Shown here in pieces: positions 1 to 64,000 of a stretch of 64,000 nucleotides of DNA. The first letter of the stretch is position 1, and every line of letters begins with the position of its first letter. The notes beneath the pieces are model-generated. The model was not told where the DNA came from. It searched no databases and saw nothing but the letters and a program-made list of their open reading frames with translations. The translations under genes were made by a program, and so were the position numbers. This stretch comes from Sebaldella termitidis ATCC 33386 (lineage in GTDB: Bacteria; Fusobacteriota; Fusobacteriia; Fusobacteriales; Leptotrichiaceae), in assembly GCF_000024405.1 (NCBI RefSeq), contig NC_013517.1, positions 3,193,989 through 3,257,988 of the forward strand, read 5' to 3'.

Positions 1-1775
1 ACCACAGGGCTGGCAGGAAGCATCATTTGTATGCTTACCAGCATCTTAAGCTTTCTTACTGCTTCACCATCATATAAATCCGGTCTTATTTCTTTATACT
101 CGCTTGAACCGTTATTTCTGTCAAATACTCTGTTCGGATTAATAATTCCCGAATAAATTCTGTCTGTATCAAGTGAATCAAGATAAATTTCCGTACCATA
201 AAATTTCTGTCTTGAATACTGATTATATACTTCAGCCATTTTTGATGCGAATTCTATATTATCTATTTTATAATTTGAATTAGTATTAACAATATACTTT
301 ATCATTTCATTAACATAGTTATAGTCTACACCTGTATCATAAAGACCCATTTCTATATCATTACCGAAATTTCTGCTCTGATCTCCCAGAACCAAAATTT
401 CCGGTTTGAACTTTTTTAGCTCTCTTGTTATTTCAGCAAGTCCTTTTTTATTCTCATTTTTATAAAAAACATACCTTACTCCGTCAATTCCGTCATCATC
501 TTCATAAGTTTTGAAAGTCTCATCAGGCCCCAGAATCCATTTTTTCAAGGAATTAAATACATATTCTCTTGCTTCACGGTTATTAAGATCCAGCCGTAAA
601 TCAGACCTGCTTCTGTACCATTTGTTATACTTCGGGTTCAGATTTGCAAAAAACTTGTTTGATGTAACATCAGGAGATATTTCCATTATTATTCTCATAT
701 CTCTTTTATGTACTTCTCTTGCCAGCTTTGCCAAGAGCAGATCGGAATTCGTCCATTTCCATGTCTGCGGGTCAGTTGTCTCATCCAAGAGATTTTTGTC
801 CTGCTGTGCATTGTATACCAGCAAATCCAGCTCTCTTGCTCCGTTAGTATTACTTGCCTGTCCTTTTACATCCATCCCTTCATTGGTTCCGGTCTGTTCC
901 AGATAACCAAATGTAGGATCCACATGATTCATATATATAGGGTCATATTTATGATTTGAAAATGAATACACAGGGGGAGAAATTATCAGATAGTCAATCC
1001 CCAGTTCTTTCAAATAATCAAGCTTGTCTATTATTCCTGCAAGGTCTCCGCCGTATACTCTTGTATATTTCTTTATCTGGTTTCCTGCATTTTCTTCCCA
1101 CGGATCCAGCTCTTCGTAATTCCCTGTCCATGGGTGTACCGTGAATGCTTTATATAAAGGATTCGGATTCCAGTTCGCAGTAGCAAGGCTTCTGCGCGGA
1201 GTTCCCGATCTTATTGTTCCTGTGGGAGCACTGAAGTTATTAGTTCCAAATTCATTAAAAATAGCATCATTATCATAATTCCCGTTTCTGAAAGTGTCTA
1301 TATATATCATATAGCCTGTCCCTGATTTTGCCCATTCAGGCATATTTGTGAAATCATGAGTTTTTTCATATTCAAATGGAATAATATCAGAATTATTTTC
1401 ACTCTGTGTTTTCCCGTAAAAATATTTTGCATTGCCGTCTGTCAAAGCAAAATAATATGAAAAGTTTTCATTTGGTACCTCTACAGAAAATATTTCTTTT
1501 CCCTTATAATTTCCAAAACTGCTCATCTCAGCTTTATCATTGCCATAAATGAGTTCTACCTTTTCTATATCATTATTTTTTACATCCAGCAGTATTCTCA
1601 CTGTTTCATTATTATCTACTCTGTAATTTACATTTTCTTCATGAAAGACAGAGGCCTTGTCTATGTAATTATCCCTTCTTTGACTGATCTTCGGGATTAC
1701 CTCCTCAGCCGGAGTCTCCCCGTAAGATACAGAAAATGCAAAAAACACAGCCGCCAGCAATAACCATTTTTTCAT
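1..1775 (-). CDS. Secreted GH13 (alpha-amylase superfamily) protein, catalytically degenerate; 3' end outside window
   Basis: The reading frame is open from an ATG at 1775 to the window edge (591 codons seen). AGGGAG lies upstream of the start. The first 20 or so residues form a signal peptide ending near SVSYG. Residues about 25-115 look like the beta-sandwich N-domain of neopullulanase-type enzymes, followed by a (beta/alpha)8 region with YGGDLAGIIDKLDYLKELGI and PLYKAFTVHPWTGNY. Known GH13 active-site acids appear lost: the segment matching GFRLD reads GVRYV (Val at about 436), the acid/base position matching GE reads GD (about 465), and the NHD block reads FDRNN (about 552-555). It is exported and probably binds alpha-glucans. 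Hydrolysis is doubtful. The next gene downstream is not visible. Confidence 0.8.
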   Translation of the reverse strand, partial: MKKWLLLAAVFFAFSVSYGETPAEEVIPKISQRRDNYIDKASVFHEENVNYRVDNNETVRILLDVKNNDIEKVELIYGNDKAEMSSFGNYKGKEIFSVEVPNENFSYYFALTDGNAKYFYGKTQSENNSDIIPFEYEKTHDFTNMPEWAKSGTGYMIYIDTFRNGNYDNDAIFNEFGTNNFSAPTGTIRSGTPRRSLATANWNPNPLYKAFTVHPWTGNYEELDPWEENAGNQIKKYTRVYGGDLAGIIDKLDYLKELGIDYLIISPPVYSFSNHKYDPIYMNHVDPTFGYLEQTGTNEGMDVKGQASNTNGARELDLLVYNAQQDKNLLDETTDPQTWKWTNSDLLLAKLAREVHKRDMRIIMEISPDVTSNKFFANLNPKYNKWYRSRSDLRLDLNNREAREYVFNSLKKWILGPDETFKTYEDDDGIDGVRYVFYKNENKKGLAEITRELKKFKPEILVLGDQSRNFGNDIEMGLYDTGVDYNYVNEMIKYIVNTNSNYKIDNIEFASKMAEVYNQYSRQKFYGTEIYLDSLDTDRIYSGIINPNRVFDRNNGSSEYKEIRPDLYDGEAVRKLKMLVSIQMMLPASPV

Positions 1776-1953
1776 ATATATTTCTCCCTTATTAACTCTT
1801 GCTTTATAATAAAATCCGATATTCTGATCTTATTCATGCTTTTTGTTAATTAATTATTTTGTTCTTTCTTCAATAATAAACCTGATCCGGTGTAATAATC
1901 CGCCTGCAATATATTAAAAAACAACCAAAATATTTAATATTTTTCATCGTTAT

Positions 1954-1981
1954 ATTCTATCATTTATTTTTATTTTTGCAA
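1954..1981 (-). promoter_or_regulatory. Putative promoter of the GH13-like gene
   Basis: On the minus strand TTGCAA (1976-1981) and TAGAAT (1954-1959) are separated by 16 bp, about 180 bp upstream of the start codon. Both boxes are near consensus, but the region is AT-rich and chance matches are easy, so this is tentative. Confidence 0.35.
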
Positions 1982-2011
1982 ATAATTATTTATGTCGTAA
2001 ACACCCTGAAA

Positions 2012-2061
2012 ATTCATGATAAAAAATGCATAAACCGAAAGTTTTCTTTTAATGTATTATG
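2012..2061 (-). terminator. Weak intergenic hairpin downstream of the ComF-like gene
   Basis: The 1776-2096 gap (about 320 bp) holds the promoter above and this element. On the minus strand GCATAA and TTATGC pair across a loop of about 24 nt, followed by ATTTTTTATC. It sits just after the ComF-like gene and may be its terminator. The stem is short. Nothing else is recognisable in the gap. Confidence 0.35.
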
Positions 2062-2096
2062 CGGAAAAATCATCATATAGCTATGGTTTACCCGCT

Positions 2097-2747
2097 CTAA
2101 ACACTTCCTTTATTAAGCTTTATTTCTCTTGCTGCCGCTAATGCCAGTACTACTATTTTATTTACCTTATATTTTTTTAATATTTCACTTTTTATTTCTC
2201 TGAGCGTTGCCCCAGTGGTAACTATATCATCAAAAAGCAATATATTTTTATTGCTTAAGTTAGTATCATTATTAATAAAAAAGCTGTTTTTGATATTTTG
2301 ATTCCTTTTATTTTCCTCAAGAATCTTAAACATCTTTTTTGTATTCTTTATTCTTTTTATCTTTAAATAATGTATTTTCAGGGCGTCCAGCAGTACCTCC
2401 GTCTGGTTAAAGCCTCTTTCCGATTCTCTTTGTGTACTTATCGGCACAGGAATTATGTAATCTATATCTTCTTTTTCCAGAACAAATCCTACCCCATTTT
2501 CTATCAAACAGGCTATATCTTTGGCAATATTTTTCTGACCCCTGAATTTCAGCTTGGAAATAAGCAGCTTAAAATCCCTGTCATAATTCCAAAAATAATA
2601 AATATTGTTTATTTGTTTCAGGCTTCCTCTCAGTCTGAATATTTCCAGTGTTTTATCCGAAATATTAGTATTATTCAATTTTTCCGCAGTTAAAAGATCA
2701 GTATCCTTAAAAAATACTTTTTTAAAATTCCACAGCAGGTTTTTCAT
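2097..2747 (-). CDS. ComF-family phosphoribosyltransferase-like protein, no N-terminal zinc finger
   Basis: 216 residues from the ATG at 2747, preceded by AAAGGTG. A TTG at 2756 is in frame but too close to that site. The C-terminal half carries the type I phosphoribosyltransferase PRPP loop ILLFDDIVTTGATLREI, and YIIPVPISTQRESERGFNQTE is typical of ComF/GntX. Known ComF proteins serve DNA uptake or an unknown phosphoribosyl reaction. The usual N-terminal CxxC zinc-finger pairs are absent. The protein starts directly with a helical segment. It overlaps the 3' end of the small Zn-ribbon gene by 26 bp, so the two are translationally coupled. Competence function is an inference from the family. 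Confidence 0.8.
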   Translation of the reverse strand: MKNLLWNFKKVFFKDTDLLTAEKLNNTNISDKTLEIFRLRGSLKQINNIYYFWNYDRDFKLLISKLKFRGQKNIAKDIACLIENGVGFVLEKEDIDYIIPVPISTQRESERGFNQTEVLLDALKIHYLKIKRIKNTKKMFKILEENKRNQNIKNSFFINNDTNLSNKNILLFDDIVTTGATLREIKSEILKKYKVNKIVVLALAAAREIKLNKGSV

Positions 2748-2925
2748 TTTTTTCAAACACCTTTGCTGAATACATTTCTGTAAAGCCGCAGTCAGAACAG
2801 ATTTTTAAATAATAGATATCCATCGAAAACTTTACTTCTCCGGTAGCCTTGGTCGGAAAAGCAATGGTTTTCAACTCATACTTTTCAGAATTACATTTCA
2901 AACATTTATTAAATACATGTATCAT
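2722..2925 (-). CDS. Small zinc-ribbon protein (predicted nucleic-acid-binding type)
   Basis: 67 residues. I place the start at the ATG at 2925 because GAGGGAG lies just upstream. A longer reading (2958) would overlap the preceding gene and lacks such a site. Two CxxC knuckles, CLKC near the N-terminus and CSDCGFTEMY near residue 45, form a zinc ribbon like that of the short proteins ending in CGYTEFY. Function is unknown. It sits between yraN and the ComF-like gene in one operon, and its end overlaps the ComF start. It may supply the zinc module that the ComF-like neighbour lacks, which is inference. Confidence 0.7.
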   Translation of the reverse strand: MIHVFNKCLKCNSEKYELKTIAFPTKATGEVKFSMDIYYLKICSDCGFTEMYSAKVFEKNEKPAVEF

Positions 2926-2936
2926 TTTTTTCTCCC

Positions 2937-3272
2937 TCAAACAAGATTTTTCACCCAAATAATCTCTTCCCCGTTTATAGCCACCAGATCATATCTGCAG
3001 CCTTCATTCCAGTTAACTTCCGATATGTAATTCAATGAGGCATTTATTATTTTTTTTAATTTCGCCTGTGTTACACTTTCTTCTGCAAAGCCGTAATCAC
3101 TGTTTTTCCTATATTTTACCTCCACGAAAATCAGAAAGTCTCTGTCTTTGAAAATCAGGTCTATTTCGCCATATTCAGAATAATAGTTGCTTCTTACATA
3201 TTCCAGACCATTATTTATCAAAAAATCTTTTGCCGCATTCTCATATTTAAACCCTTTTTCCCTTTTATTCAC
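2937..3272 (-). CDS. yraN: UPF0102 (YraN) family, endonuclease-like fold
   Basis: 111 residues with a GTG start; GGGGGAAT lies upstream and only 1 bp separates it from rnhB. It shows the family pattern G...E..A..FL...G, then GEIDLIFKDRDFLIFVEVKYR, in which the E, D and EVK residues make the restriction-endonuclease-like site. Biochemical activity of the family is not settled. Pairing with rnhB is common in many bacteria and supports the call. Confidence 0.88.
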   Translation of the reverse strand: MNKREKGFKYENAAKDFLINNGLEYVRSNYYSEYGEIDLIFKDRDFLIFVEVKYRKNSDYGFAEESVTQAKLKKIINASLNYISEVNWNEGCRYDLVAINGEEIIWVKNLV

Positions 3273-3273
3273 C

Positions 3274-3867
3274 CTATTCCCCCAGTATTTTCCTTAAAAA
3301 AGTCTTTCTGTGTATCTTGCATGCCCCATGTGCATGAAGCAGTTCGCGATGAAGCTTCGTCCCATATCCTTTATGTTTTTCAAATCTATAATCAGGATAC
3401 TGCCGGGCGAAATCCTTCATTATGTTATCTCTGTATACCTTTGCCACTATTGATGCCGCTGCAATAGACAGTGATCTTCCGTCACCTTTGATTATTTCCT
3501 CCTGACGCCCTGAATACTCCCTTATTTTATGGTTCCCGTCTACTAGTACTATATCATAATTATCTATCTGCTCCAAAGCTCTCCTCATTGCCAGAAAAGT
3601 AGCATTAAGTATATTTATTTTATCTATTTCTTTTTCATCGGCCGTCCCTATTCCTACCTTACGTTTTTCTCTTATTACAGCATAAAGTTTTTCTCTTTTT
3701 TTCTCTGTTAATTTTTTGGAATCATTTATTTCTTCAAGTTCCTCAAAATAATCCTCTATTATCACTGCCGCTGCAACCACAGGCCCTGCAAGAGGTCCTC
3801 TGCCGGCTTCGTCTACACCTGCAATAATACAGTTATACTCATTATCAAATAGTCTTAATTCACTCAT
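3274..3867 (-). CDS. rnhB: Ribonuclease HII
   Basis: 197 residues, ATG start with AGAGGT. It cleaves the RNA strand of RNA-DNA hybrids and single ribonucleotides in DNA. GVDEAGRGPLAGPVVAAAV near the N-terminus carries the metal-binding D-E pair. NDSKKLTEKKRE, VLVDGNH (third Asp) and KHKGYGTKLH complete the RNase HII signature. Length is normal for the family. It is followed 1 bp later by yraN and preceded by ogt 15 bp upstream, so it is part of a DNA-maintenance group. Confidence 0.97.
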   Translation of the reverse strand: MSELRLFDNEYNCIIAGVDEAGRGPLAGPVVAAAVIIEDYFEELEEINDSKKLTEKKREKLYAVIREKRKVGIGTADEKEIDKINILNATFLAMRRALEQIDNYDIVLVDGNHKIREYSGRQEEIIKGDGRSLSIAAASIVAKVYRDNIMKDFARQYPDYRFEKHKGYGTKLHRELLHAHGACKIHRKTFLRKILGE

Positions 3868-3882
3868 ACTTACCTCTTAAGT

Positions 3883-4344
3883 TTACATAAATTTCTTTTC
3901 ATGTTCCAGTAAAAATTCTTTTTTATCCAGTCCGCCGGCAAATCCTACAAGTTTTCCATTTTTACCAATCACACGGTGACATGGTACTATTATCATTATT
4001 TTATTTTTATTGTTAGCATTGCCCACAGCACGAACAGCTTTCTCATTATTTATTCCTTCAGCTATATCCTTATATGAGACAGTGGTTCCATATGGTATTT
4101 TTCTCAGTTCATTCCACACACTTTTTTGAAATTCCGTTCCTTCAAAATATAACGGAAGATCAAACTTTTTTCTTTCTCCGGAAAAATACTCATTCATCTG
4201 CTTCAAAGCTTTATCAAGAACTTCCGATCCTTTGTCATTTTCTTTAATTATATCTGAAAAGCTCACCGAAAGTACATATTCTTCACTGCAGATTATTTTT
4301 ATTATTCCTGCGGAAACTTTGATATATCCTGTATATTTATTCAT
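3883..4344 (-). CDS. ogt: Methylated-DNA--protein-cysteine methyltransferase (Ogt type)
   Basis: 153 residues, ATG preceded by AGGAGG. It repairs O6-alkylguanine by suicide transfer to Cys. The active-site motif VPCHRVIGKNGKLVGFAGGL is complete, and the preceding FQKSVWNELRKIPYGTTVSYKDIA is the DNA-recognition helix-turn-helix part. There is no Ada regulatory domain, so it is the stand-alone Ogt form. It sits 23 bp after the pseudouridine synthase gene. Confidence 0.95.
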   Translation of the reverse strand: MNKYTGYIKVSAGIIKIICSEEYVLSVSFSDIIKENDKGSEVLDKALKQMNEYFSGERKKFDLPLYFEGTEFQKSVWNELRKIPYGTTVSYKDIAEGINNEKAVRAVGNANNKNKIMIIVPCHRVIGKNGKLVGFAGGLDKKEFLLEHEKKFM

Positions 4345-4367
4345 AAATACCTCCTGTGAATATAAAA

Positions 4368-5285
4368 TTATTCCTCAAAATTCCCCATTTCCAAGCCTGT
4401 TTCTTTCAAGGCTTTTTCAAAATCCTGAGGAAGTTCTGATATTATTTTCATTGCTTTTTGTGTTACAGGATGTAAAAATTCCAGTTTATATGCATGAAGC
4501 ATCTGTCTTCCCGCTATTTTGTTGTCTCTTCCATACACACTATCTCCCAGAACAGGATATCCCAGATATTTCATATGTACCCTTATCTGATGTGTCCTCC
4601 CTGTCTGTATATTTACCTTTACCAATGAAAATTTTTCATTTTTATCCAAAACCTGAAAATATGTTATTGCCGTTTTTCCGTTTGTTTTTACCACAGCCAT
4701 TTTTTTTCTGTCTTTCGGATCTCTGCCGATTAATGTTTCCAGCTTTCCGCTTTCTTTATTTATTTTCCCTTTTAATATTGCAATATACGTTTTTCTTATT
4801 CCGCTGCTGCCAAACATTTCAGAAAGTCTCAGATGAGCAGTATCATTTTTTGCAATAATTAAAAGACCGCTTGTATCCTTATCCAGTCTGTGCACTATTC
4901 CCGGTCTTATTTCACCGTTTATTCCGGACAGATCTTTTATATGATACATTACAGCATTTACAAGAGTTCCCGACTCATGCCCGTGGGAAGGATGAACCAC
5001 TATCCCCGCTTCTTTATCAATAACCGCTATATCACTGTCTTCATATAAAATCTTTATATTTATATTTTCAGGTACTAAATCTATCTCTTTTTCATCAGGA
5101 ATTATCATCTCTATAAAGTCATTTTTCTCCACTTTATATGAAGGCTTTGATTTTTTGTTATTAACATTTATATTTCCGTCTTTTATCAGCTGCTGAATTC
5201 TCGTACGTGTGAGCTCCGTTCTTTCTGCTATATATAAATCCAGCCGTTTTCCCTCTTCTGATATTTCAAATATAATTTTTTCCAT
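4368..5285 (-). CDS. rluD: RluA/RluD-family RNA pseudouridine synthase
   Basis: 305 residues. An S4 RNA-binding domain (about 1-70, with RLDLYIAERTELTRTRIQQLIKDG) precedes the catalytic domain, which has GIVHRLDKDTSGLLIIAKND (catalytic Asp in HRLD) and RTHQIRVHMKYLGYPVLGD. This layout is that of RluD, which modifies 23S rRNA helix 69. The exact target cannot be told from sequence, so the symbol is a best guess. The next gene upstream lies about 40 bp away. Confidence 0.88.
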   Translation of the reverse strand: MEKIIFEISEEGKRLDLYIAERTELTRTRIQQLIKDGNINVNNKKSKPSYKVEKNDFIEMIIPDEKEIDLVPENINIKILYEDSDIAVIDKEAGIVVHPSHGHESGTLVNAVMYHIKDLSGINGEIRPGIVHRLDKDTSGLLIIAKNDTAHLRLSEMFGSSGIRKTYIAILKGKINKESGKLETLIGRDPKDRKKMAVVKTNGKTAITYFQVLDKNEKFSLVKVNIQTGRTHQIRVHMKYLGYPVLGDSVYGRDNKIAGRQMLHAYKLEFLHPVTQKAMKIISELPQDFEKALKETGLEMGNFEE

Positions 5286-5324
5286 ATTTATAATTTACTC
5301 CTGATATTCTTTATATTTGTCTTT

Positions 5325-5780
5325 CTACTTATTTTTATCATAATCCTCATACACCGAGCTTATTGTTCCTGCTTTTTCGGCATTTATCAGTTCTTCAAAA
5401 AAAACTGACTTTATATTCCTATTTTTCTTTAATATTTTATAGACTTTCAATTCTTGTTTTATTCCATCACTTGTTTTAGGCATGGTATTTTTTTCAAGAG
5501 AATTTTTCAAAACTCCTGCTAGATAACTTCCCAATAATATTTTCCCTGTATTTTGGTCTGTATTGTCATTTTCCAGACTTATAAATTCAGGATACAGCTT
5601 TATTTCAAAATCCTCTGTTTCAATTGAAAAGTCTATTATTTTTTCATATTTTGAAATACTGCTTTCAGCAGCCGGATTCTTTTCCACATCTTTTATAAGC
5701 TTCAAAATTGACTGTTTTGATTCTGTGCCAAATGAAAGTATAGAAACTGACAGTAATAAAAATAATAAAATTTTCTTCAC
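5325..5780 (-). CDS. Exported protein, short paralogue of the upstream gene
   Basis: 151 residues, GTG start with GAGGTG. It has a signal peptide (first 18 or so residues, ending SILSFG). The mature part aligns along its length with the N-terminal half of the upstream 305-residue protein: LIKDVEKNPAAE against LIKEVEEEPASE, then SDGIKQELKVYKILK against SDGIKNELKVYKILR. It lacks the upstream protein's C-terminal half. I do not recognise a named family. It probably acts in the periplasm and arose by tandem duplication. Confidence 0.75.
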   Translation of the reverse strand: MKKILLFLLLSVSILSFGTESKQSILKLIKDVEKNPAAESSISKYEKIIDFSIETEDFEIKLYPEFISLENDNTDQNTGKILLGSYLAGVLKNSLEKNTMPKTSDGIKQELKVYKILKKNRNIKSVFFEELINAEKAGTISSVYEDYDKNK

Positions 5781-5796
5781 AATTTCACCTCATAAT

Positions 5797-6714
5797 TTAT
5801 TTTTCATTTTCCTGTTCTTTTGCAGCTTCCTTTTCAAGAAGAAACTGTTTCGCCTCATCCTTCATATCTACATACTGATTCTTTTCTGTCATTATTTTAT
5901 ATATTTCATTCTTGCTCTGCTTTACTTTTGGTGTGGTATATTCTATCATTATACCCGAATAGTTATTTTTCTCGTATATTTTTTTCAGTGTATCATTTTT
6001 CAAAAGCTTTTCAGCTATCTCCTTTGATTTTTTATCCAAAACTGCCTGACTTTTATCATAATCGTCGGATACTGCATAAAATCCTATTATTGTTGTAAGA
6101 TCAGCCAGTACATTAAAGTTAATATCTGTTATCAGTACTTTTTCTCCGGAAACTTCAAGAAAAAAAGGAAATTTCAGCGCATTTATCAAAGTATCCGCAT
6201 CTTCCTGCATTCCTGTGGCACTCTGATACATCTCCATTCCCATAACGTCGTAATTATAATAGAGCTGTCCTATTCCTCCCTGTCTTTCTATATCAAGCAG
6301 CTGTTCCAGATACTCTACTTTTACATATTTTGTTTCTCTCAATATTTTATAAACCTTGAGCTCATTTTTTATCCCGTCGCTTATTGTTATTATTTTCTGT
6401 TTATTTTCCAGCTGTTTTTTCAATGCACCCGATACATAGCTTCCCTGAATAATTCTTCTGTTTGTCTGACTTACCTTTGCATCCGGAAATTTATAAAGCT
6501 CATCTATCAAAAAAATCTGTACTTCTTCACTTTCCTCAGCAAATTTTATTATTCTTTCATATTTCGGAAGATTTTTTTCAGAAGCCGGTTCCTCTTCTAC
6601 TTCTTTGATTAACTCCAGAATTGTATCTCCTGTATCTTTTTTTGCAGATATTCCCGTATCTGCAAAAATAAGACCTGATATTACAAATATCATTAAAAAT
6701 AAAAATTTCTTCAT
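5797..6714 (-). CDS. Exported protein of unknown function, long paralogue
   Basis: 305 residues from the ATG at 6714, where GAAAGGAAAAATA precedes it. An in-frame upstream ATG at 6759 would put 15 extra residues before the signal peptide and is less likely. The leader MKKFLFLMIFVISGLIFAD is a signal peptide. The first half matches the neighbouring short paralogue. The second half (about 150-305) is mixed alpha/beta with FFLEVSGEKVLITDINFNV and ends in a charged Glu/Lys tail. No known motif is seen. The genes are 16 bp apart and cotranscribed. Confidence 0.75.
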   Translation of the reverse strand: MKKFLFLMIFVISGLIFADTGISAKKDTGDTILELIKEVEEEPASEKNLPKYERIIKFAEESEEVQIFLIDELYKFPDAKVSQTNRRIIQGSYVSGALKKQLENKQKIITISDGIKNELKVYKILRETKYVKVEYLEQLLDIERQGGIGQLYYNYDVMGMEMYQSATGMQEDADTLINALKFPFFLEVSGEKVLITDINFNVLADLTTIIGFYAVSDDYDKSQAVLDKKSKEIAEKLLKNDTLKKIYEKNNYSGIMIEYTTPKVKQSKNEIYKIMTEKNQYVDMKDEAKQFLLEKEAAKEQENEK

Positions 6715-6799
6715 TATTTTTCCTTTCAAATTCATATAATTCACAGCATTATTATACATTATCCGCTTTTATTAAGCAGGATAAATATCATATCAGGTT

Positions 6800-7219
6800 T
6801 CAGCTCAAATCATCCAGTCTTTGAAATTCATCCATAAATCTGCCGTAACTTTTTACATGATGGTTTTTTATTAAAACTGCCAGTTCTTCATCCGTTTCTT
6901 TTAACTTCATAAAACCTCTGTCAGGGTGTTCTTTAAGACCCGTTTTTATATTTACCTTATGAAGAACTCTGACTGCCACATTGGTATTCCCCTTGCCGCA
7001 GTCATGCAGAAGTGCCAGTTTTTTATATAAAATTTCATTTTTAAGTATATCATTCTCCCTGACTTTTTTATATACCTCCAAAGAGTGTTTCCTGTCATAT
7101 TTTGCCATTTCCGTAAATATCTTTTTTTCTTTTTCATTGAGAAGCTCCATTGCTTCCAAATATAAATCTTCCGGTATTACGGGAAAAAAATATTCCACGG
7201 CTTTTCTTATGATATACAT
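6800..7219 (-). CDS. HD-domain phosphohydrolase-like protein
   Basis: 139 residues, ATG with AGGAG. HD-superfamily metal ligands are visible: RKHSLEVYKKV (first His), LALLHDCGKG (HD pair) and NHHVKSYG (later His). The short length fits small HD domains that hydrolyse nucleotides or phosphate esters; the substrate is unknown. The gene is 8 bp downstream of the TruA-like gene, in the same operon. Confidence 0.8.
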   Translation of the reverse strand: MYIIRKAVEYFFPVIPEDLYLEAMELLNEKEKKIFTEMAKYDRKHSLEVYKKVRENDILKNEILYKKLALLHDCGKGNTNVAVRVLHKVNIKTGLKEHPDRGFMKLKETDEELAVLIKNHHVKSYGRFMDEFQRLDDLS

Positions 7220-7227
7220 GATTTCTC

Positions 7228-8058
7228 CTATATTTCTTTTATAATTATTTTACCATATTTTCCTCTTAGTTTTTTTATATTTTTCCCCTTATTTCCTATT
7301 ACTTCCCCTTTTTTGGATTTCTTTACATAAAAAAATAAAAATTCTCTGTTTCTTTCTATTTTCTCTATATTTATTTCAGATATTGCATTATCTTCAAAAA
7401 TTATCATATCCTCAAGTTCCTGTGAAAATATTATTTTTTCCAGTGTCAGATATCTTCCTTCAAGCGGCTGCTTTTTTCCAGTCAGTATATACCCGCTCAT
7501 AATTCTCACCTGCTGAGGCATAAAAGAACTTCCTGTAAAGTGGAGCTCCTGATTTTCATAATATACTGCAAGCTCTCTGATTTTCTCTTTTAGTTCCCTG
7601 CCTTTTTTTGTGGTAAAAGCACTGACATCATGTTTTCCGCTGAGCTCCCGACATTTTTTATCTATTTCCTCAATGCTGCTTTTTATTCTGTCTTTTGGAT
7701 ATCTGTAAATATAATGTCTTTTTTCTATGAGCTTCGGCAGTTCCAGATAAGGAAGTGTTTTTTTTATATCAAAAATCTCAAGAATCACAGAGCTGTTTCT
7801 AAAATTTTCGAGTTTCAACTCCTGTTTTGTGTTAATATACAGTATATTTTCTTCTGCACTGACATCTTTGTCAGTTCTCCCCGCCTGCTGTATCCCCTTA
7901 TAATAAGAAATGTTATTTTCATCAAGCAGCTTCTTAAATTCACCTTTTACACTTGTTTTATCTTTATTTTCATCAAATGAATCAAATTTTGTACCGTCAT
8001 ATCTGATAAAAAATAAATATCCAAAATATCCTGTTTTTTCTAAATCTCTGATTTCCAT
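7228..8058 (-). CDS. Divergent TruA-like pseudouridine synthase with a C-terminal KH-type motif
   Basis: 276 residues, ATG with AAGGAT, 2 bp after the HAD gene. TruA landmarks occur in order: FIRYDGTKFDSF (about 18-28), QAGRTDKDVSA with catalytic Asp near 63, RHYIYRY, HDVSAFTTKKG, and SFMPQQVRIMSGYIL. The match is weaker than for ordinary TruA (GWQ missing after the YDGT block), so a different target or a TruA paralogue is likely. The last 30 residues read GEVIGNKGKNIKKLRGKYG, which has the GxxG loop and helix of a KH RNA-binding element. I know of no usual TruA with such a tail. Confidence 0.75.
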   Translation of the reverse strand: MEIRDLEKTGYFGYLFFIRYDGTKFDSFDENKDKTSVKGEFKKLLDENNISYYKGIQQAGRTDKDVSAEENILYINTKQELKLENFRNSSVILEIFDIKKTLPYLELPKLIEKRHYIYRYPKDRIKSSIEEIDKKCRELSGKHDVSAFTTKKGRELKEKIRELAVYYENQELHFTGSSFMPQQVRIMSGYILTGKKQPLEGRYLTLEKIIFSQELEDMIIFEDNAISEINIEKIERNREFLFFYVKKSKKGEVIGNKGKNIKKLRGKYGKIIIKEI

Positions 8059-8060
8059 TT

Positions 8061-8711
8061 TTATCCTTGTATCACAGTCATTATTTCTTCCGGATTTTTT
8101 ACAGTAAGATCCGGCGTAAGATCAAGCGTCTTAATGCTGCCGAATCCCCATTCGCAGAATACACTGAATACTCCCGCATTTTTTGCTGTCTCTACATCTA
8201 CCCTCATATCACCTATATACAGTGCTTCTTCTTTCTTTATTCCGTGTTCACGTAATATTGCCTCTATTCCGTCAGGCTTCGGCTTTCTCGGCTCTCCGTC
8301 CACAGCACCGACTATATTGGTAAAGCTCCATTTTTTCAGTGTTTTCTCTACTGTCTCATCTGCAAATCTCTGATCTTTATTAGTATTTATAGCTAAAAGT
8401 ATCCCTTTTTCAGTTAATCTGTCAAGTAATTCCGAAATTCCGCTATATAAATGAAGATTGTAATCCCAGTATTTTTCATAATATTTTCTGATTGCTGCTA
8501 CCAGTTTTTCCTTTAATTCAGGACTGCTTCCTTCTGGCAGGGCCTTATCGGCAATTCCTGCTACACCGTGTCCTATTAATGTTCTGCTCATCTCGAGCGA
8601 GTATGTATCCATCCCCATTTCTTCGAAAGCCAGATTAGCAAGCTTTGATATCGCCTCAAGGGAATCTACCAGTGTTCCGTCCAAATCAAATATAGCCATT
8701 TTAAAACTCAT
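8061..8711 (-). CDS. HAD-family phosphatase, phosphoglycolate phosphatase-like
   Basis: 216 residues, ATG with GGAGAG. Motif I is FDLDGTLVDS, motif II lies in LLAINTNKDQ, a Lys occurs in GEPRKPKPDGI, and motif III is LYIGDMRVDVETAKNAG. The helical cap between motifs I and II is that of the Gph/PGM-like subclass. Substrate is uncertain: phosphoglycolate, pyrophosphate or a sugar phosphate are all possible. It is the first gene of the group running to the HD gene. Confidence 0.85.
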   Translation of the reverse strand: MSFKMAIFDLDGTLVDSLEAISKLANLAFEEMGMDTYSLEMSRTLIGHGVAGIADKALPEGSSPELKEKLVAAIRKYYEKYWDYNLHLYSGISELLDRLTEKGILLAINTNKDQRFADETVEKTLKKWSFTNIVGAVDGEPRKPKPDGIEAILREHGIKKEEALYIGDMRVDVETAKNAGVFSVFCEWGFGSIKTLDLTPDLTVKNPEEIMTVIQG

Positions 8712-8826
8712 TTTTTTCTCTCCTTAAACCACTTTTTTTAATTCATGTGTTTATTATATCATATATTGAAAGTTTTATTAAAAAAATATTCCTTAATTTT
8801 GTACTCCGGAAAATAAAACGTTGCAT

Positions 8827-8878
8827 AAAAGAAAAGAGAGTCACGCCGGGTTTTCCAGTTCACTCTCTTTTACCTTTT
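8827..8878 (-). terminator. Rho-independent terminator after the VIT/VWA gene
   Basis: AAAAGAGAGT and ACTCTCTTTT pair across a 20-nt region that itself holds CC/GG. It starts a few bases after the stop codon of the VIT/VWA gene, and the minus strand continues with CTTTT. Confidence 0.8.
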
Positions 8879-11833
8879 TTAGTTTTTAAATATAAGTTCT
8901 CCTATTTCCAGCATTTCTTTTCTATCCTTCACTCTTACCATAATTTCTTCTGACTTTTCCTTTTTTGTCCCGTAATTAGTATACATTACCACTCTTAATG
9001 TTATCGGTCCTACGAGATTTTGTCTGCTGTCTCCGAAGTACTTCGCCTTTACCGCATATGTCCCGTCCGGTGCTTTCCTTAATGCAAACTCCTCCGGTCC
9101 AAAGCCTTGTGTTATATCTCCCGAAAGTCTGCTTCCTATTTTCGTGAGTCTATTTCCGTAATATCCAGTTTCATTAAAAGGATCAGTAAAATACAGATCT
9201 ATATCAGAGTTATCAGCTGTCCATTCCAATGTTACCCTTATATCCAAAGGCATGGGATAAATAAGTTTTTTATCAATTTTTGAAATATTCAGCTTTGAAT
9301 GTACGGCTATCAGTCTGTTCATTTCTTTTAATACCACATCTTTTATCTGTGTGAATCTCCCGTCCCAGCTTCTGCTCAGGACAACATAATACGTATCAAG
9401 AGCCTCCTGATAGCTGTTATTTTTTTCATAAGCCATAGCCAGATCTCTGTATGACTGCGGATCCTCTCCTTTTATCTTGACAAGCTCCTTAAATACTTCT
9501 ACTGCCTCGGCAGCTTTATTCAGCTCAAGCAGCTTATAGCCGTATGTTTTCAGTAATTCCGGGCTTTCCAGTTTCATTTCGGAAATATTTGATAATACCT
9601 GCACTGCCTCATCTTTCATTTCATTTTTCAGCATAAAATCTGCTGTATCTATGAAAAAAGACGGCTGATTTGAGTATTCTTTTTTCAGCTCAAAATATTT
9701 CGCCATTATCTGTTCCCTTGGTGTCTTTTCCAGCTCTTTCAGATATACTTCGTCCGGTGACCAGGCTTTTACTTTTATTCTGCTTTTTTCTTCTTTATCA
9801 GTCCCGATGCTCCATTCTAAACTATCTCCATTGCCAATTAGCTCAAGTCCGACTGAAGCACCTTCTGAAAATACTGTACCATCATTAACTACGCTGCCCA
9901 CAGAGGATACTCCGACTTCTCTTATTGACAGCATTTTTACTGATTCTATAGGAACAACCTGAGAATCTATAGCTCCCTGTTTTGCGAAATTACTTCCTGC
10001 TACACCCACATTACCGGAAATAACATTAGTTTTTATTTTATCATTATCTGCTTTAACAGAAAAATCCTTCATATACCACTTCTTTATCCCGCCGAGTATC
10101 TGCACACTTTCAGCCAAAGCCTTTTTTTTCTGATTCACTTTCTCTTTTTTTACGTTTTCAGTTAATTTGAAATATTCTTCCTGTAACTCAGCCGGAGGGA
10201 CAATTTCATATTTTACGTAATCATCTATTCTGTCCAAAACTATCAGGGTAGTATCGTCAGTTACAATTCCGTATTCTTTTGCTGTCTTTACTATTTCATC
10301 CCTGTTATTTTCATAGTCCTTACTCAGCCCCTCTATTTTCTTACCAGCCCACAGCCTGCTTACCCCGTCATTTTTCTCTATACTGTTTATAAAAACTTTT
10401 CTTGTTTCTGTAATTACATTTCCATATCCAAAATTCACCGTAATTTCTGCTTTTGTTTTTTTCATTTTACCTGCAAAAGAAAAATCATCGGAATTTCCTT
10501 CCCATACAGGCGGATAAACCTCTGCTATATCATTTTTATTATAATTATATGATATTAATCTGTAATTTTCACTCTTCATATTTTCAAGTGCTTTTTCAGC
10601 ATCTCCTGTATTCAGATCAATATATTTACCGCTTGTTTGAAGTGCTGCTGCCCTCAGATAATTTTCATCTGCTGTTTTGCTGGAATTTACAGTTACTACA
10701 GGTCTTTTCCCCTGCTTTTCCCTTTCTTTTCCATAGCTTAGAAGACCGTCAGTTACAAAAATTATCTCATCCCCCTTGTATTTTTTGAAATCCAGGTTCT
10801 GAAATCTTGTTTCTCCGTCATAATAAAGCCCTTCCAGTGTATTTTTTAATTCATTCCATTCTCCCAGAGCTACTTTATATGCTTTAGGATCTGACACTTT
10901 ATTACCAAATGTTATCAGTGTTACATCCACATTATCCAGATACTTAAAATATAAATCAAGAAACCTTATTTCTTCACTTATATTTCTATTATTCCCTGAA
11001 TTCGAGGTATCCCACACCAGAGTTATTTTTTTACTCTTTTTTCTCTCTTTCTCACCGGAATTTACTGAAAAAGAACTTAGAAAATATGCTTCATTCCCTT
11101 TTCTTTCTGTATAGACCTTTTCTTTATTATCTGACTTTATATAAAATTTTATACTCTGATCAGGCATAAAATCTTTTTTATTTATTTCTGCATAATAACC
11201 TGTTTTCAGATTATCAAATTCCATATTGGAAATTTTTGATATAAATTCAGGTTTCAGTTCCTGTTCCGGTACTTTTATTTCCAGTGAAAAATCTTTCACC
11301 TGATTTTTATAATTCAATGGAAGATAATAAATTACACTTCCGTTTTCCTTTGGAAGAATTTCTTCATATGTTATCCTTATTTTTCTGTATCCATTGGCCG
11401 GAATAGGATAAATTCTTGTTTTATAGTTATTTCCTTTTGTTTTTTCCAGAATTCCCGGATCAATATTCTGTCTTTCTACTGCTTCAAAAGTCTGTCTTGC
11501 TTTCTCTTTTTCCACTACAACCCCATCACGCATTTTTCCGTTTATATCAAGGGCATAGCCTGTTACTGTCTGTCCGTTCAAAAGCGGAAATTCAAACTCT
11601 CCTTCCAGTATCCTGCTGTTCGGGTTATAAAATGTAAGTTCGTATGTTGTCGTAGAAATATTTCTTTTTATTTCTGCGCTTATTTTCATACTGTCCAGCA
11701 TTATTTCTTTTTCTCCGTTTGCCTTTAATACTGCTGTTCCTGTCTCAGGCATCCGTACGCCTTCTCCTGTCGAAATTTCATCTGCAGACATTAATCCAAA
11801 TATAAAAATAATCATAAAAAATATTTTCTTCAT
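8879..11833 (-). CDS. Exported VIT/VWA-domain protein with TPRs and a C-terminal DUF2135-like domain
   Basis: 984 residues, ATG with AAGGAG. A signal peptide ends near LMSAD. A VIT domain (about 35-165: TYELTFYNPNSRILEGEFEFPLL, then YPIPANGYRKIRITYEE) is followed by a von Willebrand A domain (about 270-430) whose metal site is intact: DTSNS, a Thr in GETRF and the Asp in FVTDG. About 745-850 holds TPR-like helices (LNKAAEAVEVFKELVKIKGE). The last 110 residues (LEWTADNSDIDLYFTDPFNE) resemble DUF2135. Such proteins are exported and thought to bind ligands through the metal site; the partner is unknown. It is monocistronic, between two terminators or promoters. Confidence 0.88.
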   Translation of the reverse strand: MKKIFFMIIFIFGLMSADEISTGEGVRMPETGTAVLKANGEKEIMLDSMKISAEIKRNISTTTYELTFYNPNSRILEGEFEFPLLNGQTVTGYALDINGKMRDGVVVEKEKARQTFEAVERQNIDPGILEKTKGNNYKTRIYPIPANGYRKIRITYEEILPKENGSVIYYLPLNYKNQVKDFSLEIKVPEQELKPEFISKISNMEFDNLKTGYYAEINKKDFMPDQSIKFYIKSDNKEKVYTERKGNEAYFLSSFSVNSGEKERKKSKKITLVWDTSNSGNNRNISEEIRFLDLYFKYLDNVDVTLITFGNKVSDPKAYKVALGEWNELKNTLEGLYYDGETRFQNLDFKKYKGDEIIFVTDGLLSYGKEREKQGKRPVVTVNSSKTADENYLRAAALQTSGKYIDLNTGDAEKALENMKSENYRLISYNYNKNDIAEVYPPVWEGNSDDFSFAGKMKKTKAEITVNFGYGNVITETRKVFINSIEKNDGVSRLWAGKKIEGLSKDYENNRDEIVKTAKEYGIVTDDTTLIVLDRIDDYVKYEIVPPAELQEEYFKLTENVKKEKVNQKKKALAESVQILGGIKKWYMKDFSVKADNDKIKTNVISGNVGVAGSNFAKQGAIDSQVVPIESVKMLSIREVGVSSVGSVVNDGTVFSEGASVGLELIGNGDSLEWSIGTDKEEKSRIKVKAWSPDEVYLKELEKTPREQIMAKYFELKKEYSNQPSFFIDTADFMLKNEMKDEAVQVLSNISEMKLESPELLKTYGYKLLELNKAAEAVEVFKELVKIKGEDPQSYRDLAMAYEKNNSYQEALDTYYVVLSRSWDGRFTQIKDVVLKEMNRLIAVHSKLNISKIDKKLIYPMPLDIRVTLEWTADNSDIDLYFTDPFNETGYYGNRLTKIGSRLSGDITQGFGPEEFALRKAPDGTYAVKAKYFGDSRQNLVGPITLRVVMYTNYGTKKEKSEEIMVRVKDRKEMLEIGELIFKN

Positions 11834-11952
11834 AATTTACTCCTTCTAAAATCCTTAGTATTTTTAAATATTTATCTACACACTATGTCCTCATTTCTCA
11901 TTTGATAAATAAATATATTTTCAGCATTAAAAATAGTACTTCGATGTACATT

Positions 11953-11971
11953 TTATCTGACGCTCAGATAA
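11953..11971. promoter_or_regulatory. Perfect 8-3-8 inverted repeat in the divergent promoter region
   Basis: TTATCTGA-cgc-TCAGATAA lies about 120 bp upstream of the VIT/VWA gene and 310 bp upstream of cysK. There is no T-run beside it, so an operator is more likely than a terminator. The 449-bp gap otherwise holds AT-rich sequence and the cysK promoter. Confidence 0.45.
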
Positions 11972-12174
11972 TTATCCATTTACTTGCTAATATTATTTTT
12001 AAGCTGTTTTTTTATTTTCTGCCAAAAATATTTAAACAACAGTATTATACTATACACTATAATATTATACAATATTAATTATATAAAATAATTCATTTGT
12101 TAAATAAAAAAACTTTTATGAAAATTTTTTTACCCTCACTTCGAAATTAATCTGAATTTTTCTGATAAAAAAGA

Positions 12175-12203
12175 TTGGCTTTTAATATCAATTATTATAT
12201 AAT
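12175..12203 (+). promoter_or_regulatory. cysK promoter
   Basis: TTGGCT (12175-12180) and a perfect TATAAT (12198-12203) are 17 bp apart. The transcript would start about 70 nt before the cysK ATG. No riboswitch or T-box pattern is seen in that leader. Confidence 0.7.
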
Positions 12204-12282
12204 AAATTTAGTTTCATTTATAAAGTAAAGGTTCCATTATTTCAATGCACATTTGTTAGTACAATTTTTTCAGGAGGTATTT

Positions 12283-13197
12283 ATGGTTTATAAAAATTTG
12301 CTTGATCTGATTGGTAATACGCCGATCGTCAAACTAAACAATATTTTCAATGACGAAAATATTGCCGATATCTATGTTAAACTTGAAGGCTTTAACTTAG
12401 GCAGCAGTGTAAAAGACAGAGCTGCCCTTGGAATGATCGAAGCTGCCGAAAAATCAGGCAGACTAAAACCGGGCGGAACTATTGTCGAACCTACAAGCGG
12501 AAATACAGGTATTTCTCTGGCACTTATTTCTTCATTAAAGGGATATAAGATTATTATTATTATGCCTGATACTATGAGTGTGGAACGTCGCAGTATAATT
12601 GCCGCTTATGGTGCCGAAATTATTCTTACAGACGGCGCAAAAGGAATGAAAGGTGCTATTGAAAAAGCCGAAGAGCTTCTAAAAAATAATCCTGATTATT
12701 TTATGCCGCAGCAATTTGAAAATTCTGCAAATCCCGAAATGCATTATAAAACTACAGGTGAGGAAATTATCAAAGATCTGCCCGATCTGGATGCCTTTGT
12801 AGCCGGAGTAGGTACAGGCGGTACAATTACCGGAATAGGGAAAAAACTTAAAGAATTTAATCCTGATATAAAAATTATTGCTGTAGAACCGACTGATTCT
12901 GCCGTTCTTTCCGGAGAAAAACCCGGAAAGCACAAGCTTCAAGGTATCGGAGCCGGCTTTATCCCAAAAATTTTAGATTTATCAGTTATTGATGAAGTTA
13001 TCAGAATTTCAAATGACAAGGCTTTTGAATTTTGCCGTATTATTTCCAGACAAAATGCACTGTTTCTTGGAATTTCTTCCGGAGCAGCTATTGCAGCAGC
13101 TTATGAAACAGCTAAAAAACTTGGTAAAGGGAAAAAAGTACTCGCAGTTTCTCCTGACGGCGGAGAGAAATATCTTTCTACAGATGTTTATAAATAA
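12283..13197 (+). CDS. cysK: Cysteine synthase (O-acetylserine sulfhydrylase)
   Basis: 304 residues. The start is the ATG at 12283, with AGGAGG 7 bp upstream; an earlier in-frame ATG has no such site. The enzyme makes L-cysteine from O-acetylserine and sulfide with pyridoxal phosphate. GSSVKDRAALGMI carries the PLP lysine, EPTSGNTG the substrate loop, VAGVGTGGTITG the phosphate-binding glycines, and GISSGAAIAAA closes the fold. Length is typical of CysK. It is monocistronic, with its own promoter and a terminator behind it. No serine acetyltransferase is adjacent. Confidence 0.96.
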   Translation: MVYKNLLDLIGNTPIVKLNNIFNDENIADIYVKLEGFNLGSSVKDRAALGMIEAAEKSGRLKPGGTIVEPTSGNTGISLALISSLKGYKIIIIMPDTMSVERRSIIAAYGAEIILTDGAKGMKGAIEKAEELLKNNPDYFMPQQFENSANPEMHYKTTGEEIIKDLPDLDAFVAGVGTGGTITGIGKKLKEFNPDIKIIAVEPTDSAVLSGEKPGKHKLQGIGAGFIPKILDLSVIDEVIRISNDKAFEFCRIISRQNALFLGISSGAAIAAAYETAKKLGKGKKVLAVSPDGGEKYLSTDVYK

Positions 13198-13209
13198 TAA
13201 TTCATTATA

Positions 13210-13260
13210 ATAAAAAACAGCAAGGTTAGAATTACTTCAAACCTCACTGCTGTTTTTTTA
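13210..13260. terminator. Bidirectional terminator between cysK and the phosphoesterase gene
   Basis: AAAAAACAGCA / TGCTGTTTTTT with inner AGGTT/AACCT pairing form a hairpin with A and T runs on the two sides, so it can stop transcription from both converging genes. Confidence 0.85.
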
Positions 13261-13302
13261 TTTTTATTATATTTTTTACACTGCTGAAATAAAAATTCTT
13301 TT

Positions 13303-14238
13303 TTATTTCCTATTATCAGGGATTCTCTTTTTTCTTAATATCAAATTCACTATCTCAGGTTTTGCCATAAATCTCATTGGAAAAACAACTCCTCCAAGAC
13401 CGGAGCTTATATATATTCTGCCGTTCTCCGTTTCTTTCAGCCCATATCTGTATTTACTCCCGTATCTTGAAGGAACAAAAGGGGCAAAGCCGAATAAATT
13501 CAGCTGTCCGCCGTGAGTATGCCCTGATAATATAATATCTGCTTTTTCCTTTGACTCTTTCGGCATTATTTCAAAATAATCAGGATTATGACATAGCAAA
13601 ACTGTAAAATTTCCTCCGGAATTCCCCAAAGCCTTTTCTACATCAGGCTCACCCCTCAGATAATCATCTATTCCTGCAATAACAATGCTTCCGTTTTCCG
13701 TTACCAGCTTAATGCTGTCATTTTTCAATATATGTATTCCCAAGTCTTTCAGTCTGGAAGTTATTTTTTTGTAATCATAATAGTCATGATTTCCGTAGAC
13801 ACTATAAATGCCCTTTTCGGCCTTCAGCAATTTCAGCTCTTCAAATACTGCTTCTGTCCCTCTGGCTTTATTAATATAATCACCGCCGAATAAAATCACA
13901 TCCGGTTTTTCCTGATTAATAAAATTTACTGTTTTTCTTATCTTTTTTCTGTTTTTAGTATAAAAATAATCCATCTGAATATCTGCAAAAAAGATAATTT
14001 TCATATTTTCAAAATCCGAAGAAATTTTATCAGATTCTATTACCAGATTCTTTATACGAAGAGTACTGTTTTCATATACAGCATAAATAACAAAAGAAAT
14101 ACATAACACTGTATAAGCCCCGAACCAGAAAACATTTTTCATACTTATAAAAAGAAGTCCTGTAAAAATACAGACTCCTATAATCAGATAAATCAATTCC
14201 CTTATTTTCAATCTTTTTCTGCTGTTTATCCTCTTCAT
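13303..14238 (-). CDS. Membrane-anchored metallophosphoesterase (YkuE/YaeI/LpxG-like)
   Basis: 311 residues. Two hydrophobic segments (about 14-32 and 36-54) anchor a calcineurin-type phosphoesterase domain. Motifs are FFADIQMD (the usual D-x-H reads D-x-Q here), GGDYI, YGNHDYYD, LLCHN and LSGHTHGGQLNLFG. Relatives act on lipids, including UDP-2,3-diacylglucosamine hydrolases of the LpxG type, which would fit an LPS-making cell; the substrate is not proven. The replaced first His may alter metal binding. The next gene upstream, a thymidine kinase, ends 16 bp before its start. Confidence 0.82.
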   Translation of the reverse strand: MKRINSRKRLKIRELIYLIIGVCIFTGLLFISMKNVFWFGAYTVLCISFVIYAVYENSTLRIKNLVIESDKISSDFENMKIIFFADIQMDYFYTKNRKKIRKTVNFINQEKPDVILFGGDYINKARGTEAVFEELKLLKAEKGIYSVYGNHDYYDYKKITSRLKDLGIHILKNDSIKLVTENGSIVIAGIDDYLRGEPDVEKALGNSGGNFTVLLCHNPDYFEIMPKESKEKADIILSGHTHGGQLNLFGFAPFVPSRYGSKYRYGLKETENGRIYISSGLGGVVFPMRFMAKPEIVNLILRKKRIPDNRK

Positions 14239-14254
14239 TCTCTTCTCTTTTCTG

Positions 14255-15328
14255 CTATAAATATCTGAAAGGTATTTTCAGCCTTTGTGACACTCTTGAG
14301 ATATTGGCCGCTTCTTCAGCATTTTCTATATTTTTATTTATATATATTACTTCTTTTACATTGATATTATTTCTGTGGAGCACATCTATAGTCAGGTAAA
14401 CATGATTAAGAATCCCTTCACGATTTTCTGCCACTACTATAACCTCTGATTCTTTTCTGTACTCAATCATAAGATTCAGTAGGTTATACTCCTCTTTAAG
14501 CGGATAGAGAATCCCGCCTATCACCCTTATTACAATTACATCATGATTCTGCGTAGCTTCTTTTATATCTCTTCTGAGCTGTGCAAGATCAAGAACATCT
14601 TCCACATTATTAATTTTTAATATTTTCATAGACTGTTTGTTTTTATTTTCAAAGATATATTCATTTTCTGCATGCTCTTTTCCTACATTTATGTCTGTTC
14701 CCACTACAAAATATATTTTTGTTTCTTTTTTATCCCTGTATTTCACTATATGATGTCTTCTGCATCTGGCTTCATAACTTTCTGTTGTCCCCACAAAAAG
14801 AACAGGATCATCATAATACGCCGGCTCGCCGTTAATGATTCTCTGTGTTACATAAGCAGGATTTCCGCATACTGTACATATTGCATGAAATTTATCCACA
14901 TAGTCGGCAGTTGCCATTAGTCTGGGCATAGGCTCATAAGGCTCCCCCCGGAAGTTCATATCAAGACCTGCTACAACAACTCTTTTTCCGAGCTTTACAC
15001 ATTTTTCACAAAATGCTACCACATCTTCTCCGAAAAACTGTGCTTCATCTATTCCTATCACCTGAATATCAGGATTATTCTCCAGATATTCCTCCATTAC
15101 ACTTACATCCTTTGCAAGTATTGCTTCTATTTTGTTCTGGCTGTGTGAAACTATATTTACATCATCGCCTTCATACCTTTTATCTATAGCAGGCTTGAAC
15201 ACAGCTGTCTTTTGTTTTGCATATTTTGCCCTTCTCAGTCTTCTTATTAATTCTTCACTTTTACCTGAAAACATACTGCCTGTAACTACTTCCAAAATAC
15301 CACTGTTATTACTCAAATATAAATTCAC
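14255..15328 (-). CDS. tdk: Thymidine kinase fused to a dethiobiotin-synthetase-like domain
   Basis: 357 residues, GTG start with GGAGGG. Residues 1-200 are a full type II thymidine kinase: P-loop GSMFSGKS (17-24), IDEAQFF (93-99), the lid and zinc site CTVCG with a later C..H pair, and YEARCRRHH. Residues about 203-357 are extra. They read FVVGTDINVGK, VIVIRVIGGILYPL and VIVVAENREGILNHVYLT, which follow the order of BioD (dethiobiotin synthetase) motifs. The P-loop there has lost its final K-T/S, so ATP binding is doubtful. Ordinary thymidine kinases end near residue 200. The role of the tail is unknown. Confidence 0.88.
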   Translation of the reverse strand: MNLYLSNNSGILEVVTGSMFSGKSEELIRRLRRAKYAKQKTAVFKPAIDKRYEGDDVNIVSHSQNKIEAILAKDVSVMEEYLENNPDIQVIGIDEAQFFGEDVVAFCEKCVKLGKRVVVAGLDMNFRGEPYEPMPRLMATADYVDKFHAICTVCGNPAYVTQRIINGEPAYYDDPVLFVGTTESYEARCRRHHIVKYRDKKETKIYFVVGTDINVGKEHAENEYIFENKNKQSMKILKINNVEDVLDLAQLRRDIKEATQNHDVIVIRVIGGILYPLKEEYNLLNLMIEYRKESEVIVVAENREGILNHVYLTIDVLHRNNINVKEVIYINKNIENAEEAANISRVSQRLKIPFRYL

Positions 15329-15607
15329 GTTTTCCCTCCGATTTTTTTATTTCTATTATAAAGTCTAAATTATTTTCAGCTTTTTTTCAATACTGAATTT
15401 ATCTCGAAATTCTCAACATGGCAGAAATTGTAAGTTTTACAAATATATATATTATATATTCTCTTCTATGTTTTTTCCTCACATCCGGTAATAATACAAT
15501 AAAAGCAATAGTTTATAAAAAAATTTATAAGAGATGTATCAATTAATATTTAACAATACATATTATTACTCATATTAACAGTTATTTTTCCAAAAGCTCT
15601 TTTATAT

Positions 15608-15650
15608 AGAAAAAATACACATAAATCTCAAAATATGTGTATTTTTTTAC
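15608..15650 (-). terminator. Terminator after the 6-phospho-alpha-glucosidase gene
   Basis: AAAAATACACATA and TATGTGTATTTTT form a 13-bp perfect stem with a 10-nt loop. The minus strand continues in T. The rest of the 15329-15664 gap is AT-rich. A TATAAT at 15355-15360 (minus) may be the -10 of the thymidine kinase gene, but I see no good -35. Confidence 0.85.
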
Positions 15651-15664
15651 AGATATATATTTTA

Positions 15665-16993
15665 TTATGATAATTCCGGCCAGTATCCTTTATTAGCCTC
15701 TATTAGTGCATCCAGTACCTTTCTTGCTTTTTTCGCATCCACTACTGTTCTGTTTAATGTGAGAGCCTGAAGTGCCTTGGTATATGATCCTTCCAGACAG
15801 GCTTCTACTGTAAGTCTCTCATAAGCATACTGATTTTCTATTAATCCCTTATAAAACGTTTCTATTTTCCCTACCCCATATGGTCTCGGACCATTTATTC
15901 CCAGCGTTGCCGTTACTTCTACCATGGCATCATCAGGAAGATTTTCTATCAATCCGTTATTTTCTACCATTACTATAAAGTATCTATGTCTGTTATGTGC
16001 TATTGATTCTGCCACTTCTATTATCATATCACCATGCGCATCATTATGAACTACGCTTGAATCTTTTGCAGTCCCGTTCTCGGCTATTCTTCTGCACTCC
16101 GCAAAGACACGCTTTTCACGCCCGTCCATTACTTCATTTGCCCTTGTATAATCAGGATCAAGCTTTTTTAATTTATATTCCGGATATAGATAATACTGCA
16201 GATATGTATTAGGAAGATAGTCCGGAAAATCCTTAAGCATGTCCTCTACCATAGCATATGTATCCAGCCATGACTGGTCTCTCTGTTCTGCATCTGCTGG
16301 AAGAAATCCTTTTTCGCTTGTAATCTTTTTTATTTCAGGAACTATATCATTTCCATTTTCATCATAAATATTTTTAAACCAGCCGAAATGATTCAGTCCG
16401 AAATATACAGGCTCCCAGTTTTCATAGCTTCTTCCCAGAAGTCTCCCGTATGATCTGAGAAGATTTACCGGCTGATCGCATATATTTATTATTTTTTTAT
16501 CATCTGGAAATACTTTTTTCAATGCATATGCCACTATTGCAGCCGGATTAGTATAATTCAATATCCATGCTTCCGGACTGTACTCTCTTACATCCTTTAC
16601 CATTTCCACCATATCTTTTATTGATCTTATCCCATAGGCAAAACCTCCGGGACCGCATGTTTCCTGCCCTATTACTCCCATACTCAGCGGAATATGTTCG
16701 TCTTTTTCACGCATTGGATATCCGCCCGTACGCATCTGGCAGAAAACGAAATCTACATCTGTATAAGCGTTTTTTTTATCAGTAGTATACGAAAATTCTA
16801 CTTCCGGATACTCTTCTTTAAATAATACTATTCCAAATTCACCGATTGTCTCCTGTCTTTCTTTATCAATATCATATAATGTAACCTTTTTCAAAGGCAG
16901 CTTTTCTTTGTGCTTGGTAAGTGCCTTTAATATTCCCGGTGTCCATGTAGAGCCTCCGCCCACTATTACTATATTATATGCTTCTTTAAACAT
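15665..16993 (-). CDS. malH: 6-phospho-alpha-glucosidase, glycoside hydrolase family 4
   Basis: 442 residues, ATG with AGGAGG. GH4 enzymes use NAD+ and a divalent metal to split 6-phospho-disaccharides made by the PTS. IVGGGSTWTPGILKAL is the NAD-binding glycine loop, GQETCGPGGFAYGIRS and NYTNPAAIVAYAL are family blocks, and NICDQPV holds the metal-binding Cys. The C-D-x-P form is, from memory, that of alpha-specific members such as Fusobacterium MalH, as against C-N-x-P in others. Length is the same as known MalH. It lies 19 bp after the PTS permease gene. Confidence 0.9.
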   Translation of the reverse strand: MFKEAYNIVIVGGGSTWTPGILKALTKHKEKLPLKKVTLYDIDKERQETIGEFGIVLFKEEYPEVEFSYTTDKKNAYTDVDFVFCQMRTGGYPMREKDEHIPLSMGVIGQETCGPGGFAYGIRSIKDMVEMVKDVREYSPEAWILNYTNPAAIVAYALKKVFPDDKKIINICDQPVNLLRSYGRLLGRSYENWEPVYFGLNHFGWFKNIYDENGNDIVPEIKKITSEKGFLPADAEQRDQSWLDTYAMVEDMLKDFPDYLPNTYLQYYLYPEYKLKKLDPDYTRANEVMDGREKRVFAECRRIAENGTAKDSSVVHNDAHGDMIIEVAESIAHNRHRYFIVMVENNGLIENLPDDAMVEVTATLGINGPRPYGVGKIETFYKGLIENQYAYERLTVEACLEGSYTKALQALTLNRTVVDAKKARKVLDALIEANKGYWPELS

Positions 16994-17012
16994 GTTATTA
17001 TCCTCCTGAGTA

Positions 17013-18608
17013 TTAATTTTTTGTTTTCTTTAAGCTTTTTACTGAATTTGCTATCTGCTCTACTTTCGGACCGTATATAATCTGTATATTATTTTTGTCC
17101 GGTTTTACTATACCTGCCGCACCTGTGGCTTTTAATGCTGCATCATCTACTATTGATGTATCTTCAAGAGTCAGTCTCAGTCTTGTAAAGCAGTTGTCAA
17201 TTACCCTTATATTGCTGCTTCCGCCTACTGCCGTTATTATATTTTCTGCTGTTTCTTCCATATCACCAGATAATTTTACAGCCGCTCCTTCTGTTTCCTC
17301 TTTTTCACGACCCGGAGTTTCTATATTTCTTGATAAAATTATAAATTTGAAGAAAAAATAATATATAAAGAAATAGGCTATTCCTACTATTACTGCAAAA
17401 TACCAGTGTGTTTCCGTACCCTTAAGAATACCGAATACCGCAAGATCTATTATTCCTCCCTGAACATTCCCTATCATTACCCCGAAAATCTGCATTAAAA
17501 AGAATGATAACCCTGTCATTACAGCATGAAATATAAATAATACCGGCGAAACAAACATAAAGGCAAATTCCAGCGGTTCAGTTATTCCTGTTACAAATGA
17601 TGCTGAAGCTCCCGCTATCATCAAGGCTTTTATTCTTCCTTTTTCCTTTTCATTTGCTGTCTGATACATTGCACACGCAGCTCCTATAAGCCCGAACATC
17701 ATTATCGGAATTTTTCCCTGTGCAAGAAATCTTGTTGACATTCTTACTACATCTGCCGGAACCGGTGTTTTACTCGCAAGCGAGGCATTGAAAATATTCA
17801 GTGCTCCCACTACCTGTTCCCCGTCTATGACGGCACTTCCGCCTACTGCGGTAAATCTGACAGTCTGATTCAATATATGGTGAAGTCCTGTAGGAATGAG
17901 CAGTCTCTCTATAAAACCAAATATAAATGTTCCAAAAGCTCCGCTTTTCTCTATAAGTCCGCCTATCTGATATATTACATTACCAATCACCGGCCATATG
18001 AAATAAAACACAAGTCCTATTACCGGTACACATACCGTTGTAATAATAGGTACAAATCTTCTTCCCCCGAAAAAATTAATTGCATCAGGAAGCTTTATTT
18101 TATAAAACCTGTTATGCAGAGCTGCTACTGTAAGTCCTGATACGACACCTCCGAAAACATTCATCCTGTATGTAAAAATCCCGAGCACTGTCTCATATTG
18201 TGCATTAACAAAGCTGGCCTGTATAGGATCCATTTTATTATTTTCTACAAGATATTTTACGGCTGTGGTATCTGCTGTTATTCCCTCCAGACCTAAAATA
18301 TAATTAATCGTCACATGAAACACCAAAAATCCTATCGCCCCTGCAAATGCAGCTGTTGGTTTCTCCTCGTCCACCATTCCTATTGCCAGTGCTATGGCAA
18401 ACAATAAAGGCAGATTACCAAACAAAACTCCTGCAAGCTTTCTAATAAACCCTATTATATTCTGGACAAATTCAAGATTTATAAATCCTTCGCCCACAAT
18501 ATTGGGATTTTGCAGTGCAGCCGCTATCCCGAGAAATATTCCCGCTGCTGCTATTATAGATATAGGCATCATAAGAGACTTTCCTAATCTTTGCAAAAAA
18601 CCTTTCAA
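17013..18608 (-). CDS. PTS alpha-glucoside-specific EIICB permease
   Basis: 531 residues with a TTG start 9 bp after GGAGG. Residues about 1-425 are a Glc-family EIIC with around ten membrane segments, the cytoplasmic GITEPLEFAFMFVSPVLF loop and LIPTGLHHILNQ. Residues about 450-525 are EIIB with the phospho-Cys in DNCFTRLRL. There is no EIIA domain, so a glucose-type EIIA encoded elsewhere must phosphorylate it. Close relatives import maltose and other alpha-glucosides. It is paired with the GH4 enzyme, which cleaves the 6-phosphate product. Confidence 0.9.
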   Translation of the reverse strand: MKGFLQRLGKSLMMPISIIAAAGIFLGIAAALQNPNIVGEGFINLEFVQNIIGFIRKLAGVLFGNLPLLFAIALAIGMVDEEKPTAAFAGAIGFLVFHVTINYILGLEGITADTTAVKYLVENNKMDPIQASFVNAQYETVLGIFTYRMNVFGGVVSGLTVAALHNRFYKIKLPDAINFFGGRRFVPIITTVCVPVIGLVFYFIWPVIGNVIYQIGGLIEKSGAFGTFIFGFIERLLIPTGLHHILNQTVRFTAVGGSAVIDGEQVVGALNIFNASLASKTPVPADVVRMSTRFLAQGKIPIMMFGLIGAACAMYQTANEKEKGRIKALMIAGASASFVTGITEPLEFAFMFVSPVLFIFHAVMTGLSFFLMQIFGVMIGNVQGGIIDLAVFGILKGTETHWYFAVIVGIAYFFIYYFFFKFIILSRNIETPGREKEETEGAAVKLSGDMEETAENIITAVGGSSNIRVIDNCFTRLRLTLEDTSIVDDAALKATGAAGIVKPDKNNIQIIYGPKVEQIANSVKSLKKTKN

Positions 18609-18629
18609 AATAAAGCACCTCCATCTTTT

Positions 18630-18667
18630 GATATTCTAATTATAATCCCAGAATATCCAAATGGCAA
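18630..18667 (-). promoter_or_regulatory. PTS operon promoter with inverted repeat around the -10 box
   Basis: On the minus strand TTGCCA (18662-18667) and TATAAT (18639-18644) are 17 bp apart. GATATTCT (18630-18637) and AGAATATC (18650-18657) flank the -10 as a perfect inverted repeat with a 12-bp spacer. A repressor bound there would block RNA polymerase. No regulator is in the same operon. The rest of the 18609-18934 gap is AT-rich and holds the terminator of the ArsR-like gene. Confidence 0.65.
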
Positions 18668-18867
18668 TTTTTTCAACAATTCTAAACATTTTAAAATTTT
18701 TTCACATTTCGTGTATATTTACACACTATAATCATTTAATCCCTTTAAAATATTCATATACAGCTTTTTAAAAAAATCACTTTTATATTTAATTATTTTT
18801 TGGCTGTTACTGCTGCATCTCTTATTTTCCCTGATAAAACCTCTGAATTCCTGAATATTCCTGTCTA

Positions 18868-18902
18868 ATAAAAAAGACCAGACTAAAATCCGATCTTTTC
18901 CT
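18868..18902 (-). terminator. Terminator after the ArsR-like gene
   Basis: On the minus strand AAAAGATCGGA and TCTGGTCTTTTTT pair (with one wobble) across a 6-nt loop, followed by T residues, about 35 bp after the stop codon. Confidence 0.7.
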
Positions 18903-18934
18903 GTTCATATTTTTGATTCTGAAAATATTTTTTT

Positions 18935-19648
18935 CTATATTATCATTTTACTTTTATAATTTTCGATTATTTCTCCGCCGTCCCAAAGCTCTCTCATTTG
19001 TTTTTCCCCCAGCTCGGTCAGTCTTATCCCGCGGCTTTTCCCATGTCTTTCTATCCATTTATTATTAAGCAGAAATTCTGCCGTAGCTTTTCCTATACTG
19101 CCTGCTATATGGTATTCCCGTTCACTCCAGTCCAGACAAACTTTACAGAAATTTCTCTTTAATTTTCTTAAATCATTAATATCAATCCCGAATTTCTCAA
19201 AAAAATTTATCCCTTTATCTGTTATCTCTATTTCTGATTCACTAATTTTAAAAAATTCATTTTTAACATACCATTTTGTTATCTCTACCCCTAATTTCCC
19301 TGCAAGATGATCATAACAGAAACGTCCGTTAAACAGAATTTTATTTTCAATATTGGTATTCAAAGAACGCACTGTCTGAAACTGTGATATCGGCATCCAC
19401 TGTTCTATGAGTTCCGCCACAGATTTATTATTGAGTCTGTAATAATGATAGCGTCCCTGAACATACATTTCCAGCCATTCTAATTTAATAAATTTTTTTA
19501 TATGATATGTAGCAGTGTGATTTTTTATATTTGCTGTTTTTGCAAGCTCTGTTACAGTATGAAATTTCCCGTCCATAAGCAGCATAAGCATGCTGGAACA
19601 TGATTTATCAGCCAGTATGCCGGCCACTTCATTTATTTTAATATTCAT
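18935..19648 (-). CDS. ArsR-like winged-helix transcriptional regulator
   Basis: 237 residues. The ATG at 19648 is 6 bp from GGAGG; a TTG 6 bp upstream is in frame but too close. The N-terminal 90 residues are an ArsR-type winged helix (SSMLMLLMDGKFHTVTELAKTANIKNHTATYHIKKFIKLEWLE). The C-terminal part has a second predicted helical region with KVCLDWSEREYHIAGSIGKATAEFLLNNKWIER, as in longer ArsR proteins without a clear metal site. It has its own promoter and is downstream of the isocitrate lyase-like gene in the same direction. Confidence 0.82.
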   Translation of the reverse strand: MNIKINEVAGILADKSCSSMLMLLMDGKFHTVTELAKTANIKNHTATYHIKKFIKLEWLEMYVQGRYHYYRLNNKSVAELIEQWMPISQFQTVRSLNTNIENKILFNGRFCYDHLAGKLGVEITKWYVKNEFFKISESEIEITDKGINFFEKFGIDINDLRKLKRNFCKVCLDWSEREYHIAGSIGKATAEFLLNNKWIERHGKSRGIRLTELGEKQMRELWDGGEIIENYKSKMII

Positions 19649-19668
19649 TGTCAACCTCCGTTAATAAT

Positions 19669-19697
19669 AATATACAAAATTCCCGGTCTGCTGTCAA
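19669..19697 (-). promoter_or_regulatory. Promoter of the ArsR-like gene
   Basis: TTGACA (19692-19697) and TATATT (19669-19674) are 17 bp apart on the minus strand, giving a very short leader that just includes GGAGG. This separates the regulator from the enzyme gene upstream. Confidence 0.7.
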
Positions 19698-19833
19698 TTA
19701 CGATTCTTTCTTCAGTATTTAAAAATAATTTTAAAAAATACCTCCTGCACAGATACCAATAATTAATATATATAACAGCAATAAAACAGTCAGTAGAAAT
19801 ACTTTCAGCATAAACAGAAAATTATTCACAATA

Positions 19834-20703
19834 TTATTTACATAAATTTTTATTTTTTTCCTGATCATCACCGGCTCCGTTAAAATACTGATTTGCTTTT
19901 TTATATGTGAATGTATTTTCTATCAGCCTTGAAACATTGCCATCTCTTATATCCAAAGCAATATTTATCAGCTTATCCATAATATATCTTACTGTTCCTG
20001 ATCCAAGTGTTATACGCTTTGCTCCGAGCTTTCTGTAAGTATCAAAATCATATAATCCGGAATTTATCAGAAAATTAAGCGGTATCTCTATACTTTTTAC
20101 CAATTGTTCCGCTGTTTTCTCATCCTCTACACCTGGAATAAACACAGAATCAGCTCCTGATTCTTTAAATATCCTTCCTCTTTCCACAGCTGTATGTAAT
20201 CTTTCATTTTTATCACCTATTTTTAACCAGTAGGTACATGTTCTTGCATTAATAACAAAATTCAAATTCAGTTCTTTTTTTAATTCTAGTAATATTTCTA
20301 TCTTGTCTTTCATTATATCAATTCCGTCCAGAGTACCGTCAGACCTCCCGTCCTCGATATTCAATCCCGAAACTCCGTTTTCCAGTAAAATACGGCTGAA
20401 TTCCTTAAATTCTTTTAGTGTTTCCCCGTAGCCTCTCTCAAAATCTACAGATAATGGTATCTTAACCCTGCGTGTTATACTTTTTACAATGAAAAGCAGG
20501 TCATTAAAGCTGATTTTCTCTCCGTCAGGATAACCTAAAGAATAGGCTATTCCCGCGCTGGTTGTGGCAAGTGCATCAAATCCCTGTTTCTCAAATATAT
20601 ATGCACTGCCTGCATCCCATATATTAGGAAGTAAAAACATATCTTTCCCGCTGTGCAGATTCTGAAATTTATCTGCTAAAATTCTTTGTTCGTCTGTTAT
20701 CAT
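19834..20703 (-). CDS. Isocitrate lyase / PEP mutase family enzyme
   Basis: 289 residues, ATG with AGGAGG. The fold markers are FLLPNIWDAGSAYIFEKQGFDALATTSAGIA, SVDFERGYG, GVSGLNIEDG and VINARTCTY, with GADSVFIPG later. Members act on C-C or C-P bonds of 2-oxo acids and need Mg2+. Members with this WDAGSA start are often called carboxyvinyl-carboxyphosphonate phosphorylmutase, but no phosphonate genes are nearby, so the reaction is unknown. A palindrome in its promoter and the ArsR-like gene next door suggest control by that regulator. Confidence 0.8.
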   Translation of the reverse strand: MITDEQRILADKFQNLHSGKDMFLLPNIWDAGSAYIFEKQGFDALATTSAGIAYSLGYPDGEKISFNDLLFIVKSITRRVKIPLSVDFERGYGETLKEFKEFSRILLENGVSGLNIEDGRSDGTLDGIDIMKDKIEILLELKKELNLNFVINARTCTYWLKIGDKNERLHTAVERGRIFKESGADSVFIPGVEDEKTAEQLVKSIEIPLNFLINSGLYDFDTYRKLGAKRITLGSGTVRYIMDKLINIALDIRDGNVSRLIENTFTYKKANQYFNGAGDDQEKNKNLCK

Positions 20704-20749
20704 ATAATCCCTCCTGTTTTTCTATATTCATATACTAACATGAAAAAAA

Positions 20750-20765
20750 ATCGATGTTCATCGAT
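20750..20765. promoter_or_regulatory. 7-2-7 palindrome upstream of the isocitrate lyase-like gene
   Basis: ATCGATG-tt-CATCGAT lies 47 bp upstream of the start codon, in the expected -35 zone. It stands out from the AT-rich surroundings and is a plausible operator for the adjacent ArsR-like protein. Confidence 0.55.
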
Positions 20766-20805
20766 ATATGAAATATTTTTATTTTATATATCTGAAATTA
20801 TATAA

Positions 20806-20893
20806 AAAGAGATCCGAATCAAAATAGATTTTTTTACTTAAATATGAATTTTTTATTCATAATTTAGAATTCTATTTTAATCCCAATCTCTTT
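20806..20893 (-). terminator. Long stem-loop ending the chemoreceptor-like operon
   Basis: Two 23-nt arms (20806-20828 and 20871-20893) pair with only a few wobbles or mismatches. A smaller ATGAAT/ATTCAT hairpin lies in the 42-nt loop. On the minus strand the last arm runs into TTTTTATA. The first arm overlaps the stop codon of the RpiR gene. Confidence 0.65.
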
Positions 20894-21677
20894 AATATTT
20901 TATAAATTCCGGCTCCTCACTTGTAAGCCTGTCTTCATCCTTCATTATTAGCACCATCTTGCTGAAAAGATAATCCAGAACCATATCCGCAGGAACCCTG
21001 CTTGTTATATCAGCACCGTCATAATACATTGATGTAGTCTTAAAAAACATCGAATGATCTGCAATCCTTGATAATTCATTATCAGAAAGACCTGTGAGCG
21101 AGATTATCACTCCTTTTCTTCCTTTGGCTATTACAGCAGGACCAAGTATCCCTTTCTGCTCTCCCGAAAATGAAATAAAAAGACATATGTCATTTTCCTT
21201 TATTTTATTTGCATAAAAAAGCATGGCGTGCTGATCTATAAAGCTTATTGCCGCTATCCCGAGAAAAGTCAGCCTCATTGAAAAAATGTCGGCTGAAAGC
21301 CTTGAAGGCCCCAGACCAAAAATGCTGATATTTTTTTTCTTTACAATCAAAGCTGCAAGATAATCAAGCAGTTCTGAATTTATCAGCTCCTTTGTCTTTA
21401 ACAGATCCTTATAAAGGCCATCTTCAGAAATAGGCACCTGAGAAAAATTTTTCTCAAGCTCTTCAAATATCACATGCTTCATTTCTGAAAAACCTGTGAA
21501 ACCCATTTTCTTCGACATTCTTACTATCGTATTAGGACTGCAGAAAACAGCATCCGCAAGATCCTTTATTCTCAAACCTCTTATTTTATTAGAATTTGAA
21601 ATAATATATCTTAGTATCTCTTTTTCAGTCTCATTCAGATTTTTATACTTATCTCTTATCAGATTTTCTATTTTCAT
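20892..21677 (-). CDS. MurR/RpiR-family transcriptional regulator
   Basis: 261 residues. I take the ATG at 21677, 5 bp after AAGG, over a GTG 6 bp earlier. The N-terminal 75 residues are the RpiR helix-turn-helix (IKDLADAVFCSPNTIVRMSKKMGFTGFSEMK). From about 115 a SIS sugar-phosphate-binding domain follows (ISIFGLGPSRLSADIFSMRLTFLG, then DICLFISFSGEQKGILGPAVIAKGRKGVIISLTG). Such proteins sense sugar phosphates. It is 18 bp after a sugar kinase gene and is the last gene of the operon that begins with CheA-like genes. Possible targets include the PTS promoter at 18.6 kb. Confidence 0.9.
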   Translation of the reverse strand: MKIENLIRDKYKNLNETEKEILRYIISNSNKIRGLRIKDLADAVFCSPNTIVRMSKKMGFTGFSEMKHVIFEELEKNFSQVPISEDGLYKDLLKTKELINSELLDYLAALIVKKKNISIFGLGPSRLSADIFSMRLTFLGIAAISFIDQHAMLFYANKIKENDICLFISFSGEQKGILGPAVIAKGRKGVIISLTGLSDNELSRIADHSMFFKTTSMYYDGADITSRVPADMVLDYLFSKMVLIMKDEDRLTSEEPEFIKY

Positions 21678-21695
21678 GAACACCTTCCAATTTCA

Positions 21696-22640
21696 TTACA
21701 TCATTGCCAAATATGCAGCTCCGAGTATTCCCGCATCATTCCCCAGTTCTGCCTGAACTATTTTCAGTCCCTCTAATGCTGATGGAAGCGCGTATTTTTT
21801 TAAGCTTTCTTTTACCCTGTCAATCAGGAAATCTCCGGCCAGACTAACGCCCCCGCCTAAAACAACTATTTCAGGATCAAGAGTATTCAAAAGATTGCTG
21901 ATTCCCATTGCCAGATATTCTGCTTCATAATCTACTATATCCACGGAAAATTTATCCCCTGCTTTTGCTGCATCAAATACATCCTTTGCTTCCAGCTCTC
22001 TTCCCTTTGTCATTTCATACAGCTGATTTTTCTTATTTACAATAAGTCTTCCCTGTGCTTCTCTTATAAGTCCGGTAGCTGATGCATAGGCTTCCCAGCA
22101 TCCCTTCTGTCCGCATCCGCAGAGCTTGCCGTCTCTTACCAGCTTCGTATGCCCTATTTCTCCTCCTGTACCGTTTTTTCCCGAAACAAGCTGTCCGTTT
22201 AGAATTATTCCCCCGCCTATTCCTGTTCCTATCGCTATCCCAAGAACATTGCTGTGTCCTTTTCCTGCACCTTTCCACATTTCACCAAGGGTTATTACAT
22301 TTACATCATTATCCGCTCTTACTTTCAATCCAATTCTCTTTTCAAATTCTTCTGCCAGATTAAGATTTTCAGGCCATGGAAAATTAGCAAAGAATTTCAC
22401 TATTCTGGTTTGCACAACAGGACCCGGAACTCCTATTCCCACTCCTCCTACTTTATCCAGCGTTATTTCATATTCTTTCAGGTTTTCTTTCAAAATATCC
22501 GCTATTCTGTTCAGTGATATTTCATATCCGTCTATTGATTCTGTTTTTATTGTTGTAGTAAATATTTTATTTCCCTCTTTGTCCACCACTCCTATTTTCG
22601 TATTTGTTCCGCCCAGGTCTATTCCTACATAATAATCCAT
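21696..22640 (-). CDS. glcK: ROK-family glucokinase-like sugar kinase
   Basis: 314 residues. The ATG at 22640 is 9 bp from AGGAGG; a GTG 6 bp upstream is too close. It phosphorylates glucose or a related sugar with ATP. YVGIDLGGTNTKIGVVD is the ATP phosphate loop, GVGVPGPV and ADNDVN hold the catalytic Asp, EIGHTKL binds sugar, and CGCGQKGCWEAYASATGL is the ROK zinc motif. It has no DNA-binding domain, so it is a kinase and not a ROK repressor. It is only 5 bp after the CheW-like gene, which is an unusual partner. Confidence 0.9.
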   Translation of the reverse strand: MDYYVGIDLGGTNTKIGVVDKEGNKIFTTTIKTESIDGYEISLNRIADILKENLKEYEITLDKVGGVGIGVPGPVVQTRIVKFFANFPWPENLNLAEEFEKRIGLKVRADNDVNVITLGEMWKGAGKGHSNVLGIAIGTGIGGGIILNGQLVSGKNGTGGEIGHTKLVRDGKLCGCGQKGCWEAYASATGLIREAQGRLIVNKKNQLYEMTKGRELEAKDVFDAAKAGDKFSVDIVDYEAEYLAMGISNLLNTLDPEIVVLGGGVSLAGDFLIDRVKESLKKYALPSALEGLKIVQAELGNDAGILGAAYLAMM

Positions 22641-22645
22641 AAACA

Positions 22646-23026
22646 CTATCCTCCTATAAATTCTTCTAAATTAATTAATTTTACCACTCTTCCATCTATG
22701 TAAAAATCTTTTGCTGTTTCTTCTGTCATTTCCATATTTTCGAATTCATAAATATCAAAAACATTTTTTACAAATATTGAAAACTCATTTGTCCTGTATC
22801 TTAATATAAGAGCAGCATTAGCCTCGTTGTTTCCCGGCTTTTCACCACCATAACCTGCCACGGGAATAAATCTGTTATCAAAGTGTATTACACCCGGGTA
22901 ATCTTTTCCCAAAGCGGGAAGCTCGTAAAATTTGGCATTATTTTTTATTTTCAATACATATTTCAACTCTATTCCGTATAATTCCTCCCCAGCTTCAAAT
23001 ACCAGATATTTTTTTACCAGCTTCAT
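22646..23026 (-). CDS. CheW-like coupling protein
   Basis: 126 residues, ATG overlapping the stop of the chemoreceptor gene (TAATG), with GAGGGG upstream. It is a short CheW domain: KKYLVFEAGEELYGIELKYVLKI, then YPGVIHFDNRFIPVAGYG, ALILRYRTNEFSIFVKNVFDIYEFE and VVKLINLEEFIGG. CheW bridges receptors and CheA in the array. It is smaller than the usual 150-160 residues. It lies between the receptor genes and the sugar kinase gene. Confidence 0.85.
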   Translation of the reverse strand: MKLVKKYLVFEAGEELYGIELKYVLKIKNNAKFYELPALGKDYPGVIHFDNRFIPVAGYGGEKPGNNEANAALILRYRTNEFSIFVKNVFDIYEFENMEMTEETAKDFYIDGRVVKLINLEEFIGG

Positions 23027-24798
23027 TATCCCCTCTTTTCCAGAGAATCGTTTATTTTTTCTATCTCTCTAAAAAGTATGTTTAGTTCGCTTATCAGATT
23101 TATGTTACCTGCGAGTCTTTCCTTGGTTCCAAAAATCATTTCCTCCAGTTCGCTGAAAGCTTTATTCAGTTCGTTTTCTTCTATATTCTCCAGATTTACA
23201 TTCTCATAAAGAAATTTTACATTTTTATCGATTTTTTTTATTTCATCCTGAAGCTTATTTATTTTTGTTATTGTCAGATCCATTACCTGATTGCTCTTGG
23301 CGATTCTTTCTATTACATTATGGCTTATTTCCCTTGCCTTATTTGATATATCCAAAATCAGCACAGACAGATTTCTTATTTCTTCTGCTATTACCTGATA
23401 GCTTTCTCCGTATTCAGCAGCCCTTTCTGCTTCTTTTCTTGCATTAAGAGATAAAAGATTAGTCCTGTCTGAGATCATGTTTATATTATCTATCATCTCT
23501 TCTATACTTACACTGCTGTCACTCAGCTTATGAAAACTTCTTCTGAGACTTTCTGTCATAAGTGTAATGTTTTTATTTTCCTTTACTATATGCTCGCATT
23601 CCTTTATGAGCTTTTCCAGCTCATCAGAGTTTGTTTCGGAAAGATTAATGATTTTTCTTACTTCCTCTTTTATAAGAAGCATTTTATTTTGCTCTTCACT
23701 GAGAATTTTATAATTTAAGGCCTGACTTTTATTTAGTTCATAGGTTTTTTCATGAATTTCCTTTATATTCCCGGCTGTTATTCTTACTTTATTATGTATT
23801 TTATCTGAAAAGCTATTGAATTTCTTCTTTATATCCTCAGGCTCATCATATTCTCCAATGAGTTCCGAGCTCTTATCCAGACTTATTACCCTGTTTATTC
23901 CCTGTCTGAGCTTATACACCAGTCTGAAAACAGACTTATAGAAAAAGAAGAAAATAATCCCGAAAACAAGAACAGAAACAATTATACATAATATTAAAGA
24001 TAAAAATATATCTGAATACAGATTTTTATAAAATGATAATCTGGAATCTTCCATAATTATATATAGTTTATCCATCTCTAATTTTTTATACATAAATTCT
24101 ATATTTTGCCCGTTTGATCTTACTGTAAAATTTCCCTCTACTTCATCTAAATCATTATTATTCTGCATATGATAAAGACTGTAAAACGAGTTTCCGCTTA
24201 AAGGACTGTTTGTAGCTAGTATCTCTCCGCTGTCTTTTATCAGATAATATCTGCTTTCCGCTTTTGTCCCTGCTGCATTCAGAAAATAATCCTGCGGCAC
24301 TGTAATACCAGCTATTTTTTCTTCAAAATTACTGATTTTTATCTTTTTCACAAAAGTAATCATATATTTATTTGAGGCCTTATCCAAATACGGATTTGAA
24401 ATAAAAAATTCAAAAGACTCGTTCTTTATTTCAGAGATTAGTTTTTTCAGCTCAACACTGTCTGTATTATCTGTCAGCTCCGTATTATTATAAGAATCGA
24501 TATAAAATATATGTTCGTATTCATTATTCAGATTTTTCATAAAATTTATTTTTTCATTTATCGTTTCTGGACTGTCCCCGGCTTTTATACTTCCGATAAA
24601 ACCTTCCGCATCATTTTCTATACTATTTATTTTTTCGTAATAATTCTCCTGCAGCCTTATAATACTGTCCTCTTTTATCAAGGAATAGTTACTTTTATAT
24701 CTGTTGTAAGTCCCTGAAACAGCCAATGCAAAAAATATCAGCAGAGGAATAAAAAATAATGAAAATACCCAGCTTAGAAGTTTATTTTTCAGTCTCAT
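23026..24798 (-). CDS. Chemoreceptor (methyl-accepting chemotaxis protein-like), divergent
   Basis: 590 residues. One membrane segment is at about 8-28 and another at about 265-288; the roughly 235 residues between are external and look like a Cache-type sensor. The cytoplasmic part is a coiled coil with a receptor tip reading DRTNLLSLNARKEAERAAEYGESYQVIAEEIRNLS, clearly related to the standard tip (NLLALNAAIEAARAGE). The Glu and Arg that contact CheA and CheW are kept. Clear methylation pentapeptides are not evident to me. It overlaps the upstream receptor gene by 4 bp (ATGA). Confidence 0.85.
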   Translation of the reverse strand: MRLKNKLLSWVFSLFFIPLLIFFALAVSGTYNRYKSNYSLIKEDSIIRLQENYYEKINSIENDAEGFIGSIKAGDSPETINEKINFMKNLNNEYEHIFYIDSYNNTELTDNTDSVELKKLISEIKNESFEFFISNPYLDKASNKYMITFVKKIKISNFEEKIAGITVPQDYFLNAAGTKAESRYYLIKDSGEILATNSPLSGNSFYSLYHMQNNNDLDEVEGNFTVRSNGQNIEFMYKKLEMDKLYIIMEDSRLSFYKNLYSDIFLSLILCIIVSVLVFGIIFFFFYKSVFRLVYKLRQGINRVISLDKSSELIGEYDEPEDIKKKFNSFSDKIHNKVRITAGNIKEIHEKTYELNKSQALNYKILSEEQNKMLLIKEEVRKIINLSETNSDELEKLIKECEHIVKENKNITLMTESLRRSFHKLSDSSVSIEEMIDNINMISDRTNLLSLNARKEAERAAEYGESYQVIAEEIRNLSVLILDISNKAREISHNVIERIAKSNQVMDLTITKINKLQDEIKKIDKNVKFLYENVNLENIEENELNKAFSELEEMIFGTKERLAGNINLISELNILFREIEKINDSLEKRG

Positions 24799-26645
24799 TC
24801 TGCCTCACTTTCATCTGAATCTTTTGCCGAATCAAGCTTATATTCCTCTGCGAGTATAATCAAAGCTTTCAGATTTTCTTCCAGTTTTTTTATTTCATAA
24901 ATTTCCTTAGAGTAAGTATCTCTGTTTCCTGCTACTTCATTTCTTAAATCCTCCAGATTTGAAGAAAAGGCAAGGAGATTATCCTTATTTTCCACATATC
25001 TTACTATTTCCCGTTCATGATTTTTTCTAAGACCGGTAAATCTTTCGGTAAATACTGCTATATAATCGGCTATGAGATTCACTGATTTATTCTTTAACTG
25101 AAAATTTATTTTTTCCTGTTTCAAAATAGCCTTTATCTCCTCAGAAAGAAGCTTTATCCTGTTTGCCAGATGTCTTATTTCCTTTGAGCTTTCTTCCAGC
25201 TCCACAGAATTATTCCCTGAGCTGCTGTGCATTTCAATTGTGGAATTCAGCCCGAAGACATTTATCTGAAAGGAAATTTTATTTACTTCATTTATAAGTT
25301 TTTCAATTAAATCCCCGTTTTCCCTCTCTTTTTCAAAATTTTCCCTTAGCAGCTTTATATTTCTGTTTATATCGGAAAACTCATTTTGGATTGCAGTATT
25401 CATTTTATGATTCTCCATTAACAAATTATATACTTTATCAAAGTTTTCCTGATTTCTGTGCAGTATTGTGTTTATTTTCAGTATATCTGACTCCTTATTC
25501 AGATTTTTATTCAAAAGCATACTTGTTTTTTCAAGCAATAAATCATTTGATCTTTTGATATCAAAACAGTTTTCCTTCACTTCATTTACAAAGTCAGTAT
25601 ATGTCTTTAGAACCTTATTGTAATTTTCCTGAAGATAAAACTTGCTTCCGCCGAAATCCATTTCCTTAAGATTTTTTTCACTGATCGAGTATAATGCTCT
25701 GTTCATCTTGGAAACCGGCTTACCAAGAACATTTTTTATTATAAAATATATTAGGATTATTCCTGATATATTTAGCATTACTATCATCCAGATATTATCC
25801 ACGAAAAATTCAATGCTCTGGAGTACAGAAGCATTTTTTTTCATTATAAAAATATTTTTATCATCAAGCTTATAAAATGAATAAAATTCCCTCTTTGTAT
25901 GAAGCGGCGACAGAACTCCTGTTTTCCTGTCAGAAGACTGTATATTTTTTATCATTGCCAGAAGTGCATTATTCTCTACAGTTCTTATATTATTTAGTTT
26001 AATATCCTGATTATTGGTAATAAAAATTTTATTTTCCGGATTGATAAAATAATACTCGCCGTCTGCTTCATCCCTCTTAATGATCTCTTCAAGTCTGCCG
26101 TAATCCAGAGCTAATACCAAAAGTCCCTTTATATTCTCCTCACTGTCAATATTCATGTAATATAAAGCGACATTGGTATTCATATCTTTTATGTATACAG
26201 GCATTATCCAGCCCGAAGTATTCCGGCTGCCTTCAGCCTTAGTCCTGAATTCGTTCATATCATTTTCCGATAAAATCCCAGCCGGACTTGTCCCGCCGGT
26301 AACCTCACTGCCATTAATATCAAGCAGATAATATCCGCCTGTAATACCCGGAGTAAGCATAAAATTCTGCAGCTCTTTATCGGCATTCATCTTAATCTGT
26401 TCCGAGGCTGTGGAAGCTTCCTCGTTTTTCAGACCTGCTGCAAAATTATTCCCCAGTATCTCCACTGTTCCTAGATTACGTTCCAGTTCACCCCCAAGGA
26501 CAGTACTGTTATATTTTAATCTTTCCTGCATCTCCTTTATATATATCTCATTCCGGTCTCTGGTATTCAGATATGTAATAGCCAGTTCCATTATTATAAT
26601 TACCAGCGTTATATAAAAAAAGAGCTTAAAAGTTACTTTTTTCAA
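24795..26645 (-). CDS. Second, strongly degenerate chemoreceptor-like protein
   Basis: 616 residues; TTG start 9 bp after GGAGG. Membrane segments are at about 7-25 and 280-300, with an external domain (GGYYLLDINGSEVTGGTS, GLLVLALDYGRLEEII) of the Cache type. The cytoplasmic part is a long coiled coil. The tip position reads NVFGLNSTIEMHSSSGNNS, then EESSKEIRHLANRI: the Asn and Glu remain, but the Arg is replaced and the AAR block is gone. It probably pairs with the neighbouring receptor but may not activate a kinase. Confidence 0.78.
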   Translation of the reverse strand: MKKVTFKLFFYITLVIIIMELAITYLNTRDRNEIYIKEMQERLKYNSTVLGGELERNLGTVEILGNNFAAGLKNEEASTASEQIKMNADKELQNFMLTPGITGGYYLLDINGSEVTGGTSPAGILSENDMNEFRTKAEGSRNTSGWIMPVYIKDMNTNVALYYMNIDSEENIKGLLVLALDYGRLEEIIKRDEADGEYYFINPENKIFITNNQDIKLNNIRTVENNALLAMIKNIQSSDRKTGVLSPLHTKREFYSFYKLDDKNIFIMKKNASVLQSIEFFVDNIWMIVMLNISGIILIYFIIKNVLGKPVSKMNRALYSISEKNLKEMDFGGSKFYLQENYNKVLKTYTDFVNEVKENCFDIKRSNDLLLEKTSMLLNKNLNKESDILKINTILHRNQENFDKVYNLLMENHKMNTAIQNEFSDINRNIKLLRENFEKERENGDLIEKLINEVNKISFQINVFGLNSTIEMHSSSGNNSVELEESSKEIRHLANRIKLLSEEIKAILKQEKINFQLKNKSVNLIADYIAVFTERFTGLRKNHEREIVRYVENKDNLLAFSSNLEDLRNEVAGNRDTYSKEIYEIKKLEENLKALIILAEEYKLDSAKDSDESEAE

Positions 26646-26647
26646 AG

Positions 26648-27709
26648 CTAATATCCTCCATATTCTATATTATAATTCTCCTTAAGATATTCCAGAAACT
26701 GCAGACCGTAAAAATCATGCTTTCCCTTATAAAGAATATCTTTTACTTCCTTGTCTGATATAATTTCGCTTATTCTTGCCTTTATCTTGTTCAGATTCTC
26801 TTTTTTCATATTTAATAATATCAGTATTCTTGTTTCCCTCTCGTTAAATCTCTTAAAAGTGACCAGTTCCAGATTTTCAAAGCTTTTATTAAATAATGTA
26901 TCCGAAATTTTTACCTCATCATTTTCCAGAATATAACAATCTACAAGATTATAGTAACATGCATTATCCAGTATCTTAAAATTATCAGTTATCTCTTCGG
27001 GAACCATATTTTGTTTTTCTTTATAATAAAACTTTATATTATACACACTTTCAAATTCATCTATATTAATCACTTTTATTTCTTTTACAGCCTCATCCTT
27101 ATATTTCTTAATTATTTCCTCAAAATCTCCCATATCTTTATTCAATTTAAAATCCAGTATAAAATAATCGTACTCTTCGTTTGAAAGATCCTGCGGAGTA
27201 TAATTATAAGGATTGCCGTATTGCTTTAAGAAATCCAGCAGAATGTTTCTTGTGAGAAAAAATAAAGGTTTTGTTCTGTCCAGCTTTATTTTTATATAAT
27301 AATATCTTTTATTCTCACTTAATTTGCTGACAGCTTCATCAAAAAAATCAATATGCTCGTCTAATTTCTCATACTCTTTTATATGCACGGTTTCCAGAGG
27401 CATGTTATTTTTTTCCAAAGCCTGAAAGGCTCTTAATATATCAGTAAGACAATTTAATAAATCATATTTATACTCATAAAAAAGATATTTATCATTCTCT
27501 ATTATCTGAAAAATTTTTCTTAACAGTGCTGACAAAGCTGAAATCTTTTTATCTTTCATAAGAAAACTGCTGTTCTCTATTCTGTTAATCATTATCACAT
27601 CTTCCCTGAAATCTGCTTCATCTGCCTGATCTATCTTCACTATTTTCTTTATCAACTCTTCCACTCTGAGTCTGTTTTTCTGATAATAATCCTGAATTTT
27701 TTTATCCAT
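26648..27709 (-). CDS. CheA N-terminal-half-like protein (P1 without phospho-His plus linker domain)
   Basis: 353 residues from the ATG at 27709, where GGGAAG precedes it; an ATG 12 bp upstream has no clear site. Residues about 1-110 are all helix and follow the P1 (HPt) pattern of CheA: INRIENSSFLMKDKKISALSALLRKI stands where FRxxHTxKGxxxxL would be, but no His is present. Residues about 130-220 (YIKIKLDRTKPLFFLTRNILLDFLKQYG, then YFILDFKLN) match the domain after P1 in many CheA proteins (RPxPxxxxxGxDPLxLLxEL). There is no kinase core. The rest (220-353) is not recognised. The kinase-core gene lies just upstream. Confidence 0.7.
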   Translation of the reverse strand: MDKKIQDYYQKNRLRVEELIKKIVKIDQADEADFREDVIMINRIENSSFLMKDKKISALSALLRKIFQIIENDKYLFYEYKYDLLNCLTDILRAFQALEKNNMPLETVHIKEYEKLDEHIDFFDEAVSKLSENKRYYYIKIKLDRTKPLFFLTRNILLDFLKQYGNPYNYTPQDLSNEEYDYFILDFKLNKDMGDFEEIIKKYKDEAVKEIKVINIDEFESVYNIKFYYKEKQNMVPEEITDNFKILDNACYYNLVDCYILENDEVKISDTLFNKSFENLELVTFKRFNERETRILILLNMKKENLNKIKARISEIISDKEVKDILYKGKHDFYGLQFLEYLKENYNIEYGGY

Positions 27710-27747
27710 AATTCTTCCCATCCCGAACTTTTATTTTCCCGAAAAAC

Positions 27748-29193
27748 TTAATTTCCAAGAAAATCTCTGTTTTTACTTATATTTTTCATATCCAGTACAA
27801 GTGCTATTTCCCCGTTTTTCAATATTGAGGCACCTAAAAATGCCCTGTAATCTTTATTATCCACATTTATCTTCTGAGGCACCACCTCTTCCAGACCGCC
27901 TATATAATCTGCAAGAAATATACATTTCTCCCCGCTTATATTTAATATAATTCCATATCCGGATTTTCCGCAGTTCTCTTTTTTAAATTTTTCCGGAACC
28001 TGTAAAACAAGATATTCCTCATTTTCAAACATATAATATGTATAATCGGAAATATGGGAAAAATTTATTTTAGCTGTTTTTATTGTTTTTTCCACCAGAC
28101 TAAACGGTATGGCATAATTAACATTTCCTGCTTTTATCAGCAGAGTTTCTGTCAGTATGAATTTCAGCGGTATTCTTGCTGTAATCAGAGTATACTGTGT
28201 TTTTTTGCTTTCTATCTTTATCTGTCCGCCAAGTTCTTCCACAGTATTATAAAAATTAGACAAAGTCAGATCTCTTTCTTTATTTTCTTCTTTTTTATTT
28301 GTAAGTGACATCTCGGGCTTAAATACCAGATTTAGTATCTCTTCCTTTGTATATTTTTTATTTATATCTACCATTCCTGCTTTTTCGGCACGCTGAAATA
28401 TTTCCATATCATCTATTCCCTGACCGTCATCCAGCATTTCGATTACAATCTCGCCGAATTCCTGCTTAAAAGTCAAAGCCAGCTGTCCTTTTTTATTTTT
28501 TTCGTAAAGAAGCCTTTCATCCTGAGACTCTATTCCGTATATAACAGAATTTACAAATACATTTATGATATGATCCTTTATTTTGTAAAAAATATATCTG
28601 TCAAAATTAATTTTCAGTCCTCTTACAATGAAGTCTATGTCTTTATTAATGATTTTGGCATAATCATATATTATCTTCTCTATTTTTTTTACTTCTTCTT
28701 TTAAATTTACCACTCTTGAATTAAGAATTACCTTATTTATGCTTTCCCGGTATTTCCCTATTTTTTCTACAAGATCTTTATATTCATCCTGCTTTTCATA
28801 GTCAATATATTTTTGAAATCCTTCAAGTCCTCTCTGAATGGATATGATTCCGGCACTTTGGGCCAGAATGCTGTTCAGTCTTGATATTTTTAATTCCACA
28901 TAGTCATTATCTTCTGCACTGTCATCAAGATAGGTAATATTATGCTTCTGAACAAATTTATATTTATTCAGTATTTTTTCCAGCCTGCGGGTATCATTCA
29001 GAAATAGTCCGTAGCTGAGCTTCATATTTATTTTTTCAGGTTCAAAATTATCAAATATACTGTCTTCAAGAAATATATATTTTTTATATCCGGGCATAAA
29101 CTGCTCCTCTATTTCCCGTTCAAGAAGCTCATATCTGTCAATATCATCCGAATCCCTGAAATATATATCAAGAATACTCTCTTTATTTTCCAT
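27748..29193 (-). CDS. CheA P3-P4-P5-like protein with damaged ATP-binding boxes
   Basis: 481 residues, ATG with GGTG. Residues about 98-205 match the P3 dimerisation helices, 205-345 the HATPase (P4) and 350-475 the CheW-like P5 domain (YAIPFSLVEKTIKT, FLADYIGGLEEVVPQKI, LGASILKNGEIALVLDM). In P4, Asn215 of the N box (VNSVIYGIE) and the G1 box DDGQGID (255-261) remain. The F box reads FKPEMS, and the G2 box, usually GRGVGLD, reads ERDLTLS (306-312). ATP turnover is doubtful while array docking looks intact. The first 95 residues are not recognised. It is the first gene of the operon. Confidence 0.8.
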   Translation of the reverse strand: MENKESILDIYFRDSDDIDRYELLEREIEEQFMPGYKKYIFLEDSIFDNFEPEKINMKLSYGLFLNDTRRLEKILNKYKFVQKHNITYLDDSAEDNDYVELKISRLNSILAQSAGIISIQRGLEGFQKYIDYEKQDEYKDLVEKIGKYRESINKVILNSRVVNLKEEVKKIEKIIYDYAKIINKDIDFIVRGLKINFDRYIFYKIKDHIINVFVNSVIYGIESQDERLLYEKNKKGQLALTFKQEFGEIVIEMLDDGQGIDDMEIFQRAEKAGMVDINKKYTKEEILNLVFKPEMSLTNKKEENKERDLTLSNFYNTVEELGGQIKIESKKTQYTLITARIPLKFILTETLLIKAGNVNYAIPFSLVEKTIKTAKINFSHISDYTYYMFENEEYLVLQVPEKFKKENCGKSGYGIILNISGEKCIFLADYIGGLEEVVPQKINVDNKDYRAFLGASILKNGEIALVLDMKNISKNRDFLGN

Positions 29194-29450
29194 AATTCAC
29201 CACTTAATAGTTTATTATAAGTTTACCTTATTTACAGCTTTTTTTCAAGAATTCAAATTTTTTATTTCTTTTTCTTATTTAACTTTAAATCCCCCTGTAA
29301 TCCATATATTCAGAACCACCCCTAAATACTGCTTTTCAAGTGCAGTGATCTGATGTCGCCGTACTAGAGTCAAAATAGTATTTAATTAATAAAATTAATT
29401 TAATAAAATATTTTATATTTTTTTCAAAATGCCTAAAATGCTTAAATTCA
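29194..29450. other. Divergent intergenic region
   Basis: The gap between the CheA-like operon and trpS runs 29194-29510. TATAAT at 29214-29219 (minus) could be the -10 for the CheA-like operon, with no good -35. At 29318-29365 there is a less AT-rich stretch with ACTGC/GCAGT pairing that I cannot assign. Confidence 0.35.
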
Positions 29451-29479
29451 TTGAAACAGATATGTAAAAATGATATAAT
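29451..29479 (+). promoter_or_regulatory. trpS promoter
   Basis: TTGAAA (29451-29456) and TATAAT (29474-29479) are 17 bp apart, 31 bp upstream of the ATG. There is no leader long enough for a T-box. Confidence 0.8.
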
Positions 29480-29510
29480 TATAGAAAACATTTAATTTTT
29501 GGAGGTTATA

Positions 29511-30485
29511 ATGAGAAGTTTATCTGGAATACAACCAAGCGGTATTCTCCATATCGGTAATTATTTCGGTGCAATTAAGCAATTTATAGATTTACAGGAT
29601 GAGTATGAAGGGTTTTATTTTCTTGCAGATTTTCATGCACTTACTTCACTTCCTGACAGTGAAAGCCTGAAGCATAATACAATGAGTGCAATACTGGATT
29701 ATCTGGCATGCGGTCTAGATCCTGAAAAATCTACTTTATTTTTACAGTCTGATGTACCTGAACATACAGAGCTGTCATGGATTCTGTCCAATGTTACGCC
29801 TATCGGACTGCTTGAAAGAGGGCATTCTTATAAAGATAAGGTTTCCAAAGGAATAAAGCCGAATACCGGACTCTTCACTTATCCAGTACTTATGGCTGCT
29901 GATATTTTGATTTATGATTCTGATATAGTTCCTGTCGGAAAAGATCAGAAACAGCATCTGGAAATGACCAGAGATATCGCAATAAAATTCAATGAACATT
30001 ATAATAAAGAGGTTTTTAAGCTTCCGGAAGAAAAAATTCTTGAAACTCTTGCTGTAGTTCCCGGTATTGACGGTGAAAAAATGAGCAAGTCTTATAAAAA
30101 TATTATTAATATGTTTCTTCCTGAAAAAGAATTGAAAAAACAGGTTATGAGCATTGTTACAGACTCTACTCCGCTTGAAGAACCGAAAAATCCTGATAAT
30201 AATATTACGAAGCTTTATTCCTTATTTGCTTCCAAAGAAGAAATACAGGCTATGAAAGACAATTTTACCAATGGAAATTATGGATACGGTCATGGTAAAA
30301 CAGAGCTTTATAATAAAATTCTGGAATATTTTGCTCCTTACAGAAAGAAAAGGGAAGAACTTGAAAATAATATGGACTATGTAGAAAAAATTCTGAAAAA
30401 AGGTGCTGAAAAGGCTAGGGATATTGCTTCCAAAAAAGTCAGCGAGGTCAGAAAAACTGTCGGATTAATGGGAAGAAATTACTAA
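29511..30485 (+). CDS. trpS: Tryptophanyl-tRNA synthetase
   Basis: 324 residues from the ATG at 29511, with GGAGG 5 bp upstream; an ATG 12 bp earlier overlaps that site. It charges tRNA-Trp. SGIQPSGILHIGNYFGAI contains the HIGH-type motif and EKMSKSYKN the KMSKS loop. HSYKDK and the CGLDPEKSTLFLQSDVPEH block are typical of bacterial TrpRS. It heads a plus-strand group with the EVE protein and the methionine synthase genes. Confidence 0.97.
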   Translation: MRSLSGIQPSGILHIGNYFGAIKQFIDLQDEYEGFYFLADFHALTSLPDSESLKHNTMSAILDYLACGLDPEKSTLFLQSDVPEHTELSWILSNVTPIGLLERGHSYKDKVSKGIKPNTGLFTYPVLMAADILIYDSDIVPVGKDQKQHLEMTRDIAIKFNEHYNKEVFKLPEEKILETLAVVPGIDGEKMSKSYKNIINMFLPEKELKKQVMSIVTDSTPLEEPKNPDNNITKLYSLFASKEEIQAMKDNFTNGNYGYGHGKTELYNKILEYFAPYRKKREELENNMDYVEKILKKGAEKARDIASKKVSEVRKTVGLMGRNY

Positions 30486-30511
30486 TACCTTCGAAATTTT
30501 AAGGATAATAT

Positions 30512-30943
30512 ATGAAAAATAAGAAATTCTGGATCGGTGTTGTTTCGAAAAATAATGCCATGAAAGGGGCAAAAGGCGGTTTTATTCAGCTTTGCCACGG
30601 AAAGAAAGCTCCACTTGCCAAAATCAAAAAAGGTGACTTTTTAGTCTATTATTCTTCAAAAGAAGATATCGACGATAAAAAACCTTATCAGTATTTTACT
30701 GCTGTTGCTGAAATAACAGGAGATTTTGAATATCAGTATGATATGGGCTACGGTTTTGTGCCTTTTAGAAAAGATGCCCGGTTTTATAAATGTGATGAAG
30801 CTGATATAAGACCTCTTATTCCTGAATTGTCATTTATAGAAGACAAGAAACACTGGGGCTATTATTTTAGATATAACTATCTGGAAATCAGCAGGGACGA
30901 TTTTATTATCATATGGAAAGCCATGAATGTACAATATAAATGA
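30512..30943 (+). CDS. EVE-domain protein (UPF0310-like)
   Basis: 143 residues, ATG with AAGGAT, 26 bp after trpS. The EVE fold (a PUA relative) is seen in KFWIGVVSKNNAMKGAKGGFIQLCHGKKAPLAKIKKGDFLVYYSSKE and YQYFTAVAEITG. The C-terminal FRYNYLEISRDDFIIIWKAM also fits. Members bind modified bases in RNA or DNA. The exact partner is unknown. The position between trpS and methionine synthase does not tell its job. Confidence 0.85.
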   Translation: MKNKKFWIGVVSKNNAMKGAKGGFIQLCHGKKAPLAKIKKGDFLVYYSSKEDIDDKKPYQYFTAVAEITGDFEYQYDMGYGFVPFRKDARFYKCDEADIRPLIPELSFIEDKKHWGYYFRYNYLEISRDDFIIIWKAMNVQYK

Positions 30944-30961
30944 CGGAAGGAGGTTTTCTTT

Positions 30962-31639
30962 TTGACTCCGGAACTGAAAATTGATAAAGATGAGGTTTTA
31001 CGATATTTATATCACAAAAATCAGCCTCTTGAAAAAAATCTTGACGTTCTTGTCGACACTCTTATAAAGGAAACTACAGATATAGCAAGACCAAGATTTA
31101 TATATAATATTTTTACACTGGAAAAAAACAGCGGAATTCTTCTGAGGAATACAGAGCTTACCCTCAAAGGAAAGGATATAGCAAGACATCTTGAAAAATC
31201 TGAAAAATGTGCTGTTTTATGTGCTACATTGGGCAGTGAAATAGAGATGAAAATAAACTATTATTCTAAAACAGAACTATTAAAATCTGTTATATCAGAT
31301 GCATGTGCCAGTACCCTTATAGAGGCTTTATGCGATTATGCGGAAGCTCTCATAAAAACAGAGGCAGAAAAAAACGGTTTTTTTATTACGGGCAGATATA
31401 GTCCGGGGTATGGTGACTTTGAAATCTCCGTACAAAAAGATCTTCTAAATCTTATAGAGGCTCCAAAAAAGATCGGAGTTACTGTCACTGATTCTTTTAT
31501 TATGCTGCCAAGAAAATCTGTCAGTGCCGTTATAGGTTTTCAATCTGAAAAAGCCAAAGAAGAAATTAATAAATGCAGCACCTGTAATCTGAAAGGAAAC
31601 TGCAGCTTTAGAAAGGGGAATACATACTGTGGGAATTAG
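30962..31639 (+). CDS. Methionine synthase activation-domain protein (stand-alone)
   Basis: 225 residues, TTG start 8 bp after AAGGAGG. It corresponds to the C-terminal reactivation domain of MetH, which binds S-adenosylmethionine during reductive methylation of inactive cobalamin. GRYSPGYGDFEISVQKDLLNLI and LPRKSVSAVIGFQ match the family block R..PGYGD. The end CSTCNLKGNCSFRKG is a Cys-rich tail. It overlaps the start of the methionine synthase gene by 11 bp, so the two are made together. Confidence 0.88.
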   Translation: MTPELKIDKDEVLRYLYHKNQPLEKNLDVLVDTLIKETTDIARPRFIYNIFTLEKNSGILLRNTELTLKGKDIARHLEKSEKCAVLCATLGSEIEMKINYYSKTELLKSVISDACASTLIEALCDYAEALIKTEAEKNGFFITGRYSPGYGDFEISVQKDLLNLIEAPKKIGVTVTDSFIMLPRKSVSAVIGFQSEKAKEEINKCSTCNLKGNCSFRKGNTYCGN

Positions 31640-34004
31640 AGAAAAATTAGGAAAAGAAATTTTATTTTTTGACGGAGCTATGGGAACCATGCTTCAGAAA
31701 AAAGGGCTGAAACTGGGTAAAATGCCTGAAGACCTGAATATAGACAACCCTGAGATCATAGAAGAAATACACAGACTATATGCAAAATCAGGTGCTGATA
31801 TAATTACTACAAATACTTTCGGGGCAAACAGACTAAAACTCGAACACAGCAGCTATTCACAGGAAGAGATAATAAAGTCCGGAATAAGTATTGCTAAAAA
31901 GGCTAATCCTGACGGCTATGTTGCACTTGATATAGGGCCTTTGGGACAGCTGCTTGAGCCTTTGGGAGTCCTTCCCTTTGAAGAAGCATACGAAATTTTT
32001 AAAGAACAGATTATTTTAGGTGAAAAGTATGGTGCAGATATTATTATTATAGAAACCATGGTTGATATATATGAGGCTAAGGCAGCAATACTTGCCGCAA
32101 AAGAAAATTCCTCACTTCCGGTGATATGTACTGTTACATTTCAGGAAGATAAGAGAATGCTCACAGGTACAAGCATATTAGGTGCTGTTACTATCTTGGA
32201 ATCTCTTGGTGTTGATGCTCTCGGAGTAAACTGCTCACTTGGTCCCAAGGAACTTATCCCTATTGTAGATGAGCTTTTACAGTATTCAAAGACACCTGTC
32301 ATTGTTCAGCCCAATGCCGGACTTCCTAAAATGATCGGCGGTAATACTGTTTTTGATCTTTCGGCAGAGGAATATTCTTCTATTATGGAAGACTTTGTTC
32401 ATAAAGGGATCAGTATTATCGGAGGATGCTGCGGTACCGACGAACGCTTTATAAAATCGATTCATGATAAACTTATTGATTTTTCTCCGGTTCCAAGGAA
32501 AATAAAGCCAAGAAGCATTATTGCCACTGCTACTAAATGTGTGGATTTAGATGAAGGAATTAAAGTTATCGGCGAAAGAATTAACCCCACAGGTAAGAAA
32601 AAGCTAAAAGAAGCATTAATAAATAACAACATGGAATATATCCTGAGAGAAGCTGTTACACAAAAGGAAAAAGGTGCAGACATTCTTGATGTCAATGTAG
32701 GTTTACCTGAAATTAACGAGTCCGAAGTTATTACCGGTGTCGTGAAAGAAATTCAGTCAATTATAGATCTCCCGCTTCAGATAGACAGTTCTGATGCCGG
32801 AGCTATTGAAGCTGCGCTTCGTATCTATAATGGAAAAGCCGTAATAAATTCTGTTAACGGAAAAGCTGAAATTATGGATACTATATTTAAAATAGCACGA
32901 AAATACGGTGCATGTGTAGTTGGTCTTACTCTCGATGAAAACGGCATTCCTTCTTCGGCTGAGGAACGTTTTAAAATTGCTGAAAAAATTGTAAATACCG
33001 CTGAAAAATATGGCATTCCTAAAGAAAACCTGCTTATTGACTGTCTTGTTCTTACAGCCAGTGCACAGCAGAAAGAAGTATCTGAAACACTTAAGGCCAT
33101 CACTATGGTTCGCGAAAAGCTCGGAGTAAAAACAGTACTCGGCGTAAGCAACGTTTCATTCGGACTTCCCGACAGAGCATTACTTAACAGAACCTTTCTT
33201 ACGATGGCTCTGCATTCAGGTCTGACTACACCTATATTAAACCCTCAGAGTGAAGAGATGATGCATATAATAAAGGCTTTTAATGTTCTTACGAATCAGG
33301 ACAAAGACAGTGCTGAATATATTGATTTTTTCAATAATAGTGATACTAAAAAAGAAATTATCAAAAATACAGATTTAGAGCTTCCTGATATTATCAGACT
33401 AGGACTGAAAGAAGAAGGAAAATCAAAAATATATTCGCTTCTCAAAGAATACCAGCCTATGTACATTATAGATAATTATCTTATACCTGTTCTGGATACT
33501 ATAGGAATAAAATTTGAAAAGGGGGAAATTTTTCTTCCCCAGTTAATTCAGACTGCAGAAACTGTTAAATACTTTTTTGAAATATTAAAAGGTGAAATGA
33601 TAAAAGAAAAGAAAGAGTTTGTAAATAAGGGCGATATTATTCTTGCCACTGTAAAAGGAGATATTCACGATATTGGGAAGAATATAGTGAAAATTGTTCT
33701 TGAAAATTACGGCTATAATATTATTGACCTTGGAAAAGATGTTCCTGTGGAAAAAGTCGTTAATACTGCAAAAGAAAAAAATATACAGCTTATAGGTCTC
33801 AGCGCTCTTATGACTACCACTGTAAAAAGCATGGAGGAAACTATAAAAGCTCTCCGTACCAGCAATATCAAATGTAAAGTATTTGTGGGCGGGGCAGTCC
33901 TTACTCAGGAATATGCCGATATGATCGGTGCTGATTTTTATGCCGAAGATGCTCAGGAGTCTGTAAGAATTGCCGATAAATTTTTTAATAATACGAGTAA
34001 ATAA
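31629..34004 (+). CDS. metH: Cobalamin-dependent methionine synthase without activation domain
   Basis: 791 residues, GTG start inside the end of the preceding gene, AAGGGG 11 bp upstream. It moves a methyl from methyltetrahydrofolate to homocysteine. Residues about 1-290 are the homocysteine domain (FFDGAMGTMLQ; zinc Cys in GVNCS and GGCCGT). About 320-590 is the folate domain (GERINPTGKKKLKEAL, DVNVGLPEIN). About 600-790 is the cobalamin part, with the Co-binding His in GDIHDIGKNIVK. It lacks the C-terminal activation domain, which is the neighbouring gene. Known in Thermotoga-like split systems. Confidence 0.95.
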   Translation: MGIREKLGKEILFFDGAMGTMLQKKGLKLGKMPEDLNIDNPEIIEEIHRLYAKSGADIITTNTFGANRLKLEHSSYSQEEIIKSGISIAKKANPDGYVALDIGPLGQLLEPLGVLPFEEAYEIFKEQIILGEKYGADIIIIETMVDIYEAKAAILAAKENSSLPVICTVTFQEDKRMLTGTSILGAVTILESLGVDALGVNCSLGPKELIPIVDELLQYSKTPVIVQPNAGLPKMIGGNTVFDLSAEEYSSIMEDFVHKGISIIGGCCGTDERFIKSIHDKLIDFSPVPRKIKPRSIIATATKCVDLDEGIKVIGERINPTGKKKLKEALINNNMEYILREAVTQKEKGADILDVNVGLPEINESEVITGVVKEIQSIIDLPLQIDSSDAGAIEAALRIYNGKAVINSVNGKAEIMDTIFKIARKYGACVVGLTLDENGIPSSAEERFKIAEKIVNTAEKYGIPKENLLIDCLVLTASAQQKEVSETLKAITMVREKLGVKTVLGVSNVSFGLPDRALLNRTFLTMALHSGLTTPILNPQSEEMMHIIKAFNVLTNQDKDSAEYIDFFNNSDTKKEIIKNTDLELPDIIRLGLKEEGKSKIYSLLKEYQPMYIIDNYLIPVLDTIGIKFEKGEIFLPQLIQTAETVKYFFEILKGEMIKEKKEFVNKGDIILATVKGDIHDIGKNIVKIVLENYGYNIIDLGKDVPVEKVVNTAKEKNIQLIGLSALMTTTVKSMEETIKALRTSNIKCKVFVGGAVLTQEYADMIGADFYAEDAQESVRIADKFFNNTSK

Positions 34005-34034
34005 AAAAAATAGGTTTTCGCCTATTTTTTTTAT
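34003..34034. terminator. Bidirectional terminator after metH
   Basis: AAAAAAATAGG-ttttcg-CCTATTTTTTT is a perfect hairpin with A and T runs. It starts at the metH stop codon and also faces the convergent gene at 34117. Confidence 0.88.
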
Positions 34035-34116
34035 ATATTATTCTGCAAATAAATTCTATTGTTATGAAATTCGCTGATAATTTTTAAGCTACCCAGACTA
34101 AAAAATTTCATATCTT

Positions 34117-34530
34117 TTAAGCCAGCAGAGCTCTTACTGCTTCTGACACATAAGATAGTAATTTTTTATAATCGGGAAGCTCATCCATTACATAGACACC
34201 GCATGTATCTGATTCACTGTCTGTTCCAACTTTATCCAGAAAATCAGGATGGTTTTTTTCAATATATCCACAAAGATAATCTTCCCACCCGTAACCGTTA
34301 ATCTCAAATCCTGCCCGCTCCAAAGCACTGTTTAACTCTTCCATATCTTCCGATTCATCTTCAAATGGCAGCAGATCACATGCATAGCATATTCCTCTGG
34401 TTATTTCCACTATTGTCAGATCAAATGCAGGATACTCATCATTTTCCCACAAATCTGCCTTTACTTCATCCATATAATCTTTATTAATCAGTATATTTTC
34501 CAGATGTAATTCTAAATAACTATTTTTCAC
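34117..34530 (-). CDS. Imm51-like immunity protein (tentative)
   Basis: 137 residues, GTG start with AGGTGA 7 bp upstream. It is acidic and has no signal. The segment ALERAGFEINGYGWEDYLCGYIEKNHPDFLDKVGTDSESDTCGVYVMDELPDYKKLLSYV follows the pattern I associate with Imm51 immunity proteins (G-x-GY-x-W then F/D-x-E-x-x-x). This is from memory of the family. No toxin gene is next to it. It may be an orphan immunity gene or an unrelated cytoplasmic protein. Confidence 0.45.
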   Translation of the reverse strand: MKNSYLELHLENILINKDYMDEVKADLWENDEYPAFDLTIVEITRGICYACDLLPFEDESEDMEELNSALERAGFEINGYGWEDYLCGYIEKNHPDFLDKVGTDSESDTCGVYVMDELPDYKKLLSYVSEAVRALLA

Positions 34531-34614
34531 TCAATCACCTATTCCTGTTTTAAAATTTTGTTCTAATAATCATAATACTGAAATCTGATTTATCTTCCCG
34601 CTGACAATTCTTTT

Positions 34615-35349
34615 CTATAACTCTGTATTTTTATATTCATTATCATTATACTGGTTATAAAGAGTGATATCATTATAAAAATTTATGTATAGAAGATTTA
34701 CAAAAGGAAACGCAAAAAAAGTAAAAAGTCCTGCTCCCACATAAGGTATTAATACAAGAAACACCATTAATATTATACTAAAAAACCATAATATAAAAAA
34801 CTTTTCTTTATGTCCTGACATTAGTATTTTACTTTCCCTGATTGCTTCATTGATTTTATAATTCGGGTTTTCTATCATCAAAAATAAAGACTGTGAATAT
34901 GAAAAATATTTTATAATACCAGGAATGATGAATAAACATGACCAAAAAGACAGTAAAATAAACTTCCATATATATAAAGCCAAAAATTTCAACGGTTTCT
35001 TCTTAAAGGCAAAAAATATATCGCTTCTTTTTATTTTTCTCCCTCTGCTGCTTTCAAGAGCACATTTAAAAGCTCCCACATTGAACATATATGCTACCAA
35101 AACATTTAATGCATATATACCTATAAAAATCACAGATGCTCTGAAATACTGATCTAATTCTGCCGTACTCATACTATAAATCTGTTCTACTTCCATCCCA
35201 TTCAGACCGTTTAAAATTTTCATATATGGAAGAGCTAGAAAAGTAAAAGCTAATGATACAGCTCCGCATACTCCTGCTATCAATATCCAGCTAAAAATTG
35301 ATCTTATATATTCCTTTAGTGATTTATTTATATTTTCTGTTATTGTCAT
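34615..35349 (-). CDS. DUF975-like integral membrane protein
   Basis: 244 residues, ATG with AAGGAG. It has about six membrane segments (near 20-40, 70-95, 120-145, 165-195 and 195-220). The middle part IIPGIIKYFSYSQSLFLMIENPNYKINEAIRESKILMSGHKEKFF matches DUF975 (P-G-I-x-x-x-x-Y then A-x-x-x-S-x-x-x-M-x-G). Function is unknown. It sits alone between an immunity-like gene and the RNA methylase. Confidence 0.75.
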   Translation of the reverse strand: MTITENINKSLKEYIRSIFSWILIAGVCGAVSLAFTFLALPYMKILNGLNGMEVEQIYSMSTAELDQYFRASVIFIGIYALNVLVAYMFNVGAFKCALESSRGRKIKRSDIFFAFKKKPLKFLALYIWKFILLSFWSCLFIIPGIIKYFSYSQSLFLMIENPNYKINEAIRESKILMSGHKEKFFILWFFSIILMVFLVLIPYVGAGLFTFFAFPFVNLLYINFYNDITLYNQYNDNEYKNTEL

Positions 35350-35430
35350 GCCGACTCCTTTATTTTGAATGCTTATTTATATCTTCAAAAGAAAAAAATT
35401 TATAAATCGCAAGCTTTCTGTTTCAGATAA

Positions 35431-35456
35431 TAAAAAATACCTGAACAGGTATTATT
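35431..35456 (-). terminator. Terminator after the rRNA methylase gene
   Basis: AATACCTG-aa-CAGGTATT is a perfect palindrome at the stop codon. The minus strand continues in TTTTTTATT. Confidence 0.82.
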
Positions 35457-36156
35457 TATTTTTTGAAATTTCTGCAAGTAATATTCCGTTTGCTACTGAA
35501 ACATTCAATGAATTTATTTTCCCGTGCATTGGAATATTAAGTATCTTATCACAATGTTCTTTTACTTTTTTTCTCATTCCTTTTCCTTCACTTCCCAAAA
35601 CAAGACATAACTTTTCGGGAAAGGGCTCATTATAATATTCAGTTTCCCCGTCTGCTTCAGCACCATAGATAAAATACCCATACTTCTTTAATTTATCCAT
35701 TGAATCTGAAACATTGGTAACCTTAATAATATCTACATGCTCTATAGCGCCTGTTGATGATTTTACCACAGTTTCCGTTACACTTACACTGTTTCTGTCC
35801 TGAATTATTATCCCGTCTACGCCAAAACATTCTGCAGATCTTATTATTGCACCAAAATTCCTTGGATCCTGAATTTGATCCAATACTAATACTATTGATC
35901 TCTGCTTGGCTAGAACTTTTTCCAAAAATTCATTTAATTCCAGATAATAGTCATACTCAGAAACTAAAGCTGCTATTCCCTGAGAATTTTCCTGACGTTT
36001 ATCTGTATAAAAAATTTTTATGTTCTTTTTGCTGGCTTTGCTCAAAATATCTCTTATTCTGTCTTTATTAGTCCCCTTGTAAATTTCAATTTTTTCAATG
36101 TTTTTACTGCCGTCAAGTGCTTCTCTCACAGCATTTAATCCAATGATTTTTTCCAT
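35452..36156 (-). CDS. rlmB: 23S rRNA (guanosine-2'-O)-methyltransferase, TrmH/RlmB family
   Basis: 234 residues. A small L30e-like substrate-binding domain (about 1-75, GLNAVREALDGS) precedes the SPOUT methylase domain, with LDQIQDPRNFGAIIRSAECFGVDGIII, LVLGSEGKGM and IPMHGKINSLNVSVANGILLAEI, the three knot motifs. RlmB acts on 23S rRNA G2251; TrmH paralogues on tRNA are possible but rarely have this N-domain. It lies 13 bp downstream of murA. Confidence 0.92.
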   Translation of the reverse strand: MEKIIGLNAVREALDGSKNIEKIEIYKGTNKDRIRDILSKASKKNIKIFYTDKRQENSQGIAALVSEYDYYLELNEFLEKVLAKQRSIVLVLDQIQDPRNFGAIIRSAECFGVDGIIIQDRNSVSVTETVVKSSTGAIEHVDIIKVTNVSDSMDKLKKYGYFIYGAEADGETEYYNEPFPEKLCLVLGSEGKGMRKKVKEHCDKILNIPMHGKINSLNVSVANGILLAEISKNK

Positions 36157-36169
36157 TTTTCTCCCTATA

Positions 36170-37441
36170 TTATGCGTCTAATTTTATTCTTTCGATTTTA
36201 GCCCCGACTTTATTTAGTTTCTCCTCAAGCTTGTCATATCCTCTGTCTATATGATAAACCCTGTTTACTACAGTAGTTCCTTCTGCTGCCAGCCCTGCCA
36301 GCACCAAAGCAGCTCCTGCTCTCAGATCAGACGCCATTACCTCTGCACCGCTTAAAGGAAGTCCTCCGCTTACTACAGCAACACCGTGTCTGATACTTAT
36401 ATCAGTTCCCATTCTGTTAAATTCCGGAACATGCATAAATCTGTTTTCAAAAACTGTTTCCTCAAGCTCGCTTGTACCGTTAACAAGAGATAATAACAGC
36501 ATCATTTGCGGCTGCATATCAGTAGGAAATCCCGGATGAGGTATTGTTCTTATTCTTGCAGGCTTCAGGCTTTCAAGCTTTCCGTTTATTTTCAGTATAT
36601 TTCCATCTTCATACTCAAAAATTATTCCCATATCTTCAAGCTCAGATTTAAAAACTCCAAGATCATCCAGTCTTGCATCTTTTACTTTTAGTTCGCCATC
36701 TGTAATTATAGAGGCGATAATATAAGTTCCTGCTTCTATTCTGTCCGGCATTACGCTGTATTCACAAGCATGAAGCTCCTCCACACCTTCTATTTCTATA
36801 GAACTTGTCCCAAGACCTGTTATTTTGGCACCCATTTTTATCAAAAAATTTCCCAAATCTACTATTTCAGGCTCTCTTGCTGCATTTCCTATTATTGTTT
36901 TCCCCGGAACTTTTACTGCTGCCATCATTAAATTTTCTGTAGCTCCTACACTCGGAAACTTTAAATTTATCTCTGCACCTTTCAGATTATCAGATTTTGC
37001 ATGAATATATCCGTGTACCTGAGTAATTTCTGCACCAAGTGCTTCAAAACCTTTTATATGAAGATCCACAGGTCTTGACCCTATTGCACATCCTCCCGGA
37101 AGTGAAACCACTGATTCATTCAGATTGCTGATCATCGGACCCATAACTAAAAATGAAGCTCTCATTTTTTTTACTATTTCATAGCTTGCTTCGTTTCTTC
37201 TAAAACCATTATTTATTATTTTATAATCATTTTCATTAATTTGCTCCACTGTCATTCCCAAATCTTCAAGAAGTTTTACCAATACTCTTATATCTCTCAG
37301 ATTCGGTACATTTCTGATAATATACTCCCCTTTTTCCACAAGTGTTCCTATTAGTATAGGCAGTGCTGCATTTTTTGCCCCGCTTACCGGTATTACACCG
37401 TTCAATGCTCTTTTTCCAGTTATTTTGAATCCATCAACCAC
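36170..37441 (-). CDS. murA: UDP-N-acetylglucosamine 1-carboxyvinyltransferase
   Basis: 423 residues. It is the first step of peptidoglycan synthesis: it adds enolpyruvate from PEP to UDP-GlcNAc. [16 protein letters not shown] holds the Lys-Asn pair and [17 protein letters not shown] holds the catalytic Cys (fosfomycin site). [17 protein letters not shown] and [10 protein letters not shown] are further family blocks. Length is standard. Its start overlaps the end of the YueI-like gene by 8 bp. Confidence 0.97.
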
Positions 37442-38006
37442 GTTTTTTTCCTCCTAATTTTTCATCTATTGGACATTTTACTCCCAGAACTCTATCTATT
37501 AATGTAATATCTCTATATTTACTTTCAAATTCCGGCAGCTCGTCATGTATAACATTTTTATGAAATTCACAGATTTTTTCCCCCATTGATTCATAATATA
37601 TATCAGCAAGACCCTTTTCCCTGAATCTTTCAGGTACACTTTTTATTATAGGATTTTCCACCGGATTTTCCAGTGCATCATCTGCTGACACTACCAGACC
37701 TATGTTTCCAGAATATGATAACCCATCTACAAGCTGATAATTTATACCAATTTTTTCAGCTTCCGCAACATAGTCTTTTATCTTTGAGAACTCTATATCC
37801 CTGGCAATTTTGAGGTTTTTTGCTTCTTTTGTTTTAAGTGCCTGAATTATTTCCTTGTACACTCCCTTCTCTTCTACTTCTTCTTTTGTCAAAGCAGCAA
37901 TTACCCTCTCTTTATATTCGCCCAAAAAAATATTCTTTTCAAGCTGTTTACTATATGCCCTGTCTTTTTCCTGTTCTATTTTTTTCATTATATCATCATT
38001 ATTCAT
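37434..38006 (-). CDS. YueI-like protein (DUF1694)
   Basis: 190 residues from the ATG at 38006, 10 bp after AGAGG; an ATG 9 bp upstream abuts that site. The pattern [17 protein letters not shown], then [49 protein letters not shown], is that of DUF1694 proteins such as Bacillus YueI, whose function is unknown. The fold looks like a ribosomal L7Ae-type alpha/beta sandwich. It overlaps murA. Confidence 0.82.
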
Positions 38007-38052
38007 ATCATCCATACCTCTGATTCTATCATAATTCTTACAAATTTAAAAT

Positions 38053-38090
38053 AAAAAAAACTACTTTTTTTAAAAAAAGTAGAAAAAAAT
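38053..38090 (-). terminator. AT-only terminator after the DUF4912 gene
   Basis: A 22-bp perfect palindrome (CTACTTTTTTT/AAAAAAAGTAG at 38061-38082) is flanked by A8 and A7 runs on the plus strand, so the minus strand continues in T8. It lies 125 bp after the DUF4912 gene. Confidence 0.7.
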
Positions 38091-38216
38091 TTAAAACTTT
38101 ATGTCTCCGTAAAATAAGCATGTGAAATCAAAACTCTGCTCTCTTGTTTCCTTACTGACAGCAGACACTGATATTTCAACACTATTCTGTTAAAAACAAA
38201 GCATAAACTGTTATTT

Positions 38217-39569
38217 TTAAGAAGATCTTACATTTCTTAATTTATCAAGCAATACTGAAAAGACATCTTCATCTATATAGCTTTCATCTGTATCAATGTC
38301 TGTTTCAGCTTTCAGTTCTTTTTTATCGTTATTTTCGTTAACCTCCAGCCATTTCAGATCTTTATTTTCAGAGGCCTTATCTCTTGGCGCAAGTGCTCTT
38401 GAAGAATGAGCTATTTCTATATATTCACCTGCAGCATTTTCATAACCTATACTTACATCATAATCCTGTGCTGCCTCTATATTATGTATATAATGGCTTC
38501 CCAGTCTTTCACTTCGTATTATTCTCTGATCTTCGACACCATTCTTATACACTTTTATTACTACATTACTGAGTACATTTTTTTCCTGTTTTAATTTATT
38601 GTATGTATCATCTCTGATTTCCCAGTATGCAAATAAAGTATTGTTATTTTTAGGCATTAGTACCACTTCATCCACAAAATAAGCACTTGGAAGAGGGGCC
38701 TTATCAAAAAATACATCTTTTTTATCTGAATTTTCTGAAATTCTTTCATTTCCTATTATATACTTAGAGTTCTGCACTTTTCTTTCTTTTATTCTTCTGT
38801 TTACGAAATCCTCATCCAGTGATGTCGGATAAAACTCCATCTTTGACCTTAAGTCATAAAGACCTCTTGTTTTATCTCTTAATTTCTTTGCACCTCTTCT
38901 GAATATAAAATTTCTATGATATTTCTTTCTTTGTTTTTTTCTTGCCGGCAATTCTACTTCCTGATTCAAAAATACGATTCTTATGTTATTTCTCTCACCA
39001 GGCAGCACTTCTGCTTCTTCTGCCCCGGCAGGAACTATTTCATTGATTTTTTCCTCTGGTATTAAATTTGTCTCCTCAACTGATTTTTCTGATGCAGCAA
39101 TTATTTTCTCGCCATTTTCCATTCCGTTTTCATTATTTGATTTTATCTCTTTTTCAGTATCAGGAGTTTCAGTGATAATTTTTTTTCTCATCATTTCTTC
39201 ATCAATCTCCCTTGCTATTTCTTTAGCTACTTCAAGATCATTTTCAATCTCACGCGAATGTTCATTTTCTGGTGCTTTTTCTTCTTTAATTTCATATGCA
39301 TCTTCTATTTCATGCGGCTCTAAGGGTATTTCTACTACTTCGACACTTCCGTCAGCTGCTATTCTTATTTCATTTTTTTTCGGACGGTTTCTTTCTTTTT
39401 CCAGCTCTGCTACTTCCTGTGCAGCTTTTACAGGATCCATTTTTTCATAGCCTTTTACTTCAAGGCTGTTTATCAGCTCTTCCCTTAAGAATTTTAAGCT
39501 TAACAGTATTCTTTCCCTTTTGGCAATCATAAGTAATTCTTCATTACTCATATCTTCCAGATATTTCAT
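38217..39569 (-). CDS. DUF4912-domain protein with acidic linker
   Basis: 450 residues, ATG with AGGAGG. N-terminal helical segment MSNEELLMIAKRERILLSLKFLREELI, then a long Glu/Lys-rich low-complexity stretch (about 60-210), a basic patch (RKKQRKKYHRNFIFRRGAKKL) and the DUF4912 domain (about 290-430: PLPSAYFVDEVVLMPKNNNTLFAYWEI, SHYIHNIEAAQDYDVSIGYENAAGEYIEIAHS). The N-terminal helix resembles the Rho-N/SAP type. DUF4912 function is unknown, with a sandwich fold like carbohydrate-binding modules. Between tsaD and the YueI-like gene. Confidence 0.82.
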   Translation of the reverse strand: MKYLEDMSNEELLMIAKRERILLSLKFLREELINSLEVKGYEKMDPVKAAQEVAELEKERNRPKKNEIRIAADGSVEVVEIPLEPHEIEDAYEIKEEKAPENEHSREIENDLEVAKEIAREIDEEMMRKKIITETPDTEKEIKSNNENGMENGEKIIAASEKSVEETNLIPEEKINEIVPAGAEEAEVLPGERNNIRIVFLNQEVELPARKKQRKKYHRNFIFRRGAKKLRDKTRGLYDLRSKMEFYPTSLDEDFVNRRIKERKVQNSKYIIGNERISENSDKKDVFFDKAPLPSAYFVDEVVLMPKNNNTLFAYWEIRDDTYNKLKQEKNVLSNVVIKVYKNGVEDQRIIRSERLGSHYIHNIEAAQDYDVSIGYENAAGEYIEIAHSSRALAPRDKASENKDLKWLEVNENNDKKELKAETDIDTDESYIDEDVFSVLLDKLRNVRSS

Positions 39570-39597
39570 GTATCTAACCTCCTAAACCTAGAGATTT

Positions 39598-40599
39598 TTA
39601 TAAAAACATATCTTTAGAAGCAACAGCATCTAATAAAATATAATTATAATCTCTTCCTTTCTTCTTTAATTCATAATATGCAGCTACCCCTATCATGGCA
39701 GCGTTGTCAGTACAGTATTCCAAGCCCGGAAAAAAAACTTCAATATTATTTTCTTCTCCCATTTCTGTCATTTTTCTTCTCAGAGCTTTATTTGCAGACA
39801 CACCGCCAACAACTGTCAATGTTTTTATTCCTTCTTTTTTACACAGATTTACTGCTTTTTCACTTAAAATTGTAATGACTGTATCTTGAAAAGATCTTGC
39901 TATATTTTCCTTGTTAATAATATTGCCCTTCATTTTTTCATTATTAATGTAATTGGTTACAAATGTTTTTACTCCGCTGAAGCTAAATTCATTTTCCTTC
40001 ACATTTGGCTTTTTTATCTTTAAATCATGTACACCTTTTTCAGATAAACTGTCAATTTTAGGTCCTCCCGGATAACCCAGCCCTAAAAGTCTTGCTATTT
40101 TATCATACACTTCTCCGGCTGCATCATCAAGTGTTTCCCCCATTAACGTAAATTCATAATCTTCATTAATTTTCAAAAGAATGGTATGTCCGCCTGAAAC
40201 AACCAGTGATATTGCCGGAAGCTTTATGTCATATTCAATAAAGCTGGAATATACATGACCTTTAAGGTGATGTACCGGTATCAGAGGAATTCCCGCAGAA
40301 TAACTAACCGCTTTGGCAAAAGCCACTCCTACAAGCAATGCTCCTATCAGTCCCGGAGTATATGTTACTGCTATATAATCTATGTCGTCTATAGATAATT
40401 TTGCTTCATCCAGCGCCTCTTCAAAAACAGGCAGAATATTTTCTATATGATGTCTTGATGCTATCTCCGGAACCACTCCGCCGTATTTTTCATGTATCTT
40501 AATCTGGCTGGAAACTATATTGCTCAGTACTTTTTTTCCGTCTTCTATTATTGCAACCGAAGTTTCGTCACACGATGTCTCAATTGCCAGTATTTTCAT
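39598..40599 (-). CDS. tsaD: tRNA threonylcarbamoyladenosine synthase subunit TsaD
   Basis: 333 residues, ATG with GGAGA. With TsaB, TsaC and TsaE it makes t6A37 in tRNAs. ILAIETSCDETSVAII and EIASRHHIENI begin the ASKHA ATPase fold, IPVHHLKGHVYSSF holds the metal-binding His pair, and VSGGHTILL, GYPGGPKIDSLSEKG and VVGGVSANKALRRKM complete it. Its start overlaps the end of the last glycosyltransferase gene of the LPS cluster by 20 bp. Confidence 0.97.
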   Translation of the reverse strand: MKILAIETSCDETSVAIIEDGKKVLSNIVSSQIKIHEKYGGVVPEIASRHHIENILPVFEEALDEAKLSIDDIDYIAVTYTPGLIGALLVGVAFAKAVSYSAGIPLIPVHHLKGHVYSSFIEYDIKLPAISLVVSGGHTILLKINEDYEFTLMGETLDDAAGEVYDKIARLLGLGYPGGPKIDSLSEKGVHDLKIKKPNVKENEFSFSGVKTFVTNYINNEKMKGNIINKENIARSFQDTVITILSEKAVNLCKKEGIKTLTVVGGVSANKALRRKMTEMGEENNIEVFFPGLEYCTDNAAMIGVAAYYELKKKGRDYNYILLDAVASKDMFL

Positions 40600-41572
40600 T
40601 TATCTTCTCCTTAATCACTTCAAATACCTGTTCAGGCAGTAATAATTTCATACAGTTAAAATGTTTCTTAGGACATTCATCATCCCCGTGAAGCGAACAC
40701 GGTGAGCATTTCTGATTTGAACTTATTAATATTTCATTCTCTCCGAATAAAAACATTCCGGAATCAGTGGGACCAAAAATAACAAAAGTTTTGGTATCTA
40801 CTCCCACGGAAATATGAAAAGGTCCTGAATCGTTTGTTACAGAAAACTTCGCATGCTTTAATAAAGCACCGCTTTCTTTGAATGACAGTTTTCCGCATAA
40901 ATCAATGATATTTTTACCTTCTTTTACTACCCCGAAATCTTCCTTTCCTCCTATGACATAAATTTTCATATTTAATTTTTCAGTCAAAAGAGCAGCAAGT
41001 TCATTAAAATAAACCCATTTTTTAGTATTTTTAGATGCTCCCGGAGCTAAAATCAGATATTCTTCATTTAGATTATACTTCTTATTTAAATTATCTTCAA
41101 TAGATAAATTGAAAAAAAATTCAGTTTTTTCATTTTCATAAAAAATATTTAATTTTTTTAATGGTCTGAAATACTGTTTCACTATTGGCAGATCTGCTTT
41201 ATACCGAATTAATCTCAGCTTTACCAATATAGTTTTCCACCATTTTCTTTTTTGATATTTAATGTAATTTGTCTTTAATTTTTTTCCAATATATCCTGAT
41301 AATAATTTTGAGTGGAGGTCTATTACATAATCATATTTTTTTTCCTTTAATTCAGATATTAATTTATTTATATAATCAAAATCTTTACTTTTCTTTTTAG
41401 GAAAAATATAAATATTATTCAAATTTGGATTATCAGTCACAGCCTCTGAAAAACTATCATACACTAAAAAGTCTATCTCAGAATCGGGATAAACTTTTTT
41501 TATTTTTTTCAAAACCGGTGATGTCATTAAAACATCACCAAAAGAACTAAATCTTATTATCAAAATTTTCAT
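40580..41572 (-). CDS. GT9 heptosyltransferase-like glycosyltransferase
   Basis: 330 residues. ILIIRFSSFGDVLMTSPVLKKIKKVYPDSEIDFLVY is the GT9 N-domain; LILAPGASKNTKKW, VTNDSGPFHISVGVDTKTFVIFGPTDSG form the nucleotide-sugar site. The end has the Cys cluster CSPCSLHGDDECPKKHFNCM common in heptosyltransferases. It should add a heptose or related sugar to the LPS core in the cytoplasm. It is the last LPS gene, overlapping tsaD; the next gene upstream ends 1 bp before it. Confidence 0.9.
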   Translation of the reverse strand: MKILIIRFSSFGDVLMTSPVLKKIKKVYPDSEIDFLVYDSFSEAVTDNPNLNNIYIFPKKKSKDFDYINKLISELKEKKYDYVIDLHSKLLSGYIGKKLKTNYIKYQKRKWWKTILVKLRLIRYKADLPIVKQYFRPLKKLNIFYENEKTEFFFNLSIEDNLNKKYNLNEEYLILAPGASKNTKKWVYFNELAALLTEKLNMKIYVIGGKEDFGVVKEGKNIIDLCGKLSFKESGALLKHAKFSVTNDSGPFHISVGVDTKTFVIFGPTDSGMFLFGENEILISSNQKCSPCSLHGDDECPKKHFNCMKLLLPEQVFEVIKEKINENTGN

Positions 41573-41573
41573 G

Positions 41574-42608
41574 CTATTCCTCTGGATTCTTTAGAGTGTT
41601 GTCTAATTTGATTTCTAATTTATCTGCTACAATTTCAAAAACTTTTTCAGGAAGAATTTCCCTCATACATTTGAAATGTCCCAAAGGACACTTATCATGC
41701 CCATGTATTCCACAGGGACGGCATTCCAAGCCTTCTATTTCAATAACAGTATTTTTTTTATTTGAAGGAGTAAATCCGAATTCCTTTACAGTAGGACCAA
41801 ATATTGCAGCTATAAACGGTTTTTCAAAAGCAGAGCCTATATGAATAGGCGAACTGTCATTTGTCACCAGCACATCACTTCTTTTCAAAATCTCCGCCAG
41901 ATCGGACAATGAAGTCGCACCTCGTAAATCTATTGCCTTGCTTTCATTTTTTAATTCTATTTCTTTGTCTTCTTTTCCGCCTACTAGAATTATTTTTACA
42001 TTTTTTAGCCCGTTTAATTTATTTATAAGCTCGTCAAAATATTCTTTTGGCCACATCTTCGTAAACCATTTGCTCCCCGGAGCCACAGCTACTATTTTCT
42101 GATCTTTTATACCATGTTTCTGCCATATTGCATCTATATTTCCGACATTAATATCGGAAGGATATATCTCCACTTTATATTTTCCGGTTTCACCATCGAC
42201 AAATTTCAATAATCTGTCTATTTCATGAAGGTCTTTTCTGTATTTTATTTTTTTTGTGTATAAAAAACTGCCGGAAGCCACATCAAAGCCGATTCTTTCC
42301 TTCGCTCCGGAAAAATATCCCAGAAAACTGCTTCTTAAATATCTATGTAATATAAATACTGTATGAAATTTATATTTTCGAAGGAGCTTTGCTGTTTTAA
42401 AAAAACCTTTCAGTCCTTTGTCTTTTCCTTTTTTATCAAAAACAATAATCTCCTTTATTAAAGGATTATTCTGTAAAAGTGCTGCTCCTGCCGGCGTTGT
42501 TAGATAATATAAATCTGCATCGGGATACTTATCACTGACAGCTCTTACAAATGGTGTAGATAATGCTATATCTCCTATAAATGCTGTGTGAATAATTAAT
42601 ATATTCAT
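41574..42608 (-). CDS. GT9 heptosyltransferase (WaaF-like)
   Basis: 344 residues, ATG with AGAGGT. LIIHTAFIGDIALSTPFVRAVSDKYPDADLYYLT begins the GT9 fold; VAVAPGSKWFTKMWPKEYFDELI and VLVTNDSSPIHIGSAFEKPFIAAIFGPTVKEFGFTP are the donor-binding parts. The Cys cluster CRPCGIHGHDKCPLGHFKCM resembles that of the next gene. Of the GT9 proteins here it is most like heptosyltransferase II. The acceptor is inferred only. Confidence 0.9.
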   Translation of the reverse strand: MNILIIHTAFIGDIALSTPFVRAVSDKYPDADLYYLTTPAGAALLQNNPLIKEIIVFDKKGKDKGLKGFFKTAKLLRKYKFHTVFILHRYLRSSFLGYFSGAKERIGFDVASGSFLYTKKIKYRKDLHEIDRLLKFVDGETGKYKVEIYPSDINVGNIDAIWQKHGIKDQKIVAVAPGSKWFTKMWPKEYFDELINKLNGLKNVKIILVGGKEDKEIELKNESKAIDLRGATSLSDLAEILKRSDVLVTNDSSPIHIGSAFEKPFIAAIFGPTVKEFGFTPSNKKNTVIEIEGLECRPCGIHGHDKCPLGHFKCMREILPEKVFEIVADKLEIKLDNTLKNPEE

Positions 42609-42640
42609 TTTTACCTCTTTATCTCTTCAAATAATATATT

Positions 42641-43720
42641 TTAATTCTTACGGAGCTTTAAAAGCTTCGGCTCAAGTCTCTTTATTACTTCTTGGGGTGT
42701 AATCACATCATATCTCTCATGTTCACTCATACTGTAAACACTATCTCCCAGAATATCTCTTGCTTCTATACCGTCATAATCTGTATTTCCGTTATTTACA
42801 AGCCAGTCCTTTTTTGATGCATCAGGTGAGAATACTGCAAAGCCCGGAAGCTCCACAGCCTGTGCTATATGTCTTGCACCGCCTTCATTTCCAAAATAAT
42901 AATCTGAATTTGCCATTAATTTTGCAAGATCCCTTACATCCTTTGTTTCTATACTGTAAAATACTCTGTCGTTCTGTAATTCTTCTGCCAAATTTACAGT
43001 ATACTCCTTTTCGTTCGGCGTATAAAAAAGTAAAAGCTGATAATCATAATTATTCAGAATATATTTCAAAACTTCCGTCATATAGTCTTTCCGCCATCTT
43101 TTTCCATTACTCACAGAATTTACAGCACACATAATTACAGGCTTTGAAAAATCTATTCCGGCTTCTTTCATGATTTTTCTCATTTCCTGTTTTTCCTCAT
43201 CTGTTATACATATTTTAAAATCAAAAGTTTTTTTATAGTTTTCCAAAGATGAAATTTTAATAAGAGGGTCTAAGAACTTAGTAAGATTTTTAGTAACACT
43301 TTCTTTATTATCTCTTACTATCTTATTATTATAAAAAAATCCTCTTTTTACTTTCATCCATAAAAACTTATGTTTAGACACTTTATACCATCCCGCACGA
43401 TAGTCGGCTTTTTTCCCGAATAAAGAAAAAAGCTCGCTTCTTGGTGTAGATTCTACATCCAGTATAATGTCATATTTTTTTTTCATAACATTCCATGTTT
43501 TTTTTATATATTCCAGATAATTTTTTCTCTCATTATTGAAATAAGGTATGACATTATCTACTGCTGAATTATTCAAAAATAACGGGAAACTATTATCTTT
43601 TACTACCATATCAACTGTTATTTCCGGAAACATCTGTTTCAGATTTTCACACAAAACTTCTGTTAATACCGCATCTCCTATTCCTGAAAAACTTATGATC
43701 AAAGCTCTTTTCGATTCCAT
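42641..43720 (-). CDS. GT9-family glycosyltransferase
   Basis: 359 residues, ATG with GGATGGAG. ALIISFSGIGDAVLTEVLCENLKQMFPEITVDMVV is the GT9 start. VIMCAVNSVSNGKRWRKDYMTEVLKYIL and DYYFGNEGGARHIAQAVELPGFAVFSPDASKKDW replace the usual TNDSGP and GPT blocks, so it is divergent (NEGGARHIAQA type). The sugar is unknown. It is within the LPS cluster between the kinase-like gene and the WaaF-like gene. Confidence 0.85.
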   Translation of the reverse strand: MESKRALIISFSGIGDAVLTEVLCENLKQMFPEITVDMVVKDNSFPLFLNNSAVDNVIPYFNNERKNYLEYIKKTWNVMKKKYDIILDVESTPRSELFSLFGKKADYRAGWYKVSKHKFLWMKVKRGFFYNNKIVRDNKESVTKNLTKFLDPLIKISSLENYKKTFDFKICITDEEKQEMRKIMKEAGIDFSKPVIMCAVNSVSNGKRWRKDYMTEVLKYILNNYDYQLLLFYTPNEKEYTVNLAEELQNDRVFYSIETKDVRDLAKLMANSDYYFGNEGGARHIAQAVELPGFAVFSPDASKKDWLVNNGNTDYDGIEARDILGDSVYSMSEHERYDVITPQEVIKRLEPKLLKLRKN

Positions 43721-43734
43721 ACTCCATCCTCTTC

Positions 43735-44496
43735 TTATTTATCAACTTTTTCTATAACTGCTATAAAATCTCTTACATCCTTCATTCTTATTTTTGAAAA
43801 AATTCCTCTATTTAAAAAGTAAATCCATTTATATTTAATTAAAAACTTTCTCAAAACTTCGTATACTTCTTTTGAAGTTTTTTCTTCATATATTTTACAT
43901 ATTTTTTTTACATCAGGATCAAAACCAGCTTTCTGCAAAGAAAGAATGAATACAAGAAGATCCCTTATTTTAAATTCATCTATATATTTTTCAGGAATTT
44001 TTTCCTCAAAATCAATTAATGAAATTTTTTCATCCTTTATAGTAAAATTTCTGATCTGCGAACCGCCGTGAACATTATTTTTATAATGAAGCCTGCATAA
44101 TTCTCCAAGAGCCTTCTCCACATAAAAATTTTTTTTCTCAATATGGGATTTGATATACTCTTTCAAATTTTCTCCAGTATCAGACATTACAAAATAATCC
44201 TCACAGCTGAATAAAATATCAGGAACATTTACTTCATCTTTTTTCAGTTTTAGTATTTTTTTTATTTCAAATAATACTTCATTTTCATTTTTTGATAGGA
44301 CTGTGGGAATCAGCATAGGATTTTTAGTAATTTTATAGATAATACTCTGAAGTATATGCCCAAAATGTTTTTTATTTTTCTCTCTTTTTTTCACATATAC
44401 AATTTCCCCATTTATATCATATTTGAAAACTCTAGGATTTAATTTTAAAACTTCTGTTGGAATTTGATATTTCATTTTTCTGCTTTCACTTTCCAT
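43735..44496 (-). CDS. LPS core kinase-like protein (WaaY/InaA type)
   Basis: 253 residues; the first ATG (44496) overlaps the previous gene, and another at 44475 is equally possible. The fold is a protein-kinase-like one: EVLKLNPRVFKYDINGEIVYVKKREKNKKHF (Lys region), LGELCRLHYKNNVHGGSQIRNFTIKDEKISLIDFEE (catalytic HG..RN and DFE). Proteins of this group phosphorylate heptose or Kdo of the inner core. The substrate cannot be told from sequence. The surrounding GT9 genes support an LPS role. Confidence 0.75.
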   Translation of the reverse strand: MESESRKMKYQIPTEVLKLNPRVFKYDINGEIVYVKKREKNKKHFGHILQSIIYKITKNPMLIPTVLSKNENEVLFEIKKILKLKKDEVNVPDILFSCEDYFVMSDTGENLKEYIKSHIEKKNFYVEKALGELCRLHYKNNVHGGSQIRNFTIKDEKISLIDFEEKIPEKYIDEFKIRDLLVFILSLQKAGFDPDVKKICKIYEEKTSKEVYEVLRKFLIKYKWIYFLNRGIFSKIRMKDVRDFIAVIEKVDK

Positions 44497-45571
44497 TTAT
44501 TTTAGCATGTACTTCAATTAGCTGATTTTCAAAATTTTTCATATTTACATTATAATTATAATTTTTCTTTACACCTTCCAGTGCTTTTTCTTTTAATTCC
44601 AATAACTTTTCTTTATTATTAATAACATCAAACAATTTTTCAAATAAATCTTCCGGGCTTCCTACTTTGAATGAAATTCCGTATCTGCCGTTGTCAATAA
44701 TTTCCAAATTTGACTGTATATCCGAGACTATAACTGCATCTTTAAAGCTCATTGCTTCTATCAGTGAATTCGAACTTCCTTCAAATATTGAACTTAAAAT
44801 GAAAATATCGAGATTTTTGTACAACTCATCACAATTATCCATAAACCCTTTAAATTCTACTTCTTCTAGTCCAAGCTGATTTCTTAATTTTATTAAGTCA
44901 GAATTTAATTCTCCATCTCCTGCGAATAAAAATTTAAATTTCACATTTTTATCTTTTAATAATTTTAAAGCCTGCAGTATTGTTTTTTGATCTTTCTGAT
45001 AGTCAAATCTGGCGCTATTTCCCATTACTATTATACTTTCAAGAATTTTTTCCTCTGTATCTGTTTCAGAAAAAATAATTCCATTTTTTAATATACGTAT
45101 TTTTCCCCTTAAAAAGGGATTATTATTTTCAATTATTTCTTTACTCTCCAAAGAATTAGTAAAGATTATATCTATATATTTTTGAAAGAATTTTTGTAAT
45201 TTTTTCTCTTTTATATATTTAGGCATTCCGCTCCTGAAAATCTGGACTTTAACACCTGCCAGCACTGCTGCAAAACCTCCTAAGCGAACATCCTCAAATG
45301 AGTTATAAATAATCGTATCTATTTTATTCTTTTTAAGAAAATAAACCATTCTTAAAACAGTAAATATATTTAGATACGCATATTTTCTTCCTGTAGTTTT
45401 AAAAGAAGATATATTTTTATTTTTTTTCATTCTTTTTAACAGTTCACCTTTTCCATGACATATCACGGAAATTTTGTATCCATTCTTTTGGAAAAAGTTA
45501 GCAGCCTCATAATGCCATTTTTCTCCACCACCCCAACTTTTGAATTTGTTAAAAAAGCATATACTTTCCAT
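44486..45571 (-). CDS. GT4-family glycosyltransferase
   Basis: 361 residues, ATG with AGGAG. ICFFNKFKSWGGGEKWHYEAANFFQKNGYKISVICHGKGELLKR is the N-domain; VIVMGNSARFDYQKDQKTILQALKLL and EGSSNSLIEAMSFKDAVIVSDIQSNLEII (EX7E) are GT4 donor-binding blocks. It is clearly a paralogue of the protein at 51490-52566, sharing the SWGGGEKWH start. It adds a sugar to LPS from a nucleotide sugar; identity unknown. It is 8 bp after ugd. Confidence 0.88.
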   Translation of the reverse strand: MESICFFNKFKSWGGGEKWHYEAANFFQKNGYKISVICHGKGELLKRMKKNKNISSFKTTGRKYAYLNIFTVLRMVYFLKKNKIDTIIYNSFEDVRLGGFAAVLAGVKVQIFRSGMPKYIKEKKLQKFFQKYIDIIFTNSLESKEIIENNNPFLRGKIRILKNGIIFSETDTEEKILESIIVMGNSARFDYQKDQKTILQALKLLKDKNVKFKFLFAGDGELNSDLIKLRNQLGLEEVEFKGFMDNCDELYKNLDIFILSSIFEGSSNSLIEAMSFKDAVIVSDIQSNLEIIDNGRYGISFKVGSPEDLFEKLFDVINNKEKLLELKEKALEGVKKNYNYNVNMKNFENQLIEVHAKINGK

Positions 45572-45579
45572 TTATTCTC

Positions 45580-46902
45580 CTATTTTCTACCAACAGCATA
45601 ATATTTAAATAAGCTTCTTACTTCTGGATTTTTTCCATGAATATTTCTTAAATCAAAAAGATAGTTATCTTTCATTAATTCTTTCATTTTTCTTAAATTC
45701 ATCCCTCTGAACTGATTCCATTCTGTAACAATGACAGTTGCATCAGCACCTGTAACAGCTTTATATTCGTTCTCAGAATATTCAATACTTTCTTTATATT
45801 CCTCCAAACGCCATTTTGATTCTTTCATTCCCTGTGGACAATATGTTTTTATTTTTGCACCATTTTTTATAAGTCCTTTTATAATATCTAAAGCTGGAGC
45901 ATCCCGCATATCATCAGTTTCAGGTTTAAACGAAAGTCCTAATACTGCAATTACTTTCCCCTCTATATTTCCCATATTTGTTGTTACTTTCTCAATCATT
46001 TTCTGCTTCTGTTTCTTATTCGCTTTTATTGCTGCCTCAATTACCAGTAATTCTTCATTATTCTTTTTACCAATCTCTGCAATTGCTTTTGTATCTTTAG
46101 GAAAGCACGATCCCCCATAACCAGGTCCGGCATGTAGAAACTTTGGTGATATTCTTCCGTCTTGTCCCATTGCCTTTGCTATTTTTTGTATATCTGCCCC
46201 TACCTTTTCAGCTAACAGTGCCATTTCATTTATAAAAGAAATTTTTACAGCTAAGAACGCATTTGAAGCATATTTTATCATTTCAGCAGTTTCAATGTTA
46301 GTAAAAACAAAAGGAGTTTCATTTATATAAAGTACATTATATACTTTTTTCATCATTTCCTCTGCTTTTTTACTCTCTGTTCCTATTATTACCCTGTCCG
46401 GTCTCAGGCAGTCATTGACAGCTTTTCCTTCTCTAAGAAACTCTGGATTTGAAACAACATCAAAATCCAACTTCTTCTCTCTCTGATTTAGCTTATTCTG
46501 GATAGTTTCTCTTACTAAATGCCCTGTCCCTACCGGAACTGTCGATTTATTCACTACAACTTTAGAGTCCTCCATATATTCTCCAATTGAATTAGCCACT
46601 TCCAGAACATATCTTAAATCAGCACTTCCGTCATCTGCCGGTGGAGTCCCCACAGCTATAAACAATACCTCTGATTCTAAAACTGCTTTTTTTATATCTG
46701 TAGTAAATTCTATCCTTTTCTCCTGTATATTTTTTACCATTAAATCTTCTAATCCGGGTTCATAAATAGGGACAATTCCATTATTTAAGTTTTTTATTTT
46801 TTCCTCATTATTATCAACACAAATTACATTTAAACCAAACTGAGCTAAAATAACTCCCTGAACTAATCCGACATATCCTGTTCCAATAACTCCAATTTTC
46901 AT
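45580..46902 (-). CDS. ugd: UDP-glucose 6-dehydrogenase
   Basis: 440 residues, ATG with AGGAGG. It oxidises UDP-glucose to UDP-glucuronate with two NAD+. GVIGTGYVGLVQGVILAQFG is the Rossmann loop, STVPVGTG and NPEFLREGKAVNDCLRPDRVIIG are family blocks, and GPGYGGSCFPKDTKAI contains the catalytic Cys. The C-terminal VLGLSFKPETDDMRDAPAL closes the site. It is followed by the GT4 gene and preceded 14 bp upstream by the epimerase gene that would use its product. Confidence 0.96.
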   Translation of the reverse strand: MKIGVIGTGYVGLVQGVILAQFGLNVICVDNNEEKIKNLNNGIVPIYEPGLEDLMVKNIQEKRIEFTTDIKKAVLESEVLFIAVGTPPADDGSADLRYVLEVANSIGEYMEDSKVVVNKSTVPVGTGHLVRETIQNKLNQREKKLDFDVVSNPEFLREGKAVNDCLRPDRVIIGTESKKAEEMMKKVYNVLYINETPFVFTNIETAEMIKYASNAFLAVKISFINEMALLAEKVGADIQKIAKAMGQDGRISPKFLHAGPGYGGSCFPKDTKAIAEIGKKNNEELLVIEAAIKANKKQKQKMIEKVTTNMGNIEGKVIAVLGLSFKPETDDMRDAPALDIIKGLIKNGAKIKTYCPQGMKESKWRLEEYKESIEYSENEYKAVTGADATVIVTEWNQFRGMNLRKMKELMKDNYLFDLRNIHGKNPEVRSLFKYYAVGRK

Positions 46903-46916
46903 TTGTCCTCCTGTAT

Positions 46917-47945
46917 TTATTTATTTCTATACCAGTTTACGAATTTTTTTATCCCCTCTTCGAATTTTGTTTTTGGATCATACCCTATTAACTCTTTTGC
47001 CTTACTAATATCCGCAAATGTTCTGTTCACATCACCAGGCTGCATCGAAAGCTTTTTTAAAACAGCTTTTTTCCCAATTTCATTTTCAAGAGTCTTAACC
47101 ATTTTTCTAAGACTTATTGTTTCTGATTCTCCCAAGTTTATTATTTCATAGATATTCTTATTTTTTTCCAGATAAATAATTGATTTTAGAACTCCATCAA
47201 TTATATCATCTATATATGTATAATCTCTCTGAGTTGTTCCGTCTCCATAAAATGGTATTTCCTTTTCTTCAATAATAGCCTTTGTAAACTTATGTATCGC
47301 AAGGTCAGGTCTTTGTCTCGGACCATATACTGTAAAAAACCTCAGCATTATTGTATCAATATCATATAAATGATGATAGCTGTGTCCGATTATCTCACAA
47401 GATTTTTTGGTAGCAGCATACGGTGATATTGCTCTGTCCACATTATCTTTCTCACTAAAAGGAACCTTCTCATTGTTTCCGTAAACTGAAGATGATGAAG
47501 CACATATAAACTTCTTAATATTATATTTATTTATCAATTCAAGGATATTCATTGTACCTCTGATATTTACTTTTTCATAAAGCAGCGGCTTTTCAATAGA
47601 AGGTCTTACTCCTGCCATTGCCGCCAAATGGATTACTGTATCTATTTCATTCCTTTGAAAAATCTCTTCTAGAATTTCCATATTTGTTATATCAACTATT
47701 TCCAAAATATAATTTTCAGAATCAACAAGCTTTTTCAAATCCTGTAATTCATTCACTTTTATTTCTCCATCATCATTTTTCTGTATTTTCCCCGTAGAAT
47801 CCAAGACATTTTTTACTTTGATATTATAATTATAAAATTCATTAAAGTTATCTATATTTATCACTTTATTTCCATTTTTTAACAGCTTCTCCACTAAATG
47901 CGATCCTATAAATCCTGCTCCTCCGGTAACTAAGTATGTTTTCAT
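46917..47945 (-). CDS. UDP-glucuronate 4-epimerase-like NAD-dependent epimerase
   Basis: 342 residues, ATG with GAGAGGATGA. GGAGFIGSHLVEKLLKNGNKVINIDNFNEFYN is the NAD loop, SSSVYGNNEKVPFSEKDNVDRAISPYAATKKSCE holds the S-Y-K triad, and FFTVYGPRQRPDLAIHKFTKAI is typical of UDP-GlcA to UDP-GalA epimerases. Working with ugd it would make UDP-galacturonate for the LPS. UDP-glucose 4-epimerase is a less likely alternative. Confidence 0.88.
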   Translation of the reverse strand: MKTYLVTGGAGFIGSHLVEKLLKNGNKVINIDNFNEFYNYNIKVKNVLDSTGKIQKNDDGEIKVNELQDLKKLVDSENYILEIVDITNMEILEEIFQRNEIDTVIHLAAMAGVRPSIEKPLLYEKVNIRGTMNILELINKYNIKKFICASSSSVYGNNEKVPFSEKDNVDRAISPYAATKKSCEIIGHSYHHLYDIDTIMLRFFTVYGPRQRPDLAIHKFTKAIIEEKEIPFYGDGTTQRDYTYIDDIIDGVLKSIIYLEKNKNIYEIINLGESETISLRKMVKTLENEIGKKAVLKKLSMQPGDVNRTFADISKAKELIGYDPKTKFEEGIKKFVNWYRNK

Positions 47946-48153
47946 TTTATCATCCTCTCTTAACAGATTAAAATAAACTTTTCTGTTCTGAATATTTCAG
48001 CATAATTATCTTTATGTTTCTAAAATTTAGTATTCACTTTATATCTTCTGAAATATTTTTACTGTTATCCATTAATCAATAAAATTTTCTGATATTAAAT
48101 AATGTAACTTTATTAACTTTTTCAAAAAAATCAATTTCTAGTGTTATTATTTC
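47946..48153. other. Longest gap inside the LPS cluster
   Basis: About 208 bp in a cluster otherwise packed within tens of bp. It is AT-rich; on the minus strand TTGAAA with an AT-rich -10 zone could make an internal promoter for the epimerase and ugd, but no match is convincing. No terminator or gene remnant is seen. Confidence 0.3.
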
Positions 48154-49239
48154 TTAGTTTTCTAATTTTTTAAATAATTCATTCCATTCAGAACATATTT
48201 TTTTTATTAAAAATCTCTCAGAATTTTTCACAGCTTTTCCAGACATTTCTATCCGCATATTATCATTTTCTATCATTCTAGTGATTGCTGCTGACAATTT
48301 TTCTATATTTTCAGGTTCTACTAATAAACCATCTTTTTCATTATTAATTATTTCTCCCGGACCTGTCAAGCAATCAAAACTCACTGCCGGAAGTCCTTTT
48401 GCCTGAGTTTCTATTAAAACACACGGAAAAGCTTCATATCTGGACGACATTACATAAAAACTATAATTATCTGTAATTTCATAAAAATTTTCAACATAAT
48501 CCATTATTTCAACATTATCATTCAATTTTAAAGTATCTATGAGATTCTGAAGTTCTTCTTTTTCCTCTCCCTGACCAAAAATTTCTAATTTCCAGTCAGG
48601 ACATTTTTTTATTACAGTTGGCATAGCTTTTAATAGCATATCAAATCCTTTTTGTTTTGTTAACCTTCCAGCAGCCAATATTTTTTTAGAATTTTTATTA
48701 TATTTCTTAAATTTAAAAGCATCAGGTATAGGATTATGTATTTTTACTACATTATTTAAAAATTTTGAGTATTTTTCATAATCATAATCAGTTAATACTG
48801 AAAGTATATCCAACTTATTATAATAAATTTTCTTTCTTAGCTTTGTCTTTAGACTATGTCCGTCATAAAAGATATGTTCTGTTCCTATTAACTTTGAATC
48901 CAACCTTTTTTTTACTTGAACCAGATAAATATTAAATCTTGCAGACATGCCTATTATAATATCATATTTTTGCTCTTTTAAATATTCTTTCAAAATTTTT
49001 AGACTTCTTAATTTTTCCTTATATTTCAGCAAAAAATTTTTATATTTCAAAAAAATATCAAGATATGTAATTTTTACCTTTGAATCATATTCAAAGTGCC
49101 TTTTATCTGATTTTCTATAAAAATTTATTAACTCTACTTCATAATCATAGTAAGTTGCAAAATAGTTAGCCAGACTATTAATTACTCTTTGTGTGCCACC
49201 AAGTTCTAAGCTGTCATCAAATAAAAATGCTATTTTCAC
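48154..49239 (-). CDS. GT4-family glycosyltransferase
   Basis: 361 residues, GTG start with AAGGAG. IAFLFDDSLELGGTQRVINSLANYFATYYDYEVELINFYRK is the N-domain; KKILAAGRLTKQKGFDMLLKAMPTVIKKCPDWKLEIFGQGEEKEEL and YEAFPCVLIETQAKGLPAVSFDC (EX7E) the donor site. It is a tandem paralogue of the next upstream gene: the two share starts, the IGTEHIFYDGHSLKTK block and the end. Similar to GalNAc and Gal transferases of O-chain clusters; the sugar is unknown. Confidence 0.88.
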   Translation of the reverse strand: MKIAFLFDDSLELGGTQRVINSLANYFATYYDYEVELINFYRKSDKRHFEYDSKVKITYLDIFLKYKNFLLKYKEKLRSLKILKEYLKEQKYDIIIGMSARFNIYLVQVKKRLDSKLIGTEHIFYDGHSLKTKLRKKIYYNKLDILSVLTDYDYEKYSKFLNNVVKIHNPIPDAFKFKKYNKNSKKILAAGRLTKQKGFDMLLKAMPTVIKKCPDWKLEIFGQGEEKEELQNLIDTLKLNDNVEIMDYVENFYEITDNYSFYVMSSRYEAFPCVLIETQAKGLPAVSFDCLTGPGEIINNEKDGLLVEPENIEKLSAAITRMIENDNMRIEMSGKAVKNSERFLIKKICSEWNELFKKLEN

Positions 49240-49251
49240 GTTTTCTCCTTT

Positions 49252-50349
49252 TCAAACCGACTTTTTCTTTATCATTTTTTCAAATAATTCTTTCCATTCA
49301 TTTCCTATTTTTTCATTTCTAAATCTTTCAGAATTGATAACTGCATTTTTAGAAAGCTTTTTTCTGAATTCTTTATCTTCAATCATGCTTACTATGGCTT
49401 TTGACATTTCATTTTCATTTTCTGCATTAACCAATACACCATCTATGTTATTATTGATTATCTCTTTAGGACCACTTTTACAATCAAAGCTAATAACCGG
49501 CAATCCTGTAGCCTGTGCCTCTACCAAAACAAGTCCAAATCCTTCATATTTGGAAGTCATTACAAAAAAACTATATTCCTTCATAACTTCTTCCATATTA
49601 TCAATAAAATTTTTTATTGTAATATTTTTAGATAAATTATACTTTTCTATTAAACTTCCCAATTCTTTTTTCTTCTCTCCCTCTCCCAGAATTTCCAGAT
49701 TCCAATCAGGATATTTTTCAAAAGCTTCACGGGTACACTTAATCAGAATATCAAACCCTTTTCCCTCTGTAAGCCGTCCTGCTGCTAATATTTTTTTAGA
49801 TTCGACATTATAATTCTCGTATTTAAAAGTATCTGGTATAGAATTATATATTATTGATACATTTTTGAAATATTTTGCATTTTTATCATAATCTTCCTGA
49901 GTAAGAACTACCAATGCATCTAGATTTTTATAAAAAATTCTTCTTTTAATCTTGGTTTTCAAACTGTGCCCATCATATGGTACATGTTCTGTCCCAATAA
50001 CTTTTGCATCTATCCCTTTTCTCACCTGAGCAACAAGTATATTGCTCAAAGCAGCCATACACAAAATAATATCATATTTATTTTTTTCCAAATGTTTTTT
50101 TAGTTTCTTTCGCATTTTTATTTTATTAATAAATTTTGATATAAAATCTTTTTTTGTATTTTTAATTGTCAAATCTGTGATTTTAACTGCTGAATTATAA
50201 ATAAAATTTTGTTTTTTGGAATTCATATTATAATTTATTACTTCTATCGTATAATTAAAATTGTCACTAAAATAATCTGCCAGATTATTTATAACTCTTT
50301 CAACACCGCCTAATCTCATGCAATCGTCAAATACAATTGCTATTTTCAT
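49252..50349 (-). CDS. GT4-family glycosyltransferase, paralogue of its neighbour
   Basis: 365 residues, ATG with AAGGAG. IAIVFDDCMRLGGVERVINNLADYFSDNFNYTIEVINYN matches the downstream protein, as does IGTEHVPYDGHSLKTKIKRRIFYKNLDALVVLT. KKILAAGRLTEGKGFDILIK and YEGFGLVLVEAQATGLPVISFDCKSGPKEII (EX7E) give a full GT4 donor site. The pair arose by tandem duplication and likely adds similar linkages at successive positions. 12 bp separate them. Confidence 0.88.
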   Translation of the reverse strand: MKIAIVFDDCMRLGGVERVINNLADYFSDNFNYTIEVINYNMNSKKQNFIYNSAVKITDLTIKNTKKDFISKFINKIKMRKKLKKHLEKNKYDIILCMAALSNILVAQVRKGIDAKVIGTEHVPYDGHSLKTKIKRRIFYKNLDALVVLTQEDYDKNAKYFKNVSIIYNSIPDTFKYENYNVESKKILAAGRLTEGKGFDILIKCTREAFEKYPDWNLEILGEGEKKKELGSLIEKYNLSKNITIKNFIDNMEEVMKEYSFFVMTSKYEGFGLVLVEAQATGLPVISFDCKSGPKEIINNNIDGVLVNAENENEMSKAIVSMIEDKEFRKKLSKNAVINSERFRNEKIGNEWKELFEKMIKKKSV

Positions 50350-50381
50350 AACTATTCTCCTTTTACATCTATAATAATATT

Positions 50382-51473
50382 TTATTTTCCCAATAATAAC
50401 CCAAACTTTTCTTCATATTCAAGGATAACTCTTTCAATAGAAAAATCTTCTTTTGCAGTTTTCATACCATTTTTTATCAGTTTTTTTCTTAGATTTTCAT
50501 CATCAATTATCTTCTTAACTGCAGATGCTAAGCCTTCTATGTTTCCATTTTCAAAAAATATTCCATTTTCATAATCTTTTATAAGACTTATATTCCCTGC
50601 TGCTCTGGTAGCAACTACCGGAACCCCTAGATACATTGCCTCTAGCAATGACTGTGAAAGCCCTTCCATTACCGAAGCCAAAATATCAATATCAAATATC
50701 TGATAATGATTCAACGTTTCTTCACCAGTTATCATACCTAACGAAATAATTCTCTTTTCCAGTTTATTTTCTTCTATTAAAGGCTTATAATTATCAAATT
50801 CGTTATCATGTATTCCGATGAGAATCAATCTGTAATTTTTAGGTAATAATGCCAGAGCTTTTATTATTTGATCTTGTTCTTTACGCCTGGATACAGAGCC
50901 TAGTATAATTTCACCATCTTCTATATTATATTTTTTTAATAGCTTTTCTTTATTTTCTGGATTTACTGCACTGTATTTATAATCAGGTGTCCCATTATAG
51001 ATAACTTCTATTCTGCTTTCTTTTATCCCTGACTTTACGAGTTCCTCCTTTACTTCATCACTAACTGCTACTATTATATCAGTAAATGTATTATAAAACC
51101 AGTTTTGGAAAAATATTCCAGAACTTTTCGGAGTTTGTCTTCTAGTATGTACAATTTTTACTGGTAATTTATAAAATAACTTTGAAAATATTGAATTATA
51201 CCTGTCTTTACTAGATTGGGCATTAATAATATCTATATTATACTGGTTTACAATTTCTTTAATATGTTTCATATTTTTAAGATCAAATTTACTTTTGAAT
51301 TTCATTTCAATCAAATTTACCTTTGTTTTACTCAGTATCTCATATAATAAAGATTCTTTTCTACAACCTACATAAACATTGTGACCTCTTTCAGCAAGAC
51401 CTTTAGCTAAATAAGATATTGAACCGGTTGACCCCGCTACATCTCCCTGATATGTTAAAAACAATATATTCAT
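50382..51473 (-). CDS. GT4-family glycosyltransferase
   Basis: 363 residues, ATG with AGAGGT. ILFLTYQGDVAGSTGSISYLAKGLAERGHNVYVGCR is the N-domain with the GSTGSI acceptor loop. VHTRRQTPKSSGIFF, LGSVSRRKEQDQIIKALALLPKNYRLILIG and SVMEGLSQSLLEAMYLGVPVVATRAAGN (EX7E) are GT4 features. The sugar is unknown. It lies between the paralogous GT4 pair and another GT4 gene. Confidence 0.86.
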   Translation of the reverse strand: MNILFLTYQGDVAGSTGSISYLAKGLAERGHNVYVGCRKESLLYEILSKTKVNLIEMKFKSKFDLKNMKHIKEIVNQYNIDIINAQSSKDRYNSIFSKLFYKLPVKIVHTRRQTPKSSGIFFQNWFYNTFTDIIVAVSDEVKEELVKSGIKESRIEVIYNGTPDYKYSAVNPENKEKLLKKYNIEDGEIILGSVSRRKEQDQIIKALALLPKNYRLILIGIHDNEFDNYKPLIEENKLEKRIISLGMITGEETLNHYQIFDIDILASVMEGLSQSLLEAMYLGVPVVATRAAGNISLIKDYENGIFFENGNIEGLASAVKKIIDDENLRKKLIKNGMKTAKEDFSIERVILEYEEKFGLLLGK

Positions 51474-51489
51474 AAATAACCTCTTTTAA

Positions 51490-52566
51490 TTAAAGAATTC
51501 CAATAATTTCATCAATAATTTTTTTTTTATCAAATTTTTTTTTGACAAATTCTTCTCCTATTTTTTTATTTTTCAATTTTTCTTTCATCTCATTCACTTC
51601 TAATATTTGCTCTGCAAAATTTTTATTATCATAAATCTTTACTAACTTAGCTCCCAAATAACCTTCTAAAACTTCTGGATTGCTACTTATATCATAGGCA
51701 ACTATTGGTTTATTAGAATACATTGCTTCAACTAAAGAATAACCAAAACCTTCCCATACTGATGTAAATGCAAAAACATCGATTTTTTCTAAAAATAATT
51801 TTACATTCTTTATAAATCCTAATAAGACAATTTCATTTTCTAATTTTTCATGTTTAATTTGTTTACTTAACTCATCTTCTAATTCACCAATTCCTGCCAA
51901 ATATATTTTAAATTTTATATTTTTATTTTTCAAATATTTAGCTATTTCTATAAAATTACTCTGACCTTTTTGCTTAGACAACCTTGCTAAGTTACCAATT
52001 ATTAATTTATTTTCTCTTTTTATTTGAATTTCTTCATAAAGTTCATTTTCGTATATTTCAAAATCAAAATAATTGTGTATAACTGTTATTTTGTCATCTA
52101 GCATACTTAATTTCATATTTTTTATAACTGTATTTTTGGTTTCATAAGAATTAACAATTATTTCATCAATTAATTTCCCAAGACACAGTTTATTAAAAAA
52201 ATTTTTTTTTATTGGAATTGCACTTCCTCTTCTGTAAATCTTTTTATCTATTTTAACAAATAAACCACTTATTGACAATATTTTCATATCAATTGGTAAG
52301 TTTGCTATTACAGTCGATATTTTTTCTTGATAAAAGAATTTACACACTTTATATACAGTTAACAGATTTAAAAAGCTTTTATTTGATATCTTTATTTCTT
52401 TTACCTCTATCCCAACTTCCCTACATCTTTTTATTAACTCACTATTTATATTTCCTAAAACTATTATTTCATATCCTTTTTCCCACAAAATTTTAGCAGT
52501 TTCAAAATGCCATTTTTCTCCCCCACCCCAATTTTTAGATGAATTGAAAAAACATATCTTTTTCAT
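51490..52566 (-). CDS. GT4-family glycosyltransferase, paralogue of the 44.5 kb gene
   Basis: 358 residues, ATG with AAGGAG. ICFFNSSKNWGGGEKWHFETAKILWEKGYEIIVLGNINSELIKR is almost the same as the start of the protein encoded at 44486-45571. LIIGNLARLSKQKGQSNFIEIAKYLKNKNIKFKIYLAGIGELEDEL and VWEGFGYSLVEAMYSNKPIVAYDISSNPEVLEG (EX7E) are the donor site. Its start overlaps the GT2 gene by 4 bp (ATGA). Confidence 0.88.
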   Translation of the reverse strand: MKKICFFNSSKNWGGGEKWHFETAKILWEKGYEIIVLGNINSELIKRCREVGIEVKEIKISNKSFLNLLTVYKVCKFFYQEKISTVIANLPIDMKILSISGLFVKIDKKIYRRGSAIPIKKNFFNKLCLGKLIDEIIVNSYETKNTVIKNMKLSMLDDKITVIHNYFDFEIYENELYEEIQIKRENKLIIGNLARLSKQKGQSNFIEIAKYLKNKNIKFKIYLAGIGELEDELSKQIKHEKLENEIVLLGFIKNVKLFLEKIDVFAFTSVWEGFGYSLVEAMYSNKPIVAYDISSNPEVLEGYLGAKLVKIYDNKNFAEQILEVNEMKEKLKNKKIGEEFVKKKFDKKKIIDEIIGIL

Positions 52567-53306
52567 TTGTTTTTCTCCTTTAATTTTGCATACTTTGCAA
52601 AAACATAAAATGATGCAAGTTTAGCCAATAGATATCCTTCATATCCATCTAAAAAACCGGCTTTTAATATATACATCTTAAAAAATTTAAAAATAGAATC
52701 TAGATAAAACAATATAAAATTCTTTTTTTTATTTTGTTTTTTATATTGTATTGCTGATTCTGTAGTATATCTGTTAAATTTTACAAAATAATCTTCAAGA
52801 TCTTCATATGTATGATGAAATATTTCTTCTTGCAAAATTTCTGGTTTTTCATTTGTAATAAATTTTTCATGTACTTCTCTGTCATTATATTTTCCAATTC
52901 CCTTTTTGAACAGTCTTACACGATAGTGATTACTCCAGCCTCCATACCTTATTTTTTTTCCAAAACATACTGCAGTAAAATTAGGTTTGTATACACTGCC
53001 ACTCTTTTCGTCATTTATTACTATTTTTATTTTATTTTTTAATTCTTTCGATATTTCTTCATCTGCATCTATTAAAAGTATCCATTCTCCATTACATTTA
53101 GCTATAACCGAGTTTTTTTGTCTTCCATACCCTTTCCATTCTTCAGAAAATATAGCTGCATTATATTTCCGGGCAATTTCCAGCGTCTTATCAGTACTTC
53201 CGCTATCCACTATTACTATCTCATTTGCTATTTCTAATACAGAATCCAAAGTTCTTGCTATGTTTTTTTCCTCATTAAAAGTAATTAAACCCACTGATAA
53301 CTTCAT
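52563..53306 (-). CDS. GT2 glycosyltransferase, WaaE/KdtX-like
   Basis: 247 residues. LSVGLITFNEEKNIARTLDSVLEIANEIVIVDSGSTDKTLEIARKYNA is the GT2 nucleotide site; GEWILLIDADEEIS holds the DxD metal motif, and WSNHYRVRLFKKGIGKYNDREVHEKF is typical of the WaaE group, which adds glucose to heptose I of the core. A weak hydrophobic stretch occurs near the C-terminus (ILFYLDSIFKFFKMYILKAG). Function in core synthesis is inferred from that group. Confidence 0.88.
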   Translation of the reverse strand: MKLSVGLITFNEEKNIARTLDSVLEIANEIVIVDSGSTDKTLEIARKYNAAIFSEEWKGYGRQKNSVIAKCNGEWILLIDADEEISKELKNKIKIVINDEKSGSVYKPNFTAVCFGKKIRYGGWSNHYRVRLFKKGIGKYNDREVHEKFITNEKPEILQEEIFHHTYEDLEDYFVKFNRYTTESAIQYKKQNKKKNFILFYLDSIFKFFKMYILKAGFLDGYEGYLLAKLASFYVFAKYAKLKEKNK

Positions 53307-53329
53307 TTTTTATCAACTCACTTAAAAAT

Positions 53330-53501
53330 TTATTTTTTAGAATAAAAATAACGATATGCTTTTACAAAACTATTCAGAGAAATTTCATTCATTAGTTTAT
53401 TATTGTAATAGTCATCACTGATTGTTATTTCATTTTCATCATTTTCTTTTACCACTATTTTAACATATTCAGCATTATGCTGAAAAGACTTTAGTTCTTC
53501 C
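53330..53501 (-). pseudogene. Out-of-frame C-terminal tail of the GT9 gene
   Basis: The GT9 gene upstream stops at 53491. If one base were added to the run at 53502-53508, the frame would continue for about 57 residues (LEELKSFQHNAEYVKIVVKE and onward) to a stop at 53330. That leaves 23 bp before the next start, a gap normal for this operon, whereas the existing stop leaves 184 bp without a gene. The tail is coding-like (Lys, Asn, Glu rich) and has no stop. Confidence 0.65.
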
Positions 53502-54426
53502 AAAAAAATACCAATAATTTTTTTCTTAAGCCATATGAAATATTATAAAGTCCTGAATCAAAACCTATGTATAATTTTGAATCTGCTATCATTTTCGTAC
53601 TTTCTCCCAGATTTAATTTATTTACATAATTTGTAAGATTATCTTTACCAAGTATTTCTACCAATTTTTGTGAATATTCCCTATCTCTTTTACCATGACC
53701 CAAGAGATATATTTTTACATTTTTATCTGATATTATTAGATATTCTAAAAATTCTGCTAGTTTTTTCGGAGAGCACATTCTATTTAAATCTGTAGTTCCT
53801 ACTCCTACTGTTATATAATTTTTTTCAGATGTTTTTATCGGCAGTTCTGGAATCAAATCTACTTTTTTTAAATTACTCTCTATTTTGCTTGCATAATTAT
53901 ATACTTTATCAATTATTTGATCATATTCAGGATCTATAAGTATCGTATGAAATTCTTTATTCCAGCTTTTATACATTCCATTTTTATAGCCATATACTTT
54001 ATCAAAATTGAATTTTTTTAAGAAATTAATTTTATTTTCTTTATCTGAATGCTTCAGCTTATTAACATCATATCTTTGGTGAAATTCTAAAAAATACAGT
54101 TCTTTAAAATTATATTTACATAATTTTTTATACACTTTAAATAATTTTATTATCTTCATGTGACATTCATCTTCATAAGTTTCATACTTATAGCTTAATA
54201 AATCTATCAATTCTGAGGTATTATTTCTTACCAGAAAGATGACATTTTCCCTGCCGTGCTTTTTTATTATCAAATCAATTAACTTCTGATTTACTATTAT
54301 ATCACCTATTCCATCAAATTCAGTAATAAGAATTTTATCTTTATCTCCTTTTGGCTTTATATACAAAGTAATAAAGAAGAATAAAAAATTAGTCATATAA
54401 TATTTATAAATATTTTTTTCAGCCAA
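53491..54426 (-). CDS. GT9-family glycosyltransferase, apparently truncated by a frameshift
   Basis: 311 residues in the present frame. A hydrophobic N-terminal stretch (NFLFFFITLYI) precedes the GT9 start ILITEFDGIGDIIVNQKLIDLIIKKHGRENVIFLV. YITVGVGTTDLNRMCSPKKLAEFLEYLI and LYIGFDSGLYNISYGLRKKLL (the usual DSGP block) give the donor site. The protein ends right after this block at VFFWKN, in a 7-T run. The continuing frame is listed separately. It lies 10 bp after the O-antigen ligase-like gene. Confidence 0.82.
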   Translation of the reverse strand: MAEKNIYKYYMTNFLFFFITLYIKPKGDKDKILITEFDGIGDIIVNQKLIDLIIKKHGRENVIFLVRNNTSELIDLLSYKYETYEDECHMKIIKLFKVYKKLCKYNFKELYFLEFHQRYDVNKLKHSDKENKINFLKKFNFDKVYGYKNGMYKSWNKEFHTILIDPEYDQIIDKVYNYASKIESNLKKVDLIPELPIKTSEKNYITVGVGTTDLNRMCSPKKLAEFLEYLIISDKNVKIYLLGHGKRDREYSQKLVEILGKDNLTNYVNKLNLGESTKMIADSKLYIGFDSGLYNISYGLRKKLLVFFWKN

Positions 54427-54436
54427 TATGGTTTTT

Positions 54437-55714
54437 TCAAACTTTTTCTCCTGTAATATTTATGTTTTTATTTAATGCAAATCCTAAAATAAAAAACATT
54501 GTTTGATTAACTTTTTCCATGTAAATCGTTACTTCTGTTAGTCCATTAATCCACACATATATTATAACTATCAATCCCAATAAAAAGTATTGTTTATACT
54601 CTTTAAAATCATCATTTTTATATCTCTTTATCAATTCAAAGAAAATATTAAAAAACATATAAACGTAGAATAAAAGGCTTAAAATTCCCTGAGTTAATAA
54701 AATATCTAGGATATTATTATGTGAATTATCAGTGGTATATGCATAAATTATCAAAGTATCATTATTCAGTGGGATTTCTTTCTTATAAGTTAAATTATCC
54801 GGTTCAAAATGTACGTATTCTGAAAAATCTGGGGGTACCCTTAGAGAGTAAGCTTGAAAATTATGATATCCTATTCCTAAAAAATTACTTCTTTTAGTTA
54901 ATTCCAAACTTCTTTCATATATCAAAACTCTTATACTGCTTGAGAACTCCCCATCAGAATTTCTATTATCAAATCTTTGAAAATATGAATTTAAAGTCCC
55001 ATAAAAAATAATCAGACCTAAAATTATGATAGAACACGATAATACAAAAATTTTCCTATTTTTATTTATAACTACAGCAATCAAAAAAATCAGAGGAATT
55101 AAAATTATCATTATTCTAGTTTGTGTACCTAAAATTACAATATAACCTAAAATTATTGAAAGTCCTGCAATTATTTTTATCCATAGCTTATACTTATACA
55201 ATAATATTACCATCGATATCAATAAAAAAATTCCAAGTTCTACAGGAAATTTCGTTGGCCAATTATCACCAAATAATCTTATCGTTGAAGAAAAATTATT
55301 ATCATGCCACTCACTTAATCCTCTATATATCGGAAAAAAAGAAAGAAGCGAAAAAAATATCAAGATATATTTATAAGTTCTCCTATCAATTTCTACTTGT
55401 GTCATAGAGAAACCAAACAACAAATAAACAATCGTTCTTTCATACATTTTGAATTTTTCATAACTAAAATCACTTTTTAATATAAACATACTTATTGTCA
55501 TAAAAAGCATATATCCAATACCACCAATAGCTATATGTTTATTAAAAATTATTTTATTTTTTGTAAGAATTACATATATCAAGAAAAGAATCACTAAAAA
55601 AAAAGTTGCAGAAACTCTTGATGAGTTTCCTCTTTTACTTAATAAATACGGATACAATAATATTACTATATTTTGTAATATTATTAAATGATTACAGATT
55701 TTTTCTTTTTTCAT
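54437..55714 (-). CDS. O-antigen ligase/polymerase family membrane protein
   Basis: 425 residues, ATG with GGGAG. About eleven hydrophobic segments with a large external loop near the C-terminal third (roughly 265-340), which ends in TTDNSHNNILDILLTQGILSLLFYVYMF, the H-x-x-x-x family motif of Wzy_C/WaaL proteins. Either it joins O-antigen to lipid A-core or polymerises repeat units; sequence does not decide. No flippase gene (wzx) or ABC exporter is seen in the window, which leaves the O-chain export route open. Confidence 0.82.
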   Translation of the reverse strand: MKKEKICNHLIILQNIVILLYPYLLSKRGNSSRVSATFFLVILFLIYVILTKNKIIFNKHIAIGGIGYMLFMTISMFILKSDFSYEKFKMYERTIVYLLFGFSMTQVEIDRRTYKYILIFFSLLSFFPIYRGLSEWHDNNFSSTIRLFGDNWPTKFPVELGIFLLISMVILLYKYKLWIKIIAGLSIILGYIVILGTQTRIMIILIPLIFLIAVVINKNRKIFVLSCSIIILGLIIFYGTLNSYFQRFDNRNSDGEFSSSIRVLIYERSLELTKRSNFLGIGYHNFQAYSLRVPPDFSEYVHFEPDNLTYKKEIPLNNDTLIIYAYTTDNSHNNILDILLTQGILSLLFYVYMFFNIFFELIKRYKNDDFKEYKQYFLLGLIVIIYVWINGLTEVTIYMEKVNQTMFFILGFALNKNINITGEKV

Positions 55715-55717
55715 TTT

Positions 55718-56914
55718 TTACTCCCAAATACTTTCTAATAGTTCACAAAATTTTGTTATTATATTTTCTTTTTTAAATTCTTTCACTTTTTCTTTCATAT
55801 TCTCTTTAAATTTATTTTGTAGTTCTTCATCATTCAGAATTTTTATCATTTGTTCTGCAAATTCAGTTTCATTTCCAACTTCAAAAAATAATCCACAATT
55901 GCCATTATCTAATATTTCTTTTACCCCAGTTTTACAAAGAGATGAAACTATCAACTTTTCCAATATCATAGCTTCTATCAGCACAGTAGACAAGCCTTCA
56001 AATTTAGATGAGTGAACAAATAATTTAGAATTTTTTATCCAAATAAAAGGATTTTTTTTAGCTCCCAATAAATAAACACTCTCTTCAAGTTTCATTTCTT
56101 TTATCATCCTTTCTATTTCTAATTTTTCATCTCCATCACCTATAATATATAATTTTTCAGTAAGTCCATTTTTTTGTAATATGTTATACGCATTAATTAA
56201 AGTAGGTATATCTTTTGATATTTTTTCTATTCTAGACACAGCAATTAGATAATTATCATTCATCATTTTTTTTTCATCATTATTCAATTCATTTCTATCA
56301 AAAGATTTCTTTATTATTCTATCAAAATCAAATGGATTATATAAAACAGCTAATTTTTTTGATAACAAGGGATATAGGTCTCTGATTTCTTCTGACATTT
56401 CACTACAAATAGCCACTATTTTGTTGTAATTCCTTAAATATCTATCAAATTTTTTTATATTTATTTCTTTACATTTGTCAAGTTCAATTACAGAAGAGTG
56501 TATCCAAATAAATTTAGGAATATTCCTCATATATTTTGTATACTTCATAAAACTTCTGTCAAAATCTATAATAATATCAACTTTTGATATTTCTGCAAGG
56601 TTTTTACTAAAATTTTTATATGAATATTTTTTTTCATTTTTTAAAAATTTAGAATATTTCAATTTACGAAATATATTTTTCTTATTTTGCTGAAGTTTCT
56701 TCTTCTCTTCAAGTAATTCTAATGGTTTAATATATTTTACTTCTATCTCTTCATTTAATTCATCCCTTAACACAGCTTCTTTTCCAAAATCAGACATTAA
56801 AAAAAGTGTAATCTTATATTTTTCTCTATCAATATTATTTAAATACTCTATAAGTACTCTTTCCACTCCTCCAATTTTCAAACCACCACTTAAAAATAAT
56901 ATATGTTTTTTCAA
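55718..56914 (-). CDS. GT4-family glycosyltransferase
   Basis: 398 residues. ILFLSGGLKIGGVERVLIEYLNNIDREKYKITLFLMSDFGKE is the N-domain, with a Lys-rich insertion at about 70-110. WIHSSVIELDKCKEINIKKFDRYLRNYNKIVAICSEMSEEI, LIAVSRIEKISKDIPTLINAYNIL and FEGLSTVLIEAMILEKLIVSSLCKTGVKEIL (EX7E) complete the fold. Its stop is 3 bp from the next start. The sugar is unknown. Confidence 0.88.
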   Translation of the reverse strand: MKKHILFLSGGLKIGGVERVLIEYLNNIDREKYKITLFLMSDFGKEAVLRDELNEEIEVKYIKPLELLEEKKKLQQNKKNIFRKLKYSKFLKNEKKYSYKNFSKNLAEISKVDIIIDFDRSFMKYTKYMRNIPKFIWIHSSVIELDKCKEINIKKFDRYLRNYNKIVAICSEMSEEIRDLYPLLSKKLAVLYNPFDFDRIIKKSFDRNELNNDEKKMMNDNYLIAVSRIEKISKDIPTLINAYNILQKNGLTEKLYIIGDGDEKLEIERMIKEMKLEESVYLLGAKKNPFIWIKNSKLFVHSSKFEGLSTVLIEAMILEKLIVSSLCKTGVKEILDNGNCGLFFEVGNETEFAEQMIKILNDEELQNKFKENMKEKVKEFKKENIITKFCELLESIWE

Positions 56915-56926
56915 ATTCTACTCCTA

Positions 56927-57952
56927 TCAATCTAAAAAATTCATTTCCACATCATTTACATCATTAACTCTAATTATCTTATTCTGATCACTGATCTTCC
57001 ATTTTATAAAATCATTCGGACTGCTTGTATAAAATGCAATTATTTTTTTGTTTAAACCATCTGCTATATGAACAATTGACGTATCCGGCGAAATAATTAA
57101 TTCAGCTCTTTTTAATATTGCTATACTATCAAAAATAGTTTTTGATTCACTATAAAACAGTAAATTTTTATTATCAATTGTCGCCAGTATTTTACTCAAA
57201 ATTTCTGTATCAGCAGGAGAATAAAGCAATATTATTTTATAATCCGACTTTCGCTTTAAAACATAGTTTAATAGTTCCAATGATTTTTCACATGTAAATT
57301 TAGTTTTTCTTTTCGCACCAAATAAATTTACCACAATTGATCTCTCTACTAAGTTTTCAGTAAAAAATCTATTTATCTTTTCATTTGATTTTTCATCTTC
57401 TGGTATGTCATACCTGCTATCAATATTTTTGAACTCTAATTTTTCTAAAATCATTTTATAAATATCCACTATATGCTTATCATTTTTGGGAATATTTTTA
57501 TTAAATAACTTATAATTTTCTTTTGCATACCCAAAATTTACTCTGGCGTCAATCTGTCTTATAAAAAATAAGTCCTTATTTTTTAAGACTTCTGTGGGGT
57601 CTATCAATATATCGTATTTCTGCTTCCTTAGTTTTAAAGTTAAAGGAATCATATATCTGTATTTTGTCTTTTTTAACTTATAAAAATTATCTACATGTTT
57701 GTTTTTGTTGAATAATTGCTCATTTTTATTTATTCCTACTATATCTATCTGAATATCTGGCCTTTGTTTTTTTATTTCCCTGTAAATAAATGAACTTACT
57801 ATATAATCACCGATTTTCCCGTCATACCTAATAAATAAAATTTTCTTTATATTTTCAAATTTAAGATCTGCTTTAATTTTTTTCTTATCCAGAACATTTT
57901 TTCCAATTCTTCTTTGAAACTCTTTTATTTTTGCTCTTGCTATTCTATACAT
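56927..57952 (-). CDS. GT9-family heptosyltransferase-like glycosyltransferase
   Basis: 341 residues, with a basic N-terminal segment (RIARAKIKEFQRRIGKNVLDKKKI). ILFIRYDGKIGDYIVSSFIYREIKKQRPDIQIDIVGINKNEQLF is the GT9 start, and IVVNLFGAKRKTKFTCEKSLELL and LIISPDTSIVHIADGLNKKIIAFYTSSPNDFIKW replace the usual APGAS and TNDSGP blocks. The latter (SPDTS-H-A) is typical of one GT9 branch. No C-terminal Cys cluster is present. The sugar is unknown. Confidence 0.87.
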   Translation of the reverse strand: MYRIARAKIKEFQRRIGKNVLDKKKIKADLKFENIKKILFIRYDGKIGDYIVSSFIYREIKKQRPDIQIDIVGINKNEQLFNKNKHVDNFYKLKKTKYRYMIPLTLKLRKQKYDILIDPTEVLKNKDLFFIRQIDARVNFGYAKENYKLFNKNIPKNDKHIVDIYKMILEKLEFKNIDSRYDIPEDEKSNEKINRFFTENLVERSIVVNLFGAKRKTKFTCEKSLELLNYVLKRKSDYKIILLYSPADTEILSKILATIDNKNLLFYSESKTIFDSIAILKRAELIISPDTSIVHIADGLNKKIIAFYTSSPNDFIKWKISDQNKIIRVNDVNDVEMNFLD

Positions 57953-57998
57953 AAAACCTTCCTTTAAACTGATATTTTATTTATTTTTTAAGAAAATC

Positions 57999-59009
57999 TC
58001 ATGAAATCAATTCATAAATTTTACCAAGAATATAATTATTATTTATAAATAATAACTTTTTAAACTGCTTCATTGATTTTGTTTCATATCTTCTTATTTT
58101 ATAAATATTCGGCTTCAAATAATTAGTTCCTTTTTTGGTAGTTATCATTCCCTTAATTCCTAATTTTTTTAATATCAAAAGTAACTCTTTTGATTTATGT
58201 CCCCATGGATTTGCAAAATAATCACTATCTTTCCCAAGATTTTTTTTTATAAAATTTTGGTTTTTTATTATCTCATTTTCTACTCTTAAATTATATTCTT
58301 CTTCTGTATACTCAACTATAAAATGTTTTAGATTCCTTTCTATTTCTTCTTTTAATATTTTTTCTTTCTTCTCTCTGTCCATATCTCTGTATTTTCCCAG
58401 TAACTCATCATATTTATTCATAAACTCATCAGTTACTTTATATCCTCTTATAGCGGTTTCACCTCTTTTTTTAAATACAGGATATCCTTCTCTAACTTCG
58501 TTTGTTCTATAGATATTTTTCATTTCTCTGTTTAACTCACGTTTATTTTTGTCACCGACTTCAAAAAATCCTTGAACTTCCACTCTTTTCACTACAGTAA
58601 AATGTGAGTGTGTATGCAGTTGAAAATCAACTAAACCACTCTTATACATCTCTCGTATCTGATCCCAATTCATATAAAAAGGATCGTTATTTATATATGC
58701 TGTATTCAAAAAAATAGTTGCTTTTATATTATATTTTTTTAATAATGGAAAAGCATTTGTATAATTATCTGCATACCCGTCATCAAAAGTAACTAAAACA
58801 GTATTTTCAGGAAATTTATTTCCCATCCTGTCTAATTCTTCCAGTTTAAAGGTCTTATACTTTTGCAGCAGCATCATTTGTTCTTCAAATTCTTCCGGTG
58901 TAATCCCTTTTTCATAACTTACATTATGATACATTATACACGGAACTCCTTTTTTGTTGAAAAACAATAATAATCCCAATATCAAAACTATAATTAATAT
59001 TAATAACAT
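57999..59009 (-). CDS. Membrane-anchored polysaccharide deacetylase
   Basis: 336 residues. The ATG at 59009 is 10 bp from AAGGAG; a TTG 24 bp upstream has no site. One N-terminal membrane segment (LLILIIVLILGLLLFF) leads to a NodB domain: VPCIMYHNVSYEKGITPEEFEEQM, NTVLVTFDDGYADNYTNAFPLLKKYNIKATIFLNT (catalytic D-D) and DFQLHTHSHF (metal H-x3-H). An insertion (about 145-240) splits the last strands, then YFANPWGHKSKELLLILKKLGI. It removes N- or O-acetyl groups from a surface glycan. It starts 1 bp after the acetyltransferase gene. Confidence 0.88.
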   Translation of the reverse strand: MLLILIIVLILGLLLFFNKKGVPCIMYHNVSYEKGITPEEFEEQMMLLQKYKTFKLEELDRMGNKFPENTVLVTFDDGYADNYTNAFPLLKKYNIKATIFLNTAYINNDPFYMNWDQIREMYKSGLVDFQLHTHSHFTVVKRVEVQGFFEVGDKNKRELNREMKNIYRTNEVREGYPVFKKRGETAIRGYKVTDEFMNKYDELLGKYRDMDREKKEKILKEEIERNLKHFIVEYTEEEYNLRVENEIIKNQNFIKKNLGKDSDYFANPWGHKSKELLLILKKLGIKGMITTKKGTNYLKPNIYKIRRYETKSMKQFKKLLFINNNYILGKIYELIS

Positions 59010-59010
59010 A

Positions 59011-59736
59011 TTATTTAATCTCCTTATTGTCAAAAAATCTTCTCCACTTGACTTTTTCTTTAATTATTTTAGCAGGTATTCCTGCGGATAATGAATTGGA
59101 CTTATCAATGCTTTTAGTCACAAGACTTTTTGCCCCTACTATACAATCATTTTCTATAACTACACCTTTCAAAACTGTAACTCCTTCACTAAGCCACACT
59201 CTGTCTTTAATAATAACTTTTTGTCCATTATTTATTAATTTATTTTGAAAATCAAATATTGGATGACTGTCTGTATTCCTCACTTCTACATTATATGAAA
59301 ACATACAATTTTCCCCTATAAAAATCTCATTATTATTTTCTTGACTGTTTAATTTGGCTCCTTCAATTGTCGTATCTTTTCCCACAAAAATCTTACTATT
59401 TTCTCCATTAATGAAAAAATAAGACTTATAAATTTTTATATTCTCAGATATTATTATTTTATTATTTTTTTCATTTACAATAATATCAGTATCTTTTAAC
59501 TTTGAATTTTCTTTTATTACTATTTTATTGTTCTTACCATTTAATTTTATCACCACATTTTTCAGTTCCACATTTGATCTAATTTCCAATTCATTGTTTT
59601 TACCGCTTATTTCTATTGAATTTTTTTTTATATTTAAATTTTTGAAAAAATTTATTTTATTATTATTTTTATTATCCAATTTAATTTTATTTTTCAATCT
59701 AATTTTTATTAAATCTAATAAAAAATTCTCTTTCAT
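59011..59736 (-). CDS. Hexapeptide-repeat acetyltransferase (WbbJ/LacA-like)
   Basis: 241 residues, ATG with AGGAG. About 40-150 is a run of beta-strand repeats (GKNNELEIRSN, GKNNKIVIKEN, NEKNNKIIISEN and GENSKIFVGKD), then left-handed helix hexads. VRNTDSHPIFDF holds the catalytic His typical of WbbJ-type enzymes, and LSEGVTVLKGVVIENDCIVGAKSLVTKSI and AGIPAKIIKEK finish the coil. It would O-acetylate a sugar of the LPS. First gene of the LPS cluster, with its own promoter. Confidence 0.86.
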   Translation of the reverse strand: MKENFLLDLIKIRLKNKIKLDNKNNNKINFFKNLNIKKNSIEISGKNNELEIRSNVELKNVVIKLNGKNNKIVIKENSKLKDTDIIVNEKNNKIIISENIKIYKSYFFINGENSKIFVGKDTTIEGAKLNSQENNNEIFIGENCMFSYNVEVRNTDSHPIFDFQNKLINNGQKVIIKDRVWLSEGVTVLKGVVIENDCIVGAKSLVTKSIDKSNSLSAGIPAKIIKEKVKWRRFFDNKEIK

Positions 59737-59781
59737 AAAAAAACTCCTAAACTAACATATATTTGCTTTAGACCTTTTTGA

Positions 59782-59810
59782 ATTATATCAAATTTTAAGC
59801 GTTTTAACAA
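59782..59810 (-). promoter_or_regulatory. Promoter of the LPS gene cluster
   Basis: On the minus strand TTGTTA (59805-59810) and TATAAT (59782-59787) are 17 bp apart, 45 bp upstream of the acetyltransferase gene and just after a terminator. It is the only strong promoter I can see ahead of the 19-kb cluster. Confidence 0.75.
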
Positions 59811-59811
59811 A

Positions 59812-59856
59812 TAAAAAAGACAGAAAGAGTTAAATTTCTTTTTTCTGTCTTTATTA
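59812..59856 (-). terminator. Terminator between the DUF2164 gene and the LPS cluster
   Basis: AAAGACAGAAA and TTTCTGTCTTT pair across a loop that is mostly A/T. The minus strand continues in TTTTTTATTT. It isolates the LPS promoter from upstream transcription. Confidence 0.8.
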
Positions 59857-59944
59857 TATATGATTCAAAAAAATGTTATTAGAAATAACAAAACATAAAA
59901 ATATAATTGTTTCATCACAAGCAATTCTTCCTTTATATTTTTAG

Positions 59945-60184
59945 TTAATACTTCAAAATACTCAAAATATCCTCTGAAATTTCATGCAGTCTTCTATAAG
60001 CAGCAGAAACACCTATATTATAAAACTCAGATGCAATTTTCTCACGAAAAAAATCGAGCACCAGTGTTCCTTCAAAATCACTTATTTCCTCATCACGTAC
60101 TTCTTTAAAAAATTTCTTTATCTCTTCGATTAATTTTGCCTCTGTTTTTTTATCAAGTCTGAATATTTCATCTTCTTTTTTCAT
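59945..60184 (-). CDS. Small DUF2164 protein
   Basis: 79 residues, ATG with GGGAGG. The pattern LDKKTEAKLIEEIKKFFKEVRDEEISDFEGTLVLDFFREKIASEFYNIGVSAAYRRLHE is that of DUF2164 (I.....YF.EERDEEIG then YN.GV.DA). Function is unknown. It is a short, mainly helical cytoplasmic protein. It follows the DUF4026-type gene by 79 bp. Confidence 0.82.
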   Translation of the reverse strand: MKKEDEIFRLDKKTEAKLIEEIKKFFKEVRDEEISDFEGTLVLDFFREKIASEFYNIGVSAAYRRLHEISEDILSILKY

Positions 60185-60263
60185 ATTTTCCTCCCTATAT
60201 TACTATATAAGCTATTCTAATTTCTGATATAATATTCTAATTTATTTTCAAATAAACAATAAA

Positions 60264-61610
60264 TCAGGAATTTCTCTCACTTCCCGCATTATTATATAAT
60301 TTATTATACATATAAACATTATTTGCATTTATTGTCATACTCGGGGTATAAATAATCCAGTCACTCATATCTTCCCTGCTAAGCTCATACTCTTCTCCGT
60401 TTTTCATATCATTTATAAAATACGGTGTATTTATAAGTGCACCTTTTACTGTATTTTCAGTTATTTCTTTAATATCGAACCACATATGCTCGAATCTCTC
60501 CTCAGAATCCTCTTCATATCTGCATCCTATTTTAACAAGAAAAGACCAGCCATTACTGTTTTTCTGATTTTCAAATATATTTTCAAAATAATAAAAATTT
60601 TCTTTTGCAAACAATGACATTCTTATAGTTTCGTCAGTAGAGTAATAAAGCATCATGTTATCCCCGAAATTATTTTTATATTCATTGGGGTTCTTAAGCT
60701 CCCCTTTTATACTGGCAAGTAGAACTCCGCTTGGTCTTGTATGCTCGTCCAATTCCCCGTTTTCCAGAGTTCTGTCTTTCAAATCTCCTATAAAGGACTT
60801 TTTCTTTCCAAACAATCCTTTTTGAGCAAGTACATCCACTGCATGCTCCCATCTTATCCAGGCAAATTCCAGCTCTACATTATCTGAATAACCTATTTTC
60901 ATTACTTCCTCTTCGTCTTTAGGACCGTTTACTATTGCATTGACTACCACCGTATTTAATATATTATTGCATTTTTCGGCAAGCTCATTTTTTATATTTA
61001 AAAATTCAAATTCCACACTTCCAAATCTTCTTACTCCGTGAGTATGCAGCCATGCCACACCATTTTCAGGGACGTAATGTGTAGAATACATTATCCCCGG
61101 CGAAGGCGGTATATTCGTAGAAGCTATCATTTCCAGCTGCTCTCCCTCAAGAAGCTTATAAGCCGACATATCTACCACAAGATAATTATCACTGCTTAGT
61201 GTATATAACACCTTCAGCTGAAGATGGTATGCTTCTATCGGTATATTATCATAGAACATTTTTGTCATTATCATACTGCTGCTCTGATTTATTTTTTCCA
61301 TATATCCCGAAAAATAACCGCCTGAAAGGCTGTTATAGCTTTCGACACTTCTTTTCAGAAGATCTGTCATTTCCAAAACTCTTATTTCCACTTCATATTC
61401 ATTATCCATGTAATCTATTTTTGCAATAAGAGTATTGATTTCATTGTCCTCAATATTTTCTTTTAAATCCTTAACTGAAAAAAGAGCACTTTTTTCAAGC
61501 TTTTCCTTTAAATCCCCCAGTTCAGGATCACTGCCTGCTTTAGGTACAACCCCTATAAATGATTCCTCAAGAATCTTTTTTTCCAGCACTGCTTTATATT
61601 CGTCTTCCAC
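60264..61610 (-). CDS. DUF4026/DUF2314-like protein
   Basis: 448 residues, GTG start 9 bp after AAGGAG. It has no signal peptide. The C-terminal 90 residues (EERFEHMWFDIKEITENTVKGALINTPYFINDMKNGEEYELSREDMSDWIIY) match DUF2314, with E-H-x-W and D-W. The first 340 resemble DUF4026, with GIMYSTHYVPENGVAWLHTHGVRRFGSVEFEFLNI and FAWIRWEHAVD. Function is unknown; related proteins often lie near polymorphic-toxin genes. It is the first gene of its unit, divergent from the peptidase gene. Confidence 0.72.
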   Translation of the reverse strand: MEDEYKAVLEKKILEESFIGVVPKAGSDPELGDLKEKLEKSALFSVKDLKENIEDNEINTLIAKIDYMDNEYEVEIRVLEMTDLLKRSVESYNSLSGGYFSGYMEKINQSSSMIMTKMFYDNIPIEAYHLQLKVLYTLSSDNYLVVDMSAYKLLEGEQLEMIASTNIPPSPGIMYSTHYVPENGVAWLHTHGVRRFGSVEFEFLNIKNELAEKCNNILNTVVVNAIVNGPKDEEEVMKIGYSDNVELEFAWIRWEHAVDVLAQKGLFGKKKSFIGDLKDRTLENGELDEHTRPSGVLLASIKGELKNPNEYKNNFGDNMMLYYSTDETIRMSLFAKENFYYFENIFENQKNSNGWSFLVKIGCRYEEDSEERFEHMWFDIKEITENTVKGALINTPYFINDMKNGEEYELSREDMSDWIIYTPSMTINANNVYMYNKLYNNAGSERNS

Positions 61611-61718
61611 TATAATTCACTCCTTAGCTTTATAATTAAAATATTATATCATAATTTACAAAATTTCCCGCATTTCTTTTACTAAAATTTTTTAATAAAT
61701 TATTTTTATAAATTTTTC

Positions 61719-61747
61719 TTGACTTTTCTCTTCAAATTTTATTTAAT
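61719..61747 (+). promoter_or_regulatory. Promoter of the M28 peptidase gene
   Basis: TTGACT (61719-61724) and TTTAAT (61742-61747) are 17 bp apart. The leader would be about 70 nt and begins just before the inverted repeat. Confidence 0.7.
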
Positions 61748-61762
61748 AGTACTGTTATGATT

Positions 61763-61793
61763 AGAACCATTAAACTTAAAGTTTAATAGTTCT
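61763..61793. promoter_or_regulatory. 31-bp inverted repeat in the M28 peptidase leader
   Basis: AGAACCATTAAACTT and AAGTTTAATAGTTCT (spacer of one base) form an inverted repeat with a single mismatch in 15. It sits just after the predicted transcription start. It could be an operator, or a leader hairpin that protects the mRNA. No T-run follows closely enough to call it a terminator. Confidence 0.7.
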
Positions 61794-61826
61794 AAACTTT
61801 TTATCTTTTTTATTTAGGAGAGTGGT

Positions 61827-63923
61827 ATGAAAAAAATTTTGATTTTATTTTTTACAGTGTCGTTAATGATGATTTCGGCACCCAGAGAAAGCACAGACAG
61901 CAGGGAAAATATCATAAATCATCTTGATATTAATTATTCTTATAATATTGCCGAATCCCTGACGAAGTTTAAGACTAACGAAAAACTGGGATTTCGTACT
62001 GCCGGTTCCAGTGCTGAACATGCAGCCGGAGATATGCTTTATGAAGAGTTCAAAAAGCTCGGGCTTAAAAATGTCAGAAAAGATGAATTTACTGTAGATG
62101 CATGGGAATTTAAAAATGCAGAGCTTACGTATACCGATAAAAAAAATAAAAAGCAAAGGCTTACTTTAAACAGTTATGCTGCCAATTTTGCGACAAATGG
62201 TACAGAAGTGTATGATCTGGTTTATCTGAACAAGGGTACCAGAGATGATTATGAAAATGCGGATGTCAAGGGAAAGATAGTTATGGTTGATATTAATCAG
62301 CGTGAGGACTGGTGGATTAATTATCCTGCCATGCAGGCAAAGCTAAAAGGAGCAAAGGCTGTAATAGCCGTAAATAACGGAGGATATGCAGAAATCAGCG
62401 ATGATGCCCTGAATGTACAGGACATGTGCGGTCCTGATGATACACCTGCCTTGGGAATGTCAAAAGCAGACGGTGATAAGCTGAAAGCTCTTATGAATAA
62501 AAATAGAACTGTAAAAATAGAACTAAATGTGGATTCTCAGGTTAAAAGAGATCAAAAGGCCTATAATATTGTTGGTGAAATCCCCGGAAAGGATCCTGAT
62601 TCACTTATAATATTAAGTTCACATTATGACGGATATTTTGAGGCATTTCAGGATAATGCTACAGCAGTTGCCCTTACTATGGGAATAGCCAAAAGTATAA
62701 TTGACAGCGGGTATCAGCCTGAAAAAACAATTATCGTTATTGCACATGCTGCCGAAGAATGGGGAACAGTAGATACAAGATATGACTGGTCTGTAGGTGC
62801 GTATAATCAGGTGTTTAAAGTAAGACCGGACTGGGCAGCCAAAAGTTTTGCCATGCTGAATTTTGAACAGCCGGGATCTGAACATGTAAAAACACAGGAA
62901 ATAAGAACTGTTTATGAATATAAAACATTCATTGAAAGTATTGCTGACAGAATTAAACCGTCTGTCTCAGGTGTATATGAGGGAGGAATCAAGGTTACCA
63001 CACCTCCGAGAACATGGGCGGATGATTTTTCATATTCTATAGCCGGGATTCCTACTATAAGAAATGATTATGTAGGAGCACAGTTTATGAAATCGACATA
63101 TCATACAAATTATGATACTAAAGCAACTTATAATGAAAAAGCCTTTACTTATAATCACCAGCTTTATGCACAGATTGTTTACGAGCTTGATCAAAAAGCA
63201 GTTATGCCGATGGATTTTACTACACGTTTCAATGAATTCAAAGCTACGCTGGATATGGATTTACTGGCTAAAACCGGAAATGAAGGAAAAAAACTTCTGA
63301 CAGACATTGAAGAAGTAATAAAAACTTCTGAAAATCTGAACAGACTGCTTGCAGATATAAATAATAAGCATGAGCAGGCTATAAAAAGTAATAATACTGC
63401 CGAAATTAAGAAATATGAAACAAAAGCAGATACTGTGAACAAACAGCTCCTTGCTCTTTATAAATATTGTCAGGATTCATTTATAAAGCTTACATGGGAA
63501 GATGATTCCATATTCCCGCATGAACATGCACAAAATAATATAAATGCCCTAAATGAAGCTGTAGCTTTACTTGAAAAGGGAGATATAGATACTGCAGTTA
63601 ATGATCACCTTTCTTTAATTGATAATAACTGGTATGCACTGAGTTTTGACAAAGAAACTTATGAATATTTTACGAATCAGGTTTTAAAACAAGATAAGGA
63701 ACGTCTGAACTGGGGTGCAGGAAGAATTATGGGACATGAGGATCTTTATGATATTATTTTCTCTTTGCAGCAAAAACAAAAATCAGGAGAAAAAAATGTT
63801 AAGAATGAAATAGAAGCTTTGAAAAAGATTCTTGCTTCTCAGGAAGCACTTATGAAAAATACTGTTATTACAGAAAATAAACAGCTTCTTGAAGTAAAAA
63901 AATATCTAAATAAAATAAAGTAA
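61827..63923 (+). CDS. Secreted M28-family zinc peptidase
   Basis: 698 residues, ATG with AGGAG. A signal peptide ends near SLMMISA. About 130-230 resembles a PA-type insert (LVYLNKGTRDDYENADVKGKIVMVDINQ). The zinc site is in LIILSSHYDGYFEAFQDNATAVAL (His, Asp), then AHAAEEWG (catalytic Glu, metal Glu); DYVGAQFMKSTYHTNYDT gives the last His. The C-terminal 230 residues are helical and not recognised. M28 enzymes remove amino acids from peptide N-termini or split carboxypeptidase substrates. It is likely periplasmic or secreted for peptide feeding. Monocistronic, with its own terminator. Confidence 0.9.
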   Translation: MKKILILFFTVSLMMISAPRESTDSRENIINHLDINYSYNIAESLTKFKTNEKLGFRTAGSSAEHAAGDMLYEEFKKLGLKNVRKDEFTVDAWEFKNAELTYTDKKNKKQRLTLNSYAANFATNGTEVYDLVYLNKGTRDDYENADVKGKIVMVDINQREDWWINYPAMQAKLKGAKAVIAVNNGGYAEISDDALNVQDMCGPDDTPALGMSKADGDKLKALMNKNRTVKIELNVDSQVKRDQKAYNIVGEIPGKDPDSLIILSSHYDGYFEAFQDNATAVALTMGIAKSIIDSGYQPEKTIIVIAHAAEEWGTVDTRYDWSVGAYNQVFKVRPDWAAKSFAMLNFEQPGSEHVKTQEIRTVYEYKTFIESIADRIKPSVSGVYEGGIKVTTPPRTWADDFSYSIAGIPTIRNDYVGAQFMKSTYHTNYDTKATYNEKAFTYNHQLYAQIVYELDQKAVMPMDFTTRFNEFKATLDMDLLAKTGNEGKKLLTDIEEVIKTSENLNRLLADINNKHEQAIKSNNTAEIKKYETKADTVNKQLLALYKYCQDSFIKLTWEDDSIFPHEHAQNNINALNEAVALLEKGDIDTAVNDHLSLIDNNWYALSFDKETYEYFTNQVLKQDKERLNWGAGRIMGHEDLYDIIFSLQQKQKSGEKNVKNEIEALKKILASQEALMKNTVITENKQLLEVKKYLNKIK

Positions 63924-63937
63924 CTTTTATTATAAAT

Positions 63938-63984
63938 GTAAAAATGAACACAACTGTATTATCTGTGTTCATTTTTTTATTTGC
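63938..63984 (+). terminator. Terminator after the M28 peptidase gene
   Basis: AAAAATGAACACA and TGTGTTCATTTTTTT form a 13-bp stem around an ACTGTATTATC loop, 15 bp after the stop codon. Confidence 0.88.
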
Positions 63985-64000
63985 AGTACTGTTGTTTCAC

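Follow-up and report, generated by a model that had tools for sequence, protein, structure and literature searches.

The operon and its two CheA-related genes

The window analysed here is a stretch of 64,000 nucleotides from the main contig (4,418,842 bp) of the 4,486,650 bp genome of Sebaldella termitidis, a nonmotile fusobacterium (PMC3035275). Its minus strand carries a tight operon headed by two intact open reading frames, at 27748-29193 (P0002, 481 amino acids; hereafter CheAs) and 26648-27709 (P0001, 353 amino acids; hereafter the companion), which are separated by 38 bases; an additional ATG for the companion lies at 27721. The kinase-type gene is transcribed first and the other second, as the initial annotation had read them. 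Downstream of the companion, on the same strand and spaced no more than a few bases apart, are two genes for receptor-like proteins (24795-26645 and 23026-24798), a cheW gene (22646-23026) and, at the 3' end of the operon, a ROK-family glucokinase gene (21696-22646; TIGR00744 above cut-off). The MCP signalling domain is far weaker in the first receptor-like protein (MCPsignal E 6.6e-5, below cut-off) than in the second (E 6.4e-16), and the two receptors may therefore not be equivalent. A promoter scan gave sites no more frequent than in shuffled sequence. Elsewhere in the window, a thymidine-kinase-like open reading frame at 14255-15328 (357 amino acids) has, by eye from its translation, some 150 extra residues at its C-terminus.

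It is clear that P0002 is related to CheA. Residues 101-471 match Thermotoga maritima CheA chains in a sequence search (E 1e-40), a Foldseek search with its structure model, of moderate overall confidence (pLDDT 67.6), returned CheA (1b3q, E 1.1e-25), and its CheW domain scores above the Pfam cut-off with HATPase_c slightly under. The P3 dimerisation, P4 kinase and P5 CheW-like domains are all present, which upholds their initial assignment to this gene. There is no P1 (Hpt) domain in the protein. Instead, residues 1-90 (28924-29193, minus strand) have the predicted order strand-helix-strand-strand-helix-strand of a ferredoxin-like domain and align in hhalign to the P2 region of full-length CheA; the P0002 family as a whole gives a single alignment to full-length Fusobacteriota CheA, which runs from P2 through to the C-terminal end (E 4.4e-43). 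Therefore CheAs consists of a P2-like domain followed by P3, P4 and P5, without P1.

As a single sequence the companion found no match in Pfam, NCBIfam or PDB sequences, and hhalign matched it at best weakly to full-length CheA or to P0002. A profile of 14 homologues was then compared with a combined profile of CheA N-termini and stand-alone P1-P2 proteins, and only with this combined target did a match emerge: residues 11-183 align collinearly with P1-P2 (E 4.7e-4, score 35.2, against 11.1 +/- 1.9 with a maximum of 19.1 for 100 column shuffles and 12.2 for the reversed profile). AlphaFold2 models the protein (pLDDT 79.7) as a bundle of five helices and then two ferredoxin-like domains. In Foldseek this model matched nothing at E < 1e-3; ACT- and RRM-type ferredoxin folds were among the matches listed, and no Hpt domain was among the best 50 of them. 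The profile match and the five-helix bundle together identify a P1-like domain despite the lack of a Pfam Hpt match, and the proposal that this protein is P1-like with following linker domains, which the initial annotation had staked on such a profile comparison, survives it. The same annotation had taken the two proteins for CheA halves, and here it does not hold: since both contain P2-like domains, the one does not complement the other as the two parts of a split CheA would.

Catalytic motifs and the phospho-histidine position

Residues of the N-box, G1 and G2 motifs of CheA serve ATP binding and phosphotransfer. An intact N-box reads HxxxNxxDHGIE; in CheAs the corresponding stretch, NVFVNSVIYGIE (residues 211-222, 28528-28563, minus strand), has kept the Asn and has lost the His and the later Asp-His. 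The G1 box, DDGQGID (residues 255-261, 28411-28431, minus strand), is retained in the window and altered or deleted in other genera. At the position of G2, where active CheA has SGRGVGxDxV, the protein reads KERDLTLSNF (residues 305-314, 28252-28281, minus strand), so that all the G2 glycines are gone, and the F box is altered as well. The canonical N, G1, F and G2 motifs are thus not intact in P0002; they are intact in the comparison set of full-length Fusobacteriota CheA. Among the CheAs proteins G2 is lost in 13 of 13 and G1 is altered or deleted in nine of the 13: four genomes (G083, G084, G091 and G092) have a deletion of G1 and have lost the N-box Asn too, and G065 and the Streptobacillus group also lack a proper G1. 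With residues of these functions lost, CheAs is predicted to have no kinase activity. The Sebaldella protein still has the N-box Asn and DDGQGID, and nucleotide binding is therefore possible. In a tree the CheAs proteins split from all full-length CheA with 100% bootstrap; the closest relative among the full-length CheA sampled did not resolve.

Loss is just as evident at the other end of the relay. At the position of the phospho-accepting His of P1 the companion has Asn42 (codon at 27584-27586, minus strand), and Asn is found there in 14 of 14 homologues; the surrounding pattern, N-x-hydrophobic-E-[N/T] throughout the family, replaces the H-x-[I/L]-K-G of active P1. Furthermore, the best conserved part of the companion between genera is its first P2-like domain (residues 134-216, 27062-27310, minus strand), with a mean identity of 50% as compared with 31% in the P1-like bundle, which would be the opposite of what is expected from a phosphotransfer protein. 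Judged by these sequences, the pair is derived from CheA and yet fails the catalytic tests of a CheA kinase to which it was put.

In family searches, on which all our genome-wide statements of presence and absence are based, none of the genomes in the window's family, Sebaldella included, gave an Hpt match; of the adaptation enzymes, in the window's own genome, no CheR scored above cut-off and no CheB was found. An orphan CheY-like response regulator of 123 amino acids with the usual acceptor residues is encoded at L062:7986-8357 (minus strand; about G000:C1:2963000), next to a HAD hydrolase gene and far from the che operon, in this genome without a detectable Hpt domain.

Distribution, selection and origin of the gene order

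The full-length P0001 family was found in 14 of 98 Fusobacteriota genomes, all of them in the window's family, where it occurs in six of 11 genera. In all 14 the gene immediately before it, in the same orientation, encodes CheAs (in G090 the contig starts within that gene), so that a P1-type protein and a P3-P5 protein are encoded in one operon wherever both are present. This adjacency persists while the genes flanking the pair vary by genus: Sebaldella has trpS and receptor genes there, G068 has glucokinase, G065 and G092 both have cdsA and glycogen phosphorylase, the Streptobacillus group has cdsA with an RNase PH gene, and Oceanivirga has a Toprim/DUF4093 gene upstream and a valyl-tRNA synthetase-like gene downstream. 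In the pair-bearing genomes of the five genera other than Sebaldella neither MCP nor stand-alone CheW was detectable. The pair is kept across six genera, also where the genome is as small as 1.2-1.8 Mb. Two Sebaldella genomes compared with each other give a dN/dS of 0.05 for each of the two genes; two more closely related genomes give 0.10 for P0001, and comparisons among species of the Streptobacillus group give 0.13-0.19. These are therefore genes under purifying selection and not pseudogenes. A search of viral contigs for relatives found none, and a 208-amino-acid open reading frame in G034 and G037 with a weak match to P0001 was rejected, having a lipoprotein-like N-terminus, only helical similarity and no adjoining che genes.

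Two genomes from families other than the window's have a separate P1-P2 protein in the same place. In G064 (L071) the end of a cheA gene, cut by the contig end, is followed by a 337-amino-acid stand-alone P1-P2 protein, mcp and cheW; this companion has MHSIKG intact (Hpt E 2.8e-11, P2 E 8.4e-6) and matches the full-length CheA profile at E 1.6e-25, so that the stand-alone companion is itself probably derived from the N-terminal part of a CheA. In G045 (L036) a divergent trpS is followed by a complete cheA, a 263-amino-acid protein, two mcp genes, cheW, glgC and glucokinase. The cheA of this operon has intact motifs and a P1 of its own (LHTLKG); the 263-amino-acid protein matches the G064 companion along its length (E 1.9e-4 and 1.2e-3) and, by inspection of the alignment, has Lys at the phospho-His position. 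The Sebaldella operon has the order seen in G045 and G064, with P0001 in the companion slot between cheA and the receptor gene. A C-terminal motif of P0001, DFYGLQFLEYLK (residues 332-343, 26681-26716, minus strand), recurs among 470 open reading frames only in the G064 and G045 companions and is absent from all the full-length CheA examined; those two companions had been inspected before this pattern was picked. Comparisons of P0001 with the G064 and G045 companions alone, including single-sequence comparisons, were marginal or not significant, and the proposed orthology thus combines synteny, a motif chosen after inspection and the combined profile.

Separate P1-P2 proteins are not rare in the phylum, since a stand-alone Hpt and P2 protein of 387 amino acids is also encoded in G063 (L072:6599-7762), a few genes upstream of cheA and adjoining cheR. 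CheA-like proteins of about 400 amino acids with P1 and P3-P4 and apparently without P5 are encoded in G047 (L073:2401-3624) and G046 (L074:7771-8964), each followed by a cheW gene.

The simplest history, and on these alignments and gene orders the most likely, is that P0001 is an old companion and that cheA later lost its own P1. The apparent reversal of the two genes would then be due to P1 loss beside a pre-existing companion, and no rearrangement is needed. The initial argument that a simple frameshift or split of a single cheA cannot explain the order is strengthened by the P1-P2 companion found between cheA and the receptor gene in G064 and G045; of the two origins that it offered in place of a split, these same gene orders favour separate evolution and make rearrangement superfluous.

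A CheA-derived pair, probably without phosphotransfer

The account that we consider probable is that the pair descends from a cheA-companion operon in which P1 was lost and the phosphorelay decayed, and that it has been kept as a complex free of phosphotransfer. The ancestral order would have been cheA, P1-P2 companion, mcp, cheW, glucokinase. Before the pair-bearing Leptotrichiaceae diverged, cheA would have lost the P1 that it carried, leaving the companion, already downstream, as the only P1-P2 protein. The relay would have decayed through replacement of the companion His by Asn and, in the kinase, through loss of the N-box His and of the G2 glycines, with G1 and the N-box Asn also going in other genera, while CheAs and the companion were retained as a complex that works by other means. 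In Sebaldella, P3 would dimerise CheAs and P5 would dock it to CheW and the two receptors; the state of the receptors could then be passed by contact to the conserved P2-like domain of the companion and on to a further partner. In genera without receptors the complex would have to respond to something else. The fact that the pair is conserved even where all receptors have been lost, and with motifs and His gone, suggests a function that does not depend on phosphate transfer.

It is possible that the pair is instead a working bipartite CheA like CheA3/CheA4 of Rhodobacter sphaeroides, CheAs phosphorylating some other residue of the companion in trans and the phosphate passing to a CheY-like regulator. 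The division of domains within one operon is the same, bipartite CheA is documented (PMC10782961, PMC6829392), the Sebaldella P4 has kept the N-box Asn and DDGQGID, and the genome encodes the orphan CheY-like protein with its usual acceptor residues. However, that protein is encoded away from the operon, none of the 14 companions has the acceptor His, the G2 glycines and N-box His are gone, and the pair is still kept in four genomes where G1 is deleted; the absent His and the degenerate motifs argue strongly against transfer from the kinase to a separate P1, and we regard this alternative as unlikely. The initial suggestion that the two proteins work in trans thus stands in part: their adjacency in 14 of 14 genomes supports their acting together in some way, but a companion without acceptor His and a P4 without essential motifs make the roles of kinase and phosphoacceptor improbable. 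A different origin, by tandem duplication of cheA within the Leptotrichiaceae (or by a split with permutation), would make P0001 a genuine piece of CheA rather than a companion of earlier origin, the first copy having lost P1 and the second P3-P5. Reciprocal loss would leave P2-like domains in both proteins, as is seen, and the companion family does resemble CheA N-termini, as the profile match of the G064 protein attests. Nevertheless a separate P1-P2 protein already occupies the same slot in G064 and in G045, where cheA is complete, and the C-terminal motif links P0001 to those companions and to none of the CheA examined; we give this origin a modest chance at best.

The output of the complex could be control of glucose or glycogen metabolism by contact with glucokinase, GlgC or glycogen phosphorylase, a proposal which can hold together with the account preferred above. 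Glucokinase ends the Sebaldella operon and follows the pair in G068, which has no receptors; in G045 and G041 the che genes lead into GlgC and glucokinase genes, and in G047 into a ROK gene; and the next gene after the pair is glycogen phosphorylase in G065 and G092, and in G091 too as judged by position. As glycogen phosphorylase is present in 33 of 33 genomes of the family its co-occurrence is uninformative, and only its position counts. Against this, other housekeeping genes adjoin the pair in Oceanivirga and Streptobacillus, and the glucokinase linkage may be one inherited arrangement. The linkage in several genera is a lead and no more, and an output of this kind seems rather doubtful. 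In other Fusobacteriota (L036:1917-11089, L049:4521-10995 and L052:10395-14901) a chemosensory operon also runs into a GlgC-like nucleotidyltransferase gene, or one of similar size, and a ROK-family kinase gene, an unexpected link of receptors to glycogen genes. Lastly, the nonmotile host (PMC3035275) and the loss of catalytic motifs, receptors and adaptation enzymes might suggest a decaying, functionless remnant of a lost chemotaxis system. With open reading frames intact in every genome, dN/dS of 0.05-0.19, and retention in small genomes across six genera, this is very improbable.

Several known systems are comparable in part. In R. sphaeroides (Cereibacter) CheA3/CheA4, a P3-P4-P5 protein and a P1-bearing protein are likewise encoded in one operon (PMC10782961, PMC6829392), but CheA3 has a phosphorylatable His and its own P5, whereas the Sebaldella companion lacks the His, and CheA4 is an active kinase acting on CheY6, whereas CheAs is without key kinase motifs. 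Another is the bipartite CheA with Hpt as a separate operon gene described by Berry et al. 2023 (PMC10782961), where a P1-less CheA also lies beside a P1-type gene; those are taken as functional two-part kinases, whereas the Sebaldella-type pair is without catalytic residues and most of its carriers are without receptors. Hpt-type domains lacking the phospho-His are retained in CheA with several Hpt domains, ChpA of P. aeruginosa among them (PMC10782961). There, however, they are additional to intact Hpt domains, and the kinase is active. A further likeness is to a repurposed Caulobacter histidine kinase of pseudokinase type, which we take to be DivL. This kinase is not a CheA and has neither a P1-P2 companion nor chemoreceptors; the likeness lies in the use of the fold beyond catalytic output (PMC4211667).

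A 2023 survey took P1, P3, P4 and P5 as core domains, present in all the CheA that it covered, with P1 encoded by its own gene in some of them (PMC10782961). In the open-access literature searched there was no description of a pair with both phosphotransfer ends gone that outlives its receptors. Bipartite CheA is already known, and it is a non-catalytic, receptor-independent one that appears to be new. We put at about even the chances that CheA has here become a two-protein complex with a conserved cellular function and with no kinase activity, no phosphohistidine and, mostly, no chemoreceptors. CheA is treated as defined by phosphotransfer; decay of both phosphotransfer ends under purifying selection, even in the absence of receptors, would show that the CheA scaffold can be used beyond phosphate. 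Since relatives stand at different stages, with a companion whose His is intact, an intact CheA beside a His-less companion, and a degenerate pair with or without receptors, the path from kinase to pseudokinase in these bacteria is open to test.

Follow-up and report, generated by a model that had tools for sequence, protein, structure and literature searches.

A probable recent frameshift in a GT9-family glycosyltransferase gene of the variable LPS block of Sebaldella termitidis

A GT9-family glycosyltransferase gene in the type strain of Sebaldella termitidis is interrupted by a frame break near its 3' end: translation stops some 60 residues early, and what follows in the gene has kept an open frame and its resemblance to relatives. 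The explanation that we favour, with a probability of about 0.55, is a real, fixed one-base indel that inactivates one of the glycosyltransferases encoded in a variable LPS block. The window, by which we mean the whole stretch of 64,000 nucleotides that was analysed, comprises bases 3193989-3257988 of the chromosome, a contig of 4,418,842 bases in a genome of 4,486,650 bases and 3 contigs. The strain (NCTC 11300 / ATCC 33386) was isolated from termite intestine and is described in its genome report as the sole strain of the species (PMC3035275).

The interrupted frame, an ORF of 311 aa with a TTG start as listed, occupies 54426..53491 on the minus strand. It ends with the residues KKLLVFFWKN, and its stop lies directly 3' of a T7 run at 53508..53502; the sequence GTATTTTTTTGG is found here on the minus strand. 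A second minus-strand ORF in another frame, 53503..53330, supplies 57 codons that read as the missing C-terminus of the same gene. The stop of this tail is separated by 23 bp (53307-53329) from the ATG (53306) of the next gene, a GT2 glycosyltransferase at 52563..53306 on the same strand, which provides a syntenic anchor, at ~80% identity, common to the related genomes G002 and G003. Upstream, also on the minus strand, is an O-antigen ligase/polymerase-like membrane protein (Wzy_C, 54437..55714). The frameshift reported in the preliminary description, with its 57 additional codons ending shortly before the next gene, is confirmed in the deposited sequence. Its placement at the T7 run stands only in part. 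Open from 53542 onwards, the tail frame shares 52 nt (53491-53542) with the main frame; the break must lie inside these 52 nt, and they contain, besides T7, a second seven-base run, A7, at 53518..53524 (minus strand), so that the break is not assignable to T7.

What does the C-terminus look like in relatives whose gene is intact? The gene is present in three of the four genus genomes, this one included, with weaker matches in 6 more of the 33 family genomes. We take as orthologues the loci L010 in G002 and L012 in G003, where the same GT2 gene comes next as in the window; these two are the only true, syntenic orthologues. L010 encodes an uninterrupted protein of 357 aa, and the G003 piece is open to its stop, its upstream part being cut off by a contig end. 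L012 is the same record as L020, from the MAG TD116_bin61, and a scan of genome contigs returned two loci only, both from this MAG. The other two genus homologues, L008 and L009 (366 aa), adjoin different genes and are of paralogue type. The interrupted frame has 22 residues between the DSG motif and the stop, compared with 74-83 in all four genus homologues with a readable C-terminus and 73-77 in six of six family homologues; two paralogues from the S. termitidis genome itself have 83 and 94. Values were obtained for 13 of 15 loci, the S. termitidis paralogues L003 and L004 being without the motif by the pattern used. With C-termini of this length in the relatives, the short form is not the conserved state. 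Nor is the run a conserved feature, since no base run is found at the break site in any of the four genus homologues (L010, L012, L008 and L009).

Which of the two seven-base runs is the better candidate for the break? The residues encoded between A7 and T7 are LLVFF in the main frame and IIGIF in the other. Scored with BLOSUM62 against the orthologues, which have ILAIV, these give 5 and 9, respectively; against the paralogues (QICMI) both give -1. The residues thus lean slightly towards A7, the run that went unnamed in the preliminary description.

That the tail is homologous to the relatives' C-termini is suggested by several sequence comparisons, modest singly and convincing in sum. Among 20,000 random sequences with the local base composition, 0.15% contained 57 codons in succession without a stop. 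When the tail was locally aligned with the C-termini of L010, L012 and L009, its score was matched by none of 5000 shuffles in each case, and with that of L008 by 6 of 5000; in its two alternative frames this DNA contains 8 and 13 stops and reaches scores of 16-22, as against 54-74 for the tail. A search of the four genus genomes with the tail gave matches in G003 (E 0.0018), G002 (0.068) and a G003 paralogue (0.094), and none in G001. The tail shows no decay past the break, and this combination of an open frame with retained similarity implies that the break is either recent or only apparent.

Assignment to the GT9 family follows from the Pfam profile PF01075, which the interrupted frame matches at 25.2 bits (cut-off 22) and three relatives match at 32.5, 30.8 and 28.4 bits. 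The alignment covers profile positions 132-206 of 247, and the C-terminal half of the profile is incomplete in the translated product, the main frame stopping at position 206; in L010, L009 and L008 the alignments end at 236, 234 and 208, respectively. The equivalog cut-offs of TIGR02193 and TIGR02195 (LPS heptosyltransferase I or II) are not reached by the truncated frame (27.8 against 185.3 and 21.5 against 134.6), nor by full-length L010 (24.4 and 32.8). The likeness to the GT9 heptosyltransferases WaaC and WaaF (PDB 2gt1, 1psw) therefore lies in the PF01075 score above cut-off and in the GT-B fold of an intact relative, and the difference from them in an identity of 10-16% and scores far under the NCBIfam equivalog cut-offs.

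When L010 was searched by sequence against solved structures, the 5 matches were all at chance level and none was a glycosyltransferase, and we therefore compared the fold instead. An intact paralogue-type relative from L019 was modelled with AlphaFold (mean pLDDT 61.5, pTM 0.65); confidence is low in the tail region, with pLDDT <50 over residues 303-348. The best structural neighbours of this model are GT9 enzymes, namely WaaF (1psw; Z 19.6, rmsd 4.3, 291 residues aligned, model residues 35-362) and WaaC (6dfe; Z 18.6). The part missing from the interrupted gene corresponds approximately to model residues 305-366, which include a strand (317-321) and the last helix (346-363). Since the intact relative is predicted to fold as GT-B and aligns with WaaF, the lost residues would belong to the fold. 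The C-terminal helix of GT-B enzymes folds back against the N-terminal domain, and loss of function would be the likely result of its removal. We infer that the truncated product lacks the fold's final strand and its closing C-terminal helix and is likely to be inactive.

How often are genes broken in this assembly? We compared 266 ORFs from 320 kb of G002 with 344 kb of the S. termitidis genome; 247 of them had a counterpart, representing 243 distinct genes with a median identity of 90%. Missing ends were flagged in 8 of the 247 rows, two of which are this GT9 gene, and it alone among the 243 genes has lost its C-terminus; the aligned parts of these genes contain 366 A/T runs of at least 7 bases without a break. 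The other six flags are all N-terminal. Four of these were inspected in the DNA, and in three the ORF seems to have been extended upstream into the leader, before its proper start; the remaining two N-terminal flags are at G002 C3:79854-80504 and C2:59928-60830. With 8 flags in 247 rows and 366 unbroken runs, the idea of widespread gene breakage at homopolymers was rejected; errors at homopolymers, like pseudogenes that arise from them, are rare in the S. termitidis assembly.

The fourth inspected N-terminal flag concerns a possible second frame break or internal start at ~1763-1860 of locus L083 (near 3298.8 kb of the same chromosome), opposite G002 C3:81564-82532. The gene is, by eye, a homologue of HTH-like regulators, with its first codons in a different frame from the rest, and a related short gene at L083 1021-1602 has an A9 run at its third codon.

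The main rival to a true indel is an error of the consensus, in which the chromosome would be intact and a homopolymer miscounted in the 2009 assembly; this deserves to be taken seriously, although on balance we consider it unlikely. 454 Titanium reads are prone to homopolymer miscounts. They supplied 30.3x coverage, and the stated error rate of <1 in 100,000 permits up to ~45 errors in the genome, but 9.2x Sanger coverage and Illumina polishing were also used; together with the 59 pseudogenes given in the genome report, the stated rate leaves room both for tens of errors and for tens of true pseudogenes (PMC3035275). The undecayed tail is what either an error or a recent change would leave. 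Since other breaks at runs are scarce, such errors are evidently rare here, and this favours a true change. Among the three causes offered in the preliminary description (phase variation, recent mutation and sequencing error), recent mutation fits best, and phase variation has gained no positive support. Slipped-strand changes in a run that switch the GT9 gene on and off within the population would suit an LPS gene with an A/T run at or near its break and the rest of its frame open, in a block where long A/T runs are unusually common. Seven-base runs are, however, ordinary in this genome: A/T runs of at least 7 bases occur in 49 of the 57 window ORFs of at least 100 aa and in 221 of 313 ORFs in twenty 20-kb stretches. 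When 549 sampled ORFs, from stretches some of which overlap, were compared with codon shuffles, runs of at least 7 showed no depletion (753 observed, 682.8 expected), those of at least 8 a clear depletion (157 and 278.6) and those of at least 9 a strong one (9 and 115.0). Selection against slippery runs is thus visible from 8-9 bases and not at 7, and this is in line with the nine bases reported as the run length under selection in many bacterial genomes (PMC1088944). A run of seven also lies below the cut-off of at least 10 applied to poly-A/T switching tracts in a Campylobacter survey (PMC6321876), and below the homopolymers of at least 8 that are reported as mostly the variable ones in the meningococcus (PMC5084427).

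Other features point the same way. MutS1 and MutL are both encoded, with scores above cut-offs; the run is missing in four of four relatives, a second run shares the overlap, and the break is near the 3' end and not early in the gene. The homopolymer contingency genes for LPS or LOS of Campylobacter, Haemophilus and Neisseria are comparable in that a glycosyltransferase gene has a homopolymer near its break, and differ in that the A/T run here has only seven bases, is unconserved and lies late in the gene. We consequently hold phase variation to be improbable. Still less credence attaches to transcriptional slippage or ribosomal frameshifting as a source of some full-length protein. The overlap does hold two seven-base runs, and rescue of some disrupted genes with slippery runs has been proposed by Baranov et al. 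(PMC1088944), but the site is unconserved in the four relatives and its runs fall short of the lengths at which depletion is clear or strong in this genome. Least probable of all is that the 311-aa form is the functional one: its frame does extend past the conserved DSG motif, but all 12 other loci with values have 73-94 residues from motif to stop, and the part lost would belong to the GT-B fold. Searches for similar DNA found none in plasmids (by search) or viral contigs (by pattern scan), collections that may both omit the records of this genome. Among the papers listed on Sebaldella with lipopolysaccharide or phase variation, none by title concerns the GT9 locus, and literature on phase variation with fusobacteria had, by title, nothing on Sebaldella.

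Our preferred reading is accordingly a recent one-base indel within the 52-nt overlap (53491-53542) of this GT9-family gene in the variable LPS/O-antigen cluster of the type strain. Slippage during replication at either seven-base run would have produced it, and the broken state is probably fixed and not switching. One-base losses in variable LPS/O-antigen blocks are ordinary. The single-base frameshift pseudogenes generally known from such clusters share with this gene a one-base break, a remainder that is open and recognisable, and intact relatives; no difference from them was identified, the break here being one that is not assignable to either of the two runs.

The window flanks mostly have 80-97% amino-acid identity to G002; at 48-60 kb the values are ~37-70%, with some genes absent and the GT2 gene itself at ~80%. 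This region is a variable LPS/O-antigen block containing GT4, GT2 and GT9 genes and the Wzy_C protein. Two GT4 genes, at window positions 48154-50349, are without a counterpart at the corresponding position of the syntenic G002 contig, indicating that the block has gained or lost genes.

The block also contains long runs. Seven coding A/T runs of 9-10 bases were seen in 15.5 kb of the block at 43.7-60 kb (codon-shuffle mean 10.1), among them 51519-51528 (A10), 52202-52210, 55596-55604 and 59621-59629; 502 kb of sampled coding sequence has 8 runs of at least 9. Given the genome-wide depletion, ~0.8 runs would be expected in the block, with a Poisson P of 1.6e-5, or 4e-4 with an upper bound on the ratio, values that flatter the contrast because the limits of the block were set with the runs already in view. 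At homologous sites readable in G002 or G003, none of the seven is kept and the longest run is of 2-8 bases; the corresponding block of G002 has 2 A/T runs of at least 9 against 10.1 from codon shuffles. Could the block be a poly-A/T contingency region, with the broken GT9 gene as a member that has slipped? It would then have retained runs of 9-10 bases such as selection has purged elsewhere, several of them early in glycan genes, for instance a T9 at codon 37 of the Wzy-like gene and an A9 at codon 36 of the acetyltransferase. If true, this would mean homopolymer switching of a surface sugar in an insect-gut fusobacterium. We think it quite improbable; relaxed selection or recent import would explain the long runs equally well.

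Of these results, only the persistence of long A/T runs in the block would deserve follow-up; neither a real break in the GT9 gene nor an error changes general understanding. If the consensus is in error, the deposited gene should be corrected. If, as we favour, the break is real, the type strain would make a surface glycan short of one transfer step, and anyone interpreting its LPS structure or annotation would need to take this into account.
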